A program made the position numbers and the translations under genes. From the NCBI RefSeq assembly GCF_000172975.1, contig NZ_ABTR02000001.1, forward strand, positions 782,501-846,500: a DNA stretch of 64,000 nucleotides, in the 5' to 3' direction. The notes beneath the pieces are model-generated. The model was not told the origin of the DNA, made no database searches, and worked only from the letters and a program-made list of their open reading frames with translations. Origin of the DNA: Dethiosulfovibrio peptidovorans DSM 11002. GTDB lineage: Bacteria > Synergistota > Synergistia > Synergistales > Dethiosulfovibrionaceae. Positions 1 to 64,000 of this stretch are shown piece after piece (the first letter of the stretch is position 1; each line of letters starts with the position of its first letter).

Positions 1-49
1 TGACCAGCGCCGAAACGGCGGCGGTCATTATAACCGGGCCTAGAAACAT
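1..49 (-). CDS. 5' end of a gene leaving the window (possible membrane protein)
   Basis: A minus-strand reading frame starts at an ATG at 47-49 and stays open to the window edge. The 16 visible residues are hydrophobic (MFLGPVIMTAAVSALV), like the first membrane segment of a transporter. GTG and TTG codons slightly upstream are alternative starts and lie close to an AAGGAG-like sequence. A possible promoter for it (TTGCTA, 17 bases, TCTATT on the minus strand) lies at about 80-110. It would be divergent from kduD. Too little is visible to assign a family. Confidence 0.3.
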   Translation of the reverse strand, partial: MFLGPVIMTAAVSALV

Positions 50-173
50 CAAACTCAACACGCTCCTTCCAGATAGCGAAAAAATAGAGATCTCGGTGGA
101 AATTCTAGCAAAAAAACGGACAGGAGACTTCCCGTCTTCGGCGAGGTGGAGCGGTAGAGCGGTGGATTTGCTC

Positions 174-201
174 TTGCAAAGGAATAGAAACGGACTATAA
201 T
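174..201 (+). promoter_or_regulatory. Promoter of the kduD operon
   Basis: TTGCAA at 174-179 and a perfect TATAAT at 196-201 are separated by 16 bases, giving a good vegetative promoter 68 bases before the kduD start. The leader between them has no obvious terminator. An operator for the IclR-family regulator encoded in the operon might be expected here, but I could not identify one. Confidence 0.6.
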
Positions 202-268
202 GTAACTTAAACGGAACATGGATCCGCCATGCGGAATCAGAATACCAAAAAAACGAGGAGATGAGACC

Positions 269-1036
269 ATGATCCTGGAAAACTTCTCCCTTTCGGGGAA
301 AACAGCCCTGGTAACCGGAGCCAGAACCGGAATCGGTCAGGGTATAGCGGTAGGTCTGGCCCAGGCGGGGGCGGACATAGTCGGTCTGGGACACAGCGCC
401 ATGCCGGAGACAAAAGAAGCGATCGAGGCCCTTGGCAGAAAGTTCACCCTCTACGAGATGGACCTGGTCGGATCGGATAGATCCGGACTCAACGGGATGG
501 TCGACCGCATATGGGACGAGGTCGGAGGGTTGGACGTGCTCGTCAACAACGCCGGAATAATCCGCCGGGACGACCTGCTCGATTTCGGCGAGAAGGACTG
601 GCACGACGTCATCAACATAAACCAGAACGCTCTGTTCTTCCTTTCCCAGGCCGTCGCGAGAAAAATGGTAAAAGACGGCAGAAAGGGCAAGATCGTCAAC
701 ATAGCGTCGATGCTCACCTTCCAGGGAGGCATAAGGGTACCGTCCTACACCGCCAGCAAGTCGGCGGTCGCCGGGATCACCAGGGCCATGGCCAATGAGC
801 TTTCGCCCCAGGGCATACAGGTCAACGCCATAGCTCCGGGCTACATCAGCACCAACAACACCGCGGCCCTCAGGGCCGACGAAACCAGAAACGCCGAGAT
901 ACTGGGCCGGATACCGGCTGGACGGTGGGGAACACCGGAAGACCTGGCGGGAATGGCGGTCTTTCTGGCCTCCGCCGCCTCGGACTACGTCACCGGATCG
1001 ATATTCCCGGTGGACGGAGGCTGGCTATCCCGCTGA
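269..1036 (+). CDS. kduD: 2-deoxy-D-gluconate 3-dehydrogenase / 2-dehydro-3-deoxy-gluconate 5-dehydrogenase (KduD)
   Basis: This is a 255-residue short-chain dehydrogenase. It has the nucleotide-binding TGARTGIGQG motif near the N-terminus, NNAG in mid-protein, a catalytic serine in NIAS and the YxxxK pair in YTASK. KduD converts 2,5-diketo-3-deoxygluconate to 2-keto-3-deoxygluconate with NADH in uronate/pectin breakdown. The start at 269 is chosen because an ACGAGGAG ribosome-binding site precedes it; the frame is open back to 218 but without such a site. kduI two genes downstream supports the assignment over a generic oxidoreductase. Confidence 0.88.
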   Translation: MILENFSLSGKTALVTGARTGIGQGIAVGLAQAGADIVGLGHSAMPETKEAIEALGRKFTLYEMDLVGSDRSGLNGMVDRIWDEVGGLDVLVNNAGIIRRDDLLDFGEKDWHDVININQNALFFLSQAVARKMVKDGRKGKIVNIASMLTFQGGIRVPSYTASKSAVAGITRAMANELSPQGIQVNAIAPGYISTNNTAALRADETRNAEILGRIPAGRWGTPEDLAGMAVFLASAASDYVTGSIFPVDGGWLSR

Positions 1037-1063
1037 GCACATGGACAACTAGGAGGACTTTAA

Positions 1064-1828
1064 ATGGAAAAACAGGGGATCCGGGTGCTACAAAGGCTTT
1101 TCGACATACTCTCCTACCTGTCCGAACGTAACGACTACGCCGGAATAAAAGAGATATCCGAGGGAACCGGGCTATCCAGGACCACGGTACACCGCATCCT
1201 GGGAACCTGTGAGGACAACTACGTAGTTCTGAAAGACGAAATCGGTCGCTACCGCCTGGGCCCCAGAAGTCTGGAGTGGGCTAACTCCTACCAGCTCCAG
1301 ACGGGACTGGCCAAGATCGCCAGGCCCCATCTAAAGGAACTCATCCAGGACCTGAAGGAGACGGTTCACCTCTTCATCTATGAAAAGGGAGAGGCCTTCT
1401 ACCTTGAAAAGATGCACAGCTACAGCCCTACCGGGATGGACTCCAGAATAGGCTCGAGGCTCGAACTCTACAGCACCTCGGCTGGCAAGGCCATACTGGC
1501 GGCCCTGCCGGAGGACGAGTTCGAACTCTACATGGAGACCACCGAGTTCCAGCCCAAGACGGAGAAAACCGAGGTGGACAAGGACCGGTTCAGATCGGAG
1601 ATAGCCCAGGTCAGAGCGAGAGGCTACGGGATAGACGACCAGGAAAACGACCTGGGAGTCCGATGCATAGGGTCGGCGGTAATGGATAAATCCGGATACC
1701 CCGTCGGGGCGGTCAGCCTGACCGGCCCCATATTCAGGATAACCGACGAGAAAATAGAGCCTCTGGGAAAGAGGATTCTGGCCACTGCCAGGCTCATATC
1801 CTATCAGCTGGGCTACAGCGCCAGCTGA
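1064..1828 (+). CDS. IclR-family transcriptional regulator (KdgR-like)
   Basis: The 254-residue protein has an N-terminal winged helix-turn-helix (recognition region around LSRTTVHRIL, residues 33-42) and a C-terminal IclR effector-binding domain ending near the C-terminus. An AGGAGG site lies 7 bases before the ATG. It sits between kduD and kduI, so it most likely represses this hexuronate operon in response to a ketodeoxy sugar acid, as KdgR does in other bacteria. The ligand and operator are inferred from context only. Confidence 0.85.
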   Translation: MEKQGIRVLQRLFDILSYLSERNDYAGIKEISEGTGLSRTTVHRILGTCEDNYVVLKDEIGRYRLGPRSLEWANSYQLQTGLAKIARPHLKELIQDLKETVHLFIYEKGEAFYLEKMHSYSPTGMDSRIGSRLELYSTSAGKAILAALPEDEFELYMETTEFQPKTEKTEVDKDRFRSEIAQVRARGYGIDDQENDLGVRCIGSAVMDKSGYPVGAVSLTGPIFRITDEKIEPLGKRILATARLISYQLGYSAS

Positions 1829-1860
1829 TCTACGGAAAAGAATAAGACAGGAGGAAAAAC

Positions 1861-2694
1861 ATGAAATTGGACGTCAGACACGGGGTACACCCCCAGGACT
1901 TCAAATGCTACGACACGGACCGACTGAGGAGAGACTTCCTCATAACCGACCTGTTCGTGCCCGGAGAGATCTCCATGGTCTACAGCCACGTGGACAGAAT
2001 CATCACCGGAGGGGTCTGCCCCAAGAAGCCACTCAAGCTTGAGTGCGGCAAGGAGCTGGGCGTCGGCTACTTCCTGGAGAGGCGGGAACTGGGAATCATA
2101 AACGTAGGAGGGACCGGATCGGTTACGGTTGACGGACAGACCTTCGATCTCAAGCCTCTGGACGGACTCTACCTCGGTATGGGACAGAAGGACGTCACCT
2201 TCTCCAGCGACGATCCGACAAACCCGGCCCATATGTACTTCAGTAGCGCCCCGGCCCACACCAACTACCCCAACTGCTACATCGACATAGAGAAAGCCAA
2301 GAAGGTAAAGATGGGCGAGCCGGAGAAGGCCAACGTCCGCACAATCAACCAGTACATCCATCCCGAGGTCTGCACCACCTGCCAGCTCATGATGGGGCTA
2401 ACCCAGCTGGAGAGCGGGAACGTGTGGAACACCATGCCCTGCCACACCCACGACCGGAGGATGGAGGTCTACTTCTACTTCGACCTTCCCGAGGACGGCC
2501 TTGCAATGCATCTCTTCGGCGAGCCATCCGAGACGAGACACATCATGGTCCGCAACGAAGAGGCGGTAATAAACCCCAGCTGGTCGATCCACAGCGCCGC
2601 CGGGACCTCGAACTACAGTTTCATCTGGAGCATGGTCGGCGAGAACCAGGAATTCACCGACATGGATCATATACCTATGGAAGAGCTGCGTTAA
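1861..2694 (+). CDS. kduI: 5-keto-4-deoxyuronate isomerase (KduI)
   Basis: At 277 residues it matches the family's usual length of about 278. KduI isomerises 5-keto-4-deoxyuronate (4-deoxy-L-threo-5-hexosulose uronate) to 2,5-diketo-3-deoxygluconate, the substrate of KduD. It is a cupin-type zinc enzyme; the putative metal ligands are visible as the two histidines and glutamate of PCHTHDRRMEVYF and a later histidine in SIHSAAG. AGGAGG precedes the ATG. It is the third gene of the operon, 32 bases after the regulator. Confidence 0.92.
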   Translation: MKLDVRHGVHPQDFKCYDTDRLRRDFLITDLFVPGEISMVYSHVDRIITGGVCPKKPLKLECGKELGVGYFLERRELGIINVGGTGSVTVDGQTFDLKPLDGLYLGMGQKDVTFSSDDPTNPAHMYFSSAPAHTNYPNCYIDIEKAKKVKMGEPEKANVRTINQYIHPEVCTTCQLMMGLTQLESGNVWNTMPCHTHDRRMEVYFYFDLPEDGLAMHLFGEPSETRHIMVRNEEAVINPSWSIHSAAGTSNYSFIWSMVGENQEFTDMDHIPMEELR

Positions 2695-2738
2695 TAGAAC
2701 CGGACGTTTCACCAATACCCATTAAGGAGGATTGTGTG

Positions 2739-3573
2739 ATGAGAAAAGCGATAACGGTGTTGTGCACAGCTATATCCCTCCGGCCAGCTGGGAACCGAGA
2801 TGGATACCCTCGAGGCGGTAAAACTCGGCTCGGTCGAGGGCTTCCGGAGCGGAGGATTCGAGGAGGCAGCGCCTCTTCTGGAGATCTACTCCATGCCGTT
2901 TTTGTTCTCCGACATGGAGGAAATCCACAAGATCACCAGGGGCCCCCTCGGCGAGGAGATCGCTAAATCGGTGGAGCCGGCGGGAATGGTCATACTCGCC
3001 ACCGGCGACTCCGGACTCTTCCGGCAGATAACCAACAACGTCAGACCTATCACACAACCCTCGGACCTCAAGGGCCTCAAGATGAGGACCCCGCCGATGT
3101 CCACCATAGTCAAGACCATGGAAGCTCTGGGAGCCAACGTGGTGTCCATCCCCTTCATAGAGACCTACATGGCCCTAAAGACCGGAGTGGCCGACGGCGA
3201 GGAAAACCCCCTCACCAACATAGTCTCGATGAAGTTCTACGAGGTCCAGAAATACCTCACATTGGTGAACTACCAGTATCACGCCGAGATGTTCTACGTA
3301 AACAAGGCATGGTTCGACGGACTTGACGAGAAGGACCAGAAAATCCTGAAGAACGCTGCTAAAGAGATGATGCTGGTCAGCGACAAGATCGTGGCCGAGG
3401 ACGACGCCAAGTGCATGACCTTTCTGAAGGACAAGATGGAGATCAACTCCCTCACATCCGAACAGCACCAGGCCTTCGTAGAGGCGGTTCAGCCGGTCTA
3501 CGAATACTACATAGACAAGGGAATGTTCACCCAGGAGATGATCGACAGAATTCGAGAGGCAGCCGCCAAATAG
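2739..3573 (+). pseudogene. dctP: TRAP transporter substrate-binding protein DctP, broken by an internal deletion
   Basis: A normal start (ATG at 2739, AAGGAGG upstream) begins a signal peptide, MRKAITVLCTAIS. At about 2770-2780 the reading frame then changes and the sequence jumps to the GQLGTEMDTLEAVKLGSVE region, which in TRAP periplasmic proteins lies roughly 50 residues after the signal. The rest, to 3573, is a well-kept DctP domain, including a typical Arg-containing GLKMRTPP segment. The first lobe's N-terminal part is therefore missing and the remainder is out of frame. The protein would have bound a uronate-like acid, judging from the operon. The lesion is visible; loss of transport function is inferred. 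Confidence 0.8.
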
Positions 3574-3580
3574 AGAGACA

Positions 3581-3820
3581 AAGACGGCATCCGGCAGGAG
3601 AATACTGTCCATCGTTCAGATAATAGTCGTCATAGCACTTCAGCTGGTTCTCCTGAAGGTCTGCATCAACTGGATCGACAAGGTCGGCGACACACTGACC
3701 CCGGGCCTCAGGATACCCAAGAAATATATCTACTTTCTATTCCCGGTCAATCTGGTACTGGTCACCGTATTCGAGGCGGCCAGGCTGGTGGAACTTCTCA
3801 GGAGCAAATCATGGGCATAA
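3581..3820 (+). pseudogene. dctQ: TRAP transporter small membrane subunit DctQ, N-terminal half missing
   Basis: In the frame of 3659 the DNA reads RRILSIVQIIVVIALQL and continues through a second hydrophobic segment to a stop at 3818-3820. This matches only the C-terminal half of a DctQ protein (normally about 160-180 residues, four membrane segments). No start codon or N-terminal two segments are present between the dctP stop at 3573 and this fragment. Its stop overlaps the dctM start at 3811, the coupling expected of an intact dctQM pair. This points to a deletion of the 5' half of the gene. Confidence 0.72.
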
Positions 3821-5040
3821 CCATCCTTCTGGGCACATTCCTGGTATTCGTCATCATAGGGATTCCCCTCTGCTACTCCCTGGGGGCCTCAGCCGCGGCC
3901 TATTTCATAATCGCAAAACCGGCCTTCATGGGCATCTTCGCCCAGAGAATCTGGTCCGGATCGTGCAGCTACGTCCTCATAGCTCTGCCCCTGTTCATAC
4001 TGGCGGGAGAGCTCATGAACAGCGGAGGGATAACCAGACGAATACTGAATTTCAGCCTCTATTTGGTCAGGCCCATAAGGGGAGGACTGGGTGAGGTCAA
4101 CGTAATAGCCAGCATGATCTTCGGAGGGATAACCGGATCCTCCGTGGCGGACACATCCGCCATAGGATCGGTGCTCGTACCGGAGATGGAGAGGGCGAGA
4201 TACCACAAGGGATTCTCCGCCGGGGTCACAGTCGCCTCCTCCACCATGGGGATGATAATTCCTCCCAGCATACCGATGCTCCTCTACGCCATGGTATCCG
4301 GCGCCTCGGTGGGATCGCTGTTCCTGGCGGGGCTAATCCCGGGAATACTGATAGGGGTAAGCCAGATGACTCTGGTCTGGATGATATCGAAAAAGAGAGG
4401 CTACCACCCGGAACCGACGCCCTTCGACCGATCCGACTTCGTGAAAACCGCCAAGGACGGGATCCTGGCCCTGCTGATGCCGGTGATAATAGTCCTATCG
4501 GTGTCCTTGGGTATAGCCACCGCCAGCGAATCCGCCGGGGTTGCGGTGCTCTACGCTGCTCTGCTGGGATTCTTCGTCTACAGAGAACTGGAAATGGGGC
4601 AGCTCAGGGAAATCCTCAAGAAGACCGTCCTAAGCTCCAGCGCAGTGATGTTCGTGGTAGGATTCTCCACCATATACGTCTGGATACTGTCGGTGGAACA
4701 GGTCCCGGCCACTGTGGGCAGCTTTCTCCTGAACCTGGACGTAGACAGAATATGGATCCTCCTGCTGCTGGACCTGGTAATACTCCTGGTGGGAACCTTC
4801 GTCGACGTGGCTCCGGCCATACTCCTGCTGTGCCCCATTCTCCTGCCCGTGATGAGGGGGATCGGAGTGGGCGAGCTTCAGTTCGGCGCCATCATGATAA
4901 CCGGCCTGGCGATAGGGCTGGTAACCCCGCCGGTGGGGATGTGCCTGAACGCCTGCAACAAGATCTGCCGAATGTCAATAACCGACCCTGATGCTGGTAT
5001 CCGCCAGAGTCAGGCATGTAGCTTCCACCCAGTGGGGTAA
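3811..5040 (+). pseudogene. dctM: TRAP transporter large permease DctM, C-terminus replaced by IS256 sequence
   Basis: The reading frame of 409 residues is a multi-spanning DctM permease up to about residue 390, including the conserved segment GLVTPPVGMCLN. From about 4985 the DNA is instead the 3' part of an IS256-type transposase gene, read in another frame, so the last residues (about DAGIRQSQACSFHPVG) are not native. Family members normally continue for about another 40-50 residues containing the last membrane segment, which is absent. With the dctP and dctQ lesions, the whole transporter is probably non-functional. Confidence 0.8.
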
Positions 5041-5197
5041 GAGAGCCTACATGAACATGGAGCATCTCAGAGAACAGATACTGGAGCAAGAAAATAATGC
5101 CATCGTAAGCTGACACAGAAAGCCTTAAAAACCGAACATAGCCCTATATGGGCCTGCTGAGTCAAATATTAATGTGCGAAACATACTGGACAGTACC
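4985..5197 (+). mobile_element. Right-end remnant of an IS256-family element
   Basis: The DNA from 4985 matches the end of the transposase gene at 40222-40329 (codons for LMLVSARVRHVASTQWGK). Unlike that copy it keeps the natural C-terminus (LEQENNAIVS, stop near 5113). It ends in the right inverted repeat, about 5171-5197, which also occurs at 42184-42210. The left part of the element is absent. It truncates dctM and brings the IS end to about 75 bases before the alcohol dehydrogenase gene. Confidence 0.8.
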
Positions 5198-5206
5198 CCT
5201 TCGTGC

Positions 5207-5212
5207 TATACT
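5207..5212 (+). promoter_or_regulatory. Extended -10 promoter of the alcohol dehydrogenase gene, at an IS end
   Basis: TATACT at 5207-5212 is preceded by TG one base upstream (TGCTATACT), an extended -10. TGGACA, a near-consensus -35 hexamer lying in the IS256 right inverted repeat at 5187-5192, is only 14 bases upstream, which is short. A small palindrome, GTTCGTCGAAC, lies downstream at about 5229-5239. Expression of the dehydrogenase may therefore depend on an IS-adjacent promoter. Confidence 0.4.
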
Positions 5213-5273
5213 GTTACATGGAACTCTGGTTCGTCGAACGGAACAGAATCGCAAAATAAGGAGGAATGGACCT

Positions 5274-6449
5274 ATGAAAAATTTCGTCTACGAGAGCCCT
5301 ACTAAGATAATTTTCGGAAAAGGCACCGAACTACAGGTCGGACAGGAAATCGTCGAAAAAGGGGCTAAAAAAGTACTGCTCCACTACGGTGGAGGCAGTA
5401 TAAAGAAAACCGGCCTCTACGACAGGGTAGTAAAATCGCTTGAGGAAGCGGGAGTATCCTTCGTTGAACTCGGTGGGGTCGTACCCAACCCCAGGCTATC
5501 TCTGGTCTATAAGGGAATAGAGCTGTGTCGGAACGAGTCGGTGGACCTTGTCCTGGCCGTCGGAGGCGGCAGTGTCATAGACTCGGCTAAGGCCATAGCC
5601 GTAGGGGTTCCATACGAAGGCGACGTATGGGACTTCTTCGACAAGGGAATCGTGCCCGAAACAGCCCTTCCGGTGGGATGTATACTTACCATCTCCGCCA
5701 CGGGCAGCGAGACCAGTGCTTCGTCGGTCATAACGAAGGAGGAGGGATGGCTTAAACACGCCTTCCGTTACGACCGCATCCGTCCGACCTTCGCCATACT
5801 CAATCCGGAACTGACCATTACCCTTCCGGCATACCAGACCGCTTCCGGAGGGACCGACATAATGGCCCATCTGATGGAGAGGTACTTTACCAACGAACCC
5901 AACGTGGACCTTACGGACAGATTGATAGAGGGAACGCTTCAGACCGTGATAAAATACCTTCCCATCGCACTGAAAGATCCGGAGAACTACGACGCCAGGG
6001 CCGAGTTGATGTGGGCCGCCACCATAGCCCACAACGGCATACTGGACACTGGACGTATAGGAGACTGGGCATCTCACAGAATAGAGCACGAGATAGGCGC
6101 AATCTACGACGTGGCCCACGGAGCCGGTCTGGCGGTGGTTTTTCCCGCTTGGATGAAGGCGGTCTACAGTCACGACGTGGCCCGTTTTGTCCGCTTCTTC
6201 CACAGGGTATGGGGTCTGGAACCCGACTTCTGGAATCCGGAGAAGACCGTTCTGGACGGAATCGCCGTCATGGAGAACTATTTCAGGAGCATAGGCATGC
6301 CGGTAACCCTGGAGGAACTCGGCGTTCCGGACGACCGGCTGGAGGAAATGGCCGAGAAGAGCAACTGGAACGGCCCGGTAGGCCAGTTCGTACCGATCAC
6401 CACGGAAAAGGCGTTAGAGATACTGAAACTGTGTAGAGGTCACATCTAA
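5274..6449 (+). CDS. Iron-containing alcohol dehydrogenase (butanol dehydrogenase/YqhD type)
   Basis: The protein has 391 residues from the ATG at 5274, which follows an AAGGAGGA site; the frame is open back to 5148, but the extra part is IS and leader sequence. It starts with the typical MKNFVYESPTKIIFGKG. It then shows the group III dehydrogenase nucleotide region GGGSVIDSAKAIA and a set of histidines (including IEHEIG and AHGAGLAVVFP) that bind the catalytic metal in this family. It probably reduces or oxidises short aldehydes or alcohols with NAD(P)H. It is separated from the hexuronate genes by the IS remnant, so a shared pathway is not shown. Confidence 0.85.
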   Translation: MKNFVYESPTKIIFGKGTELQVGQEIVEKGAKKVLLHYGGGSIKKTGLYDRVVKSLEEAGVSFVELGGVVPNPRLSLVYKGIELCRNESVDLVLAVGGGSVIDSAKAIAVGVPYEGDVWDFFDKGIVPETALPVGCILTISATGSETSASSVITKEEGWLKHAFRYDRIRPTFAILNPELTITLPAYQTASGGTDIMAHLMERYFTNEPNVDLTDRLIEGTLQTVIKYLPIALKDPENYDARAELMWAATIAHNGILDTGRIGDWASHRIEHEIGAIYDVAHGAGLAVVFPAWMKAVYSHDVARFVRFFHRVWGLEPDFWNPEKTVLDGIAVMENYFRSIGMPVTLEELGVPDDRLEEMAEKSNWNGPVGQFVPITTEKALEILKLCRGHI

Positions 6450-6497
6450 AACTAACGTCCGAGTCTCCTCGGAAAGGTCGTCCCGCCTCCGAGGAGC

Positions 6498-6541
6498 AGA
6501 GGGCGCCCGGATCGTCGATGAGATCCGGGCGCCCTCTTTAT
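6498..6541. terminator. Bidirectional terminator between convergent genes
   Basis: A 16-base near-perfect stem, AGAGGGCGCCCGGATC at 6498-6513 and its complement at 6522-6537, is followed by TTTATT. It lies between the alcohol dehydrogenase (plus) and the end of the chemosensory operon (minus). Confidence 0.85.
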
Positions 6542-6557
6542 TCTTACCCGGTCGAGA

Positions 6558-7925
6558 TTAAGGCCGGGGAGGCTTGGAACTGTACATTTTCTTGTCCGCC
6601 TCTATCATGAGATCGGAAAGGCTGGATCCTGAACCAGACTTTCTCCTGTGTATTCCAACGCTCATGAGCATGGGATAAGGGCACCGTTCCGGATTGCGGT
6701 TCACCGACTCCAGCTTCTCGTCGATCCTCCGCTTTACGCTCTCCTCGCAATGCTGTCCGTCGTCGAGGAGGATAACGGCAAACTCGTCCCCTCCGACCCT
6801 GCCGACTATATCCGATTCCCTGAAGATATCCTCCAGGGCCTGAGCCGCCTCTTTGAGGACCTTATCGCCCTCGTCGTGGCCGAAATCGTCGTTGACCCTC
6901 TTGAAACCGTCCAGATCCGCGAAGACGCAAAGGACATCCAGCCCCCTCTCGTCGGCCATCTCGATGATCCTCTGTCCCATGGTCATAAAGCCCCTTCTGT
7001 TATAAAGACCGGTAAGGGCATCGGTGGTGGCCTCCTCCTCCAGCCTCTTTCTGAGACAGACCGTCTCGGATATATCCCTTAAGGTCGCCAGCCTCACCAG
7101 ATCTCCGTCCCAGTTGGATCCGACCACCCTCATGTCCACGTAGATCTCGCCCTTCGAGGTTTTTATGGATATCTCCCAGTCGCCGTCTTCGTCCACGTCG
7201 TAGGAGAAAGGATTGCCTATCATCTCCGAGCTGGAACTCTCGAAGAGCAGCTCCGCCGCGGGATTGACGTAACGGACCAACCCGGCATCGTCCACAACCA
7301 CTATACCGTCTCCGGTGGTCTCCATTATGGTCTGGAAGTTGGCCTGAACCCTCTTCACGTCGTCCAGGGCACTACGATAATCTCCGGACAACTTTTGAAG
7401 CTGACTGTTCTGCATCACAGCTGCCTCGAAGGTCGACAGAAGCAGGTCGACTATCTGTATCCTGTCGGCGGTCAGCTTGTGATATTCCCCTCCGAAAAAA
7501 ACCTCGACGCTCATCTGAGCCTGTCCGGACCGTCTGAGATCCAGGTTGGTCAGTATATGCTGTAGCCTGCGAAGGAGGTGCTCGTCCTGATAGGGCTTGG
7601 TAAGAAAGTTGTCCGCTCCACATTGAAGACCCTTTATGACGTCCCCCGGATCGGATAGGGAGGTCAGTATCACCACCGGGATATCCTTAAGCTCCGGATC
7701 GTCCTTGATCTTCCGGCACATCTCGTAGCCGTCCATCTCCGGCATCATGACGTCGGTTATAACCACGGTAGGCTTCACCTTGCCTGCCATCTCCAGCCCC
7801 AAAGCTCCGTTACGGGCCACTGTAACCTCGTAACCATGAGATCTGAGCAACCTCTCGAGCCTTTTCGCTTGAGTTAAACTGTCCTCGACGATCTGGATCA
7901 CGGGAACAGATTCGCTAAAAGTCAT
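6558..7925 (-). CDS. REC-PAS-GGDEF diguanylate cyclase (WspR-like output protein)
   Basis: The protein (455 residues) has an N-terminal receiver domain (phospho-acceptor D58 in VVITDVMMPEMDG), a helical linker, a PAS domain at about 215-300 and a C-terminal GGDEF domain. The GGDEF signature is intact, and an RESD motif five residues before it matches the RxxD product-inhibition site. It should make c-di-GMP when phosphorylated. The start at 7925 (MTFSES) is preferred over 7937 because the AGGAAAGG site is well spaced only for the former. It is the last gene of the operon and overlaps or abuts cheB. WspR of Pseudomonas lacks the PAS domain, so an extra sensory input is likely. Confidence 0.85.
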   Translation of the reverse strand: MTFSESVPVIQIVEDSLTQAKRLERLLRSHGYEVTVARNGALGLEMAGKVKPTVVITDVMMPEMDGYEMCRKIKDDPELKDIPVVILTSLSDPGDVIKGLQCGADNFLTKPYQDEHLLRRLQHILTNLDLRRSGQAQMSVEVFFGGEYHKLTADRIQIVDLLLSTFEAAVMQNSQLQKLSGDYRSALDDVKRVQANFQTIMETTGDGIVVVDDAGLVRYVNPAAELLFESSSSEMIGNPFSYDVDEDGDWEISIKTSKGEIYVDMRVVGSNWDGDLVRLATLRDISETVCLRKRLEEEATTDALTGLYNRRGFMTMGQRIIEMADERGLDVLCVFADLDGFKRVNDDFGHDEGDKVLKEAAQALEDIFRESDIVGRVGGDEFAVILLDDGQHCEESVKRRIDEKLESVNRNPERCPYPMLMSVGIHRRKSGSGSSLSDLMIEADKKMYSSKPPRP

Positions 7926-7933
7926 GAAAATAT

Positions 7934-8947
7934 TCATCCTTTCCTGGCACAGAGAGATAGGGCCTTCCCGATCTCCTCGGGAGACAGCACATTGTCGGCG
8001 GCGGATAGCCTGACCGCCTCTCCGGGCATACCCCATATCACCGAGCTCTCCCTGTCTTGAGCGAAAGTGATGGCTCCGTCGTCCTTAAGATCTCTGAGTT
8101 CCCGGGCTCCGTCCATCCCCATCCCGGATAAGATCACACCGGCCGAAACGGACCGCAGAGACAAAGGAATAGATCTAAACAAAACGGAGACCGACGGCCT
8201 TACTCCGTGTTCGGAAGGTCCGTCGGATAGGTGGATTTCCCTGTCGGAGACCTCCATATGACGCCCTTCCGGAGCCAGGTATACCGTTCCGGGAGACGGC
8301 CTCTCCCCGATATTCGCTACCTTTACCTTCAAGTCGGTACAACTGGATAGCCACTGGGACATCCCCTCCAGGAAACCGGAGGCTATATGCTGCACCACGA
8401 AAACCGGGGCGGGAAAATCCCCTGGCATGACCGACAGCATCCCGGCCAAAGCCTGAGGTCCTCCTGTGGAGGCCCCTACTACCACCGCCTTTATGGATTT
8501 ACAATCCACCTCGCCGAATCTATCGATACGGCATGAAAGAGGTTTTCCTACGGAGGCAAGAGAGGCGTCTTTTATAGTCCTGCGAAGCTGCTCTCCGTAG
8601 TCCTCGAAACCTCCGGGCCGATGGGACGGCTTGGGCAGAACCGCCACCGCTCCGGCCTCTATGGCCCTGAAGGTCTTTTCCACATCGTCCGGCTCTAGAC
8701 AGGAGCTGACCACCACCACAGGCACCGGTTTCTCCTCCATTATCCTCTTGGTAGCCTGAAAACCCTCCATCACCGGCATCTGTATATCCATGGTTACCAC
8801 GTCCACAGGGTGAGAGAGGACGAAACTCAGTGCCTGCTCACCGTTTTCGCACTGACCAGCCACCTCTATATCGGGATCCTTGACCAGCAACCGGCAGATC
8901 AGCTTTCTGAGGACTATCGAATCGTCCACCACTAAGACCCTTATCAT
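7934..8947 (-). CDS. cheB: CheB-type chemoreceptor methylesterase (WspF-like)
   Basis: The 337-residue protein has a receiver domain (D54 in TMDIQMP) and a C-terminal methylesterase domain. The Ser-His-Asp triad is visible at S160 (GASTGG), H187 (VQHIASG) and D279 (GMGMDGA). CheB removes methyl groups from receptor glutamates and is switched on by phosphorylation from CheA. In the Wsp system WspF plays this adaptation role. It lies 12 bases after the CheA gene and its end meets the diguanylate cyclase gene. Confidence 0.92.
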   Translation of the reverse strand: MIRVLVVDDSIVLRKLICRLLVKDPDIEVAGQCENGEQALSFVLSHPVDVVTMDIQMPVMEGFQATKRIMEEKPVPVVVVSSCLEPDDVEKTFRAIEAGAVAVLPKPSHRPGGFEDYGEQLRRTIKDASLASVGKPLSCRIDRFGEVDCKSIKAVVVGASTGGPQALAGMLSVMPGDFPAPVFVVQHIASGFLEGMSQWLSSCTDLKVKVANIGERPSPGTVYLAPEGRHMEVSDREIHLSDGPSEHGVRPSVSVLFRSIPLSLRSVSAGVILSGMGMDGARELRDLKDDGAITFAQDRESSVIWGMPGEAVRLSAADNVLSPEEIGKALSLCARKG

Positions 8948-8959
8948 AGGAACATCTCC

Positions 8960-11113
8960 TTAGAGCAACCGCCTCATGACATCCAACAACTTCGTCTGGT
9001 CGAAACTGCTCTTGACTATATAGGCGTCGGCTCCCGCCTCCACCCCTCTCTCTCTGTCCTTCCGGCTGTCCAAAGAGGTCACCAGCACCACGGGGACCTC
9101 CCCTTTCGACCCATGCGACCGTATAGCCCTGGTCAGCTCGAAACCGTTCATCCCGGGCATCTCCACGTCCGAAACCACTATATCGAAAGATTCCCTTGAG
9201 AATAGATCAAAACCCTCTCTGCCGTCTACCGCAGTTTGTACCATGTATCCCGAGGCGGTCAGTATATTCTTCAGCAAGGTTCTAGAGGTTATGGAATCCT
9301 CCACGAGCAGCACAGAAGTAGGTTTCTCCTTGGGCTCGACGGTGGTCGCGACGGTGGATTTCCTCTCGGAGGCCCTCTGAATGAGGTCTTTGACCCTCAA
9401 AACAGGAGCCACCTTTCCCGACCCCATCACGGTGGCGCCGGAGACAAAGGGAACCTTTACCAGCTGAGGACCCAGTCCCTTGAGAAGGATCTCCTGCTCC
9501 CCCACGACGGCCCCTACGGCAAAGGCAAAGGACACACCTGTACCGGAGGAGACCACCACGACAGGGAAGGCCTGGTTTTTATCGTTATCGTCCTTACCGT
9601 TTCCGGAAAGATCCAAAACCGCCCCTAATCTGGCCAGAGGATAGGTCGTCCCGTCGACGTCAACAGCTTCCCTCCCCTCGAGACTCCGAACCGAATCGGA
9701 TCCGACCCTGGTCACCTTCACCACCTGAGAGGTGGGGAGCACGAAGAACCTTCCCCACTCCTCCACTACAACCCCTCTGAAGGTCGCCATAGAAAGAGGA
9801 AGCTTGATTCTGAAGGAAGTTCCCTCGCCTGACTGGGACGAAAGGGATATGCTCCCTCCCAATAGCTCCACGTTCTCCCTGACTATAGACATCCCCAGTC
9901 CCCGTCCGGATACGTCGGTGATAAGCTTGCTGGTCGAAAAACCGGAACGGAATATCAGATCCAGAACCTCGCCGTCCTCCATGGACAGAACCTGATCCTG
10001 GGAAATCAGACCGGAGATCACCGCTTTTTCCGCTATCCTATCCCGGTCCAGACCTCTACCGTCGTCGGACAGCACTATCTCGATCTGACCGCCATAGGTA
10101 TAGGAAAAGGAAAGAGTCAGAGAAGCCATGGGGTTCTTGTTCGAGGCGACTCTCTCGTCGTGGTTCTCTATGCCGTGATCCAGGGCGTTCCTTATCAGAT
10201 GGATGAGGGGATCCTTCATGCCCTCGAGAATCCTCTTGTCCACCTCTACGTCCCCGCCGGTCATCCGGAAATCGACGTCCTTTCCCATGTTTCTGGACAG
10301 ATCCCTTACCATCTTGGGGAAAGACTGGAGAAGGGTAGAGGACGGCAGCATCACCACCGCCTTGGCATCGCTCAGAAGACGATCCAGAAGCACCCTGGCC
10401 GATCTTTCGTCCATGGAGAGAGCCTTTATGGTTTTTCTTATCTCGCCCTCCACTGCGTAAAAGAACGACCTCAGGGCCTCCATGTCCTCCTGGTGCAGGG
10501 CCTTCTTGCAATCCTCCACCAAAGACAGCAGCTCCAGCCCCTCCTTTATCCTCTGGTCCATCGCTAGGTTGACCGAGATCATCTCCTCCGCCTGGAGAAG
10601 CAGCGAATCCACCTTCGACGACTTAACCCTCACTGTGTCCCCTATCGTTCCCTTCGGCTGCTCCTCCGACGGAGGCGAAGCCTTCTCCTCCGTCGGCATG
10701 GGAGAATCTATCTCTTTGGGAGAACCGCCCTTCAGATCGTCCATGGACTTGGCAAGAGCCCTGGCCTCCCGGTCGTCCCCGTCGGGATCCTCTATCAGGA
10801 CGGATAGACAGTCCACTGACTTCTGAAGTAGATCGTAGTCCTTTTTTTCCAGAAAGAGGCTTCCTTCCTTGACCCTGGAGAAAACCCCCTCCATAGACTG
10901 ACACAAAGACGCCACCTTGGACATCTCGACCGCGTGGGCCGCCCCCTTCAGGCTATGGGCCGCCCTGTATACCGACTCGACGACTTTTTCCCCGGGGACC
11001 TCGGATCGCTCCAGATCCAGAAGCCCCGACGTTATTGTCTGAATATGTTCCTGAGCCTCCAGGAGAAAGTCCTGCCGCAGCTCCTGAAGAAACTCCAGAT
11101 CGGAGGGATTCAA
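8960..11113 (-). CDS. cheA: Hybrid CheA histidine kinase with C-terminal receiver (WspE-like)
   Basis: The 717-residue protein has domains in order. These are an HPt domain with phospho-His H53 in AAHSLKG, a linker, a dimerisation region, and an HATPase domain with N box LIHLIRNALDHG and G box VSGRGLGMSIV. A CheW-like coupling domain follows, then a receiver domain from about 597 with acceptor D649 in VVSDVEMPGMNG. CheA-REC fusions are typical of alternative chemosensory pathways such as Wsp and Frz, where the receiver can act as a phosphate sink. It would phosphorylate the REC-PAS-GGDEF protein and CheB. It follows the MCP gene by 24 bases. Confidence 0.92.
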   Translation of the reverse strand: MNPSDLEFLQELRQDFLLEAQEHIQTITSGLLDLERSEVPGEKVVESVYRAAHSLKGAAHAVEMSKVASLCQSMEGVFSRVKEGSLFLEKKDYDLLQKSVDCLSVLIEDPDGDDREARALAKSMDDLKGGSPKEIDSPMPTEEKASPPSEEQPKGTIGDTVRVKSSKVDSLLLQAEEMISVNLAMDQRIKEGLELLSLVEDCKKALHQEDMEALRSFFYAVEGEIRKTIKALSMDERSARVLLDRLLSDAKAVVMLPSSTLLQSFPKMVRDLSRNMGKDVDFRMTGGDVEVDKRILEGMKDPLIHLIRNALDHGIENHDERVASNKNPMASLTLSFSYTYGGQIEIVLSDDGRGLDRDRIAEKAVISGLISQDQVLSMEDGEVLDLIFRSGFSTSKLITDVSGRGLGMSIVRENVELLGGSISLSSQSGEGTSFRIKLPLSMATFRGVVVEEWGRFFVLPTSQVVKVTRVGSDSVRSLEGREAVDVDGTTYPLARLGAVLDLSGNGKDDNDKNQAFPVVVVSSGTGVSFAFAVGAVVGEQEILLKGLGPQLVKVPFVSGATVMGSGKVAPVLRVKDLIQRASERKSTVATTVEPKEKPTSVLLVEDSITSRTLLKNILTASGYMVQTAVDGREGFDLFSRESFDIVVSDVEMPGMNGFELTRAIRSHGSKGEVPVVLVTSLDSRKDRERGVEAGADAYIVKSSFDQTKLLDVMRRLL

Positions 11114-11137
11114 CTTCGACTCTCCGTATTCAAGAGA

Positions 11138-12796
11138 CTAGACCTGGTATCGGTCGATCAGCTTCGAAAGGGTCTGCCCCATATCCCTAAGCCCCTTAGC
11201 CGAACTCTCGACATCCTTCATACCGGCCAGGTTCTGAATTCCCGCTTCCTTGACGTTCTCCATGGCTATCAGCACCTGATCCACGCCGTCGAGAAGCTCG
11301 TTGTTCGACCTGGCTATGACCGTAGCGGCCTGGGCCATCTCCCCGAAACCCTTGGTGATTTCCTGGATAGAGGCCCTGGATGGAACGGCGTCTTTTCCTC
11401 CCTCCTCCACCGCCTTGGCTCCCTGTTCCGTCGCCATCACGGCGGCATCGGTAGCCTTCTGGATATCCCTGAGGATCTTCTGAACCTCCTTGGCCGACTG
11501 CTTGGACTGCTCCGCCAGGGCTTTTATTTCCTGGGCCACCACGGCGAAACCCCTGCCTTCCTCTCCGGCCTTGGCGGCCTCCACCGCAGCGTTCACCGCC
11601 AAAAGGTTGGACTGTTCCGCCAGGTCCTCCACCGTTCCGGTGATCTCGCCGATCTCCTGGCTCTGCTCGCTCAGACGCACTATGGTCTTGGCGATGGAGT
11701 TCATCTGATCCCCTATTTTCTTCAGGCCGCTCAGTAGTTTTTCGGTGGCGTCTTTCCCCTTTTTAACCACCTCTATGCCATTTCTGGCACTCTCAGCCAC
11801 GTCGGTACTCTTTTTATCGGTCAGCGCCGCGGTGGACCGAACCTCTTCCATGGTGGCGGTGGTCTCTACCACCGCAGTGGAGGTCTCCTCGGCACTGGCA
11901 GTCACCTGAGAGACAGCGGCGGATATCTGATAGGCCGAGGCCGAGAGTGAAGTGGAAACCTCCGCCATGGCCAGTATCTGCCGTCTCATATCCTCCGTGA
12001 GAGCCTGTATGGACCGGGCAAGCTCGCCGACCTCGTCCTCCCTTTCGAGAAACTCCTTCGGCACATCCTCCCGAAGGTCTCCGTTCTTAAGCCTGACGAG
12101 AAGAGCCACCCCCTCGGCGATGGGATGTGCTACGGACGAAATTATGCCGTATGCCAGCATAAATCCAAAGAACCCTCCGAGGACAACGGCGACGAGGCTG
12201 ACGGTAGAGAGCTGATGGCCCAGATTCTGCTCCGAGGCCACCTCGAGGTCTATTTCCTCGTTTATATCCGAGGCCAGACCATCCAACAGCTCTCCTAGGG
12301 AATCGGAGGTGGAGATAATCGACAGCACCGCCGAGCCATACTTTTCGTAGAGGGCCTTTCTCTGATCGGAGGTATCGTTCAATATGGAGGCGATGATACG
12401 GTCGAGCTCGACATGGGCGGCCCGCCACTGTCTATATACCTCCCCCACCTTCTCCTTGGTAGCCTCGTCCACCCCTAGCCCCGCCGAAAGGGATATCAGG
12501 TCGCTCCATAGCCGGTCCATCCTGGAGAACAGATCCCTCCTCCTGCTGGCTATGCCGTTCAGCTCCCGGAGGTCCATGCCCTCTCGCACCGAAACGCTCT
12601 CCACCCTTAAGACCATCCTGTAAAACTCCAGATCCTTCAAAATCCTTATAGCAGGAATCTTGCTATCCTTTATCTCCTCCATGGTGTCGGATAGGCGGGA
12701 TATGCCGTAAAACCCCAATCCACCTAGGGCAAGGGCTATGGCCACCATCGCTCCGACCCCCCAAAGAGCCTTGTCCCTTATCTTAAGTTTTCTCAT
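11138..12796 (-). CDS. Methyl-accepting chemotaxis protein (WspA-like)
   Basis: The 552-residue receptor has a first membrane helix at about 11-32, a periplasmic four-helix-bundle-like domain to about 195, a second helix at about 197-222, a HAMP domain and a long cytoplasmic signalling coiled coil. The hairpin tip contains the family-typical EQSNLLAVNAAVEAAKAG. It is the only receptor in the operon, so it probably feeds CheA directly. In Pseudomonas WspA senses surface contact or envelope stress; the stimulus here cannot be told from sequence. Confidence 0.9.
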   Translation of the reverse strand: MRKLKIRDKALWGVGAMVAIALALGGLGFYGISRLSDTMEEIKDSKIPAIRILKDLEFYRMVLRVESVSVREGMDLRELNGIASRRRDLFSRMDRLWSDLISLSAGLGVDEATKEKVGEVYRQWRAAHVELDRIIASILNDTSDQRKALYEKYGSAVLSIISTSDSLGELLDGLASDINEEIDLEVASEQNLGHQLSTVSLVAVVLGGFFGFMLAYGIISSVAHPIAEGVALLVRLKNGDLREDVPKEFLEREDEVGELARSIQALTEDMRRQILAMAEVSTSLSASAYQISAAVSQVTASAEETSTAVVETTATMEEVRSTAALTDKKSTDVAESARNGIEVVKKGKDATEKLLSGLKKIGDQMNSIAKTIVRLSEQSQEIGEITGTVEDLAEQSNLLAVNAAVEAAKAGEEGRGFAVVAQEIKALAEQSKQSAKEVQKILRDIQKATDAAVMATEQGAKAVEEGGKDAVPSRASIQEITKGFGEMAQAATVIARSNNELLDGVDQVLIAMENVKEAGIQNLAGMKDVESSAKGLRDMGQTLSKLIDRYQV

Positions 12797-12813
12797 AATA
12801 AAGCCCTCCTACA

Positions 12814-13329
12814 CTACAGGTCTCCGTCTACGGACAACTTCTTATCGAAAAGTATCTTAGCCCCGTTCAACACTATAACGTCTCCGGATATCCCCGATAT
12901 ATAGTCCATAGCACCGGAGGAACTCGGTATGGGAGGAATCATAGAGTCGGACGGCACGGTCATGACGTCCACAGGAGATCCCACCAGAAGGCCCATCTCC
13001 ATCGAGTCGAAACTCAGCACCAGGACGAAACGGTCTAAATCGACCTCGCTCGGAACGTCCAGAATAAGGGCCAGGTCGTTTACCGATATTATCCGTCCCC
13101 TCAGGTTAACCACCCCGACTATGAAGTCGGGAACTCCGGGCAACTCGGCTATATCCTTGACCGGAAAAACCTCTCCGACCCAATCGGAGGAGACACCGTA
13201 GGTCTCCCGTCCCAACCTGAAGGTTATCAGCTTGTACGACGTCTCCGTCGAGGAGGTCCCCCTTCTCGACGCCAAAACCTGAGCCCTGCTTTTGAGGACC
13301 GCTGACACGTCCCTTCTCATATCACTCAC
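12814..13329 (-). CDS. cheW: CheW coupling protein (second copy in operon)
   Basis: The 171-residue protein has a CheW domain at about 28-160 (YKLITFRLGRETYG, then VVNLRGRIISVNDL). It carries a short extra N-terminal segment rich in Arg and Ser. CheW bridges the receptor tip and CheA. It lies 6 bases after cheR and 17 before the MCP gene. The Wsp operon likewise has two CheW genes flanking cheR. Confidence 0.9.
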   Translation of the reverse strand: MSDMRRDVSAVLKSRAQVLASRRGTSSTETSYKLITFRLGRETYGVSSDWVGEVFPVKDIAELPGVPDFIVGVVNLRGRIISVNDLALILDVPSEVDLDRFVLVLSFDSMEMGLLVGSPVDVMTVPSDSMIPPIPSSSGAMDYISGISGDVIVLNGAKILFDKKLSVDGDL

Positions 13330-13335
13330 CTCGCA

Positions 13336-14688
13336 TCACAGATCCTTCAAAGCCGCCAGCAGATCTCCCACCGTGGCACCCTCGCCGTAGGGAACGGCCT
13401 CGTCCTCCGCCATCTGCAGCAGAAGCTCCTCTACGTTTCTGATGTGCCTGGCCCTATCCCTATCGTTCGACTGGGACACCGCTATTCCCAGAAGGGCGAA
13501 ATGGGCCATCACGAAAGACGGCTGGAGAAAAAGGGCCTTCCTGAGGCAATCCTTGGCGGAATCGAGCTCTCCTCTGTCCTGATATATCACCGACATCAGA
13601 TAGTGGACATAGGGGTCGGTGGAGTTCTCCGATGAAAGACAGAGTTCCAGTGCCTCATCCGACATTCCCCTATCCGCCAAAGACCGAATCAGATCGCCGT
13701 CACAGGACGGGACAGCCTCGATCTCCGGCTCTATCTCCGGCTCCGTTTCCGACTCGAGATCAAACCACACATCGGAAACAGCCTCGACCTCCGGCTCGAT
13801 TTCCGATACGGCCGAATCCAGAAGATAGCGCTCAGGAGGGACAGAAGGCTCCTCCTCGACCGTGAAAAAGGTCTGTTCCCCTACTCTGACCGGGTGAAAG
13901 GGAGATCCGTCCAATATGGGAGTCTCGCAGGCCGCCACGACCAGCCATCCGTCCGGTGAAAGGGCCTTCCTGAAGCTATGAAGGACCTTCTTTCTGTTGG
14001 CCTCGTCGAAATACATCATCACGTTACGGCAGAATATGACATCCATTTTGTCCTCCCGCCGCAGAGGACTCGAGGAAACCAGGTTGGCCGACTCGAAGGA
14101 CACTCTGGACCTATAACGATCTTTAACCTTGAAACGGTCGTCTCCGACAATATCGAAATATCGCGATATCTCGATATCGCTCATCCCTCGAAAGGACCAG
14201 CGACCATACATACCCTGACGAGCTTTTTTCAAGCTACTTTCGTTGAGATCCGTTCCGTAAACCCTGAAACCTCCCGCCAGTCCCAAAATGGAATGATCCA
14301 TTATCATGGCCAGTGTATAGGGCTCCTCTCCGGTGCTGCATCCGGCGGACCAGACGTTAATCGGCCTCTTAGCCCTGGAGGCCAGACGGGGAACGATCTC
14401 CCGACCAAAGGCATCGAGAGCCTTTCTATCCCGAAAGAAAAACGTCTCACCCACCGTTATGTGAGGCGAGATCATGTCCATAAAGGCCTTGTCCGACCTC
14501 TTCCGAATCAGACGAAAAACCTCCTCCGGTGTCTCCCCCAGTTTGCGAGAGAGCTCCCCGATCAAGGAGGCCGCCTTATCCCTAGCCTTTATTTCGTCCC
14601 ACCCCATGACCAGTCCGAACCTGCGGGATAAAAGGGAAACCACCGTATCCAGATCGGGATCGGACAACCGACCGAAAGCTTCGGACAT
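13336..14688 (-). CDS. cheR: CheR methyltransferase with C-terminal TPR region (WspC-like)
   Basis: The 450-residue protein begins with a CheR N-terminal helical domain. It is followed by an AdoMet-dependent methyltransferase domain (NVWSAGCSTGEEPYTLAM, and DVIFCRNVMMYF) and an acidic linker at about 300-340. A TPR-like tail (SVIYQDRGELDSAKDCLRKA) extends to the end. It methylates glutamates of the receptor. The TPR extension is a hallmark of WspC and other alternative-pathway CheR proteins. The start at 14688 overlaps the stop of the upstream cheW by one base; the frame is open further upstream but would overlap cheW. Confidence 0.9.
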   Translation of the reverse strand: MSEAFGRLSDPDLDTVVSLLSRRFGLVMGWDEIKARDKAASLIGELSRKLGETPEEVFRLIRKRSDKAFMDMISPHITVGETFFFRDRKALDAFGREIVPRLASRAKRPINVWSAGCSTGEEPYTLAMIMDHSILGLAGGFRVYGTDLNESSLKKARQGMYGRWSFRGMSDIEISRYFDIVGDDRFKVKDRYRSRVSFESANLVSSSPLRREDKMDVIFCRNVMMYFDEANRKKVLHSFRKALSPDGWLVVAACETPILDGSPFHPVRVGEQTFFTVEEEPSVPPERYLLDSAVSEIEPEVEAVSDVWFDLESETEPEIEPEIEAVPSCDGDLIRSLADRGMSDEALELCLSSENSTDPYVHYLMSVIYQDRGELDSAKDCLRKALFLQPSFVMAHFALLGIAVSQSNDRDRARHIRNVEELLLQMAEDEAVPYGEGATVGDLLAALKDL

Positions 14689-15104
14689 TATCGGGCGACC
14701 CTCTCTGCCAGGTCCATTATCTCCTCGGAGGACACCACCGACAGGGCAAAAATATCGTCGTCGAAGACCATGGAGGCCATCCGCTCCGACCCCGGCAGCT
14801 CGACGGGATCCTCCGAAAGGGAGACCACGTCGTCCACCCCGTCGACCCACAGGGCTACGGATTTGTCCTTCCAGGTAATCAGTATGAAACGATGGTCCAG
14901 CCCCATTTCGACCTGGGGCTCTCGATAGACACGGCGAAGATCGTAGAGAGGCACCCCTTCGCCCTCGACGTTGATCATCCCGGCCACCACCGGGTGGGGT
15001 TCGTTCAAAGGGGATACGGCCACCGCCGGAACTATTCTATCCACCTCGTGCACGGGGAGTGCCAAAACCCTGGCCCCCACGTAAAATTTCAAAAAACACC
15101 CCAT
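14688..15104 (-). CDS. cheW: CheW coupling protein (first gene of the Wsp-like operon)
   Basis: The protein is 138 residues, nearly a bare CheW domain (start MGCFLKFYVGARVLALPV, then GMINVEGEGVPLYDLR). The start at 15104 follows an AGGGGGGGTG sequence; a longer reading frame starts at 15155 but lies over the promoter. It is the first gene of a seven-gene run with gaps of 24 bases or fewer. Confidence 0.85.
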   Translation of the reverse strand: MGCFLKFYVGARVLALPVHEVDRIVPAVAVSPLNEPHPVVAGMINVEGEGVPLYDLRRVYREPQVEMGLDHRFILITWKDKSVALWVDGVDDVVSLSEDPVELPGSERMASMVFDDDIFALSVVSSEEIMDLAERVAR

Positions 15105-15141
15105 ATCGACACCCCCCCTAAAAAGACATAAAACTAAAATA

Positions 15142-15150
15142 AGTATAGCA
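15142..15150 (-). promoter_or_regulatory. Extended -10 promoter of the Wsp-like operon
   Basis: On the minus strand TGCTATACT (TATACT at 15142-15147) is an extended -10 about 38 bases before the first cheW start. No convincing -35 is seen. Spacing to the nrdJ terminator upstream leaves about 50 bases for the promoter. Confidence 0.45.
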
Positions 15151-15196
15151 CCCAAACAGACCGAAATCGCCTAGGCAGAACCGGTTTAGCCGACAC

Positions 15197-15230
15197 TAAA
15201 AAAAGAGGCCCCGGCTTTGCCGGGGCCTCT
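15197..15230 (-). terminator. Terminator of nrdJ
   Basis: A 12-base stem (AGAGGCCCCGGC at 15204-15215 pairing with 15219-15230) is followed on the minus strand by a run of T. It begins 21 bases after the nrdJ stop. Confidence 0.9.
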
Positions 15231-15251
15231 GTCTCTTCGTCTTTCCGTCCT

Positions 15252-18236
15252 CTACTTACAGGGCGAGTAGCCGCAGCTGAAACAGTACTCGCAGCCGCCT
15301 ACCATCTCCATGGGAGAGCCGCACTCGGGACACTTGGGAACATCCTTTATCGTTTCTCCGCCCAGTCCGGAAAGCTTCTCCATGAGGATGGCTATACCGT
15401 CCGGGATCGAACGGACGACCCTGTCGTCGTCGCACTCGAAAAGCCAGTACTCCTTGCCGGAAATACCCCTCAAGGTGGAGATGAAATCCTCCAGCCTGCC
15501 GCCGCTGCGCAAACCTATGGAGATCACCCGGGACAGGGCCTCGGTCATGCTCTTCATCTCCGAACCGCTCTTGCCCAGAGACGCGAAGACCTCGAAGGGA
15601 TCGTCGCCGTCGTAGTTTATGGTCACGTACATGCTGCCCCAGGGGGTCACGTCCTTTATCGTCTTGCCGAAAACGATGCTGCCCGGACGCTCCTTCACCT
15701 TGGAACTGAGGTGCCGCTTCTCCGGCTCGTCGGACTTCTTGGCCTCTATGGGCTGATCCGACCGGGAACCGTCGCGATATATGGTGATACCCTTGCATCC
15801 CATGCGGTAACAGTCCTCGTAGACCCGCCTGACATCGTCCACCGTCGCCTCCGATGGCAGGTTCACCGTCTTGCTGATACCGCTGTCCACCACGGCGGCG
15901 AAGATCCCGGTAACCTCCACGTGGGAATCGGTGCCTATGTCGTAGGCGGTGACGAAACGGGGGTCGGAGATCCCGCCGGTGCGGCGGAACTCGTCTTTAT
16001 GCTCCGCCGTCATCAGACGGTGGAAATATTCCCTCGTCTCGTAGCCTCCGTCCCCGGTGGAGGACATCACCTTTCTGCTCCAGCTCCAGGCGAAATTGGG
16101 CTCTATACCGGGGCTGGCGTCCAGCAACATCGAAATGGACCCGGTCGGAGCCACGCTGAGACGACGGCTGTTTCTCATCCTGCCGGAGAAAAGGGCCTCC
16201 AGCACCTCTCGGACCAGCCCCATCCCGTCGCCTTTGTGAACCGAGGCGGCGCTCAAGAGGGCCTCCAGGGTGTTCACCAGAGTATAGGGAACCGTGTCGG
16301 TCCGCCTCATACGCTCCAGCAGCTCCCTGAAACCGCCCTCGTCCATCCGCTCGAGCCAACGATCCACCGCATCGGGCAACCCGGCCTCGCAGCGGAAGCT
16401 CTCCATGAGCTCCGACACCAGCCGATGCTCCGGGAAGGGATCCTTTCCCTCCTCAGACACTATCCTGACCGTGGCGGCCAGGGCTGCCGAGGCCATGGTT
16501 CCTCCCAAAGAACGGCAGAACCGGTTGAAGCTCTCCGAACCGTAGGAGATCCCGAGCATTATGGCGGCGTCGGCAAGCCCCATCAGGCCGAGCCCTACGG
16601 GACGTATCATCTTCGTGCGATCGGCGATCCGCTCCAACGGATAGGACGTGGCGTCTATAACCAGATCGAGATAGTAGACCGACCGAAACACCTGGTCCAC
16701 GAAGGAATCCATGTCGAAGACCGCCTCTCCGCTGGACTCGCTGGACACGAAAGCCTCCAGGTTAACCGATCCCAGGTTGCAGCTGGTGTAATTAGGCAAC
16801 GGCTGCTCGCCGCAGTTATGGACGTAAAGCCCGTTGGCGTCGAAGGCGTTTACCCCCGGCACCTGAACGTCGAAAACCGCCTCCTCCCCGCAAGGAACCA
16901 GGGAATCGAACATCGCTTTCGATATCTTTTCTTCGCCGGAATGATCGTGAAGCCTCAAAATACTTCCCTCGGAAAGCTCTCCCGCAGGAATCCAGCTCCA
17001 TTCTCCATCAACATCGACCATAACCTTATGATCGGCGGTTAGTTTTAGGGAATGTCCTTCCTTGGTCTTCAGCTCGAAGACGGGCTTTACGCCTGTGGAG
17101 AAAAAGCCCTCCGTTTCGTGACCCTTGCCGTCCACCAGCAGAGTCGTCGGCCTTCCGACCAGATCCACCGCCTGCTTGGGCCCCTCGTCGGTCATAACCC
17201 AGGTATCTCCGGTAACGCACGGGTTGGTGGACTCTATGCGCCATTGGGGGGCTTTCTTCAGTATGTTGTCCACGTTGGCCCTGTCGCCGAAGAACACGCC
17301 TGGGTCCCCTCTACGCCAGGCGTTGCGACACAGCTTATTCCACAGATCGGCGGCCTTCACCGTCTTGGCGACGGAACCGTCCGCCCTGGAGCGGAGGTGA
17401 AAATCCCCTCCCTGGGCTGCCTTGGTCAGAAGCTCATCCGAGACGGAAACGGAAATGTTGAAATAGGGCAGCTTGCCGTCCTCCACCTTGGCGTCCATGA
17501 AACGCTCCACGTCGGGATGATCGTCGTAAAGCATCCCCATCAAAGCGGCCCTGCGGCGTCCTCCCTGGACCACCACGGACCCCATGGTGTTCCAGGTCTC
17601 CATGAAGGAAACCGGACCGCTGGCCTTGCCGCCGGTGCCTCCCTTTATATCCGAGCCGAACTCCCTCAGATTGCCGAAATTGCCGCCGACCCCTCCGCCG
17701 TACTTGCTTATGACGGCGGCGTCCTTTACCGAATCGAAAATCCCCTCAATGCTGTCCTCCACGGAGATAACGAAACAGGCGAAAAGCTGCTGGCTCTCCG
17801 TCTTGCCGTCTCTCACCGCCACGTAATCCGAATAGGACATATCGTCGGGCGACCGGTAGATCAGCTCCGACATGGCCGGATCCACGGTCATACCGGCACC
17901 GGCACCGAAAAGGCAGGGAGAGTTGAACAGAAAACGACGGTTCAATATATCGGAGAAAAGATTCTTCTCTAGAACCCTGATCCAGTTCAGATCGTCCTCA
18001 CCCACGTATAAAGTCTCCACCGAGGCTATGACACGAGACACCCTTCGGGCGAACTCCTCGAAGGACGCCTCCTTTCGAACCTTCCCCTCCGCCCGGTCGT
18101 AGCGGCTCAGAAGATACCTCTGATCCAGCAGCCAGGCGGCGTTCTCCGACTGCCTCGGGATAAGGGGATTCTCCAACATGTTAACGTCGACGGACGGATC
18201 GAAACGGTCCCTGTAGCGCCTATCCTCTTTGGTCAT
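15252..18236 (-). CDS. nrdJ: Adenosylcobalamin-dependent class II ribonucleotide reductase, intein-containing
   Basis: The 994-residue precursor makes deoxyribonucleotides in the cytoplasm using B12. The large-subunit core is clear: FNSPCLFGAG near 105, the SKYGGGVGGNFGNLR region, the active-site segment NPC...GEQPLPNYTSCNLGS, and GLGLMGLADA. The C-terminus has a CPECGSP...CEYCFSCGYSPC cysteine cluster. Residues 340-474 are a mini-intein (separate entry). After splicing the mature enzyme would be about 859 residues. The intein is spliced immediately before C475, by family alignment the thiyl-radical cysteine of NPCGE. The enzyme fits the nearby cobalamin riboswitch genes. No class I or III partner genes are seen here. 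Confidence 0.93.
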   Translation of the reverse strand: MTKEDRRYRDRFDPSVDVNMLENPLIPRQSENAAWLLDQRYLLSRYDRAEGKVRKEASFEEFARRVSRVIASVETLYVGEDDLNWIRVLEKNLFSDILNRRFLFNSPCLFGAGAGMTVDPAMSELIYRSPDDMSYSDYVAVRDGKTESQQLFACFVISVEDSIEGIFDSVKDAAVISKYGGGVGGNFGNLREFGSDIKGGTGGKASGPVSFMETWNTMGSVVVQGGRRRAALMGMLYDDHPDVERFMDAKVEDGKLPYFNISVSVSDELLTKAAQGGDFHLRSRADGSVAKTVKAADLWNKLCRNAWRRGDPGVFFGDRANVDNILKKAPQWRIESTNPCVTGDTWVMTDEGPKQAVDLVGRPTTLLVDGKGHETEGFFSTGVKPVFELKTKEGHSLKLTADHKVMVDVDGEWSWIPAGELSEGSILRLHDHSGEEKISKAMFDSLVPCGEEAVFDVQVPGVNAFDANGLYVHNCGEQPLPNYTSCNLGSVNLEAFVSSESSGEAVFDMDSFVDQVFRSVYYLDLVIDATSYPLERIADRTKMIRPVGLGLMGLADAAIMLGISYGSESFNRFCRSLGGTMASAALAATVRIVSEEGKDPFPEHRLVSELMESFRCEAGLPDAVDRWLERMDEGGFRELLERMRRTDTVPYTLVNTLEALLSAASVHKGDGMGLVREVLEALFSGRMRNSRRLSVAPTGSISMLLDASPGIEPNFAWSWSRKVMSSTGDGGYETREYFHRLMTAEHKDEFRRTGGISDPRFVTAYDIGTDSHVEVTGIFAAVVDSGISKTVNLPSEATVDDVRRVYEDCYRMGCKGITIYRDGSRSDQPIEAKKSDEPEKRHLSSKVKERPGSIVFGKTIKDVTPWGSMYVTINYDGDDPFEVFASLGKSGSEMKSMTEALSRVISIGLRSGGRLEDFISTLRGISGKEYWLFECDDDRVVRSIPDGIAILMEKLSGLGGETIKDVPKCPECGSPMEMVGGCEYCFSCGYSPCK
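16815..17219 (-). other. Mini-intein inside NrdJ
   Basis: Residues 340-474 (135 aa) start with a Cys (CVTGDTWVMTDEG, splicing block A) and contain block B with the TxxH motif (LTADHKVM). Block F (AVFDVQVPG...FDANGLYVHN) ends in His-Asn before the +1 Cys of the host. No homing-endonuclease domain fits in this length. Without the insert, the flanks join as TNPC-GEQPLPNYTSCNLG, the usual class II active-site sequence. All residues required for the standard splicing reaction are visible. Confidence 0.92.
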
Positions 18237-18291
18237 GACACATCCTCCATATCCTTAATACATCATAATTAGAGTATAAAAACGAAAAATA

Positions 18292-18307
18292 CCCCTACAT
18301 ATAGGGG
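18292..18307. promoter_or_regulatory. 16-bp palindrome upstream of nrdJ (NrdR-box candidate)
   Basis: CCCCTACATATAGGGG lies 56 bases before the nrdJ start. Its size and AT core resemble boxes of the NrdR repressor, which usually come in pairs; a good second box was not found. Possible -10 hexamers for nrdJ on the minus strand are TATAAT at 18329-18334 and TATACT at 18273-18278. In the second case the palindrome would overlap the -35. Confidence 0.4.
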
Positions 18308-18338
18308 CATAGACGACTTAGCATCCTCATTATACTTC

Positions 18339-18379
18339 AAAAAAGGCGAGAGGCCCGATATATTGACCGAGCCTCCCGC
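18339..18379 (-). terminator. Terminator after the small Synerg-CTERM gene
   Basis: On the minus strand GCGGGAGGC pairs with GCCTCTCGC (one G-U) and is followed by six T. It ends the transcript of the gene at 18420-18782 before the nrdJ promoter. Confidence 0.7.
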
Positions 18380-18419
18380 AAAAGAATCGCAACCACTAAA
18401 AACCGGTCGCTACGACCAA

Positions 18420-18782
18420 CTACCTCCGGATCAAAGGCAGAGCTCCCAGCAACAGCAACAGAGCGCTCACAGGGGTAACTCCGACGGAACATCCGCCACC
18501 GCCGCCGGAAGAAGACTGAAGATCTCCCTCGGAGGTCGTGCCCCCTACCACGAAGACATTGCCCTTTGGAAAGGCGATATCGTTAGACTCGTTGTCGAAC
18601 GACACCAGAAAATCTCTCCACGCCGACTCCACATCTCCGGAAATCGTAACCTCCACATCGTCTACCTGTATAATCAGTCGAGAGGCTTCTGCCTTATCGG
18701 AAACGAAAGAGACGGAAAGAAGAAAAAACGCGCAGAGCAGAAACAGAACTTTAAATATTCGGGAACAATATGATTTTGACAC
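18420..18782 (-). CDS. Small secreted protein with a Synerg-CTERM-like C-terminus
   Basis: The product is 120 residues, starting with GTG at 18782 behind a GAGGAGG site. It has a signal peptide (about 1-33), a short middle domain of unknown function, and a C-terminus made of a Ser/Gly run, one Cys (GGGGGCSVG), a leucine-rich segment and a final RR. This tripartite tail resembles the sorting signal known from Synergistota proteins and is shared with two neighbouring genes. No function can be assigned to the middle part. Confidence 0.7.
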   Translation of the reverse strand: MSKSYCSRIFKVLFLLCAFFLLSVSFVSDKAEASRLIIQVDDVEVTISGDVESAWRDFLVSFDNESNDIAFPKGNVFVVGGTTSEGDLQSSSGGGGGCSVGVTPVSALLLLLGALPLIRR

Positions 18783-18834
18783 AAAAAAACCTCCTCGACC
18801 GCCACAGTGTCGGCAGGTTCATCGCCTGTGGATC

Positions 18835-18843
18835 AGTATATCA
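18835..18843 (-). promoter_or_regulatory. Possible extended -10 of the small Synerg-CTERM gene
   Basis: TGATATACT on the minus strand (TATACT at 18835-18840) lies about 55 bases before the GTG start. The -35 region is weak. Confidence 0.35.
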
Positions 18844-18872
18844 CCATCTAAACCGATCTTCCTTCCTCACCC

Positions 18873-18901
18873 TTTACCTATCGGGGCACATATCGTAAAA
18901 T
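18873..18901 (+). promoter_or_regulatory. Promoter of the cobalamin-riboswitch operon
   Basis: TTTACC at 18873-18878 and TAAAAT at 18896-18901 are separated by exactly 17 bases, just upstream of the riboswitch. Confidence 0.6.
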
Positions 18902-18919
18902 CCAACTACAAAATTGAAA

Positions 18920-19085
18920 CAATCAGCGATACCCCTGGAGCAGGAAGCCGGTGAAAAACCGGCACAGCCCCGCTACGGTAAGGCCGACGAAGAGGACACT
19001 ATGCCACTGACCGAAAGGTCGGGAAGGCGTTCTCCGAGGAAGAAGCCGAGTCCGGACACTCTCCAGCCAGGTTCGAACCGTTCGT
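18920..19085 (+). ncRNA. Cobalamin riboswitch
   Basis: The leader contains the conserved core GGTG...ACCGGCACAGCCCCGCTACGGTA (18950-18980), an upstream GGAAGCCGG stem, and a downstream B12-box-like AGCCGAGTCCGGACACTCTCC (19054-19074) with a long variable arm between. These are the standard elements of the AdoCbl-sensing riboswitch. It controls the two genes downstream; a terminator-like hairpin follows. Cobalamin should switch expression off. Confidence 0.88.
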
Positions 19086-19114
19086 CTCTTCGAGGGAAGG
19101 GACGGCCATTTTTG
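19077..19114 (+). terminator. Riboswitch expression platform (terminator-like hairpin)
   Basis: CCGTTCGTCTCTTC pairs imperfectly with GGAAGGGACGG (19095-19105) and is followed by ATTTTTG. It lies just after the B12 box and before the AGGAGG of the first gene, as expected for a transcription-terminating riboswitch. Confidence 0.55.
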
Positions 19115-19130
19115 TTGAGGAGGTAAAAGT

Positions 19131-21365
19131 ATGAAAACCGTCATCCGCTCTGTATCGTCTCTACTGACGGCAATAACCCTGATCCTCCTGTCCCTCTCCC
19201 CGGGATGGGCCGACCCCATGCTTCTCTACGTCACCAGCGACTTCCACACCGGAACCTTCGGGTCGGTGGACTCCATCAAGGGAACAGTAACCGCCACGCC
19301 CAACCGGAGAGTGAACCTGAACGGCGACCCAAAGGTGTTCACCTACAGCCACGACGGCTCCCCCTACGTATGGATCGCCAACGGAAGCAGCTGGGGAACC
19401 GACCAGGACCTGGACCAAGTGTACGTATATCCCCTGGGATCCTACGACGACGCCAGCCGGATCTTCGCAGGCAACAAAGGCACCAACGTCTACGACCTGG
19501 CATCCCACAACGGCAGGGTCTACCTGGCCAACTACGCCAACCTCAGCATGTCGGTCTATCAGGGAGACGACCTCTCCAGATTAGACTCTCTATATCTGGA
19601 CTTCTCAACCATACTTTCACTTCCCAAATACGTTCCGAACTACGTAGCGGGCTACTTCAACGCCATGAAAATCGTCGACGGCTATATATACGCCCTTTTC
19701 ATGTGCTCCGACAGCCCCTCGGACTACTACGGCAACGACGGCCCGGGCGTACTCCTCAAAATAGATCCTCAGGACAGCTCGGTGCAGGCCTACGCCAAGG
19801 TCGGCAAAAACGCCAAGCACCTCAGCCACTATAACGGAGCCATCTACGTCACCTGCTTCGGCGGCTCCATGGGCTACGGCAACGTCGCCCCCACAAACGA
19901 AACCAGAATAGACAAAGTAGACATAACCTCCGACTCGGAGGAAATGCCGGTAACCACCTTCCTGAGCAAAGACGCCATAACTAAAGGGGTGGGCGAACAC
20001 TACGCCTTCGAAAACTTCATGGTGGACGACGGAGGCACAGCCTACTTCATAGCCTACCTCAACGACGGAAGCTGGCCCTCGGTCAACAAACTCTGCAAGA
20101 TCGACATGGCCAAGCCCTCCGAAATGCAGACGGTCTACACCGGCCCCTGGATGAACGCATCCGCCATGGACAGGGAGAGAGACATCATGTGGATATCCTG
20201 CCGGGGAACCGGAGAGGGAGACAGCTACATAAAGGGATTCGACCTCAAAGGCGACCAGATAGCCTCCTTCGACGGATCCGACCTGGGCAACATGCCCTAC
20301 TCCCTGGCGATCGTTCCCATCTCGGCTGGAGGAACCGCACCTGCCAAGGCCTCCATACTGTCTCCCGCCGATGGAGCGACAGTCTCGGCCGACGCCGTAA
20401 CCTTCAAATGGTACTCGCCCGACGGAAGCGACGGCAAGAAATACTCGATCCACCTCGGAACCGCCGCCGACGAGCTCTATCCCGTTCTGGTGAACTCGGC
20501 CAAAACCGAGATAGATCCCGGCACGGTAAACCTCCTCTCCGGCAAAACCTACAGCTGGAGAGTTGACGTAACGGCAAACGACGAAACCACCAAGGGCGAC
20601 GTATTCAGCTTCAAGACCGTTTCCGAAGCCTACGTAGTATCGCCCGACATGGGAGTAGCCTTCCTGGAGGACTCCATAAGCACCGACATCGTCAGCTACG
20701 ACAGGGCCGAACTGGAGCAAAAGGACATCACGATACAGGTCGCCTCGGCGGACGTTCCTCTGGCCGGATCGAACGAAACCTATTTCAGAGACGAATCTCG
20801 CAAGATAGAGATAACCCTCTCCGACGACACAGGCATCTACAGAACCCCCACCATGGAGGTATGCCTGTCGGTGGACCTGCAGACCAAGGCAGCGGACACC
20901 TACGAAGAGATCAAAGACGAAATCGCAGGAGGATCGGGAACGCTGGTCAAGGCCGTATTGACAAGAATGGCCTTCTACAAGCAAATCCAGGGAACCACCT
21001 ACGACCTGGCAGCCCTGGCTAAGAAACAGGACTCGGCCGACTACGACAAATACTTCTCCGTGGAGCTGAAAGGCGGCATCCTGTCCATCACCACGAGGAT
21101 AGTGCTCACCAACGCCGACGGAGGATCGAACGTCGTATCGACCAAGGAATCGGGAACCGAAAGATTCTTACTCGTCCACTGCGACAGCAAAACGGAGAGC
21201 GGGAAAACCGTCTTGATAGACCCGCTCTGGCTGGGCATAAAGGACACCTCCTCGGACGACCCCGGTAAAACCGGCGTATCCGGAGGAGGCTGCAACGCCG
21301 TCGGCTTCTCCGGCGGAACTCTGAGCCTTCTACTGCCCCTTCTGATACTGCTGAAGAAACGCTAG
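19131..21365 (+). CDS. B12-regulated secreted protein, propeller-like, with Synerg-CTERM tail
   Basis: The 744-residue protein has a signal peptide cut after about residue 27 (SPGWA). A repetitive domain to about 400 follows, whose sequence style (LASHNGRVYLANYANLS; HLSHYNGAIYVTCFGG) suggests a beta-propeller. A fibronectin/Ig-like domain lies at about 405-500 (ILSPADGATV...YSWRVDV), then a further domain. The tail is SGGGCNAVGFSGG, a leucine-rich segment and KKR. It is the first gene after the cobalamin riboswitch and is co-directional with a TonB receptor. It is therefore probably an envelope protein that helps capture or deliver corrinoids; this role is inferred from regulation only. I do not recognise a named family for the whole. 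Confidence 0.75.
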   Translation: MKTVIRSVSSLLTAITLILLSLSPGWADPMLLYVTSDFHTGTFGSVDSIKGTVTATPNRRVNLNGDPKVFTYSHDGSPYVWIANGSSWGTDQDLDQVYVYPLGSYDDASRIFAGNKGTNVYDLASHNGRVYLANYANLSMSVYQGDDLSRLDSLYLDFSTILSLPKYVPNYVAGYFNAMKIVDGYIYALFMCSDSPSDYYGNDGPGVLLKIDPQDSSVQAYAKVGKNAKHLSHYNGAIYVTCFGGSMGYGNVAPTNETRIDKVDITSDSEEMPVTTFLSKDAITKGVGEHYAFENFMVDDGGTAYFIAYLNDGSWPSVNKLCKIDMAKPSEMQTVYTGPWMNASAMDRERDIMWISCRGTGEGDSYIKGFDLKGDQIASFDGSDLGNMPYSLAIVPISAGGTAPAKASILSPADGATVSADAVTFKWYSPDGSDGKKYSIHLGTAADELYPVLVNSAKTEIDPGTVNLLSGKTYSWRVDVTANDETTKGDVFSFKTVSEAYVVSPDMGVAFLEDSISTDIVSYDRAELEQKDITIQVASADVPLAGSNETYFRDESRKIEITLSDDTGIYRTPTMEVCLSVDLQTKAADTYEEIKDEIAGGSGTLVKAVLTRMAFYKQIQGTTYDLAALAKKQDSADYDKYFSVELKGGILSITTRIVLTNADGGSNVVSTKESGTERFLLVHCDSKTESGKTVLIDPLWLGIKDTSSDDPGKTGVSGGGCNAVGFSGGTLSLLLPLLILLKKR

Positions 21366-21381
21366 AAAGGTACCGCTGAAA

Positions 21382-21410
21382 AAGGGAGGGCGAAGACATC
21401 GCCCTCCCTT
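21382..21410 (+). other. Intercistronic hairpin
   Basis: A perfect 12-base stem (AAGGGAGGGCGA at 21382-21393 with 21399-21410) with a 5-base loop lies between the propeller-like gene and the TonB receptor gene. No T-run follows, so it may be an mRNA-stabilising element or partial terminator that lowers receptor expression. Confidence 0.55.
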
Positions 21411-21427
21411 CACATAGGGAGGACCAC

Positions 21428-23419
21428 ATGAAAATCGGAAAGAAAACGAAAAGGGGAACCCTGGCCGCCCTGACCATAGCGACAGCCACAGCCATGACCG
21501 TCCCCTCCTGGGCCACGGAGACAACCGTATCTCCCGTCGTCGTCACAGCCTCAACCCTCATGGAGGACCAGGAAAAATCCGCCGGCTCCGTCACGGTCAT
21601 AAAACCGGAAAAGACCAAGGGAGAGTTCAAAACCCTGCCGGACCTGCTGGAACAATCGGCGGGAATACACGTCATAGAGGCCAAGGGAAGAGGAGGCTAC
21701 TCGGTAGCGTCGGTAAGGGGAAGCACCGCCGCCCAGGTAGCGGTCTACGTGGACGACATACTGGTAAACCTGGGAAGCGAATCGGCGGTGGACCTGTCGG
21801 CCATACCGGTGGAAAACGTCGAAACAGTGGAGATCTACCGGGGCTACATTCCGCCTAAATTCGGCGTAGCCGGAATGGGTGCGGTCATAAGCATAACCAC
21901 GAAAAGGCCGGAAAAAGGACAGGGATCGGTAACGGCAGGGGGGGGATCCTTCGGAGAAAGACGACTCAGCGGCAACTACGCCACCCCGGTAGGAGAGGGC
22001 AAACTCTCCATGGCATTCGAGCTGGGAACCGCCGACGGAGACTTTCCCTACACGAACCGCCCCGTTCCGGGCAACCCGTCATTGAACTACGACACCTACA
22101 GGACCAACAACGGATGGGACGACAGAAGCCTTGCCCTCCGCTGGGAAAACTCCGACTGGGACCTGGGCTACTCCTACAAAAACAGAGACAGAGACATACC
22201 AATGCCGGCCCCGGGATACGACAGCACATCGACCAAAATAGCCAGAACCGACCAGACCACCACAAGGCAGGACCTTTTTCTGGGCAAAAACCAGGGAGAC
22301 TGGGAATGGCGGATCTCCTATGGAACCCAGGACAAAACCTTCAGGGACCCCGACGGCGACCTCGACTCGATCGTACCGGGCAACCACCGCACCGAATACG
22401 ACACGGAAAGACTGAACGCCGACCTGAACGGATCGTTCCTGGCGGGAGAAAGACACTTCTTCGAATGGGCCGCCCGATGGGGACAGGAAACCCTGGACAT
22501 ATCGGAAGACGAAAACTACTTTCGGATAAACAAAGACCTGAAAAAATACCACTACAGCCAGCACTCCGCCTCTGCCACCCTGCAGGACACGATAATTCTG
22601 GACGAAATGGGAAACCTCCTACTGATACCTATGGTGAGATGGAACTACCAGGACGACGAGGACCACACATCGTGGAGCCTGGGGCTGAACTGGAAACCCG
22701 GAGACGACTGGCTGATCAAGGCGACCTACGGCAGATACAACAGAGCCCCGAACATGTACGAAAAATACGGCGACGGAGTCGGCATAGCTCCCAACACCGA
22801 CCTGGAATGGGAAGAGGGAACCCACTACGACCTGGGGATACACAAAACCTGGGAAGGGGAAACCTGGAGCGGCAGAACCGGCCTGACGGCCTTCGTCCTG
22901 GACACGGAAAACCTCATAGAGTTCATACAGCTCAACCAACGATACAGCATGTATCGCAACATAGGAAAGGGACACGTCGAAGGGCTTGAGCTGGAAAGCG
23001 CATTCGACTGGGGAAGATGGAGACTAAACCTGGCCTGCACCTGGATGGACGGAGAAAACCGCTCCGCCGGAGTCAAAAACGGCAAAAAGCTGAGAAACCG
23101 TCCGGAGCTGGCCTGGTTCGCCAGACTCACCCACGACCTTAGCGAAAAAACACAGATCTTCGGCGAATACACCTTCACCGGAGACAACTACTACAGCGAC
23201 GACGACACGGCGATCTACGACGACCTATCCATAGTCAACGCCGGAGTGAGATACAGACTGAACGACGACAGCCTTCTGGTCTTCGGGGTGGACGACGTCT
23301 TCGACGAAGGCCCGGAACGGATGATAGTTCCCGCCCCGGGCTACTACGGCAACGAGAGGCAGCCCTGGTATCCCCTTCAGGGACGGACCTTCCACCTCTC
23401 ATACTCTCTCAAATTCTGA
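21428..23419 (+). CDS. TonB-dependent outer-membrane receptor (BtuB-like)
   Basis: The protein has 663 residues: a signal peptide, a TonB box-like segment (VSPVVVTAS) right after it, a plug domain to about 170 (SVRGSTAAQVAVYVDDI; GAVISITTKRPEKG), and a beta-barrel ending in the expected aromatic residue (SLKF). It lies 62 bases after the propeller-like gene and under the same cobalamin riboswitch, so vitamin B12 or another corrinoid is the likely cargo. No BtuFCD transporter genes are in the window. Confidence 0.85.
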   Translation: MKIGKKTKRGTLAALTIATATAMTVPSWATETTVSPVVVTASTLMEDQEKSAGSVTVIKPEKTKGEFKTLPDLLEQSAGIHVIEAKGRGGYSVASVRGSTAAQVAVYVDDILVNLGSESAVDLSAIPVENVETVEIYRGYIPPKFGVAGMGAVISITTKRPEKGQGSVTAGGGSFGERRLSGNYATPVGEGKLSMAFELGTADGDFPYTNRPVPGNPSLNYDTYRTNNGWDDRSLALRWENSDWDLGYSYKNRDRDIPMPAPGYDSTSTKIARTDQTTTRQDLFLGKNQGDWEWRISYGTQDKTFRDPDGDLDSIVPGNHRTEYDTERLNADLNGSFLAGERHFFEWAARWGQETLDISEDENYFRINKDLKKYHYSQHSASATLQDTIILDEMGNLLLIPMVRWNYQDDEDHTSWSLGLNWKPGDDWLIKATYGRYNRAPNMYEKYGDGVGIAPNTDLEWEEGTHYDLGIHKTWEGETWSGRTGLTAFVLDTENLIEFIQLNQRYSMYRNIGKGHVEGLELESAFDWGRWRLNLACTWMDGENRSAGVKNGKKLRNRPELAWFARLTHDLSEKTQIFGEYTFTGDNYYSDDDTAIYDDLSIVNAGVRYRLNDDSLLVFGVDDVFDEGPERMIVPAPGYYGNERQPWYPLQGRTFHLSYSLKF

Positions 23420-23461
23420 AAAACCGACGGGGCCCTACTGAACCCCTAAAAGGGCCCCGTC
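23419..23461. terminator. Terminator shared by convergent genes
   Basis: GACGGGGCCC at 23426-23435 pairs with GGGCCCCGTC at 23452-23461. On the minus strand it is followed by GGTTTTT. It overlaps the last codons of the minus-strand YjbH-like gene and directly follows the TonB receptor. Confidence 0.7.
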
Positions 23462-25594
23462 CTCCTTCACCCTATACTCGCCTGTTATGTAATCGTACAG
23501 ACTGTGACTGCGGAGCACCTCGTCGTGGTAGGACGACCTGCCCCTCAGGGAACGGCCGTAATCGTCCAGGGCAAGATAGAGATTCCGCCTCAGCAGCTCC
23601 GGTCTAAGCTGACCCAGTAGCTGCTCAGGCGTCTTCCAGGCGCCGGGGATGCGACCGGAATAGAAACTCCAGGAAGAAAGCAACGTAAACTCCTGGTGCC
23701 AAACGGTGGAGGTATCCTCCCCCATCCAATCGCCGAACCACATATCCGCTGGCAGATCCAGCATCATCCCTATGTTGGTGTAACTTTTATCGGGAGCCTT
23801 GACATCGGTGTTGGTATAGTAAAAACCGACGGACCGATCGTCCCAATGTCTCGTCACGTCGATTCTATAGCCCTTATCGTCGTCTATGAACTTTCCATAC
23901 ATACCCTTCAGATCTAGATCGTAAACTCCGTCGTGATAACCGCCTTCAAGCCACATGGCGTTAGCCCAGTCGTTCTCGCCGTTGGCGGGATCTATACCTC
24001 CGTACAGATTCACCTTGTAATCGGCCATGGACGCAAACGAATAGGGATCTCTTTCCTTAAACATCGAAAACCTGCCACCGGCCCAGAAATCTCCCATGTA
24101 CCAACGAGCCCAGACGTTAGCTCCGAACCAGCTCTCGTCGAGCCAACCGACCTCGGCGAGGCCGAAAACCCCGTTGCCCATAGGATGAAGGTAGCTCAAG
24201 ACACCCTTCCATATCCTGGTTTCATCGTTCGCTGACGGTTCCCACCATATGTCTATGGAATTCTCCAAAGGCTGTCTTATCTGAAGGTAGACCTCCCAAC
24301 CGGAAGAGCTTCTAAGCCTGCCTATGTAATCCAGGCTCCAACGATCCATATAATCCTCGTCCAGGGTCCTGTCCAACCTGGGTTCGTAGGCCAAAGCCAC
24401 TTTAACCTCAGCAGCTCCGTTCCTGCGGCTTTTACCTGGGCCGACCATGATATTCCAAGTCTCGCTTTCCTTTGTTCCCCAAAGGGACCGGGAAACCCAA
24501 TAGAAATCGGCGGCGTTACCATCGTATCGATTCAGCTTTCCCATTCTGAGCAACCCCAACTGAGAACCGGACACATCCACTCTGGAGGTAGCCCTGCCTC
24601 TAACCCTGGGGACGGCGGAAAAAGTCTCGATATCCCAGGGCAGATTCCAGGAAGAGATAACCATAACCCTGGCCAATGCCTCGGCCTGAGAGGAAAATCC
24701 TATATTCTCGTAGGCCACCAAGACCCTCTTGTCCCCGACGAAAACCGCCACATCCCTCAAGCCGGAACCCTTAGTGCCTAGAATCTCCTGAAGCCTCTCG
24801 GCCATCGCCTGAAGATCCACTTCTTTCCAAGAAGGCACATCGCGATCGGGATCCTCCACTATAGGCTTGTCCCTCTCCTTTCCGAAAATAGGCTTGCTCA
24901 GATCGAAGGAATAATAAAACCCGTAACAGAGCTCCTCGCCTCTTTGATAACTGACAGTGGCGTTGATACCCCATGGAGACTTTAAAACCGCTCCGTAGTT
25001 GAAATCGGACTCCGCGGGATCGGGGTGTAGATACTTACCGGACACATAATCCTTCGTGTAGTCCAGAGGGCTATACTCCGCCTTGAACTCGAGCCAGTCC
25101 AGCGCCTGCCAGCTTACCCCACCGAAAAACCCCTCATAAGAATCGGTAGCATAACCCAGGGAAAAAGCCCACTTATCGAAGGTATAGGTTCCCACCGCAT
25201 AATAGGCCTTCCGTATCTCCGTACCGGTCATATCCATAGTGCCCACCGCTATATTCGGCAACCAATCGGCCTGAGAGAAAAGCAGACACTTAAGGTCAAC
25301 CGCCTTATCCTTATAGCGACCGTATCCCTCGCTTATCAGAGGCCCCGTAGCGAACCTGGTCAGACGCAGATTGTACTCCAGCCAGGGCAGGTATCCCAAT
25401 GTGACGTAATAAGACCTGTAGGGCGCAAACTCGGACCATCCAACCCATCCCTTACCGTCCCCGGCCATCTCAGCCGTGGGATACTCCCAAAGCCCGGTAA
25501 AGCCGCTGTTGGAAGGACTGACGGCAAAAACGGGGCAGACGAACAAAGATAAAGATAAAAACGCCAGGGCCAAAGACAAAAACGCCCTTTTCAT
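23435..25594 (-). CDS. YjbH-like outer-membrane exopolysaccharide protein
   Basis: The 719-residue protein starts at the ATG at 25594, which is well spaced from GGGAGGT; an earlier ATG at 25612 lies before it. It has a signal peptide, then the family-typical opening PSNSGFTGLWEYPTAEMAG and PWLEYNLRLTRF. The rest is rich in aromatic beta-strands throughout. YjbH/GfcD proteins are outer-membrane barrels linked to secretion of exopolysaccharide. Its position next to the export and chain-length genes fits this. The small partners of the E. coli yjbEFGH or gfc operons are not seen. Confidence 0.75.
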   Translation of the reverse strand: MKRAFLSLALAFLSLSLFVCPVFAVSPSNSGFTGLWEYPTAEMAGDGKGWVGWSEFAPYRSYYVTLGYLPWLEYNLRLTRFATGPLISEGYGRYKDKAVDLKCLLFSQADWLPNIAVGTMDMTGTEIRKAYYAVGTYTFDKWAFSLGYATDSYEGFFGGVSWQALDWLEFKAEYSPLDYTKDYVSGKYLHPDPAESDFNYGAVLKSPWGINATVSYQRGEELCYGFYYSFDLSKPIFGKERDKPIVEDPDRDVPSWKEVDLQAMAERLQEILGTKGSGLRDVAVFVGDKRVLVAYENIGFSSQAEALARVMVISSWNLPWDIETFSAVPRVRGRATSRVDVSGSQLGLLRMGKLNRYDGNAADFYWVSRSLWGTKESETWNIMVGPGKSRRNGAAEVKVALAYEPRLDRTLDEDYMDRWSLDYIGRLRSSSGWEVYLQIRQPLENSIDIWWEPSANDETRIWKGVLSYLHPMGNGVFGLAEVGWLDESWFGANVWARWYMGDFWAGGRFSMFKERDPYSFASMADYKVNLYGGIDPANGENDWANAMWLEGGYHDGVYDLDLKGMYGKFIDDDKGYRIDVTRHWDDRSVGFYYTNTDVKAPDKSYTNIGMMLDLPADMWFGDWMGEDTSTVWHQEFTLLSSWSFYSGRIPGAWKTPEQLLGQLRPELLRRNLYLALDDYGRSLRGRSSYHDEVLRSHSLYDYITGEYRVKEDGALLGVQ

Positions 25595-25650
25595 AGTCCA
25601 CATACCTCCCATGCCCCGAACGAAAGGGGATCAGATGGAACAAGCATATC

Positions 25651-25675
25651 AAAAAAGCCCCCCGTTAGGGGGGCT
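25651..25675 (-). terminator. Terminator of the 231-residue Synerg-CTERM gene
   Basis: AGCCCCCC and GGGGGGCT form an 8-base stem with a 4-base loop, followed on the minus strand by six T. It lies 24 bases after the gene's stop. Confidence 0.85.
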
Positions 25676-25698
25676 GCGACGTCGCGTGTTTGGAAAAA

Positions 25699-26394
25699 TT
25701 ACTTCTTCAGGAAGAACAGAGGCAGACCAAGAAGCAGGGCCATAGGAGCGAAGCCCACGTTACAACCGGAGGAGGAAGAACCGGAGGAAGCAGGAGCTTC
25801 AACCTTGGCTATAACCACGTCGTTGCTCGAGAAGAACAGGTCAGGAGAGTAGATGGAAAGCTTCACAAGGTCTCCAGACTCAGCCAGACTCACAACGGGC
25901 TTACCACGCCAGTTATCCTTGCTGACAGTGTAAGTTTTCTTATCGACAGACACCTTACCGGAAGTGTGGGCTCTCAGGAAAGCCTGATAACTGGCGTTCC
26001 AATCCATTGAAAGGCCCAAAACCAGAGGATCGTCTACACTAGCGACATCAACGCTCAAGGGCAGCTTAGTAACCGGGGTAACCCTCTGACCTTCAGCAAC
26101 CTTATTGTCGTCATCGATAAAGATATCGTTCGAGGTGAAACCAGGAAGGTTGGCCAGCTCGGTGGCAAGCTTCTCAGGATCAGACTCCATATCCGCAACA
26201 ACAAGCTCCACTCCAACTGGCGCATCCTTCAAAACGTCCGTGCTGATAACCGTTACGTCCTCACTGGTAGGAGTCTTAACTCCCGGAGTAGTAGGATCGG
26301 TATGTCCAGCGTGACCGGTATCGACAGCCAACACCACGCCTGCCATGGACAGAACCACGGCTACGGCCAAAAGGCTTACAAGAAACTTCTTCAT
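25699..26394 (-). CDS. Secreted protein of unknown function with Synerg-CTERM tail
   Basis: The protein has 231 residues from the ATG at 26394, which has an ACGGAGGTG site upstream; the frame extends to 26436 without one. It has a signal peptide (cleavage after about residue 23, VVLA), a Thr/Pro-rich stretch, and a middle domain with no family I recognise. The tail is SSSSGCNVGFAP, a hydrophobic segment and KK. It has its own strong promoter and terminator, so it is a single-gene unit. It lies between the YjbH-like gene and the Wza-like gene and may be a surface protein associated with the polysaccharide. Confidence 0.72.
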   Translation of the reverse strand: MKKFLVSLLAVAVVLSMAGVVLAVDTGHAGHTDPTTPGVKTPTSEDVTVISTDVLKDAPVGVELVVADMESDPEKLATELANLPGFTSNDIFIDDDNKVAEGQRVTPVTKLPLSVDVASVDDPLVLGLSMDWNASYQAFLRAHTSGKVSVDKKTYTVSKDNWRGKPVVSLAESGDLVKLSIYSPDLFFSSNDVVIAKVEAPASSGSSSSGCNVGFAPMALLLGLPLFFLKK

Positions 26395-26456
26395 ACAACA
26401 ACACCTCCGTAAAATATGTACTTCGTATTCAGACATTAAAACGACGCGACGCTTAG

Positions 26457-26485
26457 AATATACCCTGTTCCGCCCTTGGTATCAA
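26457..26485 (-). promoter_or_regulatory. Strong promoter of the 231-residue Synerg-CTERM gene
   Basis: On the minus strand TTGATA (26480-26485) and TATATT (26457-26462) are separated by exactly 17 bases, about 63 bases before the ATG. Confidence 0.72.
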
Positions 26486-26542
26486 GTATTTCAACCGAAA
26501 AAAAGTAAAAAAAACGCATACATGAAAAACGGGCTACGAGAC

Positions 26543-26571
26543 TGGTGCAATATAACATAAACGCATATAAT
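26543..26571 (+). promoter_or_regulatory. Possible promoter of the polysaccharide plus-strand operon
   Basis: A perfect TATAAT at 26566-26571 lies 41 bases before the GTG start of the Wza-like gene. The -35 position (TGGTGC at 26543-26548) is poor, so an activator may be needed. The gap 26395-26612 otherwise holds only the divergent promoter. Confidence 0.45.
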
Positions 26572-26612
26572 CGACACACCGTTTTCGAACTATCTTTGGG
26601 AGGGATCACCCT

Positions 26613-28808
26613 GTGTCACATCACAATAAAAGCCATCGAAAAATAAAAGATCACTTTATTTCCCATCTGGCGGTACTGTTTGTAGCGACCGTCCTGACGT
26701 TACTCTCTCCATGCGCAAAAACCTACGGCGATGAAACAAGTCAGCCGGACATAGAGGGAATGCAATCCATAGCCGCTCCCAGCCTTGTAGAAAGCGACAG
26801 CGCGTATATGAAGGGACCGGATGTCGTATCGAAAGACAAAACACTAAAAGACAGACAGATAGAGCCCTTCTCAGAGAAAAACCTGTCGCAAGACCAGCAA
26901 GAACCGGAAGACTTTCTGCTTGGAGGAGAAAAAAACCGCTTCACCTCCAAGTTACCCCGCTATGGCGACAGCTTCTTCAAAACCCCTCAGTCCACCTTCG
27001 CCCCGGTCCAAAACGTTCCGGTAGGTCCGGACTACGTGGTGGGTCCTGGAGACGAAATCCGCGTCTCCGTCTGGGGCCTGGAGGAAAGACACTTCTCCGT
27101 AACTGTGGACAGAAACGGATCCATATCCCTGCCGGTGGCGGGGGTAATAGGAGCGGCAGGGCTGACCTTCGGACAGCTCCAAAACGCCGTCGAGAGAGCC
27201 TACGCCCGTTTCCTGAACGAATTCGACATAAACGTAACCATGGGCAGGCTGCACTCCATAACGGTATACGTAACGGGCAACGCCAGACGCCCCGGAGCCT
27301 ACACAGTATCCTCTCTGTCAACACTGGTCAACGTACTTATGGCGTCAGGAGGCCCTTCCAGCTCGGGAACCATGAGAAACATACAGCTTAAGAGGAAAGG
27401 AAAAACCATAAGCACCTTCGATGCCTACGACCTCCTTATGAAAGGCGATAAAAGCAAAGACGCCAGGGTCATGGCGGGCGACGTCGTATTCATACCCACA
27501 GTAGGCAACCTGGCGGCCATAACCGGAGACATCCGCACCCCAGGGGTCTACGAGATGAAGGGAAAGAACATCCCTCTGGCCAAACTGATAGACATGGCCG
27601 GTGGACTCACCCAGAGGGCCTACAAAGGCCGAGTCCAGATAGAGCGCTTTCAGGACCACCAGCAGAGAATAGCCTTCGAGGGAAACATCGTGAACCTCGA
27701 CGCCGACGCCCAGGGTGGAATACCCCTTCAAAACGGCGACCTCGTCCGCATATACCCTGTTCCTGTGGCCAACGTCACCATCAACCTCACAGGAGCGGTG
27801 GCACAGCCGGGAGAGTTCGCCATAGAAAAGGGAATCACCAAGCTCTCCGACGTCATTCAGAGGGCCGGGGGACTCCTCTACATGGCCTCGGACACGGCGG
27901 AGATAACCAGGGTAAAGGTAACCCAGCAGGGCCCGAAAACCGAACACATAACGGTAAACCTAAAACAGGCCATGAAAGGATCTCCGGCCGACGACATAAA
28001 GCTGGATACAAACGACTACATCTTCGTCCGAACCGTTCCGGAGTGGGACCTGTATAAAACAGTAAAAATAGAGGGAGAGGTAAGATACCCCGGAGTCTAC
28101 ACCATCGCAAAAGGAGAACCGCTCTCAAACGTCCTGGAAAGAGCCGGAGGCTTCACAGACAAAGCCTTCAGAAGAGGGGCCATCTTCACCAGAAAGGCGG
28201 AAAAGGAAAGACAGCAGGCCCACATAGACGAAACCATATCCAGACTGAGACAGGAACTGTCCATGGCCACGATGAACGCCGTCAACAGCGCCACGAAGTC
28301 GGACACGGCGGACGCAGCCAGGTCGCAGCTGGACATGCAGAAACAGTTCCTGGAAAACGTGCAGGGACTCAAGGCCACGGGACGAATAGTCATAGACCTG
28401 CCCAAAACCGTCGCCATGCTGAAAGGCACGCCCTACGACATAGAGATGACCGACGGAGACAGGCTCATAATACCCACCAGGCCTAACACGGTGCACGTAC
28501 TTGGAATGGTCCAGAGGGCCACCAGCCTGGTCTTCCGGCCGGGACAGCCCTTCAGCACCTACGTAAAGATGGCCGGAGGCTACGCCAGCTACGCCAACTG
28601 GAAGAAAACCTACATACTGCGGGCCGACGGCAGCACCGTCCAGGCCTACAGAAAAAACAGACCTGCCATAGTGGAAGAAGGGGACGCCATAGTGGTGCCT
28701 CAGAAAATACTCAGCGGCATAGGAGCCAGACAGACAAAGGACCTCATAGAGATGATCTCTCAGATGGCCATGTCCTTCGCCGTGATAGACAACATAGTGA
28801 ACGACTGA
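26613..28808 (+). CDS. Polysaccharide export protein with repeated SLBB domains (Wza-like)
   Basis: The protein has 731 residues and starts with GTG eight bases after GGGAGGG. After a signal or anchor segment (about 18-40), a polysaccharide biosynthesis/export domain starts at about 130 (YVVGPGDEIRVSVWGLEERH). Several SLBB domains follow (for example VYVTGNARRPGAYTV, ITGDIRTPGVYEM, NLTGAVAQPGEFAI, IEGEVRYPGVYTI). It is longer than E. coli Wza (about 380) and resembles the large multi-SLBB outer-membrane exporters. It overlaps no gene and is followed within 25 bases by the chain-length protein. Confidence 0.88.
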   Translation: MSHHNKSHRKIKDHFISHLAVLFVATVLTLLSPCAKTYGDETSQPDIEGMQSIAAPSLVESDSAYMKGPDVVSKDKTLKDRQIEPFSEKNLSQDQQEPEDFLLGGEKNRFTSKLPRYGDSFFKTPQSTFAPVQNVPVGPDYVVGPGDEIRVSVWGLEERHFSVTVDRNGSISLPVAGVIGAAGLTFGQLQNAVERAYARFLNEFDINVTMGRLHSITVYVTGNARRPGAYTVSSLSTLVNVLMASGGPSSSGTMRNIQLKRKGKTISTFDAYDLLMKGDKSKDARVMAGDVVFIPTVGNLAAITGDIRTPGVYEMKGKNIPLAKLIDMAGGLTQRAYKGRVQIERFQDHQQRIAFEGNIVNLDADAQGGIPLQNGDLVRIYPVPVANVTINLTGAVAQPGEFAIEKGITKLSDVIQRAGGLLYMASDTAEITRVKVTQQGPKTEHITVNLKQAMKGSPADDIKLDTNDYIFVRTVPEWDLYKTVKIEGEVRYPGVYTIAKGEPLSNVLERAGGFTDKAFRRGAIFTRKAEKERQQAHIDETISRLRQELSMATMNAVNSATKSDTADAARSQLDMQKQFLENVQGLKATGRIVIDLPKTVAMLKGTPYDIEMTDGDRLIIPTRPNTVHVLGMVQRATSLVFRPGQPFSTYVKMAGGYASYANWKKTYILRADGSTVQAYRKNRPAIVEEGDAIVVPQKILSGIGARQTKDLIEMISQMAMSFAVIDNIVND

Positions 28809-28830
28809 CATGAAGGAGAGCAATCGAGAG

Positions 28831-30138
28831 ATGGACGAAAACAAAACGCCCAGGCCCCAGGAATACTACGACGAAGACGAAATAGACCTGCTGGACCTGC
28901 TGCTGGTGCTGGCCAGAAGAAAATGGTTCATAATAAAGACTACCTTCATTTTCGCCGTTCTGGCGATAGCCTATGCCCTTCTGGCCACACCGATCTACAG
29001 AGCGGAAACCCAGGTAATCCCTCCTCAAAGCGGATCCGGAGCCATGGCGGCGCTGGCTCAGATGGGGGTTCCCGACTTCGCGGCGGGAATGCTTGGGGTA
29101 ACCACCCCCAGCGACACCCTGGTGGCGATAGTCAAAAGCCGCCCGGTGCTGGACAAGGTAATAGACAAATTCGGCCTGATGGACAGAGAACCGGAACCGG
29201 GCCCTCTTCCGGTCGAGGCTATTAAAGAGGGAATCAATACCTTAAAGGAAAAACTCCTGCCCTCCAAGGAATCGGCCTCCGAGGAGGAGAAACCTAAATT
29301 CCGGTCCGACATAAGAAGAGGGTTGGCAAACGCAACTTCGGCCACGGCAGATACGAAAAGCGGCATAATAACCATCTCAGTCTCGGACACCTCGCCGGAC
29401 CTGGCGGCAGAGATAGCCAACGAATACGTGGCTCAGCTTCAGGAACTCATGCAGAGCCTTGCCTTCAGCCAGGCCTCGCAGCAGAGGCTCTTTCTGGAAG
29501 ACCAGGTAAAAGACGCCCAGTACAACCTTCTTCAGGCTGAAAGAAACCTCTCTGAATACCAAATCCGAACGGGAATACTGGACGTAGGAGAACAGACCTC
29601 GGCGGTGATGGAAGGACTTATAAAACTGAGGGCGGAGGTAACGGCAAAAGAGGTGGAGCTGAGGTCCACCCAGACCTTCGCCACGGCCAACAACCCCAAG
29701 GTAAAAAGGCTGCAATCGGAGCTGGCGAGCCTGAAAGAACAGCTGAAGCGGATGGAGGCCAGCACGGGTTCCACCATGCCATCGGACATATCAATAAAAG
29801 ACCTTCCCGACGCGGGGCTGGAATACCTCCGACTGATGAGAGACATGAAGTTCAACGAAACCCTTTACGGAATGCTGCTGAAACAGTACGAAAGCGCCAG
29901 GATCTCCGAGGCCCAGGAACCCAGCGTGGTCCAGGTGCTGGCCCAAGCGGAACCGCCTGAAAGAAGATCAAAACCAAAAAGAAAACTAATAGTGGTCCTG
30001 GCAACGGTGCTCGGAGGCTTCATAGGGGTTTTCGGGGCCTTTTTGAAGGAGTTCGCAGCCAACGCCCAGTCCGATCCGGAACGCAGCGCCAAGATGACGG
30101 AGCTGAAGAAACATCTGTCTCTTTTCAAAAAAAGATAA
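28831..30138 (+). CDS. Wzz/chain-length determinant-like inner-membrane protein
   Basis: The 435-residue protein has a cytoplasmic start (EIDLLDLLLVLARRKWFII), a membrane helix at about 32-52, and a long periplasmic coiled-coil region. A second helix near the C-terminus (VVLATVLGGFIGVFGAFL) is preceded by the Pro-rich PPERRSKPKRK motif usual for Wzz. It sets polysaccharide chain length with the polymerase. The start at 28831 is spaced 10 bases from AAGGAGAG; the ATG at 28810 lies right in front of that site and is less likely. No tyrosine-kinase domain is fused. Confidence 0.88.
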   Translation: MDENKTPRPQEYYDEDEIDLLDLLLVLARRKWFIIKTTFIFAVLAIAYALLATPIYRAETQVIPPQSGSGAMAALAQMGVPDFAAGMLGVTTPSDTLVAIVKSRPVLDKVIDKFGLMDREPEPGPLPVEAIKEGINTLKEKLLPSKESASEEEKPKFRSDIRRGLANATSATADTKSGIITISVSDTSPDLAAEIANEYVAQLQELMQSLAFSQASQQRLFLEDQVKDAQYNLLQAERNLSEYQIRTGILDVGEQTSAVMEGLIKLRAEVTAKEVELRSTQTFATANNPKVKRLQSELASLKEQLKRMEASTGSTMPSDISIKDLPDAGLEYLRLMRDMKFNETLYGMLLKQYESARISEAQEPSVVQVLAQAEPPERRSKPKRKLIVVLATVLGGFIGVFGAFLKEFAANAQSDPERSAKMTELKKHLSLFKKR

Positions 30139-30159
30139 TCCCCTTCCGAGGTGTTCAAG

Positions 30160-32031
30160 TTGAAGAAAAAAACGCTGATAAAACTGATAGATCAATGGCA
30201 TAAAATCGGCAGCAACAACAAAATTTTAACCGTATTGGACGCCTCTCTGCTATTCTTTGCGGTGTTCACGGGCTATGCTCTCAGGTTGAGCATCAAAATC
30301 CCCAGTGAATACCTGCCGGAAATGGTTTTTTCCGGCATCGCTTTCGGAATAACGATACAGATAGGGTTTTACCTGGGAAGGCTCCACCGAGTTTACTGGC
30401 CACAGGCAAGCGTCGAAGAGTTTTATCGGATGTCCTGGGCCTACGGAATATCATCGGTCGCCTTCACTCTGATGTCTCACTTCGTTCTTCCCTTCGAGGT
30501 GCCTCGAACCAGTTTGGCTATATCCATATTTCTGGGTTTCATCTTTTTGTGTATAGAAAAGGCATCCCTCAGATTCGTATACATCGGCACTCCCGAAACA
30601 TCGTGCCGAACATCGGAGGGAAAGGCGTTCATCGTTGGGGCAGGACAAGCCGGCTGCCTGCTGGTAAGGGACCTTAAAAGATCCGGGTCGGGCTTCAAGC
30701 CGGTGGCCTTTTTCGACGATGACCCCGGGAAAATAGGCAAATCCATGGCGGGAATTCCCGTTTTGGACAACATAGAAAACCTGCCCAGACACATAAGGAA
30801 ATACGAGGCCAACATGGTCCTTATAGCCCTGCCCTCCCTCTCGGGAGGACAGATACAGGATATACTGGCAAAAATAGAGAAAACCGGACTGGAAATCAGA
30901 GTTCTTCCGGGGCTTTACGAGCTAGCGGAAGGATCGGTTACGGTAAATAGACTCAGAAAGGTTCGAATAGAAGACCTCCTTCGGAGAGAGCCTATCAAGC
31001 TGGACCTAAAGGGAATAGGAGAGGTAATAACAGACAAAACAGTCCTCATAACCGGTGCGGGCGGATCTATAGGCAGCGAAATATGCCGCCAGGTTGCGAC
31101 ACACAGACCTACGGAAATAATCGCCTTGGGACACGGGGAATTTTCCATATACACACTTCTGGAAGGGCTGGAGGAAGAGGGCGTAACCGTTCCCATTCAT
31201 CCTATAATCGCCGACGTTGCCGACGAAACGAAGATGTCCAAGGTGTTCGAAAAATACTCTCCGCAGGTCGTCTTTCACGCGGCGGCCCACAAGCACGTTC
31301 CACTAATGGAGTGCAACCCGGATGAGGCCATAAGGGTAAACTGCTGGGGAACCTGGACCATAGCCAGACTGGCAGGAGAAAATAAAGTCGAAAGAATGGT
31401 AATGATATCCACAGACAAGGCGGTCAACCCCACCAGTGTGATGGGAGCCACGAAACGACTTGCGGAAATGCTGATTCAGGAAGCTCAGGATAAGTTTTCC
31501 GACACGGCATATATGGCGGTCAGGTTCGGAAACGTTCTGGGAAGCAGAGGCAGCGTAATACCTAAATTCGAAAGACAGATAGAAAGAGGCGGTCCCGTTA
31601 CGGTAACCCATCCCGACATGAAACGTTATTTCATGCTAATACCGGAAGCGGTAAGCCTGGTACTCCAGGCCTCGGCCCTAGGGAAAGGAAACGAGCTTTT
31701 CGTGCTGGACATGGGTGAACCGGTCAAAATCGTCGATTTGGCGGAGATGATGATAAGATCCCACGGCTACGAACCAGGCAAAGACATACCGATCAAATTT
31801 TCAGGAATAAGACCAGGAGAAAAGCTGTTCGAAGAGTTGTTCTACAACCCAAACCAAATAGACAGGACCGCTCACGAAAAAATATTTTTGTCGAAACTAG
31901 ACAAAGCAGCAAGCAGCTACACTCCAAGTTTAAGCACAATAGTTTTCCAACAAAAAACAACAGATCCTATTTTGCTTCTAGAAAGCCTGGATAATATACA
32001 GGCTCAAGAAAAAACGAGGAGATTAGGATGA
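30160..32031 (+). CDS. CapD/FlaA1-type nucleotide-sugar 4,6-dehydratase
   Basis: The protein has 623 residues from a TTG start at 30160, seven bases after GAGGTG; the GTG at 30151 is part of that site. It has four N-terminal membrane helices, a CoA-binding-like Rossmann domain (AFIVGAGQAGCLLVRDL) and a second Rossmann domain (VLITGAGGSIGSEI). The SDR active-site region MISTDKAVNPTSVMGATKR follows. Relatives (PglF, WbpM, CapD) convert UDP-GlcNAc to UDP-4-keto-6-deoxy-GlcNAc in surface glycan synthesis. It follows the chain-length gene and overlaps the next glycosyltransferase by ATGA. Confidence 0.88.
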   Translation: MKKKTLIKLIDQWHKIGSNNKILTVLDASLLFFAVFTGYALRLSIKIPSEYLPEMVFSGIAFGITIQIGFYLGRLHRVYWPQASVEEFYRMSWAYGISSVAFTLMSHFVLPFEVPRTSLAISIFLGFIFLCIEKASLRFVYIGTPETSCRTSEGKAFIVGAGQAGCLLVRDLKRSGSGFKPVAFFDDDPGKIGKSMAGIPVLDNIENLPRHIRKYEANMVLIALPSLSGGQIQDILAKIEKTGLEIRVLPGLYELAEGSVTVNRLRKVRIEDLLRREPIKLDLKGIGEVITDKTVLITGAGGSIGSEICRQVATHRPTEIIALGHGEFSIYTLLEGLEEEGVTVPIHPIIADVADETKMSKVFEKYSPQVVFHAAAHKHVPLMECNPDEAIRVNCWGTWTIARLAGENKVERMVMISTDKAVNPTSVMGATKRLAEMLIQEAQDKFSDTAYMAVRFGNVLGSRGSVIPKFERQIERGGPVTVTHPDMKRYFMLIPEAVSLVLQASALGKGNELFVLDMGEPVKIVDLAEMMIRSHGYEPGKDIPIKFSGIRPGEKLFEELFYNPNQIDRTAHEKIFLSKLDKAASSYTPSLSTIVFQQKTTDPILLLESLDNIQAQEKTRRLG

Positions 32032-33236
32032 AAATACTCTATCTTCATCAATATTTCAACACACCAAATATGTCCGGAGGAACCAGATCCTACGAAATGG
32101 CCCGTAGGATGGTCAAGAAAGGACATGAAGTCCACATAATAACCAGCGATCGAGAAACAACGAAAGAAACCTATGGATGGCGGGAAACCTCGGAATCAGG
32201 AATAAACGTCCATTGGTATCCTGTGCCATATAATAATGAAATGTCCTATGTAAAAAGACTAAAGGCGTTCTTTTTATTTTCGATAGCTTCCGCACTTAAA
32301 GCCGTTGAGATAGGGGGAGATGTCTTATTTGCGACAAGCACCCCCTTAACAATAGCCTTACCTGGCGTATACGCCTCTAAAAGACTAAAAATCCCGATGA
32401 TTTTCGAGGTAAGAGACTTATGGCCAGAGATGCCCATCGCTGTAGGAGCTTTAAAAAACCCCTTGCTAATATGTATAGCAAAGAAACTGGAGATATTCGC
32501 TTATAAAAACTCTAAATACATCGTTGCCCTTTCGCCAGGAATGAGAGATGGCATAACCAATACGGGGTATCCCATCGAAAAAGTCTCGGTAATACCAAAC
32601 AGTTGCGACGTTCAACTTTTTGACGTTCCCAAATCAACAGGCAAAAATCTACGCAAAAAGACAAAATGGCTGAACGATAGACCTCTTGTAGTCTATATAG
32701 GGACTTTCGGCATAATAAACGGAGTTTCCTACATGGTAAAAATAGCCGAACAAATGCTGAAGATAAACCCTCAAATATGCTTCGTAGCCATAGGCTCAGG
32801 TAAGGAAAAAGAACAAGTTATATCTCTCTCAAAAAAGACAGGCACTTACAATAAAAACATGTTCATTCTAGACCCCGTACAGAAAACAGAGATACCGCAA
32901 TGGCTCTCTGCATGCAATCTAAGCTTATCTTTATTTACTAATACAAAAGCGATGTGGAAAAACTCAGCCAACAAGTTTTTCGACACTCTAGCAGCTGGTC
33001 GTCCAATCGGGATAAACTATGGCGGCTGGCAAAATAATTTAATCTCCAAACATCGCATCGGACTCGCCTTAGACCCTAAAAACATAAAAATAGCAGCAGA
33101 TCAAATAAACAAATTTATCCTTGACACACAAAGGCAAAAAGAAACGTCTGCAGAATCAAAACAATTAGGCATGGCATTGTTCGACAGAGATCTTCTTGCC
33201 GATAAATTGATATCTATAATTGAAAATCAAGCATAA
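32028..33236 (+). CDS. Glycosyltransferase family 4 (WbuB-like)
   Basis: The 402-residue GT-B enzyme has an N-terminal acceptor domain (LHQYFNTPNMSGGTRSYEMA) and a C-terminal donor domain (VVYIGTFGIINGV; NKFFDTLAAGRP in place of the usual E-x7-E loop). It resembles WbuB-type transferases that add an N-acetylated deoxyhexose to a lipid-linked glycan. The start overlaps the stop of the dehydratase gene (ATGA). The gene is AT-rich compared with its neighbours, suggesting import. Confidence 0.82.
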   Translation: MKILYLHQYFNTPNMSGGTRSYEMARRMVKKGHEVHIITSDRETTKETYGWRETSESGINVHWYPVPYNNEMSYVKRLKAFFLFSIASALKAVEIGGDVLFATSTPLTIALPGVYASKRLKIPMIFEVRDLWPEMPIAVGALKNPLLICIAKKLEIFAYKNSKYIVALSPGMRDGITNTGYPIEKVSVIPNSCDVQLFDVPKSTGKNLRKKTKWLNDRPLVVYIGTFGIINGVSYMVKIAEQMLKINPQICFVAIGSGKEKEQVISLSKKTGTYNKNMFILDPVQKTEIPQWLSACNLSLSLFTNTKAMWKNSANKFFDTLAAGRPIGINYGGWQNNLISKHRIGLALDPKNIKIAADQINKFILDTQRQKETSAESKQLGMALFDRDLLADKLISIIENQA

Positions 33237-33265
33237 AAATAAATAGAACCTAAGGAGCTGAATAG

Positions 33266-34591
33266 ATGCACATCTGCATGATAGGAACTGGCTACGTCGG
33301 ACTCGTGACGGGAACCTGCCTTGCCGAGGTAGGGCACAGCGTCTGGTGTGTCGACGTGGACGGATCCAAGATAGAACGACTTAAAAACGGAGAGATTCCC
33401 ATATACGAACCGGGCCTGGAGGATATGGTCTCCCGTAACGTAAAACAGGGAAGGCTCAGATTTACCACCGACCTGAAGGAAGCCTTGGACGACAGTCCTT
33501 TCGTTTTCATCGCCGTGGGAACGCCTCCTGGAGAGGATGGCTCCGCCGACCTCCGGTACGTTTTAGATGCGGCCAGACAGATAGGATCGGCCATGGAAGA
33601 CTACAAGGTCGTGGTGGTGAAATCCACCGTTCCGGTGGGAACGACGGAAAAGGCGAGGCTGTGTGTTTCGGAGGAACTAGGGATAAGGGGACGGGACGAC
33701 CTCGACTTCGACGTGGCGTTTTGCCCCGAGTTCCTAAAGGAAGGCTCGGCAATAGATGACTTCATGAGCCCCGACAGGGTGGTCATAGGGACGGACAATC
33801 AGAAAACCGCCGATCTTCTGGGAGAACTGTTTTCCGCCTTCAGCTTCAGGGAAGACCGGATAATATTCATGTCCATACCATCGGCGGAGCTCACCAAATA
33901 CGCGTCCAACTCCATGCTGGCCACCAGGATCAGCTTTATGAACCAGCTCGCCCGTTTTTGCGAGAAAATCGGAGCGGATATAGACCAGGTTCGCCACGGA
34001 ATGGGAAGCGACGGTCGGATAGGATCGGCCTTCCTGTATCCCGGGGTGGGATACGGCGGGTCCTGCTTTCCCAAAGACGTTAAAGCCCTCATTCACTCCG
34101 GCAGAAGCCATGGAGTCCCGATGACCCTTCTGGAATCGGTGGAGGAGATAAACAAGAGCCAGAGAAAGTGGTTCTTCGATAAGATACTGAGCCACTACGG
34201 AGCGGACATATCGGGCAAGATCTTCGCCGTCTGGGGCCTCAGCTTCAAGCCCAACACGGACGACATAAGGGAGGCCCCTGCGCTGGACATAATTCCATGG
34301 CTGCTTGAAAAAGGGGCAACTGTCAGGGCCTACGATCCGGTGGGGCAGGAAAACGCCAAGGCGGCGTTGCCGAATACGGAGAACATAGTCTACTGCGACG
34401 ATAACTATCAAGCTTTGGAGAACGCCGATGCCCTGATCCTGCTTACCGAATGGCTTCCATTTCGCCGTCCCGAGTTCGACAGGATGAAGGATCTGATGAG
34501 GGAGCACGTTATTTTCGACGGAAGAAACCAGTATCGACCGGACCGGATGGCGGATCTGGGTTTCGTTTATTATGGAATAGGCAGAGAATAG
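33266..34591 (+). CDS. ugd: UDP-glucose 6-dehydrogenase
   Basis: The 441-residue enzyme oxidises UDP-glucose to UDP-glucuronate with two NAD. It has GTGYVGLVTGTCLAE at the N-terminus, FCPEFLKEGSA in the middle and the catalytic Cys in YGGSCFPKDVKAL, with the C-terminal domain KPNTDDIREAPAL. It is distinct from the second dehydrogenase at 55373-56692, which belongs to the UDP-HexNAc subgroup. Base composition is like the core genome, unlike the flanking glycosyltransferases. Confidence 0.92.
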   Translation: MHICMIGTGYVGLVTGTCLAEVGHSVWCVDVDGSKIERLKNGEIPIYEPGLEDMVSRNVKQGRLRFTTDLKEALDDSPFVFIAVGTPPGEDGSADLRYVLDAARQIGSAMEDYKVVVVKSTVPVGTTEKARLCVSEELGIRGRDDLDFDVAFCPEFLKEGSAIDDFMSPDRVVIGTDNQKTADLLGELFSAFSFREDRIIFMSIPSAELTKYASNSMLATRISFMNQLARFCEKIGADIDQVRHGMGSDGRIGSAFLYPGVGYGGSCFPKDVKALIHSGRSHGVPMTLLESVEEINKSQRKWFFDKILSHYGADISGKIFAVWGLSFKPNTDDIREAPALDIIPWLLEKGATVRAYDPVGQENAKAALPNTENIVYCDDNYQALENADALILLTEWLPFRRPEFDRMKDLMREHVIFDGRNQYRPDRMADLGFVYYGIGRE

Positions 34592-34618
34592 ACAAAAACC
34601 CACCAAGGAGACATTAAA

Positions 34619-35755
34619 TTGAAAAAAATAACCCACATAACTTCCGTCCACCCGAGAGAGGACACGCGAATTTTCATAAAAGAATGCTCTTCTCTAGCTC
34701 AAAATGGCTACAAAGTTTCTCTGGTGGTTGCCGATAACAAAGGTAATGAAAATAGGAATCGTATATCTATCGTAGATGCTGGTGCGAAAGAAAAAAGCAG
34801 ATCACTAAGAATAATAAAGACCGCAAGAAAAGTTGTGGATAAAGCCATCGCAACAAAAGCTGATCTTTACCATATACATGACCCAGAACTATTGCTGTTC
34901 TCTAAAAAACTACTGAAACACGGAAAGGTTATATACGATGCACATGAGGACGTTCCGCGACAAATTCTGAGCAAGGGCTGGATTCCCCGGCCGCTACGCA
35001 GGCCTCTTTCTTTTATCACAGAGAAGGTGGAAAACCACTACGTGAAGAGGCTGAACGGAGTGGTTACGGCGACGCCGTTTATAAAGAAAAGATTTATCAA
35101 AATAAACACCCATAGCATCGACATAAATAATTACCCTAAACTAAAAGAGCTGGGAGATATTGAACACGCCTCAGAGAAAAAACGACTTATTTGCTATGTA
35201 GGTGGAATATCTACAATACGTGGAATTTTCGAGATGGTACAGGCTATGCAGTACGTAAATGGGAAGCTACTCCTCGCCGGAAGTTTTTCAAATCAAAAAG
35301 AGAGGGATTTGGTCAAGACTTTTCCCGGGTGGAGAAAAGTTATCGAACTTGGCTATTGTGACAGAAAAAAGGTAAAAAAGATACTATCTCTATCTAGAGC
35401 TGGTCTTGTAGTTTTAAGACCAACAATAAATTATATAGATGCTCTCCCTGTAAAACTATTTGAATACATGGCTTCCGAAATTCCAGTGGTGGCATCGTCC
35501 TTCCCCTTATGGATAAAGATCGTCTCCTCCTCAAAGTGTGGAATATGTGTAAATCCCTTAAATCCTAAAGAAATCGGTAAAGCCATAAACTGGATATTGG
35601 ATAACCCCAAAAAAGCGGCATCCATGGGCCGGAAAGGAAGAAAGGCAACTCAGACTAATTACAACTGGGAGACAGAGAGCAAAAAACTACTGAATTTTTA
35701 TAGAAATGTAGTAGCCTCTCCTACCTGTCAAAATAGGTGTCGCATGATAGACTAG
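34619..35755 (+). CDS. Glycosyltransferase family 4, C-terminus supplied by an IS end
   Basis: The 378-residue protein starts with TTG eight bases after AAGGAG. The N-terminal domain holds SVHPREDTRIFIKEC and YHIHDPELL; the C-terminal domain holds LPVKLFEYMASEIPVV. From 35726 the coding sequence is IS DNA, so the last residues (CQNRCRMID) are foreign and the native end is lost. The conserved domains are complete, so it may still work. Substrate unknown. AT-rich. Confidence 0.8.
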   Translation: MKKITHITSVHPREDTRIFIKECSSLAQNGYKVSLVVADNKGNENRNRISIVDAGAKEKSRSLRIIKTARKVVDKAIATKADLYHIHDPELLLFSKKLLKHGKVIYDAHEDVPRQILSKGWIPRPLRRPLSFITEKVENHYVKRLNGVVTATPFIKKRFIKINTHSIDINNYPKLKELGDIEHASEKKRLICYVGGISTIRGIFEMVQAMQYVNGKLLLAGSFSNQKERDLVKTFPGWRKVIELGYCDRKKVKKILSLSRAGLVVLRPTINYIDALPVKLFEYMASEIPVVASSFPLWIKIVSSSKCGICVNPLNPKEIGKAINWILDNPKKAASMGRKGRKATQTNYNWETESKKLLNFYRNVVASPTCQNRCRMID

Positions 35756-35797
35756 TTTAGCGAGTCGAGAGAGACTCCCCTGGAGGTGCGACTATAG
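35726..35797 (+). mobile_element. Solo left end of an IS3-family element (type A)
   Basis: The sequence TGTCAA...TGTCGCATGATAGACTAG and the following leader to GGAGGTGCGAC match the left end of the element at 38300. The terminal repeat matches the opposite end at 61373-61391. The rest of that element is missing; the next IS begins at 35798. Confidence 0.7.
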
Positions 35798-36922
35798 TGG
35801 ACCCGGAAAAATGGACCACCGAGTAAGTTGCTGGGTTAAGGTCAAGAACAGGCTGCTGTATCATAGGTCTCAGAAAGAGAGGGGGACATAATGGCAGCCA
35901 AACGACAACGACGTTCACCGGAATTCAAGACCAAAGTAGCCCTGGCAGCTCTGAAGGGCGACAAGACCCTGATGCAGCTCTCCAGTGATTTTGGAGTCTC
36001 CACAGTTCAGATCGGACAGTGGAAAAAACAGTTACTACAAGGGCTCCCGGAAATCTTTCAGCGTAAGGGAAGCCCTGTAGATGTCGACGCCATAACAGCC
36101 CCTCTCTACCAGGAGATCGGTCGGCTCAAGGTAGAGCTGGACTGGCTTAAAAAAAATCAGGTGTTGACTCTTGAGGAAAAACGGGCCTGTGTGGAACCGA
36201 ATCATCCTCAGATCAGTGTTCGCAGACAATGTGATCTTCTCTGTTTGAACCGTTCCAGTTTTTACTCTCCCCCGACGCTTGGGAGAGAGAGTTTAGAGAA
36301 CCTGGAGATCATGGAATGTATAGATAAACAGTACACTGACGTCCCAACCTACGGTAGCAGGCGAATGACCGCCTGGCTTCAGGGTGGGGAAGCCCAACCA
36401 GGTCTGGAGTACGGATATCACGTACTGTAGACTCACCTGTGGGTTCATGTATCTCGTAGCTGTTATCGACTGGTACAGCCGCTACATCCTCTCCTGGGAG
36501 CTATCCAATACTCTTGACGCTGAATTCTGCATCGTGGCTTTGAAGAAAGCTCTGGAGATGGGCAGGCCAGAGATCTTCAATACCGACCAAGGCTGTCAGT
36601 TCACCAGCAAGGCCTTTCTGAAGCCTCTGAAGGAACGGTCCATCAACATAAGCATGGATGGTCGTGGTCGAGCTCTGGACAATATTTTCGTCGAACGGTT
36701 CTGGCGGACGCTCAAATACGAGTGGTTGTACCTGAATGAATATGAGCGAGTTGCCGATCTATCTCGAGACTTACAGAAATACCTGACATTCTATAACAGT
36801 GAGAGGCTTCACTCCTCACTGGGATACCGGACACCGCAGGAGATCTACTTCGAAGAGGAAGACCTATAGCAGTCTGACCTAAACTAATCTAGGCTAAAAA
36901 ATGGTCTTGACAATGGGGTCCA
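35798..36922 (+). mobile_element. IS3-family element (type B), internally deleted
   Basis: It starts TGGACCCGG and ends GGGTCCA, giving matching terminal repeats with the TG...CA ends of IS3 elements. The length of 1125 bases is short for the family because of an internal deletion in the transposase gene. The flanking bases do not form a clear target duplication, consistent with later rearrangement. Confidence 0.78.
35891..36869 (+). pseudogene. IS3-family transposase, internal deletion and frameshift
   Basis: The 5' frame (35891-36430) begins with a helix-turn-helix OrfA-type protein (MAAKRQRRSPEFKTKVALAA). It runs into the start of the integrase part (YTDVPTYGSRRMTAWLQ), then loses frame at about 36383. 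The other frame continues from PNQVWSTDITYCRL to the end with the last two catalytic acids of the DDE core (FNTDQGCQFTS and the RFWRTLKYE region). About 40-45 residues between the two parts are missing. It cannot give an active enzyme. Confidence 0.82.
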
Positions 36923-36927
36923 CCATA

Positions 36928-36982
36928 CTTTTTGATGGTCAGATTCTCTTTCTTGTAGCAATGACTGGATGGTTAGCAAAGA
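36928..36982 (+). mobile_element. IS66-like tail remnant upstream of wzy
   Basis: The bases from GATGGTCAGATTCTCTT to GTTAGCAAAG match, with scattered substitutions, the tail of the IS66-like transposase remnant at 49228-49270, continuing past its stop codon (TAG there, TGG here). It lies between the IS3 element and the polymerase gene. Confidence 0.5.
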
Positions 36983-37033
36983 TAAAACACGAAACAGAAC
37001 AAATAAAACCCAGAAAATCGAAGGGGTCATTAA

Positions 37034-38233
37034 ATGACAAAGCATAGCAGTCAAAAAATATTTATTTTTACAATAATATGGACCTTTTCTCTAATGCCTT
37101 CGGCTCTTTCATGGACATGGAAGATTCGGTTTACAACAGCATCTCTTTTCTTTTTGTTTTTTATAGCCACCAAAAACTTAAAAATAAATTCGATTTCTCT
37201 TATGTTTCTTGGCGTATGCATTACCACCCCTCTTCTTTCTTTGCTGAATGAAATGTTTTTTTGGGGAGAGTCTACAGTAAATGACTTTAAAATATCGTTA
37301 TTGTCAAATCTATTTTTTTTGTTTTTTTCTACGACAGCCTGCTCGTTATTGTCAAAAGATAGAGACAATAGCCTGCAATTATTTTCTATAAATAACTTTA
37401 CCATTCTTGGGGTTATTCTAAGCCTGATCTCCCTTCAACAATTTTTTGACCTTTTCCACTTAAATCAAGTTTACATACCAAACTTGGCGCCTTCCGATTC
37501 AATTCATATAAAAAATTTTCTTACTTCCCCCTTTCCGAGGACAATAGGTACTGTAGCAAATCCCAATGAATTTGGTTTCCAGCTAACTCTTTGTGCATCA
37601 GCTAGCTTGTTCGGCTTTTTTAACTACATCAAGAAACCTTTTTATATGTTCTCCTTTTTATTGAGCTTCATTGCTTTGTGCTTAACAGCTTCAAGAAGTT
37701 CAATTTTAATGCTCCTGGCAATAACAACTGTATTGTATTTTTCTAGTAAAACACTTAGACTAAAATTTATCTTTATCGGAGCAATTTTAACATTAATGAT
37801 TTCAATAAGCCTTTTTTTAAAGAAAGAAGGATTTGAATTCAAACACATGAATAGGATAATGGCAATTGCAAATATAAGCAAAGACAACAGCTGGAACGCA
37901 AGAAAAAATCTTTACTGGGAATTTAATATAGACTGGTTTATAAAAAGTCCTCTTCTTGGAGTTGGGCCTTTAAAAACACAATCACCACAAGCTAGCGATA
38001 ACGAATGGCTATTGCTACTTAGACAAAGAGGGATCATTGGAGTTACCGCAATGTTCTTGTTTTTTACTTCTTCCATTACGACAAGAAAAAAACAATACTT
38101 ATATTTCTCTTGGGGGATTCTTTTAGGAGGATCTTTATACATGATACCAGCAGCATTTATATCTTCCTCTTCTCTTTATCCAATGTGGGGCATTCTTTTT
38201 TTTACAATCGGAGGTATAAAAGTAAAAAGTTAA
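37034..38233 (+). CDS. O-antigen ligase/polymerase-like membrane protein (Wzy-like)
   Basis: The 399-residue, very hydrophobic protein has about ten predicted membrane segments and one long periplasmic loop before the last segments. It has the Wzy_C-type pattern TASRSSILMLLAI in the middle and SPLLGVGPLKTQ in the loop. It is the only polymerase candidate in the window. It is strongly AT-rich. The stop codon (38231-38233) abuts the left end of an IS256 element at 38234, so the native C-terminus may be cut or fused. Confidence 0.75.
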   Translation: MTKHSSQKIFIFTIIWTFSLMPSALSWTWKIRFTTASLFFLFFIATKNLKINSISLMFLGVCITTPLLSLLNEMFFWGESTVNDFKISLLSNLFFLFFSTTACSLLSKDRDNSLQLFSINNFTILGVILSLISLQQFFDLFHLNQVYIPNLAPSDSIHIKNFLTSPFPRTIGTVANPNEFGFQLTLCASASLFGFFNYIKKPFYMFSFLLSFIALCLTASRSSILMLLAITTVLYFSSKTLRLKFIFIGAILTLMISISLFLKKEGFEFKHMNRIMAIANISKDNSWNARKNLYWEFNIDWFIKSPLLGVGPLKTQSPQASDNEWLLLLRQRGIIGVTAMFLFFTSSITTRKKQYLYFSWGILLGGSLYMIPAAFISSSSLYPMWGILFFTIGGIKVKS

Positions 38234-38291
38234 GATAACGTACAATATCTTTCGCACATTTACTTGAGGCAAAACTTGGCAGTAGCCCCCA
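38234..38291 (+). mobile_element. Left end of an IS256-family element
   Basis: GATAACGTACAATATCTTTCGCACATTTACTTGAGG and the next about 20 bases repeat those at 41075-41131. The inverted repeat matches the IS256 right end at 42184-42210. It is cut at about 38291 by an IS3-family fragment. Confidence 0.75.
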
Positions 38292-38640
38292 CCAATAGTT
38301 GTCGCATGATAGACTAGCTTAGCGAGTCGATTGAGACTCCCCTGGAGGTGCGACACATGGCTAGGTACAGCAAAGAACAAAAAGAGAATGATACCGCCGG
38401 AGAACATGTCCATACCTAAGTTATCGAAAGAGACTGGCATAACGGTGACCACCCTCTACAACTGGAGAAAAGAGCTCCGTGCGTCCGGTAAGGCAGCTCC
38501 CTGCGAAGAAGATAGACCGGACAGCTGGAGTTCCAGAGACAAATTTCTCATAGTCCACGAGACCTATACCATGAACGAGGAGGAGCTGGCCCGGTACTGC
38601 AGGGAAAAGGGCCTGTTCGTCGAACAGGTTATAAGCACTA
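38292..38640 (+). mobile_element. IS3-family (type A) left fragment with broken orfA
   Basis: TGTCGCATGATAGACTAG at 38300 starts the element leader. An orfA start (MARYSKEQKE) at 38357 is frameshifted after ten codons, and the main frame continues as PPENMSIPKLSKETGITV to EEELARYCREKGLFVEQVIS. There the DNA is cut by a second, related element at 38641. Confidence 0.72.
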
Positions 38641-38703
38641 TGTGCCAGGATATATGTCGCGTCTCCTTGAGATGGTAGAGTAATAGAGTTGGAGGTGCGA
38701 GAG

Positions 38704-39201
38704 ATGATACGGTACAGCCAGGAGTTTAAAGAATCTGCAATTCGCAAGATGTTGCCTCCGGAGAACAGGTCGATATCGGAACTGGCAGATGAAACGGGAG
38801 TAACCAAAACAACGCTCCGCAAGTGGAAAAAAGAGGCCCAAGTCGTAGGAGCAGCAGCCCCGGGTAATGAAGAGCGGATAAGTCGCTGGAACGGGGAGGA
38901 TAGGCTCCAAATCGTATTGGAAACCTACGGTCTCAACGAGTCGGAGCGTAACGAATATTGTCGTGCTAAAGGCCTGTACCCGGAGGACATCGAGGCATGG
39001 CGTAACGCCTGTCTCAAGGCCACAGTAGGACAGACCAGCGGTGACGATAAGAGTCAACAAGAAGCCCGTGTGTCGAAGAAAAAGTGTCAGGACCTCGAAA
39101 AAGAACTTCGTCGCAAGGAAAAGGCCTTAGCAGAAGCGGCAGCCCTCCTGGTACTCAGAAAAAAAGCCCAGGCGATCTGGGGGGACGAAGAGGACGAATG
39201 A
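38704..39201 (+). CDS. IS3-family transposase OrfA
   Basis: The 165-residue protein has an N-terminal helix-turn-helix (SISELADETGVTKTTLRKWKKE) and a C-terminal coiled coil (KCQDLEKELRRKEKALAEAAALLVLRKK). The start at 38704 is seven bases after GGAGGTG. Its stop overlaps the ATG of orfB (ATGA), close to a G-rich stretch where frameshifting would normally produce the OrfAB fusion. Confidence 0.82.
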   Translation: MIRYSQEFKESAIRKMLPPENRSISELADETGVTKTTLRKWKKEAQVVGAAAPGNEERISRWNGEDRLQIVLETYGLNESERNEYCRAKGLYPEDIEAWRNACLKATVGQTSGDDKSQQEARVSKKKCQDLEKELRRKEKALAEAAALLVLRKKAQAIWGDEEDE

Positions 39202-39764
39202 TCAGTGCCTCGGATCGCCGTAACTGGAAGATCTACGCCGAAGAATCGGGAGAGCTGGCGTCGGAGGTGGTCACCAAAGCGGTCCTGTCGGAAAAGATCC
39301 GCCTTGCCGACAAACCGCTGATCCTGCACGCCGACAACGGAAGCCCAATGAAAAGCGCCACATTGAGGGCCACCATGGAAAAACTGGGAGTACTGTTCTC
39401 CCACAGCAGACCGAGGGTAAGCAACGATAACCCCTACAGTGAATCGATCTTCAAGACCCTGAAATACAGACCTGCCTTCCCCAGCGGAGGCTTCAAGGAC
39501 ATAGAGAACGCGAGAGCCTGGACCTACCGGTTCGTGTCCTGGTATAACCATACCCACCGTCACAGCGCCTTAAACTACGTGACACCGGAGCAGAGGCATA
39601 AAGGGAAAGCCCCGGAGATACTAGCGAAGAGGAAGAAAACCCTGGAAGAAGCCAAGAGAAAACACCCGGACAGATGGAGAAACAGACCGATAAGAAACTG
39701 CTCCATCGAGGAGACGGTCTATCTGAACCCGGAGAAAGAGTCCCGGGAAAAGCGCAGAGACTGA
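39198..39764 (+). pseudogene. IS3-family transposase OrfB, N-terminal half deleted
   Basis: The 188-residue remnant starts MISASDRR, as the full copy at 63.7 kb does. It then jumps to NWKIYAEESGELASEVV, which in that copy lies about 165 codons later. The first catalytic Asp region (WDITY) is lost while the second (LHADNGSP) and the glutamate region remain. It is inactive. Confidence 0.82.
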
Positions 39765-39808
39765 GGCATTCCAATTCGATCTTTTTGCGACTTCTCGCTT
39801 GACAGGCT

Positions 39809-40330
39809 CCGGGTGTCCGTCTCGTCACCTCCGATAAAAGCATGGGACTCCTGGAAACCCTGCCTCATTTCTTCCCTTAAGCTCTATGGCAACGTTGCAT
39901 AGTTCACTTTTACCGCAACGTCTACAGTGCCGTCCCGAAAGGGAAGGCACGAGAAGTAAGCCCGATGCTGAAGGCGATACACAACCAGGAAGACCTGAAA
40001 GCAGCCAGAGAAAAAGCTGAAGCCGTGGTCGAAAAGCTGAAGGCCATGAAACTTCAGAAAGCCGCCAAAATCGTTCAGGAAGGGTACGAGGAAACCCTGA
40101 GCTACTTCCATTTTCCCTCGGAACACTGGACGCGGCTCAGAACCAACAATTCGCTGGAACGACTGAACCGAGAGATCCGTCGAAGGACAAAGGTCGTAGG
40201 CAACTTCCCCGACGGGGAATTGGCCCTGATGCTGGTATCCGCCAGAGTCCGGCATGTAGCTTCCACCCAGTGGGGTAAGAGAGCCTACATGAACATGGAA
40301 CATCTCAGAGAACAGATACTAGAGCAAGAA
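39809..40330 (+). pseudogene. IS256-family transposase, 3' part
   Basis: From GTCCGTCTCGTCACC the DNA matches 41785 onward of the other IS256 copy and continues through an intact stretch (MLKAIHNQEDLKAAREKAEA) to LREQILEQE. There it is cut by IS5-family DNA at 40331. An in-frame stop (CCT TAA) near 39880 shows decay. This copy keeps the segment deleted from the copy at 41075-42210. Confidence 0.8.
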
Positions 40331-41074
40331 GGGCACCTCTAGCAACCCCATATTTAGCGGTCTGAGCAGACAAAAAAGCCACAGACCAGAAACAGCGACA
40401 AATTAGGCTAAATCAGCGTTAAGATGATTCTCTATTGTCGCTCCGGTGACCTGAACAACTCGGCTTTTGCCGTCATTTGGGCACGACAAACATCGCCCCT
40501 GACTTCATCATCAGGAACGAGAATCGAACGATGTTATAGGCCAGGTTTCTCAGTCCTATGGTGGTTGAGGCCCTGGCTTTCCCGATAGCTCGAACGATTA
40601 GGTTACCGGCCTTCATGGCTTGGGCTCCGAATACGTGCTCCACCCGGCTTCGGACTTTGGATCTCGTTCTGTTACCCTGTTTTTCCCACCACGTGATGGG
40701 TTTGCCTCTGTATCCTTTTCGTTGGATCTTCGGTCTGTAGCCTTGTTCTTCAAGCCAGGAGATTTTCTCATGGCTCCTATAAGCTGAGTCGGCATAGACG
40801 TCCTTGCTGCTGTTACTGGGATCGATGAGTTCCTCGAATACGTTGCTGTCGTGGACCGATGCCTCGGTTACGCTGTATTTACGGATGATCTTGTTCTGAG
40901 AGTCAATCTCTATGTGGTTCTTGTAGCCGAAGGAGCTTTTGCCGTTTTTCTTCGTCCACCTGGCATCGGTGTCTTTTTGAAGTCTCTTGTTGTCGGGTCA
41001 GTCCTCCGGTGGTTCTCCGTCCTTGATCTTGCGGTTTTCATCCTGTTTGTTCCTCTGAATCGGGACCTTCACTA
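40331..41074 (-). mobile_element. Truncated IS5-family element
   Basis: GGGCACCTCTAGCAACCCC at 40331 is the same terminal repeat as at 62032. The next about 740 bases match that element, including the C-terminal part of its transposase on the minus strand. The copy ends at CTTCACTA (41074), where an IS256 copy begins, so the 5' half of the gene is missing. The remaining frame has changes that break it. Confidence 0.82.
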
Positions 41075-42210
41075 GATAACGTACAATATCTTTCGCACAT
41101 TTACTTGAGGTAAAACTTGGCAGTAGCCCCCCACAAGGGTTATGTTTTAGGTGACCAAAGCCAAAAACATATCGTCCCGAGGGAGGGCTACCGCAAATGT
41201 ACGATACCACAGATAACACCGGGAAGACAAAGGGTGAATCCAAGATCATAAGGATCGACGAACAGGAGATCCGTTCCCATCCCTAGACCGTCTGGACACC
41301 CTACCGCAGGAAGTTTCAGACCAAAGCCGGTGAGGTGCAGCTGAAGGTTCCGAAGCTCCGTAAACTGCCCTTCGAGACTGCGATCATCGAACGTTACCGT
41401 CGCCGTGAGAGCTCGGTGGAAGAGGCTCTGGTGGAGATGTATCTGGCCGGAGTCTCGGTCCGCAGGGTCGAGGACATCACCGAGGCCCTATGGGGAACCC
41501 GGATAAGTCCATCTAACGTAAGCGATCTGAACAAGAAGATTTACGGCAGAATCGACGACTGGAGAAACCGTCCTATCAAGGGTGAGCATCCCTACGTGTT
41601 TCTTGACGGTATCTGGCTCAAAAAGAGCTGGGGCGGCGAGATCCATAACGTCTCAGTACTTATAGCCATAGGGGTCAACCAGATGGGCTATAGAGAGGTT
41701 CTGGGCGTATGCGAAGGCAGCCGGGAGGATAAGGAAAGCTGGTCATCCTTCCTGAGGCATCTTAAAGAAAGAGGCCTAAAAGGGGTCCGTCTCGTCACCT
41801 CCGATAAAAGCATGGGGCTCTTGGAAACCCTACCCCATTTCTTCCCTGAAGCTCTATGGCAACGTTGTATAGTTCATTTCTACCGCAACGTCTACAGTGC
41901 CGTCCCGAAAGGGAAGGCACGAGAAGTAAGCCGCCAAGATCGTCCAGGAAGGCTACGAGGAGACCCTGAGCTACTTCCATTTTCCCTCGAAGCACTGGAA
42001 GCGGCTCAGAACCAACAATTCGCTGGAACGACTGAACCGAAAGATCCGTCGAAGGACAAAGGTCGTAGGCAACTTCCCCGACGGGGAATCGGCCCTGATG
42101 CTGGTATCCGCCAGAGTCCGGCATGTAGCTTCCACCAATAAAAACCGAACATAGCCCTATATGGGCCTGCTGACTCAAATATTAATGTGCAAAACATACT
42201 GGACAGTACC
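41075..42210 (+). mobile_element. IS256-family element with both ends, internally deleted
   Basis: Left end GATAACGTACAATATCTTTCGCACATT (41075) and the complement of the right end, GGTACTGTCCAGTATGTTTTGCACATT (42210), form an imperfect inverted repeat of about 27 bases. Between them is a damaged transposase gene. The length is 1136 bases. The flanks show no target duplication; the left flank is IS5 DNA. Confidence 0.82.
41197..42141 (+). pseudogene. IS256-family transposase with three deletions and a stop
   Basis: It starts MYDTTDNTGK behind GGGAGGG, meets a stop at codon 30 (41284-41286), and lacks the roughly 30 residues that normally precede YRRKFQTKAGEV. It is then open through the mutator-type core (HPYVFLDGIWLKKSW; LVTSDKSMGL; ALWQRCIVHFYRNV). 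At about 41932 about 110 bases are missing relative to the copy at 39951, and the frame shifts. The last part, including QWGKRAYMNMEHL, is also gone at about 42137. Confidence 0.82.
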
Positions 42211-42244
42211 GCCAACTCCACAATCAACTATCAAAATTATAGCA

Positions 42245-43396
42245 TCATTCGCCAATCAGATTTTGGATTATACCCTTCATGACCTTGCTTTCTTCCTCGA
42301 AACAAAGCTCTCTCGCTGCAATGTCGCTACATCTCTTAGCCCTATCTATATCCTCGACAGAAAGACTGTTAAGAGCCTTTGCCATAGACTCAACCGAAAA
42401 AGCTTCCGACACTACACCACAACCGTATTTTTTTACCAATTGGGCCATGTCAGGCGAGGGACCTATGGCTACCATAACCCTGGCCTGAATATATTCAAAA
42501 AATTTATTAGGAAGACAGTGCATTACGTTAAAACCATCAGATTCGTAATAAAAAAAACCTATGTCATATTTACTTATTGTGGGAATTATCGCATCGAAAA
42601 TTACAGGCTTCATAAATCGAATTCTAGAATCATTGGAAGCCAGTTTCTTTAGCTCAGACTGATATCCAGGGCTTCCCACCAGGAAAAAATCCAAGGAGAA
42701 ACGACTATCCAATAATCCCAAGATCTCGATCAGATTTTCAAGCTGACGATTCCTATTGGCCGCCCCATGGTAGACCATCTTTATGTGATCTTTATCCGTG
42801 AGCCTGACAGGCATATCCACGTAAGAAGGAGTGCTTCTATAAAGGACGGAAGAGATACCAAACTCTTCCTTAAATGCCTCCCTCAAACCTTCCGAAACGG
42901 TCACAACAACGTCGCTCCTAGCCATATAATTTCGACAAAGCTGAATACGCCTGGGCTTCTCTACAAAATTAAACCAAAAACTTTCCTCATTTTGTTTAGG
43001 ATAATACTCTCTTGCATCAAAGAGGATTCGTGCATCTTTTTTAATTTTAAAAGCCAAGGGCAACAGTTCTAGGTTTTCTATAATAATCAGATCGAAAGAA
43101 GATGCGCCTAACTGGTCCTTAAGCCCTAATAATCCAAAACGGCAACTCTCAAGTAAAATTCGTAAAGACTCAAAAGGAGAAATAGATATAGCCAATCCCA
43201 ATATTCGTCGATAAAGTTTAAAAAAGAAAGTATTTTTAATTCTTTTTATTTTAAAAAATTCAACCCCATCCATATCTCCAATAAAAGCAGCTAAAGACAA
43301 ATCAAAGGAATCATACTCCATTAATAGTTGAGACATCCTTCTGAATCTGGCATAAAATCTAATATCACCAAGACACATGATTAAAATTTTTTTCAT
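42245..43396 (-). CDS. Glycosyltransferase family 4
   Basis: The 383-residue GT-B enzyme has an N-terminal domain (FDLIIIENLELLPLA; RILFDAREYYPKQNE) and a C-terminal donor domain (KMVYHGAANRNRQLENLIE; LPNKFFEYIQARVMVAIG). It is the last gene of the minus-strand polysaccharide arm, 9 bases after the deacetylase gene, and is AT-rich. Its stop is 35 bases from the IS256 right end, so the arm's natural end may have been cut here. Donor and acceptor unknown. Confidence 0.8.
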   Translation of the reverse strand: MKKILIMCLGDIRFYARFRRMSQLLMEYDSFDLSLAAFIGDMDGVEFFKIKRIKNTFFFKLYRRILGLAISISPFESLRILLESCRFGLLGLKDQLGASSFDLIIIENLELLPLAFKIKKDARILFDAREYYPKQNEESFWFNFVEKPRRIQLCRNYMARSDVVVTVSEGLREAFKEEFGISSVLYRSTPSYVDMPVRLTDKDHIKMVYHGAANRNRQLENLIEILGLLDSRFSLDFFLVGSPGYQSELKKLASNDSRIRFMKPVIFDAIIPTISKYDIGFFYYESDGFNVMHCLPNKFFEYIQARVMVAIGPSPDMAQLVKKYGCGVVSEAFSVESMAKALNSLSVEDIDRAKRCSDIAARELCFEEESKVMKGIIQNLIGE

Positions 43397-43405
43397 ATTA
43401 ACCCT

Positions 43406-44800
43406 CTATTCTTCTAATATTTTTCTGTATAAATCAATCATTTTATTAGAACAAAGGTGATCGTTGTGCCATAACATAGTAAACACACCATCATAATTTA
43501 GACAGGCTTTCTTAAGGCAGGATATATAGTCGTAGGCCTTATCGATCGGGAGATTCATATATTTTTTCGCCAAGACGGTACATTCCATGACTATCAGAGG
43601 ATATTCCCATAAATCAAGGGCTTTCCTGGTCTTGAAGTCGAAAACCTGATATGGATAGCAAGTTCCACATCTAAAGCCAGAATGATCGGCAAAGGAGAGG
43701 GTGGTATCATAGTTCAATCCAGCCTCGGAGTAAGCCCTCCAAGTGGTAGGGGCCTCCCATCTCAAATAATGCTGTCGCCCTCCCCAGACTTGCTGCTCTA
43801 TGCCTATCGATGATGCAGCCTCTTTTAGGACACGAACCTCTTTTTTAACCCTCTCGGGGTCTTTATAGGTCTCATAGCTACCGTGAAAACCTACGTTATG
43901 CCCCCTGTTTTTGATATGCTTCATAAGGTTCAGTATAGGGGTGTCGGTCATTTTGTAATTACCGTCAAAAGGGCTGGTGTTCAAAGGAATAAAGTAAAAA
44001 TCGTCCACTATGCCATGTTGCTCTCCTATATCCATTATGAGATCAAAAGAATAGGCGGAATCCAACCGAACATCTCCCCTGAACCTCAACCTGAACCAAC
44101 TCAGGCCTCTAGATAAGGCCCTTGAGACATCCCGCCTTTTTATAACATCTCCTCCCATGGATTTTATAACCCTTCCAACAGAAGAAAAAAGAACTTCAAA
44201 GGGTGAGTCTACATCGTGAGTAAGCTTTATCTGAAATTCCCTCTTTTTTCGCTCCAGACCAGGCCATAGGACCTTCAAACACCCACAGAGAATCTCTACC
44301 ATCTCGTTCACTACAGGACGGTGAAGATAGCCATTTTTAAGGGCGTGAGACGCCGAAGCTGGAAAGCGATCGTGGGAGTCCCTTTCAGGGTTTACGCTTT
44401 CCTCCACTCGGGAAAGGATATAAAAAGCGGTGGTAAAAAGATCGAAGTCCAGGGTGATGATATCGCCATCTCTGGTTATAGAACATCTCTCTGAAGACCC
44501 CTTCACAGTCAAGACCGGAAGGTTTTTCTCCTCCGGTTTTGGTATAACCCCACAGAATTCCATAGGGAGACAGCGTAGTTCAAAAGCCTCCCAAGGGATA
44601 GCTTCACCGCCATTCCATGGCTCCAGGATATTTTTCACCAAGAGCGCCCTTGAATCGTCACCGCCAACCGATATACGGACATAAGGAGAGTTTAGACCCG
44701 AGACAGTCATGGATAGCCCAAGGAAGTCGTTTAAAAGCAAATCCATTACGTAAAGAGATTCGTTTATACCTGCATTGGTAGTATTAAACAAGAGACTCAC
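43406..44800 (-). CDS. Polysaccharide deacetylase family protein
   Basis: The 464-residue protein has an N-terminal domain of unknown function (about 1-200) and a carbohydrate esterase 4-like domain. That domain starts with IKLTHDVDSP (the two Asp of the THDVD metal motif), followed by GHNVGFHGSYETY (metal His) and a late LWHNDHL segment. Such long versions occur in surface polysaccharide clusters. It may deacetylate an N-acetyl sugar, perhaps to free the amine acylated by the neighbouring acyltransferase; that link is inference. Confidence 0.75.
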   Translation of the reverse strand: MSLLFNTTNAGINESLYVMDLLLNDFLGLSMTVSGLNSPYVRISVGGDDSRALLVKNILEPWNGGEAIPWEAFELRCLPMEFCGVIPKPEEKNLPVLTVKGSSERCSITRDGDIITLDFDLFTTAFYILSRVEESVNPERDSHDRFPASASHALKNGYLHRPVVNEMVEILCGCLKVLWPGLERKKREFQIKLTHDVDSPFEVLFSSVGRVIKSMGGDVIKRRDVSRALSRGLSWFRLRFRGDVRLDSAYSFDLIMDIGEQHGIVDDFYFIPLNTSPFDGNYKMTDTPILNLMKHIKNRGHNVGFHGSYETYKDPERVKKEVRVLKEAASSIGIEQQVWGGRQHYLRWEAPTTWRAYSEAGLNYDTTLSFADHSGFRCGTCYPYQVFDFKTRKALDLWEYPLIVMECTVLAKKYMNLPIDKAYDYISCLKKACLNYDGVFTMLWHNDHLCSNKMIDLYRKILEE

Positions 44801-44833
44801 AACAACACCTCCCAGAAAACCCCTTCGCCAAGC

Positions 44834-45718
44834 TTATTTACATAAAACGATCCCTTTGTCTCTTAATTGAATCAAGTCTTCTGCAAGGGCCTCATAATCG
44901 TAAAAAGAAATCGGGCTACCTTTAAGCATTGTCAATTTAACTGCTGAGGAGCTGAGCTTTTTTCCAAACCAAAGTTCTCTAGATTTATACTTATTATTTC
45001 TACGGTAAAAAGACTTTTTTATTTTATTGCCATTTTTATTTATCAACACGCACTCAAAGGGACCTTCGTGAACCGCAAGAGGATATCCTTCTGGGTCAAT
45101 ATCTTCAACCCAATGATGAAAAGTCAAAGACTTTCCCGGCATTAACCCTAAATTAATCCCCTTAGCCTTGAAAAGTCTCAACCGATCCCAGGGAGAACCC
45201 AGACCATCCGCATAAACACAGTTTTCGTGCCCTTCAAGTATCTCTTCCGCCATAGGGCCAAACCCACACATGGAGTGTCTAGGATGCAGGCTACGTATAA
45301 CACCAGAGGTATTACGAAATATCTCCGGAATTATCCCCGTATAGGTCATCTCCCTTAACACATCAAAATCCCTTGGAGGAATGGAAGACATGTTCGTGGA
45401 TAATCCCGGCATCAACAAGGTACCTTTAGATCCAACAAGATCAAAAAGAACCTCCATAAGCTCGGCAACCGAGCCTCCATAAGTCAGCATCCCCTCTAAA
45501 GAGCAATGGACCATCAATATATTTCCGGGAGCTATGCCGTTTTCTCTACAATGAAAATAAAGATCTTTTTTATTAAAAAAACCAAATTTTTCAATGGCTG
45601 CTGCCTTTTTTATTTTAAGAGTTCTTCGTAAAAAGGACTTCCTCTTTTTTCTCAGTTTCGACACTATTCCATAAATAATGGAAGATTTTTTTAACAGCGG
45701 ACGGAGGTTATTTAGCAT
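44834..45718 (-). CDS. AAC(3)-fold N-acyltransferase
   Basis: The 294-residue protein starts at 45718, eight bases after GGAGGA and inside the end of the upstream ketoreductase gene. The AAC(3) family pattern is clear: ILMVHCSLEGML, GTLLMPGLS, SLHPRHSMCGFGPMAEE and TFHHWVED. Members include aminoglycoside acetyltransferases, but in glycan clusters they acylate amino sugars. The run KAS III-ACP-ketoreductase-this gene suggests that it transfers a hydroxyacyl group from the dedicated ACP or its CoA form to a sugar amine. Confidence 0.8.
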   Translation of the reverse strand: MLNNLRPLLKKSSIIYGIVSKLRKKRKSFLRRTLKIKKAAAIEKFGFFNKKDLYFHCRENGIAPGNILMVHCSLEGMLTYGGSVAELMEVLFDLVGSKGTLLMPGLSTNMSSIPPRDFDVLREMTYTGIIPEIFRNTSGVIRSLHPRHSMCGFGPMAEEILEGHENCVYADGLGSPWDRLRLFKAKGINLGLMPGKSLTFHHWVEDIDPEGYPLAVHEGPFECVLINKNGNKIKKSFYRRNNKYKSRELWFGKKLSSSAVKLTMLKGSPISFYDYEALAEDLIQLRDKGIVLCK

Positions 45719-46466
45719 AAGAATATCCTCCATCAATCACCAACGTCGATCCAGTAGCCCACCGGCCACCTTCACCTACAAAAAAAGCGACCGCTTTGGC
45801 GACGTCCTCAGGTAGACCTAGTCCCAAGGGATGTTTTTTCACTATACCGTTCTCAAAAGAGCTTTCATCGGGATAGAGCCGTTTTGCCCTTTCCAGCATC
45901 GGAGTCTGGACGTATCCGGGACATATGCAATTGAAGCGTATGTTTTTGGCTGCATACTCGGCTGCCAGACTTTTAGTCAGGGAAACCAGGGCTCCTTTGG
46001 AGGCGGCATAGAGAGAGTTACCCGCTATGCCGGATAAAGCTGCCACAGATCCGATGGCGATCACTCTGGAGTCCTCTTTTTCGTGGTTCTTTTTCTTTAC
46101 GAATTCCTGAGCAAGACACCAGAAGGATTTAAAGTTCAGGTCCATCAGTAGGTCCAGTTCCTCTATGGTTATGGTACGAAACGGCTGGGTGTTGTCCATT
46201 CCGGCACAGTGGATCAAACCATAGAGGGGGCCCGATTCGGAGGTTATCCGCTCGATCAGAGCCGATATTTCCTTCAGTTTCAGGAGGTCGAAGGGGTATA
46301 TTTGATGTCCCTCTCCGTGCAGAGTTTCCCTTATTTTTTCCAGTTTGGACTCGTCTCTGGCGACGAGGATACAGGAGGCGCCGAGTTTCGATACTTCCAC
46401 CGCGGTGGCTGCTCCTATTCCGGAGGATCCACCTGTTATCAGGATTCTCTTTCCCTCTAGTTTCAT
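45708..46466 (-). CDS. SDR-family 3-oxoacyl reductase-like enzyme
   Basis: The 252-residue SDR has TGGSSGIGAATA at the N-terminus, HCAG in place of NNAG, and the catalytic S...YxxxK (SLYAASKGA). It ends in IDGGYSYAK. It resembles FabG. Placed right after KAS III and ACP genes (11 bases from the ACP gene), it probably reduces the 3-oxoacyl-ACP they make. A sugar-ketone substrate is the alternative. Confidence 0.82.
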   Translation of the reverse strand: MKLEGKRILITGGSSGIGAATAVEVSKLGASCILVARDESKLEKIRETLHGEGHQIYPFDLLKLKEISALIERITSESGPLYGLIHCAGMDNTQPFRTITIEELDLLMDLNFKSFWCLAQEFVKKKNHEKEDSRVIAIGSVAALSGIAGNSLYAASKGALVSLTKSLAAEYAAKNIRFNCICPGYVQTPMLERAKRLYPDESSFENGIVKKHPLGLGLPEDVAKAVAFFVGEGGRWATGSTLVIDGGYSYAK

Positions 46467-46477
46467 GGCGTAGGGGG

Positions 46478-46702
46478 TTATTCTTTCTCCGTCATGAAGG
46501 CCAGTATGTCGGAGACGGTTTTAACGTCCACCAGCTGTTCGGCGGTGAGCCTTACGTCGAATAGACGGTCCAGCATGGCGATGATCGCTATGGTTCCCAT
46601 CGAGTCCCATTCGTCCAGGTTTTCAAGTATGGTCTCCGGTCTCAGTTCTTCGTCGGTATCCAGGGCTTCCGCTATGAGTTTTATTTTGTCTTTGAGGTCC
46701 AT
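46478..46702 (-). CDS. Acyl carrier protein (dedicated)
   Basis: The 74-residue acidic helical protein has the phosphopantetheine serine in EWDSMGTIAIIAML (S34 or so). It differs from housekeeping ACP, whose motif is DSLD, and matches carrier proteins of secondary or glycan pathways. It lies between the KAS III and ketoreductase genes and should carry a short acyl chain for sugar decoration. Confidence 0.85.
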   Translation of the reverse strand: MDLKDKIKLIAEALDTDEELRPETILENLDEWDSMGTIAIIAMLDRLFDVRLTAEQLVDVKTVSDILAFMTEKE

Positions 46703-46735
46703 TTTCGTTTCTCCTTCCAGTTGTCCGTTTTAGGG

Positions 46736-47731
46736 TTACAGTTGAAGTATTGTGGCTCCCCAGGAGTATCCTACCCCAAAACCGGCGATGAGGATTTTCT
46801 CCCCTTTTTTTATACGGCCTTTTTCCATGGCCCGTTTTATCGCTATAGGTATGGTCGGACTGACTGTGTTTCCCGTTTCCTCCACGTCTATGACGAATTT
46901 TTCCTCCGGGATGGATAGTTTGTCTCTCAGGCTTTCCAGTATAAAACGGTTGGCCTGGTGGAATACGAAGTGGTCTACGTCTTCCTGTTTCAGGCCGTTT
47001 TTCTCCAGCACTCGATGGATCATGTCAGGGACGGTTCTCAGGGTAAAGGAGAAAATTTCCGGTCCGTTCATGTAGAGGTTGTCTTGGGATCGAATGTTGC
47101 CGCTTTCGTCCGTCTGCTCTTTTGCCGTTTCCTCCGATCTGGGAATGGCCATTCCCCCGGACGGAACTATGAGGTTTTTGTAACCGCTTCCATCGGTCCC
47201 CAAGACGAAGTCGCCTATGTTCGGCAGATCTTCTCGGGATATAAGGACGGCAGCCGCTCCGTCTCCGAATATGGTCCTGGTGCTTCTGTCCATTGGATGG
47301 ATGTGCTTGGTGTATGCTTCGGAGGTTATCAAGAGGACGTTTTCGGCTATTCCTCCCGATAGGAGTCCTTTGGCAAGAGATAAACCGTATACGAAACCGG
47401 AGCATCCCAGATTGAAGTCCAAGGCCCCCGACGTGGTTGGTAATCCCAACCTATCCTGAACTATACAGGCAGTGGAAGGAAGATAGTAGTCCGGACTCTG
47501 GGTGCAGAGAAGAAGAAAGTTCACTGTGGATCTGTCTATTCCGTTTTCCTCGAAAAGTCCTTCTGCGGCTTTCACCGCCATGTCGGATACGAGCATGTCT
47601 CCCGATATGGAACGGGAGGAGATGCCGGTTTTACGGAGGATCTTCTTTGCCGTCCATTTGGGATCGGAGTAAGCTTTTTCTAGGTCTGCGTTGTCAAGAA
47701 GGATTTCGGGGCAAAAGCAAGAAAAAATCAT
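46736..47731 (-). CDS. 3-oxoacyl-ACP synthase III-like enzyme
   Basis: The 331-residue thiolase-fold enzyme has the catalytic Cys in LGCSGFVYGLSLA, His in HFVFHQANRFI and Asn in ETGNTVSPTIP. KAS III condenses an acyl-CoA with malonyl-ACP. Here it starts a four-gene run (KAS III, ACP, ketoreductase, acyltransferase) inside a polysaccharide locus. A likely product is a 3-hydroxyacyl-ACP such as 3-hydroxybutyryl; chain length is not readable from sequence. Confidence 0.85.
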   Translation of the reverse strand: MIFSCFCPEILLDNADLEKAYSDPKWTAKKILRKTGISSRSISGDMLVSDMAVKAAEGLFEENGIDRSTVNFLLLCTQSPDYYLPSTACIVQDRLGLPTTSGALDFNLGCSGFVYGLSLAKGLLSGGIAENVLLITSEAYTKHIHPMDRSTRTIFGDGAAAVLISREDLPNIGDFVLGTDGSGYKNLIVPSGGMAIPRSEETAKEQTDESGNIRSQDNLYMNGPEIFSFTLRTVPDMIHRVLEKNGLKQEDVDHFVFHQANRFILESLRDKLSIPEEKFVIDVEETGNTVSPTIPIAIKRAMEKGRIKKGEKILIAGFGVGYSWGATILQL

Positions 47732-47759
47732 GATTGACCTCCAGAATCTACTTTTTAAT

Positions 47760-47765
47760 ATTATA
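47760..47765 (-). promoter_or_regulatory. Possible -10 of the acyl-module operon
   Basis: A perfect TATAAT on the minus strand lies 29 bases before the KAS III start; the -35 region is poor. The 163-base gap 47732-47894 is the largest break in the minus arm apart from IS remnants, so an internal promoter here is plausible. I see no terminator in it. Confidence 0.35.
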
Positions 47766-47894
47766 CAAATTAAGAACTTAAAAACTCGACGCGGCTCTTA
47801 CTTCTATATATATCCTGACACATAGTGATACTTAACTTATAAACAGCAAGCTATTTAGCACCTATAGCACCTTGCATACTGAGGAACAGATTTT

Positions 47895-49202
47895 TTATTG
47901 TCCTAGATATACCCAAAAGCTAGCTCCTATCATAATCAATACCATAAGATACACAAACGGCTGACCTAGATTTTTTCTCCAAAGCAGACTGCCTATCACG
48001 CTCTTAAGGACCATGAAGATAATATAGGATATCGCCGTGGCTACGGAGGCTCCCATTGCCCCGTAGAGTGGAACGAGGATCCAGTTACCTATTAGGTTGG
48101 ATAAAGCCGCGACGCCGGAGGCCAGAAGGTGAAACTCCGATCGCCTTGAGAAACCTATCCCTATTCCGGTAACCTCGGACAGAAGATACATGATGGGCAC
48201 GAACATCAGAAAAGGGACTAGGTCGGATGCTGCACGATATTCTGGCCCGAGCAAAAGGACTATTAAGTTTCTGGCTATAGTTAGAGAGATGGCCAATACC
48301 GTCAGTGATAAGGCGAGATATTTTGCCACTTTATCAAACCTATCTACGGAAACACCCGATTCGAACCATCTGTAGGACACAGGAGCCCAAAAGGTAGAAA
48401 AAGCCATATTCACTATGCTGAGGACACCTACGATCTTGAACCCGGCACTATATACACCCAGATCCTGAAACGTGCCCCAGTGCCTTAAGGCGATCTTGTC
48501 CATGCCGTTTAAAACCCACATCATTATGGATGCCGGAACTAGAGGAAGACCGAACCGTAAAAGAGGCTTCAGAGCAGCCCCGTTGAAAACACTCCTCCAG
48601 GGAGAAAACCAATAATTTCTAGAAAGGAAAATCCCCGCGGCAGAGGATAACGCGATGGACAAGACGGAGGCAGATATCAGGGTTATGTACCCTCGAGAGA
48701 ACAACTTCAAAAAGATCAGAGTAAACCCTAACCGCAGGGCCTGTCTAAAAATGAGGATAGAGGAATAGGTCCAAGCCCTTTCCTGCATTCTTATGACCAG
48801 ACTCGCAAACCTGTCAAAAACCGAGAAGATAAAGCCGAGACAGAGCAAGGAGGAACCTAAAAGAGTGGGACTTCCCCAGAGCAAGGTAGAAAAATAGGAG
48901 TAACCAAGCATAAAAACGGTGGAAAAGAGAGAAACCAACACCAGAGGAATCGCTATACACCTTCGAAAAAGCGATGTTTTATCTTGAGAACAGGAATATT
49001 CACGAACGAATGCCTGGTCGAGCCCCGCATAGGAAATCAGGCCCCCCAGGGACATAACCACCGTGTACATGGACATCCGCCCGAACTCCTCCGGTGCCAC
49101 CATCCACGTCGTGATAGGGACAATTATAAAAGAGAGCAACGCAGATATAGCAGGCCCAACTAAAAAACCAGCAAACACGAAAATTGTTTTTTTCAAAGGC
49201 AA
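47895..49202 (-). CDS. Wzx-like polysaccharide flippase
   Basis: The 435-residue membrane protein has about twelve hydrophobic segments (starting FVFAGFLVGPAISALLSFIIV) and the MATE/PST flippase pattern. It should move the lipid-linked repeat unit across the inner membrane. I start it at a TTG at 49202 with AGGGGTG upstream; the frame is open to 49274, but that extension is IS66-like DNA read in another frame. It is the last membrane export component expected beside Wzy and Wzz. Confidence 0.82.
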   Translation of the reverse strand: MPLKKTIFVFAGFLVGPAISALLSFIIVPITTWMVAPEEFGRMSMYTVVMSLGGLISYAGLDQAFVREYSCSQDKTSLFRRCIAIPLVLVSLFSTVFMLGYSYFSTLLWGSPTLLGSSLLCLGFIFSVFDRFASLVIRMQERAWTYSSILIFRQALRLGFTLIFLKLFSRGYITLISASVLSIALSSAAGIFLSRNYWFSPWRSVFNGAALKPLLRFGLPLVPASIMMWVLNGMDKIALRHWGTFQDLGVYSAGFKIVGVLSIVNMAFSTFWAPVSYRWFESGVSVDRFDKVAKYLALSLTVLAISLTIARNLIVLLLGPEYRAASDLVPFLMFVPIMYLLSEVTGIGIGFSRRSEFHLLASGVAALSNLIGNWILVPLYGAMGASVATAISYIIFMVLKSVIGSLLWRKNLGQPFVYLMVLIMIGASFWVYLGQ

Positions 49203-49227
49203 GTAGACACCCCTAGATAAAATCAAA

Positions 49228-49458
49228 CTTTGGTAACTATTCAGTCGCCCCATCCAGGAAGAGAATCTGACCATCTATAGCCATAGACATGGCCTCGAAG
49301 ATGTTGATCGAGTTCTTCTTCGCCATAATGAGAAATGACATTATTTTGGCATAGTTGTCAGCCCCTTCCAGGGTTCGGAAGCAGCCCAATATTTTAAGCT
49401 TCGCTTTGAAGTTGCGGATATTTCGTTCAAAACTGCTTTCTTCAACTAATCTAGCTAT
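49228..49458 (-). mobile_element. IS66-like transposase C-terminal remnant
   Basis: On the minus strand the DNA reads FERNIRNFKAKLKILGCFRT, then a segment ending INIFEAMSMAIDGQILFL and a stop at 49237-49239. This is the C-terminal signature of IS66-type transposases. The rest of the element is absent. A matching tail occurs upstream of the wzy-like gene. It fills most of the gap between the flippase and the next gene. Confidence 0.7.
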
Positions 49459-49494
49459 TCTTAATTATTTCATATTTTAACTAACACCAGCCCG

Positions 49495-50235
49495 TTAATT
49501 AAACCTAAAAACATAAAAAATAGGCTTTAATAAATAACCGAAATTACAATACATCTTTACCACGCTAACATTGTTTGAGGATATATTGCTTTTTAGATGG
49601 CTCAAATTACTAAAAAGAGTAATTGGAGCTGACATAAACGAGAGTGGGGCAATCGGATCATTTATATCTCCAAAAACACCTCCTAATAATAAATCAGCGT
49701 TATCTCCAATTTTTCTTGCGACACCAAATCCTACTGTTTCGTTTGAGACAGAGAATTCGTAGGGTACTATGTTCTCGTCAAAAAAGATGTCCGATATCCA
49801 GTTTTTGTATCTAATAGCGGATAAACTCATTCCATTCGCTCCCCACATAGGATCAAGACAAACTCTATCAGTGGAGAACATTCCAGGGGTAATTCTATCT
49901 TGCAAGGTCAATAAATTTTCTTGCTTTTTTTCTATTGGCTTAACGCCTGTAAGCTGAAGGAAACCTTTAATGTCATTAGGGAACTGGTAGCCAGATAATT
50001 TTAGAGAAACTTTTATCTGACACTCTAAAAATCTTGCCCCTAACTCCTCTAAGCTGTGAACTAGTTCTAGATTGCCAACAGGCACTTTTATGTAAACTAG
50101 TCTATCGTCGGAACAGATGTCCTTTATTCTTGCCAGAGAATTTTGTTTATCTGAAACATCGTCCTTGCCCATTTCTATCTCTATTGTTTCAATTCCTAGA
50201 TTTCTCTTCTCCCAGACAGCATCTATTATTTTCAA
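49495..50235 (-). CDS. WecD-like GNAT acetyltransferase (dTDP-4-amino-sugar N-acetyltransferase)
   Basis: The 246-residue protein has an N-terminal part similar to WecD/RffC and a C-terminal GNAT-like fold, with a conserved-looking IRYKNWISDIFFD segment in the middle. It follows the RffA-type transaminase gene by 14 bases. It should acetylate dTDP-4-amino-4,6-dideoxygalactose to dTDP-Fuc4NAc. The gene is AT-rich. An alternative acyl donor is possible. The assignment rests on context and partial similarity. Confidence 0.65.
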   Translation of the reverse strand: MKIIDAVWEKRNLGIETIEIEMGKDDVSDKQNSLARIKDICSDDRLVYIKVPVGNLELVHSLEELGARFLECQIKVSLKLSGYQFPNDIKGFLQLTGVKPIEKKQENLLTLQDRITPGMFSTDRVCLDPMWGANGMSLSAIRYKNWISDIFFDENIVPYEFSVSNETVGFGVARKIGDNADLLLGGVFGDINDPIAPLSFMSAPITLFSNLSHLKSNISSNNVSVVKMYCNFGYLLKPIFYVFRFN

Positions 50236-50249
50236 CTAATATCTCCTCC

Positions 50250-51380
50250 CTAAACTTGTCGAATAGAGCGATAAAGTTCGACACAAACCCGTTCAAAAGG
50301 TATTCCTGGAGACATTGGCAACCTAAGAGCTTTTCCTGATATCTGATCGGAGAGCGGCAATTCGCTAGGGACCGATTTACTGAACTTTCTCCCAGCTTCG
50401 GCGGAATCCAGCGGTATGTAGTGAAACACCGAATGGATGCCCTGTTCCCTCAGTCGATCCATAAGGCTGTTTCGGGCTTCCTGGTTTTCAAGAACTATAT
50501 AATAAATATGTCCGTTATGCTGGCATTCATCGGGTATGGTTGGCCGTTTTAGTTTGCCCTTTGCTTCTAGGATTTCAAGTTCCGAGTGATAAGTGTTCCA
50601 TATATAGATCCTTTTAGAGATAATATCCTCTGCATCCTCTAACTGAGCCCAGAGAAAAGCTGCAGTCATCTCGTTTATAAGGTACGAAGACCCCAGGTCT
50701 ACCCAGGTGTATTTGTCTATTTCGCCACGGAAGAATTTGCTCCTATCGGTTCCCTTTTCCATCACTATTTCCGCTCTTTCGATGAAGGCGGGGTCGTTTA
50801 TAAGCAAGGCTCCCCCTTCTCCGCAGTGGATGTTTTTGGTCTCGTGAAAGCTCAAGGCTCCCATCTGGCCTATCGATCCAAGTGGGCGATTTTTATAGGA
50901 AGCCAGAATTCCCTGAGCGGCGTCCTCTAAAACCAGAAGTCCGTGTCTTTCGGCGATCTCTAAGATAACGTCCATCTCGCAACCAACCCCTGCATAGTGG
51001 ACCGGAGCTATGGCCTTTGTCCTCGGAGTTATGGCCGACTCAATTAGAGTCTCGTCTATGTTCAGTGTATCAGGGCGAATGTCAACGAACACCGGAGTTG
51101 CTCCCCTCAGGACCACGGCGTTGGCGGTGGAGCTAAAGGTGAATGAGGGCATGATAACCTCATCCCCAGGGCCTATGTCAGCCAGAATCATCATCATCTC
51201 TAGAGCAGCAGTTCCAGAGGGGGTCAGAATGGCCTTAAGGCAGCCGGTCTTTTCCTCCAGCCATTTCGCACATTTTTTGGAGAAAGTTCCGTTGCCCGCA
51301 AAGCGTTCGCTTTCTATTACCTGTTGGATGTAACCCAGTTCTTTACCGGTAGTGTAGGGCTTGTTGAATGGTATAGTCAA
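50250..51380 (-). CDS. rffA: dTDP-4-amino-4,6-dideoxygalactose transaminase
   Basis: The 376-residue DegT/DnrJ/EryC1 aminotransferase starts IPFNKPYTTGKELGYI. It has SGTAALEM, the PMSFTF-like MPSFTFSSTANAV, and the PLP-binding Lys in SFHETKNIHCGEGGAL, all in the style of RffA/WecE. It converts dTDP-4-keto-6-deoxyglucose (from RmlA and RmlB just upstream) to the 4-amino sugar. It lies 6 bases after rmlA. Confidence 0.9.
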   Translation of the reverse strand: MTIPFNKPYTTGKELGYIQQVIESERFAGNGTFSKKCAKWLEEKTGCLKAILTPSGTAALEMMMILADIGPGDEVIMPSFTFSSTANAVVLRGATPVFVDIRPDTLNIDETLIESAITPRTKAIAPVHYAGVGCEMDVILEIAERHGLLVLEDAAQGILASYKNRPLGSIGQMGALSFHETKNIHCGEGGALLINDPAFIERAEIVMEKGTDRSKFFRGEIDKYTWVDLGSSYLINEMTAAFLWAQLEDAEDIISKRIYIWNTYHSELEILEAKGKLKRPTIPDECQHNGHIYYIVLENQEARNSLMDRLREQGIHSVFHYIPLDSAEAGRKFSKSVPSELPLSDQISGKALRLPMSPGIPFERVCVELYRSIRQV

Positions 51381-51386
51381 TTGGAA

Positions 51387-52256
51387 TCACTCCTTTCCCG
51401 CTGTGTCTTTCAGGTAGCGTCCGTAGGATGTCTTGGATAACAGGTCGGCTCTCTCCAGCAACTGTGCCCTACCTATCCATCCGTTAAGGTACGAGATCTC
51501 CTCAAGACAGGCTATCTGGTATCCCTGGCGTTGCTGGACAGTCTGGACGAACTGGGCCGCGTCTATGAGACTTTCATGGGTTCCAGTGTCGAGCCAAGCG
51601 AAGCCTCTGCCCAGAACCTCTACCCTGAGATCTCCCCTTTTCAGATACTCCCTGTTGACGTCGGTTATCTCTAGTTCTCCCCTTGCGCTGGGCTTTATGC
51701 TCTTGGCTATGGAAATGACGTCGTTGTCGTAGAAGTAAAGCCCTGTCACCGCTAGGTTGCTTTTAGGGTTTGCAGGTTTTTCCTCCAGGGAGGTTACGTT
51801 TCGACTCTCATCGAAGGCGACAACGCCATATCTCTCAGGGTCTTTGACCTGATAACCAAAGACAACCGCCCCATTTTCGATGGCGGCAGCCTCTTTAAGT
51901 TTAGGGGAGAATCCCTGTCCGTAGAATATGTTGTCTCCTAAAATGAGACACACCGAATCGTCTCCTATAAAATCCTCTCCAAGGATAAAAGCCTGTGCAA
52001 GGCCGTCTGGAGATGGCTGAGCTACGTAGGAAAAGGATACTCCAAACTGAGATCCGTCCCCTAGAAGCCTTTTGAAGGCCTCCTGTTCGTGGGGCGTTGT
52101 GATAATCAGGATCTCCCTTATCCCTGCGAGCATAAGGACGCTTATGGGATAGTAAATCATCGGTTTGTCGTATATAGGGAGCAGTTGCTTGGATACGGCC
52201 TGGGTTATGGGGAAAAGCCTGGTTCCGCTTCCTCCTGCCAGCACTATGCCTTTCAT
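51387..52256 (-). CDS. rmlA: Glucose-1-phosphate thymidylyltransferase
   Basis: The 289-residue enzyme has the nucleotidyltransferase signature [11 protein letters not shown] at the N-terminus and [20 protein letters not shown]. It makes dTDP-glucose. The start overlaps the end of rmlB by ATGA. RmlC and RmlD are absent here, so the dTDP-4-keto intermediate goes to the aminosugar branch rather than to rhamnose. Confidence 0.95.
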
Positions 52257-53308
52257 TTTTCATCCCCCAATCCCAGCCGTTCCATCCTGTAGGAGCCGTC
52301 GGTGACCCTGTTAACCCAGTCCTGGTTGTTCAGATACCAGTTGACGGTTTTCTCCATGCCGGTGTTGAAGGTCTCCTCCGGGGTCCAGCCCAGCTGCTCT
52401 TTTATCTTGGAGGCGTCTATGGCGTACCGTTTATCGTGGCCGGGCCTGTCCTTTACGAAGGTTATCTGATCCCTGTAGCTTCCGTCGGCTTTGGGTCTTT
52501 TTGAGTCCAGGAGGTCGCACAGGGTGTGGACTATCTGTAGGTTGGTCCTTTCGCTGTTGCCGCCCACGTTGTAGGTCTCCCCCGGAATGCCTTTTCCCAT
52601 GGCGGCGGCCAGGGCTTTGCAGTGGTCCATGACGTAGAGCCAGTCCCTGATGTTTGAGCCGTCTCCGTATATAGGCAGGTCCTTTCCCGCCAGGGCGTTG
52701 TGGATCACCAGGGGGATGAGCTTTTCCGGAAACTGGTAGGGGCCATAGTTGTTTGAGCAATTGGTTGTGACGGTAGGCAGGCCGTAGGTGTGGTGGTAGG
52801 CCCTGACCAAGTGATCCGACGATGCCTTGGACGCCGAGTAAGGCGAGTTAGGGGCATAGGCGGTGGTCTCGGTGAATAGGCCGCTGTCCCCTAAGGAGCC
52901 ATAGACCTCGTCGGTAGAGACGTGGAGGAACCTAAAGGCCCCTTTATCCTCTGTAGAGAGTCCGTTCCAGTAGGCCCGTACCGCTTCCAGCAGGACGAAA
53001 GTTCCCATCACGTTGGTCTTTATGAACTCCGCCGGTCCATCGATAGAACGGTCCACGTGGCTTTCAGCCGCCAGGTTGAATATGCCATGAATCCCTCTGT
53101 CGGTGAGGATATGGGATACCAGAGGACCATCGCCTATGTCGCCTTTTATGAAAAAGTAGTTATCCTTGCCCTCAAGATCCGCAAGAGAATACAGGTTTCC
53201 TGCGTAGGTCAGAAAATCTAGCACCGTTACGTTATGTCCCTGTTCCACCAGCAGGTGGACCAGGTTACTTCCTATAAATCCGGCTCCGCCTGTGATTAGG
53301 TAGTTCAT
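52253..53308 (-). CDS. rmlB: dTDP-glucose 4,6-dehydratase
   Basis: The 351-residue extended SDR has [21 protein letters not shown] with the catalytic Asp-Glu pair, and YSASKAS with the YxxxK. It converts dTDP-glucose to dTDP-4-keto-6-deoxyglucose for RffA. It begins four bases after the stop of the WecF-like gene. Confidence 0.95.
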
Positions 53309-53312
53309 CAGA

Positions 53313-54374
53313 TCACCTCATGCACTCGTAGTAGATCTTCTCCCATAGTTCTCGAGATTTTTGGGTGGAAAAATTCTTAAAAACACAGTCTCTATTCGAG
53401 ACAGCCGTTTTTGCTGAAAAAATAAAATCCGAAGGTAGACACTCTCGTAGTATTTTTTTTGTGTCGTATACTTTAAAGCCCATAGAGGAATAGTCCTTGT
53501 AGGTTGTCGTATCTGACCTAACAAAAACTTTTGCACCTAAAGAAAGGGCAAGATTTAAATTACCCAGTCCCTGTTGTCTCTTGTGGTTTAAAATTAGACA
53601 GTCTACAGAGGAAAGTTCCCTGACATAGTTGTCATAACTCATAAAATCAGTTAAGGGCCTAAAGCTATCTCCCCACATCTCTTTTCCTACCCTGATAACG
53701 TTAGTGGCATAGTCTTGGTCACCGTAAGACAAAGGACAAAGGATCTCAAAGTCTGAGCCAAGATGTCCTTTTATGGCTCTAAAAACCTCCAAATGATTAT
53801 TGCTAGGATCGGCAGAGTTGCCAATTTGGATCTTAATTTTTTTTCTGCCATCACCGCGATTTTTCAAAGCAAGATCTATGTCAAAAGGGATGCTCTCATC
53901 CAAAGTAGGATAAACAAACCGATTAAAAACAAGCTTTTTATTGTACAACTTACGAGCAATGGAAACATCACCCTCAAGAGCAGTATGAACGTGTTTAAAA
54001 CGTATCAAACCAACTTTCTTGATAAAAAAACCGATTTTTTTTCTAAGGGTAAAGGGTGGCAAAATACTAGAATATAAATCCCCGCCCCAAATAATCCAGT
54101 GAAAAGTTACACCACGCCTTGCAAAAAAACAGATTGATATCATATTATCTATCGAATGAAAAAAAACATGGTCATACTTGTTCACAACATCAAGCAACTT
54201 AAATAACCTTTCCGATCTAGACCGCGGTTTTTTTTTAAACAGACAGGGAATATCGGAAAAATTATTTTTATAATCATACAATACAAAAAAATTCCCTGCA
54301 TAGTCCTTTGTTAATTTAAAGAAATATTGAGAATATGTGGAATCAGGCAAAACATGTAGAATTTTCTTAGCCAT
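53313..54374 (-). CDS. WecF/RffT-like Fuc4NAc transferase (GT56)
   Basis: The 353-residue protein carries the GT56 pattern: [13 protein letters not shown] near the start, [15 protein letters not shown] in the middle, [12 protein letters not shown], and [15 protein letters not shown] followed by [12 protein letters not shown]. In enterobacterial common antigen the homologue adds Fuc4NAc to the lipid-linked disaccharide. Linked rmlB, rmlA, rffA and wecD-like genes supply its donor. The gene is AT-rich and overlaps the oxidoreductase gene upstream by eight bases. Confidence 0.82.
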
Positions 54375-55356
54375 AAGCCCTCTCCAACACCTCTACGGTT
54401 TTCCTCCCCTCTCTGGCCGTCACGAAGCCGTAGGATTTGCCCGTTCCGTCCAGCATTCCCGGAAGGTCTCTGTACAGGACGTAATGTCCCCCTCCGTAGA
54501 CGCTCTTGGGGTCGTAGCTTACCGAGTCAAGCTGGTCGTCCATTTTATGGGGTGCGTCGAAGTCCCAGATCTCCACCTTGTTCATGGCGACTCCGCCTAT
54601 TTTTGCGGTACCTCTGTCTCCCATTATGGTGATACTTCCCTCCAGGTTTCTGGGGTAGGTCAGCACCGATACGTTTATGTTTCCTATGGCTCCGTTTCTG
54701 AACTTGAGGCCGACCGTTATGGTGTCCTCCGCCTCTATACGTCTGCCTAAGGTGGAAGAGAAGGAGTGCACCTGTTCCACCGCCCCGCCCATCCACTGGA
54801 CCATGTCCACATAATGGGCGGCCTGGTTGGCGAGGCATCCTCCGTCAAATTCCCAGGTTCCCCGCCAGGGGGCCATGTCGTAGTAGTCCTGTGGCCTTGT
54901 CCAGAGGACGTTGGAGGTTATCATATGAATTCGGCCGAACCGCCCGGCCTCAAGGGCCTGACGAAGCAGCACTATGGTGGGGTTTAGCCGGTTCTGCTTC
55001 ACCTCCATGTAGAGCACCTTGGCTCTGTCGCAGGCCTCTATGGCCCGATCCACCTTTTCGAGGCTCGTGCCGAGAGGCTTTTCGGACAGTACGTTTACCC
55101 CTGCCTTTGCGGCTGTTATGGCGTGGTCCGGGTGCATTCCCGAAGGGGTGCAGAGGGCGATCATGTCTATGCTTTCGTTTTCAAGCATTTTTTCGTAGTC
55201 GGTGTAGGCGGTACAGCCGGTCTTGGCGGCGGTTGCGGCGGCCCTTTCCTCCAGTATGTCGCAGCAGGCCACGAGCTTCAGGTCATTTACCTTTTCTATG
55301 GCGGCTACGTGGCTGGCGCTTATCCTGCCGCAGCCCAGTATGGCTATGTTGTGCAT
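54367..55356 (-). CDS. Gfo/Idh/MocA-family UDP-sugar 3-dehydrogenase (WbpB/WlbA-like)
   Basis: The protein has 329 residues from the ATG at 55356, which follows GGGAGGAGA. It has an N-terminal Rossmann fold (IAILGCGRISASHVAAIEKV), the EKPLG motif of the family, and a C-terminal mixed alpha/beta domain. WbpB/WlbA oxidise C3 of UDP-GlcNAcA on the way to UDP-2,3-diacetamido uronates. It follows the UDP-GlcNAc dehydrogenase gene by 16 bases. The aminotransferase (WbpE) for the next step is not in the window. Confidence 0.8.
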   Translation of the reverse strand: MHNIAILGCGRISASHVAAIEKVNDLKLVACCDILEERAAATAAKTGCTAYTDYEKMLENESIDMIALCTPSGMHPDHAITAAKAGVNVLSEKPLGTSLEKVDRAIEACDRAKVLYMEVKQNRLNPTIVLLRQALEAGRFGRIHMITSNVLWTRPQDYYDMAPWRGTWEFDGGCLANQAAHYVDMVQWMGGAVEQVHSFSSTLGRRIEAEDTITVGLKFRNGAIGNINVSVLTYPRNLEGSITIMGDRGTAKIGGVAMNKVEIWDFDAPHKMDDQLDSVSYDPKSVYGGGHYVLYRDLPGMLDGTGKSYGFVTAREGRKTVEVLERAYG

Positions 55357-55372
55357 TTTCTCTCCTCCCAAG

Positions 55373-56692
55373 CTACAGCAGATAGGCGTTTTCAAGCTCC
55401 GACGGATCCAGTCCAAGAGCCGGTGCCAGAACGTTTTTGGTGTCGAAGACGAGGCTGGAGTTGTCCGCCACCAGCTTGTAGTCTACCTTGTGTTTGTGGG
55501 CGGTGGTTATGACCACGGCGTCGTATTCCTTCAGGCTTTTTTCCGTGACGTCGACGGAACTCACCTTTTCGCCTTTCCAGTCGACCTCGGGGCAGTAGGG
55601 GTCGTGATAGCTCACCACCGCTCCTTTGCTCTCCAGCTGCTTCCACACCTTGAGGGACGGAGATTCCCTGAGGTCGTCTATGTCGCCTTTATAGGCCACT
55701 CCCAGCAGAAGTACTCTGCTGCCTCTGAGGGGTTTGGATCTGTCGTTGAGCAGGTCCATGAGTCTTTCGACTACGTGGTCCGGCATGGAGTCGTTTATCT
55801 CTCCTGCCAGCTCTATGAGTCTGGTATGGTAGTCGTATTCCCTGGCCTTGTAGGTGAGGTAGAAGGGGTCCAGAGGGATGCAGTGCCCGCCTATTCCAGG
55901 GCCGGGATAGAAGGGAACGAAGCCGAAGGGCTTTGTGGAGGCGGCTTTTATGACGTCCCAGACGTTTATTCCCATTTTGTGGCAGAGTATGGCCATTTCG
56001 TTTGCCAGGGCGCAGTTTACGATGCGGAAGGTGTTTTCCAGTATTTTGGTGGCCTCCGCCTCTTTGGGGCTGGATACGACGAAAACCGGGGCGTCCAGCA
56101 CCGATTCGTACAGGGTTTTGGCTATTTCGGTGCACTGGGCTGTGCAGCCTCCAACCACCTTGGGGGTGTTGTGGGTTTTGTATGTCGCGTTGCCCGGGTC
56201 CACCCGCTCGGGGCTGAAGGCCAGGTAGATGTCTGTTCCCACCTTAAGGCCCGACGCCTCCAGGAGGGGCTTAAGTATTTCCTCGGTTGTTCCGGGGTAG
56301 GTGGTGGATTCCAGCACCACCAGCATGTCTTTATGCAGCCTTTTCGCAACCTCTTTCGTGGAGGCCTCGACGTAGGAGAGGTCCGGCTGTTTGAATTTGT
56401 CCAGAGGAGTGGGGACGCATATGGCGACGACGTCGCAGTTTTTAAGGCCGTCGAAGTCGATGGTGGCCTTTATGAGGCCTTTGGAGACGAAGTCGGAGAG
56501 CTCTTCCGGAACTATGTCGCCTATGTAGTTTTCACCTCTGTTGATCTTGTCGCATTTGTCCTGCTGAACGTCGAAGCCGAGGACGGAGAAGCCCGCCTTG
56601 GCTTTTTCCACGGCCAGGGGAAGGCCTACGTAGCCCAGGCCTATTACTCCGATTTTCGCCGTTTTGTCTTTTATTCTGTCGATCAATGCCAT
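55373..56692 (-). CDS. wbpA: UDP-N-acetylglucosamine 6-dehydrogenase (WbpA-like)
   Basis: The 439-residue dehydrogenase starts at MALIDRIKDK (56692); the frame extends to 56782. It has IGVIGLGYVGLPLAVE, SPERVDPGN, the catalytic Cys in GPGIGGHCIPLDPFYL and LGVAYKGDIDDLRESP. The GHCIPLDP form marks the UDP-HexNAc subgroup rather than UDP-glucose dehydrogenase. It makes UDP-GlcNAcA. Confidence 0.88.
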   Translation of the reverse strand: MALIDRIKDKTAKIGVIGLGYVGLPLAVEKAKAGFSVLGFDVQQDKCDKINRGENYIGDIVPEELSDFVSKGLIKATIDFDGLKNCDVVAICVPTPLDKFKQPDLSYVEASTKEVAKRLHKDMLVVLESTTYPGTTEEILKPLLEASGLKVGTDIYLAFSPERVDPGNATYKTHNTPKVVGGCTAQCTEIAKTLYESVLDAPVFVVSSPKEAEATKILENTFRIVNCALANEMAILCHKMGINVWDVIKAASTKPFGFVPFYPGPGIGGHCIPLDPFYLTYKAREYDYHTRLIELAGEINDSMPDHVVERLMDLLNDRSKPLRGSRVLLLGVAYKGDIDDLRESPSLKVWKQLESKGAVVSYHDPYCPEVDWKGEKVSSVDVTEKSLKEYDAVVITTAHKHKVDYKLVADNSSLVFDTKNVLAPALGLDPSELENAYLL

Positions 56693-56709
56693 GGTTGGGT
56701 CGGTCTCCT

Positions 56710-57456
56710 TTATCCTTCGTAATATGTCTGGTTTTCTATGAGCTGATCTTCCGGTACCGGTTTCATTTCTTTGGCGGGGCATCCTGCTACCACCGTTTCG
56801 GATGGAACGTTTTTGGTGACCACCGCTCCAGCAGCGACGAGGGCATCTTTGCCTATTTCCACTCCGGGAAGCAAGGTGGCGTTGGCCCCTATTCTGGCCC
56901 CTTTTCGGAGGACCGGTCCGGCGAAGTGTTTTTTACGCTCTTCGGTGCGGCCCAGGTAGTTGTCGTTGGAGAAGGCCACGCAGGGGGCTACGAAGCAGTA
57001 GTCCTCCACGGTGCTCATGGCGGTTATGTAGGCGTTGCTCTCTATTTTGCATCTTTTGCCGATGGTGGTCTTGTTCTCCACTGTGGCGCCTCTGCCGATT
57101 ATGGTGAGTTCGCCGATGGTTACATCCTCTCGGACGGTGGCACAGTCGCCGAAGAAGACGGAATTTCCAATTTCGGCCCCTCGGTAGATCACGCAGCAGG
57201 CCCCTACCGTTACAGATTTGCCGAGTACCAGAGGGGGAAGTTCCACGGCCTCTCCGGTCGTAGCGGAGAGGCCCGCCTTGGCGGGGCATTTGCCCAGTAT
57301 GGCTCCGTCCAGGATGATGGAGCCGTCGCCTATATGAACGCCGGATCTTATGACCACGTTGTGGCCGATCCGGACGTTTTCACCTATACGAACGTCTTTC
57401 TCTATAACCACGTTCTGCCCGATCGTGGAGCTTTCGGGGCAAGGGCTGTCTATCAT
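56710..57456 (-). CDS. Hexapeptide-repeat N-acetyltransferase (WbpD/WlbB-like)
   Basis: The 248-residue protein is made of left-handed beta-helix hexapeptide repeats (IGENVRIGHNVVIRSG; TIIGRGATVENKTTIG) and ends with the usual VAAGAVVTKNV and VVAGCPAKEMK. Repeats extend over most of its length with one insertion. By its position next to wbpA and wbpB it most likely acetylates the 3-amino group of a UDP-amino-uronate. The start overlaps the DUF4276-like gene's end by four bases. Confidence 0.78.
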   Translation of the reverse strand: MIDSPCPESSTIGQNVVIEKDVRIGENVRIGHNVVIRSGVHIGDGSIILDGAILGKCPAKAGLSATTGEAVELPPLVLGKSVTVGACCVIYRGAEIGNSVFFGDCATVREDVTIGELTIIGRGATVENKTTIGKRCKIESNAYITAMSTVEDYCFVAPCVAFSNDNYLGRTEERKKHFAGPVLRKGARIGANATLLPGVEIGKDALVAAGAVVTKNVPSETVVAGCPAKEMKPVPEDQLIENQTYYEG

Positions 57457-58199
57457 GGGGTGGCTCCTTTCAGTACATTTTCGATATGCCTTCTAAGCTC
57501 GACCAATGCTGGTTTAAAGTAAAAGGTGCAGTGCTTGGCTACATTATCCGGCTCCACACTATGCAACATTTCAGGGCCATCGTGTTTTTTTGAAAAACTG
57601 CCTCCATGTATTTTTATGATTTCGGCAATTTTATCGCTAAGTTTGGGGTCACAGAAGGTTTTTCCTGAGTCCTCTTTACGGACTCCAAACTGCTCTATGT
57701 TATCTACGGAATATATTAAAGAAATAACTTCACGCCTGAGCTGGTTTGCCAGCTCAGGATATTGCTTTCCAAAGCCCTTTTCCCAGTCGGACACAAACCA
57801 AGCCTCTATCTCCGGCGAAGCAAAAAGGGGTAAAAAGGGAATTTCTGAATCTAAGATCCGAGAGATTTCCTTTTGTCGCTCGTTTTTCCATCTTATCCGG
57901 TTAGAAGCTTCGTCATTCCCGTAGCGGAAACGGCAATCTGCATCGTCCACGAGAACCACGGCAGATACTGTACTATACGCCTTTTTGTATTTATCCAACC
58001 TTTTTAGCATCTCTCCGTTTAAGTCATCTCCACTGATTCCGGAAACTTTTCTGAGTTTCGGACCTGGTTTAAGTTTTGCCGGAAAGGCACGAATCCAGCT
58101 CACGGAGGAGGAAGAGGTTATTTTTTCGAGAAAGTTCTGGATAGCTCCTAGTTCGGTATATCCGTCCGAGCAAAAATAGGCTATTTCCATCTGGTTCAA
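57453..58199 (-). CDS. DUF4276-like protein paired with an AAA ATPase
   Basis: The protein has about 248 residues, probably from a TTG at 58199 that overlaps the ATPase stop and is nine bases after AGGAGG; ATG codons at 58208 and 58190 are alternatives. It shows acidic clusters typical of a TOPRIM-like fold: VVLVDDADCRFRYG near 85 and the family-typical SPEIEAWFVSDWEKG. DUF4276-type proteins often accompany ABC-like ATPases in putative defence modules. It has no evident role in polysaccharide synthesis. The nuclease activity is inferred. Confidence 0.65.
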   Translation of the reverse strand: MNQMEIAYFCSDGYTELGAIQNFLEKITSSSSVSWIRAFPAKLKPGPKLRKVSGISGDDLNGEMLKRLDKYKKAYSTVSAVVLVDDADCRFRYGNDEASNRIRWKNERQKEISRILDSEIPFLPLFASPEIEAWFVSDWEKGFGKQYPELANQLRREVISLIYSVDNIEQFGVRKEDSGKTFCDPKLSDKIAEIIKIHGGSFSKKHDGPEMLHSVEPDNVAKHCTFYFKPALVELRRHIENVLKGATP

Positions 58200-59458
58200 A
58201 ACGGCCATCCTCCTAGCATTGGCTCGCCCACTCTGTAAAGATCCCCAAGCTCCCATCCTTCCTCGAAAAACGACTCCAAATCCGCAGGTTCGACCGATTT
58301 AAAAGCGTACTTTCCAGATGTTTCGCCCTTTACGAATATCTTGAGGTCTTTAGAGCCATCTCGAAAGGCCTCGGTAAATCCGTCCAGAAGGTCCGGCGAA
58401 TGGGTGCTGACGAAGATCTGCCTGGAGACACTTCCTGCTTTCAGGATTTTTCCGGCCAGTCCTCCCAGCCAAGCGGGGTGCAGGTTAAGCTCAGGCTCAT
58501 CCAGGCTTAGTGCGTCCATTTTAAGGGGAGAGGTCAGCAAAAAAAGGTGGACCAGGAGTTTTTTTGTGCCATCGGAAAGCTCGTTAAGCGAAAAGACACT
58601 TCCATTTATGGTGCAGTACAGCTGGACTGTTCCGTCGCTTCTTTCGTCGAAGGAGAACCCCCTCAAACCTTTTATGAAAACGGAGGCGTTCTCGGAAAGA
58701 TCGTTTAGGTATTCTTCGTTTTTCTGCTTTAGGGAAAAGAGGACTCTGGCGAAATTAGATCCGTCGAAGAGCAGATATCTGTCCTCGTCCTCCATTTTTG
58801 AAGCAAACCGCATCAGGTCCAGACGAATATCGGTACTCGAGTATGAACGAAAGACACCTAAAGATTCCCTGGCTTTTTCAAGACCATCGCTGAAGACAGG
58901 ATAGAGTTCGTTTCTGAAACCGCTGTTTTTGAGCAGCTCTTCGTCCTGTCTGAAGACGCTCTCCGCTCTTTCCAACGCCATAGGAGGAAACTCTTTTTTT
59001 CCACTTCTTTTGACGGAGAAACGACCTGTCTCTGGACTTTCTCGTTTGAAGAAGCAAAACGGTTGATCGTATCCTTCATTAGCATTTTCATACATGAGAC
59101 TCTCTCTGGATATGTAAAAGCCGTGGGGTATGTCCAGTTTTTGACCTGCTTCAAAAGACATGTCGTAGACCAACGGATTATTCCAGTTCGGGGCATCCAG
59201 GGTATATTTTATCTTTACCGATCTTGACGATTGAGCCCTGTTGGGTATTTCATCCCAACCGTTGCTATCGATAAAATCCAAAAAGGCGGTACGTTTAGGA
59301 GCGATGTCTTTGCTCACCATTCGAGGGAGGAAATGGACGGCCTCAATCAGGGTTGTTTTGCCACAGTTGTTGGGCCCCAGAAACAGATTCACCTCACCAA
59401 ACTCCATCTCTTCGTCCAAAAGGACTCTGAAATTTTGCACACAAAATTTCTTAAGCAT
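58196..59458 (-). CDS. AAA/ABC-type ATPase (AAA_15/21, OLD-like group)
   Basis: The 420-residue ATPase has Walker A GPNNCGKTTL at 28-37, a long middle insertion (about 60-270), an ABC-like signature LSDGTKK at 294-300, Walker B ALSLDEPE ending at about 322, and an H-loop STHS at 351-354. This architecture is shared by the RecF/SMC-like ATPases of OLD, PARIS and similar anti-phage systems. The next gene, translationally coupled, encodes a DUF4276-like protein. It interrupts the sugar-nucleotide genes between the epimerase and the wbpD-like gene. Confidence 0.82.
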   Translation of the reverse strand: MLKKFCVQNFRVLLDEEMEFGEVNLFLGPNNCGKTTLIEAVHFLPRMVSKDIAPKRTAFLDFIDSNGWDEIPNRAQSSRSVKIKYTLDAPNWNNPLVYDMSFEAGQKLDIPHGFYISRESLMYENANEGYDQPFCFFKRESPETGRFSVKRSGKKEFPPMALERAESVFRQDEELLKNSGFRNELYPVFSDGLEKARESLGVFRSYSSTDIRLDLMRFASKMEDEDRYLLFDGSNFARVLFSLKQKNEEYLNDLSENASVFIKGLRGFSFDERSDGTVQLYCTINGSVFSLNELSDGTKKLLVHLFLLTSPLKMDALSLDEPELNLHPAWLGGLAGKILKAGSVSRQIFVSTHSPDLLDGFTEAFRDGSKDLKIFVKGETSGKYAFKSVEPADLESFFEEGWELGDLYRVGEPMLGGWPF

Positions 59459-59482
59459 AAGACCACCTCGATCTATATGATG

Positions 59483-60568
59483 CTATTCAAAAACAGATTT
59501 CAGTTTCAAGACTATCTTTTCCGCCGCGTGTCCGTCGCCGTAGGGGGTGGGCGGTGTCGTTCCGTCGGTTTGGGAGATGGAGAGTCCTTTTTTTACTATG
59601 TCCTCGGAGTTAGGCTCCGCCAGGAGGTTCCAGCCGCAGTCGGTAAGCTCTCTCCAGCCGGTGTCGGGCATTATAACCAGGGCCCTTTTTCCGGCAAAGA
59701 CGGCTTCTTTCTGGAATCCGCCGCTGTCGGTAACGGCGAAGACGCAGTTTTCCGCCAACCCCATGAGCTGAAAGTATCCTACGGGAGGAACGATCTTGAT
59801 GCCGTCCATCAGGCCGGAGAGGCCGAACTCCTCTATCCTCTTCGACGTTCTGGGATGGGCGGGGAAGACTATCTCCAGATCGAGGGTCTTTCCCAGCTCG
59901 GAGAGGCCCTTTAGGATCTCGCCGAGCTTTCGTTCGTCGTCCACGTTGAAGTCCCTGTGAAGGGTCACCAGCACGAAGCGATTCGGCTTCAGGCCCAGTT
60001 TTTCCGTGATGGCCCCGTCGAAACTGGAACGCATCATGAGAAAAAGGTCGTACATAACGTCTCCTACGTTGTGAACGCCCTGGGTTACTCCCTCTTTCGC
60101 CAGGTTGTCTGCCGCTGTTCGAGAGCAGGTGAAGAGATATCTGGACAGATGGTCCGTGACGACCCTGTTTATCTCCTCCGGCATGTCCTTGGGGTTTTGC
60201 CTTATGCCCGCCTCTACGTGGGCCACGGGGATTTTCAGCTTGGAGGCGGCCAGGGCTCCGGCCACGGTGGTGTTGGTGTCGCCGTAGACAAGGACCATGT
60301 TGGGCCGTTCTTTCAGCAACACCGCCTCGAAGCGCTCGAGGGCGCGGGCCGTCATGGCTCCGTGGGATCCGCTGCCTATGTCCATGGAATGATCCGGATT
60401 TTTTATGGATAGCTGATCGAAGAAGGCTCCGGACATGGAGGCGTCGTAGTGCTGCCCCGAGTGGACCAACACGTGATCCCAGGCGGAAAGACGGCGCACC
60501 TCTTTGTATATCATGGCCTCTTTGACGAACTGGGGCCGGGCTCCTACGAGGGAGATTACCTTGGGCAA
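59483..60568 (-). CDS. Non-hydrolysing UDP-HexNAc 2-epimerase (WecB/WbpI-like)
   Basis: The protein has 361 residues from a TTG at 60568, seven bases after AAGGAGG; the frame is open to 60640 without a site. It has VISLVGARPQFVKEA, GDTNTTVAGALAA, HVEAGIR, VTDSGGFQKEA and the late DGTTPPTPYGDGHAAEKI typical of the family. WecB makes UDP-ManNAc; WbpI makes UDP-ManNAc(3NAc)A from the diacetamido sugar. The adjacent WbpABD-like genes favour the latter. It is the first polysaccharide gene of the minus arm. Confidence 0.88.
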   Translation of the reverse strand: MPKVISLVGARPQFVKEAMIYKEVRRLSAWDHVLVHSGQHYDASMSGAFFDQLSIKNPDHSMDIGSGSHGAMTARALERFEAVLLKERPNMVLVYGDTNTTVAGALAASKLKIPVAHVEAGIRQNPKDMPEEINRVVTDHLSRYLFTCSRTAADNLAKEGVTQGVHNVGDVMYDLFLMMRSSFDGAITEKLGLKPNRFVLVTLHRDFNVDDERKLGEILKGLSELGKTLDLEIVFPAHPRTSKRIEEFGLSGLMDGIKIVPPVGYFQLMGLAENCVFAVTDSGGFQKEAVFAGKRALVIMPDTGWRELTDCGWNLLAEPNSEDIVKKGLSISQTDGTTPPTPYGDGHAAEKIVLKLKSVFE

Positions 60569-60727
60569 TTCGAGTCCTCCTTCAAACTTTATCCCTATAT
60601 GAGTCAAAATACTACTCGAAACGGCTTCTATCAAGCTCAAGATCCGAGTTTTTCCAACGAAAAGGTCACAGTGGGTTTATATTATCATGCTAGGTAGGTA
60701 TATCACACCATGGAATTTTTAGAGAAC

Positions 60728-60757
60728 AAAAAAGACCCGGCCTTTCGGCCGGGTCTT
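60728..60757 (-). terminator. Terminator of the toxin-antitoxin pair
   Basis: AAGACCCGGCC (60732-60742) pairs with GGCCGGGTCTT (60747-60757) and is followed by a T run on the minus strand. It separates the toxin gene from the epimerase leader. Confidence 0.85.
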
Positions 60758-61029
60758 CATCTTTTGAGGATGTCGGAGTGGGTGCCGGTTCTGATCAGTG
60801 AAATGGTTTGTTGGTCGACTTTATATATCAGGATCCAATCGGGTTCTATGTGAAGCGAGCGATGGCTGTCCCAGTTTCCTAGCATAGGATGATCATTGTA
60901 TTGTTCGGGAAGTTCCTTCCCTGAGACTAGGATTTGGAGTGCCTTCTTCAGCTTGTCCGTGTCTTTGCCCCGTTTTACCTGTAGTTTTACGTCCCGTTTG
61001 AACTGACTTGATCGTTTCAGCTTTGGCAT
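60757..61029 (-). CDS. YafQ/RelE-superfamily toxin
   Basis: The 90-residue basic protein starts KLKRSSQFKRDVKLQVKRGKD. It has the YafQ pattern HPMLGNWDSHRSLHIEPDWILIY and ends in RTGTHSDIL, including the late His of the active site. YafQ-type toxins cut mRNA on the ribosome. The start overlaps the antitoxin stop by one base. Confidence 0.88.
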   Translation of the reverse strand: MPKLKRSSQFKRDVKLQVKRGKDTDKLKKALQILVSGKELPEQYNDHPMLGNWDSHRSLHIEPDWILIYKVDQQTISLIRTGTHSDILKR

Positions 61030-61289
61030 CAGATACCGAGATCTTCATACAGGTCGTCTAGAGACTGAAACTTTTCTCCTTCTCCGGAAGCAATCTCGGC
61101 CATAGCCTGCCTGGTTTTGGCGTTGGGGATCTCTACCGGAAATGGAAGTCGTCCGCTCGTTCCGATCTGTACCAGCGTCATCCTGACGGCGTCGGATATG
61201 GATAGCCCCATCTGAGAGAGGGCTTCCGATGCTTTCTGTTTGGTTTCGCTGTCTATGCGAACTCTGATAGAACTATCACAGGCGGTCAT
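61029..61289 (-). CDS. DinJ/RelB-family antitoxin
   Basis: The 86-residue protein starts at 61289 with GGAGGCG upstream; the frame continues to 61322. It has a ribbon-helix-helix N-terminus (SIRVRIDSETKQKASEALSQMG, then SISDAVRMTLVQI) and an acidic C-terminal tail that would bind the toxin. DinJ antitoxins also repress their own promoter. Confidence 0.87.
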   Translation of the reverse strand: MTACDSSIRVRIDSETKQKASEALSQMGLSISDAVRMTLVQIGTSGRLPFPVEIPNAKTRQAMAEIASGEGEKFQSLDDLYEDLGI

Positions 61290-61412
61290 ATTTATCGCCT
61301 CCTTGTAGCCACATTGTATCAACGTATCGGGAAATGATCAATTGCTAGAGCTGATCCGTCAGAGCCGGAGCCTGTCAAGCGAGATGTCGCAAAAAGATCG
61401 AATTGGACTAAC

Positions 61413-62031
61413 TCAGTCTCTGCGCTTTTCCCGGGGCTCTTTCTCCGGGTTCAGATAGACCGTCTCCTCGATGGAGCAGTTTCTTATCGGTCTGTTTCTC
61501 CATCTGTCCGGGTGTTTTCTTTTGGCTTCTTCCAGGGTTTTCTTCCTCTTCGCCAGTATCTCCGGGGCTTTTCCTTTATGCCTCTGCTCCGGCGTCACGT
61601 AGTTTAAGGCGCTGTGACGGTGGGTATGGTTGTACCAGGACACGAACCGGTAGGTCCAGGCTCTCGCATCCTCTATGTCCTTGAAGCCTCCACTGGGGAA
61701 GGCAGGTCTGTATTTCAGGGTCTTGAAGATCGATTCACTGTAGGGGTTATCGTTGCTTACCCTCGGTCTGCTGTGGGAGAACAGTACTCCCAGTTTTTCC
61801 ATGGTGGCCCTCAATGTGGCGCTTTTCATGGGGCTTCCGTTGTCGGCGTGCAGGATCAGCGGTTTATCGGCAAGGCGGATCTTTTCCGACAGGACCGCCT
61901 TGGTGACCACCTCCGACGCCAGTTCTCCTGATTCTTCGTCGTAGATCTCCCAGCCGACTATCTTTCTGCTGTAGAGGTCTATTATGAGGTACAGGTAGTA
62001 GAACAGGCCCTTGGCCGGTCCGCAGATGTAA
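61413..62031 (-). pseudogene. IS3-family OrfB, 3' part
   Basis: The frame runs from TYICGPAKGLFYYLYLIID through KPLILHADNGSP (second catalytic Asp) and PYSESIFKTLKYRP (Glu) to the stop at 61413. It continues the reading of the fragment at 63330 once the IS5 element and one copy of the GTAA duplication are removed. Confidence 0.85.
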
Positions 62032-63329
62032 GGGCACCTCTAGCAACCCCATATTTAGCGGTCTAAGCAGACAAAAAAGCCACAGACCAGAAACAGCGAC
62101 AAATTAGGCTAAATCAGCGTTAAGATGATTCTCTATTGTCGCTCCGGTGACCTGAACAACTCGGCTTTTACCGTCATTTGGGCACGGCAGATATCGCCCC
62201 TGACTTCATCATCAGGAACGAGAATCGAACGATGTTATAGGCCAGGTTTCTCAGTCCTATAGCGGTTGAAGCTCTGGCTTTCCCGATAGTTCGAACTATC
62301 AGGTTGCCGGCCTTCATGGTTTGGGCTCCAAAGACGTGCTCCACTCGGCTTCGGACTTTGGATCTTGTTCTGTTACCCTGTTTTTCCCACCACGTGATGG
62401 GTTTGCCTCTGTATCCTTTTCGTTGGATCTTCGGTCTGTAGCCTTGTTCCTCAAGCCAAGAGATTTTCTCATGGCTTCTATAAGCTGAGTCGGCATAGAC
62501 GTCTTTGCTGCTGTTACTGGGATCGATGAGTTCCTCGAATACATTGCTGTCGTGGACCGATGCCTCGGTTACGCTGTATTTACGGATGATCTTGTTCTGA
62601 GAGTCGATCTCTATGTGGTTCTTGTAGCCGAAGGAGCTTTTGCCGTTTTTCTTCGTCCACCTGGCATCGGTGTCTTTTTGAGATCTCTTGTTGTCGGGCC
62701 AGTCTTCCGGTGGTTCTCCATCCTTGATCTTGCGGTTTTCATCCCGTTTGTTCCTCTGGATCGGGACCTTCACTATGGAGGCATCCACTATCTGCCCTTT
62801 TTTTGCCTCGAAGCCGCTTTTACGGATGTGACCGTCAAAAAGATCGAACAGAGGCTTCATCAGTTCCGCCTTGGTCAGCTGCTCCCGAAAAAGCCATATA
62901 GTCTTGGCATCAGGGACTTTGGCTTCCAGGGAGAGGCCGAGAAAACGTCTGAAGGAAAGCCTGTCCCTTACCTGAAACTCCATTGCGTCGTCCGACAGGT
63001 TGTACAGTGCCTGAAGCACCAGGATCTTGAACATGAGAAGAGGAGGGAAGGGCTTTCTTCCTCCCAGAGAATCCTTCTGTCTGAGCCCTTCGCGGAAGTC
63101 CTTCAACGGCTGCTCGAAGATGGACCAGTCCACCGCTTTCTCTATTCGTACCAGTGGATCGTTCACCTTTTCAAGGCTATCGTAGGCTATTTCTTCCGCA
63201 AAGAGGCTCCGCTGTTTCAAGGGGATCCCATCCCTTCTCGAGAATTTTTGGTTACAACCGGTATTTTAACATCCCAGCCTAAACAGGGGTTTTTCTCCCT
63301 GCCAGTTAGGGGAGTTTTTAGAGATGCCC
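62032..63329 (-). mobile_element. Complete IS5-family element with target duplication
   Basis: The 1298-base element has ends GGGCACCTCTA (62032) and, on the other strand, GGGCATCTCTA (63329), and is flanked by GTAA at 62028-62031 and 63330-63333. It is inserted in the WDITY codons of the IS3 orfB. It carries one intact transposase gene, so it may still be mobile. Confidence 0.88.
62174..63220 (-). CDS. IS5-family transposase
   Basis: The 348-residue DDE transposase has an N-terminal domain (RKPFPPLLMFKILVLQALYNLSD). The catalytic core has Asp in GQIVDASIV, Asp in DVYADSAYRS and Glu in RSRVEHVFG. Its length and motifs look complete. A partial, decayed copy lies at 40331-41074. Confidence 0.9.
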   Translation of the reverse strand: MKQRSLFAEEIAYDSLEKVNDPLVRIEKAVDWSIFEQPLKDFREGLRQKDSLGGRKPFPPLLMFKILVLQALYNLSDDAMEFQVRDRLSFRRFLGLSLEAKVPDAKTIWLFREQLTKAELMKPLFDLFDGHIRKSGFEAKKGQIVDASIVKVPIQRNKRDENRKIKDGEPPEDWPDNKRSQKDTDARWTKKNGKSSFGYKNHIEIDSQNKIIRKYSVTEASVHDSNVFEELIDPSNSSKDVYADSAYRSHEKISWLEEQGYRPKIQRKGYRGKPITWWEKQGNRTRSKVRSRVEHVFGAQTMKAGNLIVRTIGKARASTAIGLRNLAYNIVRFSFLMMKSGAISAVPK

Positions 63330-63790
63330 GTAAGTTATATCCCAGGACCACAGCTGGTTAGGACCGTCGGCTTTATGGGTTGTTATAGGTTTTTTTACCG
63401 GAGCCGCCGTTCTGCCTCTATGGTTGATCTGTCTGTGTTTCCTGAGTATCCTGTAGAATGTCGATTCAGAGGCGATGTATATGCCTTTTTCCAGTAGATC
63501 GTTCACTATCTGGGCTGGCGGTGCGCTGGCGTATTCCGGGCTGTTGGCTATCTCTAGTACCTTTCGTTCTTCCTCTTGCGATAGCTTCTGAGGCGTCTTT
63601 CTGGGAGCGTGAGGTCTTTGGTCCTCTTTTACCTGGCCCTCTTTGCACCATCTCTGGAAGGTTCTCTCAGTGATGCCGACCTCTCTACAGGCTTTAGCCT
63701 GGGTAGCTCCGCTCGATACGGCTTCTTCGATCAGTTCTACTGCTTTACGGCGATCCGAGGCACCGATCAGTCGTCCTCGTTTTCCCCCCA
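63330..63790 (-). pseudogene. IS3-family OrfB, 5' part
   Basis: The frame contains GASDRRKAVELIEEAV, a second helix-turn-helix (ATQAKACREVGITERTFQRW), and IYIASESTFYRILRKH. It ends at NQLWSWDITY, where the IS5 element begins. OrfB is entered from orfA by a -1 shift near a G6-A4 run at about 63783-63792 (GGGGGGAAAA on the minus strand), typical for IS3 elements. Confidence 0.82.
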
Positions 63791-64000
63791 GATCGCCTGG
63801 ACTTTTTTTCTCAATACCAGCAGGGCAGCCGCTTCAGCCAGGGCTTTGTCCTTACGTCTGAGCTCCTGTGCCAGCTTCTTGTGATCCTTCTTTACCTGGC
63901 TTACCTCATGCATAAGCTCCCTGACCTTGAGGCTCTGGCCATCGTTTGCCTCCTCGCAGGAGTTTCGCCAGCTTATAACCTGTTCGACGTACAGTCCTTT
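63767..64000 (-). CDS. IS3-family transposase OrfA, partial
   Basis: The C-terminal 77 residues (KGLYVEQVISWRNSC to IWGENEDD) include the coiled coil KKLAQELRRKDKALAEAAAL. The start lies beyond the window. It is close to the OrfA at 38704 but with clear differences, so the copies are related rather than identical. Confidence 0.85.
   Translation of the reverse strand, partial: KGLYVEQVISWRNSCEEANDGQSLKVRELMHEVSQVKKDHKKLAQELRRKDKALAEAAALLVLRKKVQAIWGENEDD

Follow-up and report, generated by a model that had tools for sequence, protein, structure and literature searches.

A 64,000-nucleotide stretch of Dethiosulfovibrio peptidovorans DSM 11002 (hereafter the window) contains a two-gene operon, controlled by a cobalamin riboswitch, which very probably serves the uptake of vitamin B12 (corrinoids). 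By analogy with known systems, its first product would be an anchored beta-propeller protein that captures corrinoids at the cell surface, probably as a lid on the BtuB-like receptor encoded by the second gene. A sequence-only reading of the window had proposed a riboswitch-controlled, putative corrinoid-capture partner that is functionally like BtuG. This proposal is supported by a fold search, a family profile, linkage across the phylum Synergistota and the presence of the processing protease MrtS in the same genome (an assembly of 2,576,359 bases in three contigs). The case is stronger than the one first made, since BtuG itself, not a mere analogue, is nearest in fold and profile, and since the family is phylum-wide.

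All elements of the operon lie on the forward strand. Analysis with cmscan identified an RF00174 aptamer at positions 18919 to 19081 (84.5 bits against a gathering threshold of 31.5; E value of 2.3e-19), the match spanning the full length of the model (1 to 189). This confirmed the cobalamin riboswitch that had been recognized upstream of the gene pair. Directly 3' of the aptamer is a terminator hairpin (19082 to 19105), then CCATTTTTGT (10 pairs, a 4-nt loop and a T-run; predicted fold, -14.6 kcal/mol). The hairpin and T-run are likely to be the expression platform of the riboswitch, acting as an intrinsic terminator. A consensus scan also revealed a weak sigma-70-like promoter at 18873 to 18901 (TTTACC-17-TAAAAT; 9 of 12 matches, with about one such site expected by chance). 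The 744-codon open reading frame starts 49 nt beyond the aptamer and is preceded by a Shine-Dalgarno sequence (GAGGAGG, 19117 to 19123).

The first gene (19131 to 21365) encodes a BtuG-like propeller protein that is 96% identical to its orthologue in a sister genome (G110). Inspection of the primary structure suggested an N-terminal signal peptide (MKTVIRSVSSLLTAITLILLSLSPGWA, 19131 to 19211) without a lipobox cysteine. This is followed by the beta-propeller domain (residues ~28 to 400; 19212 to 20330), which was modeled by AlphaFold2 with a pLDDT of 82.6 and a pTM of 0.87 and gave Foldseek matches to BtuG. Beyond it lie a probable Ig/FnIII-like spacer domain (20343 to 20630; a weak Pfam match with an E value of 0.17, similar stretches being present in other Synergistota proteins) and a C-terminal spacer domain (20780 to 21278) that is common to other tailed Synergistota proteins; residues ~551 to 741 match unrelated large proteins. 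The protein ends with a Synerg-CTERM sorting tail (residues 717 to 744; 21279 to 21362) composed of SGGGC, a hydrophobic segment and KKR. The tail scored 28.7 bits with TIGR04564 (cut-off, 22.5 bits), and its cysteine is Cys721 (codon 21291 to 21293). The open reading frame, the signal peptide, the TIGR04564 match and the receptor gene at 21428 to 23419 thus bear out the original description of a 744-residue secreted protein with a Synerg-CTERM tail followed by a receptor. A Pfam search returned no family for the propeller domain, and NCBIfam gave only low-scoring generic propeller names. The propeller is acidic (pI 4.6), which agrees with the negative charge reported for the binding face of BtuG2 (PMC10404256). 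The most conserved residues of the family alignment include N119, N227 and G244, all of which lie in its N-terminal half.

The AlphaFold2 model of the propeller, based on an alignment of 21 homologues from Synergistota, was searched against 350,542 PDB chains with Foldseek. Ranks 1 to 15 were all BtuG1, BtuG2 or BtuG3 (E values of 8e-11 to 6e-9), most of these structures having cobalamin bound; the first non-BtuG match had an E value of 1.5e-8. To replicate this result, we modeled a deep-branching relative, L061, that is ~23% identical to the window propeller (mean pLDDT of 95.5), and BtuG again filled ranks 1 to 12. TM-scores were moderate when normalized by query length (0.63 to 0.67 for the window model and up to 0.76 for L061) and were 0.73 to 0.79 for L061 when normalized by target length. 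The comparison of predicted structures with BtuG thus supports the propeller-like assignment made from the sequence, and both models point to BtuG as the nearest fold.

A profile of the 21 homologues was also compared with PDB sequences. BtuG1 was matched with E values of 1.8e-12 to 5.5e-11 (8ptd, 8ptf and 8blw; 8blw_B is the BtuG1 chain of the BtuB1G1 complex [PMC10404256]), and the next best match was at 0.48. BtuG1 remained first with larger homologue sets; kelch-type propellers also scored with the broader profiles, indicating that part of the signal reflects general propeller similarity. The larger profile, A2, was therefore set aside as a sole basis for sequence homology with BtuG. Since BtuG1 comes first in the profiles, yet kelch propellers are reached too, a common BtuG-like ancestor for the two families is likely but not proven. 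The single window sequence was not significant against BtuG1 (phmmer E value of 0.034) and does not reach the published BlastP homology threshold for BtuG (1e-10; PMC6143338), which only the family profile reaches (1.8e-12). Because it falls short of this threshold and lacks the N-terminal lipoprotein signal of BtuG, we have not filed the window protein as a BtuG, although we judge by analogy that it works like one.

The second gene (21428 to 23419) begins 62 bases downstream of the first and encodes a 663-residue BtuB-like TonB-dependent receptor with Pfam Plug and barrel domains. Its best match among all NCBIfam models was TIGR01779 ("TonB-dependent vitamin B12 receptor," TonB-B12; E value of 8e-50), at a score (169.9 bits) below the curated BtuB cut-off of 599.7 bits. 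The nearest solved structure in the PDB is Escherichia coli BtuB (chains with E values of 3.7e-16 to 1.1e-14); the colicin I receptor ranked below it. The second gene is therefore the TonB receptor it had been taken for. No second BtuB-like receptor was found in the window's genome. Between the two genes is a 12-bp hairpin without a T-run (21382 to 21410; -30 kcal/mol, z score of -5.5) that is identical in G110 and may either set the expression ratio of the two proteins or function in RNA processing.

In order to determine whether this arrangement extends beyond the window, homologues of the propeller were gathered by sequence alone, with regulation not used as a criterion. Matches were present in 77 of 188 Synergistota genomes and were strong in 59. 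The 87 copies in these 59 genomes with an E value below ~1e-20 formed the linkage set, and RF00174 was located in the same genomes. The distance downstream of a riboswitch on the same strand is at most 1 kb for 30 of the 87 copies, at most 5 kb for 56 and at most 10 kb for 62. The chance of a random gene lying within 5 kb downstream is 0.44%, and the corresponding binomial value of 2e-109 is a guide only, since related copies are not independent. A gene for a BtuB-like TonB receptor lies directly beside the propeller gene in 60 of 83 copies; of the 52 copies whose flanks are intact, 44 have such a neighbor and 47 have a receptor or a riboswitch. A survey of riboswitch-linked homologues, suggested as a check on the sequence-only reading, thus came out in its favor, and a propeller gene that neighbors a btuB-like gene and has a cobalamin riboswitch ahead of it is found in the window and phylum-wide. 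The propeller may either precede or follow the receptor behind the riboswitch, and the tree requires at least three changes between these orders, so the linkage has survived gene-order rearrangement.

Surface proteins often contain beta-propellers, and the spacer and tail domains of the window protein are common to unrelated surface proteins. A generic surface or S-layer-like protein, free of any ligand and placed under the riboswitch by chance, nevertheless is a very unlikely explanation given that cobalamin riboswitches precede 56 of 87 copies (~0.4% expected), in varying gene orders, and that BtuG came first in two independent fold searches. Some family members need not be B12 linked, since four relatives (L090, L104, L113 and L108) lack both the riboswitch and an adjacent receptor; the first three form one clade, which may have another ligand. 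A scan of genome contigs with a narrow alignment gave matches only in Synergistaceae, and no match to the propeller family was found in viral contigs. Individual Synergistota genomes can be rich in these elements, with 15 riboswitches in G145 and at least five propeller genes each in G157 and G039.

The locus of L061 reads riboswitch, receptor, propeller, Peripla_BP_2, TonB, FecCD and ABC ATPase, which by its predicted products is a complete Btu-type uptake operon (BtuF-TonB-BtuC-BtuD). In the window's genome, another cobalamin riboswitch precedes a BtuF-like gene that is followed by a permease-like start. Cobalamin riboswitches also regulate genes for cobalt transport and biosynthesis, and a CbiK-like cobaltochelatase gene of the same genome (locus L004, 523 to 1458, reverse strand) lies downstream of yet another one. 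On these grounds, the ligand imported under B12 feedback control could be a different one from cobalamin metabolism, such as a biosynthetic precursor or a cobalt chelate. We consider this quite unlikely, as the nearest folds to the propeller are B12-bound BtuG structures, the best PDB match of the receptor is BtuB, and the L061 operon has genes of the BtuF, BtuC and BtuD types. The CbiK-like protein carries an N-terminal extension resembling a signal peptide. The strongest cobalamin riboswitch of the genome (locus L001, 1501 to 1663, reverse strand) is situated ahead of an LTXXQ gene (294 to 1133, reverse strand) whose product is small, periplasmic and Spy/CpxP-like, an unusual riboswitch target.

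The gene pair had also been described as adjoining a B12-dependent reductase gene. The class II ribonucleotide reductase NrdJ was identified by a profile match at 15252 to 18236 on the reverse strand. It is divergent from the operon, and an open reading frame for a 120-residue secreted protein of unknown family (18420 to 18782, reverse strand) lies between it and the riboswitch, so there is no strict adjacency. Among 80 loci examined, the NrdJ neighborhood was kept only in G110. The adjacency is therefore incidental, and we rejected a functional link to the reductase. NrdJ contains an in-frame mini-intein of ~135 residues (340 to 475) with N- and C-terminal splicing motifs. The 120-residue protein is kept in G110; its end (GGGGGC...LIRR) is Synerg-CTERM-like and scores below the model cut-off.

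Nearly all complete homologues from Synergistales, the order to which the window belongs, have a C terminus in which a glycine-rich stretch leads to a cysteine, followed by a hydrophobic segment and then basic residues. Eight proteins of the window's genome score over the Synerg-CTERM cut-off. A second Synerg-CTERM protein in the window (245 residues; 25699 to 26436, reverse strand; 40.7 bits) adjoins a YjbH-type gene at 23435 to 25612. No mention of Synerg-CTERM was found in the literature searched. The sole CPBP protease of the genome is MrtS, the "Synerg-CTERM system glutamic-type intramembrane protease" (NF040589; 240.9 bits against a cut-off of 130; E value of 8.5e-72). Of the 55 Synergistales genomes that encode the propeller, 49 have an MrtS over the cut-off; none of the four genomes with family f11 does. 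Members of f11 (L061, L062, L070 and L073), which lie outside Synergistales, have no tail; instead, their signal peptide is followed by a cysteine in a lipobox-like context (LWGC), as would be expected for a lipoprotein, although Trp at position -2 is atypical. The anchor type changes once on the tree.

With a C-terminal cysteine tail over the TIGR04564 cut-off, no lipobox and a matching MrtS, the claim that anchoring differs from that of BtuG is supported. The sequence-only reading had left the location as surface or periplasmic. MrtX of Myxococcus, which is related to MrtS, sorts cysteine-tailed (MYXO-CTERM) proteins to the cell surface, and their lipidation has been proposed (PMC11980579). 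This favors the surface, and the periplasm appears less likely. The propeller might still bind corrinoid as a periplasmic or freely secreted scavenger and not as an anchored lid, given that both the surface site and a lipid on the tail cysteine are drawn from the MYXO-CTERM case. We regard this as unlikely: MrtS is present, and the tail-less relatives have a lipobox-like N-terminal cysteine, suggesting that these retain a membrane anchor of another kind. The genome also has two secretin genes, making an outer-membrane exit route possible.

The anatomy of the operon suggests the following scheme for anchored surface capture. At low intracellular cobalamin, the riboswitch would let transcription through the terminator so that both proteins are made. 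The signal peptide would export the propeller protein, and MrtS, by analogy with MrtX, would cut the Synerg-CTERM segment near the invariant cysteine, leaving the protein on the outer surface, probably lipid anchored. There, as in the BtuG-BtuB pair of Bacteroides (PMC10404256), the propeller may capture corrinoids with high affinity and, probably sitting as a lid on the BtuB-like receptor, pass them on to it. The route would be completed by TonB-driven import and by the BtuF-like and permease genes that lie behind another riboswitch of the genome.

Homologues of BtuG were said to occur in Bacteroidetes alone (PMC6143338), and a 2025 paper takes the same view (PMC12751083); no paper linking BtuG to Synergistota was found in the literature searched. 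We think it reasonably probable that Synergistota possess a phylum-wide, BtuB-BtuG-type system for corrinoid capture that is homologous to the Bacteroidetes system and has had its anchor replaced, the lipobox-like N-terminal cysteine of a deep branch giving way to a C-terminal cysteine, processed by MrtS, in the order of the window. Receptors for B12 that carry a lid would then be older or more mobile than thought. If so, B12 uptake by a receptor plus a surface catcher would be a general strategy, with a phylum-wide counterpart in which links to cobalamin riboswitches and receptors recur. A Synerg-CTERM protein also would gain a named ligand and partner, making the sorting system testable.

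Several known systems resemble parts of this one. XusB, a xenosiderophore-binding Bacteroides lipoprotein (PDB 9hqe), was among the fold matches of the window model (rank 49); it is a weaker match and has a siderophore ligand. We know of no link between XusB and cobalamin riboswitches. BtuK1, a B12-binding lipoprotein of Bacteroides thetaiotaomicron (PDB 9s6c), was among the matches of L061 (ranks 30 and 50) and is a weaker structural match than BtuG, from another family. Synerg-CTERM and MrtS resemble MYXO-CTERM and MrtX of Myxococcus in combining a C-terminal tail that has an invariant cysteine with a protease of the CPBP family; surface sorting has been shown for MrtX (PMC11980579) and is predicted by analogy for the related Synerg-CTERM-MrtS pair. 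The best PDB matches, with the same propeller fold, are BtuG1, BtuG2 and BtuG3 of Bacteroides (8ptd, 8bmy/8bmz, 8okv and 3dsm; BtuBG complexes 8blw, 8bmx and 8p97). Unlike these proteins, to which it is only ~10 to 14% identical in structure-based alignment, the window propeller has extra spacer domains and a C-terminal cysteine tail in place of an N-terminal lipoprotein cysteine, and its family is found in Synergistota. Like them, it is predicted to be secreted, shares a cobalamin riboswitch with a neighboring gene for a BtuB-type receptor, and has relatives in full Btu operons.
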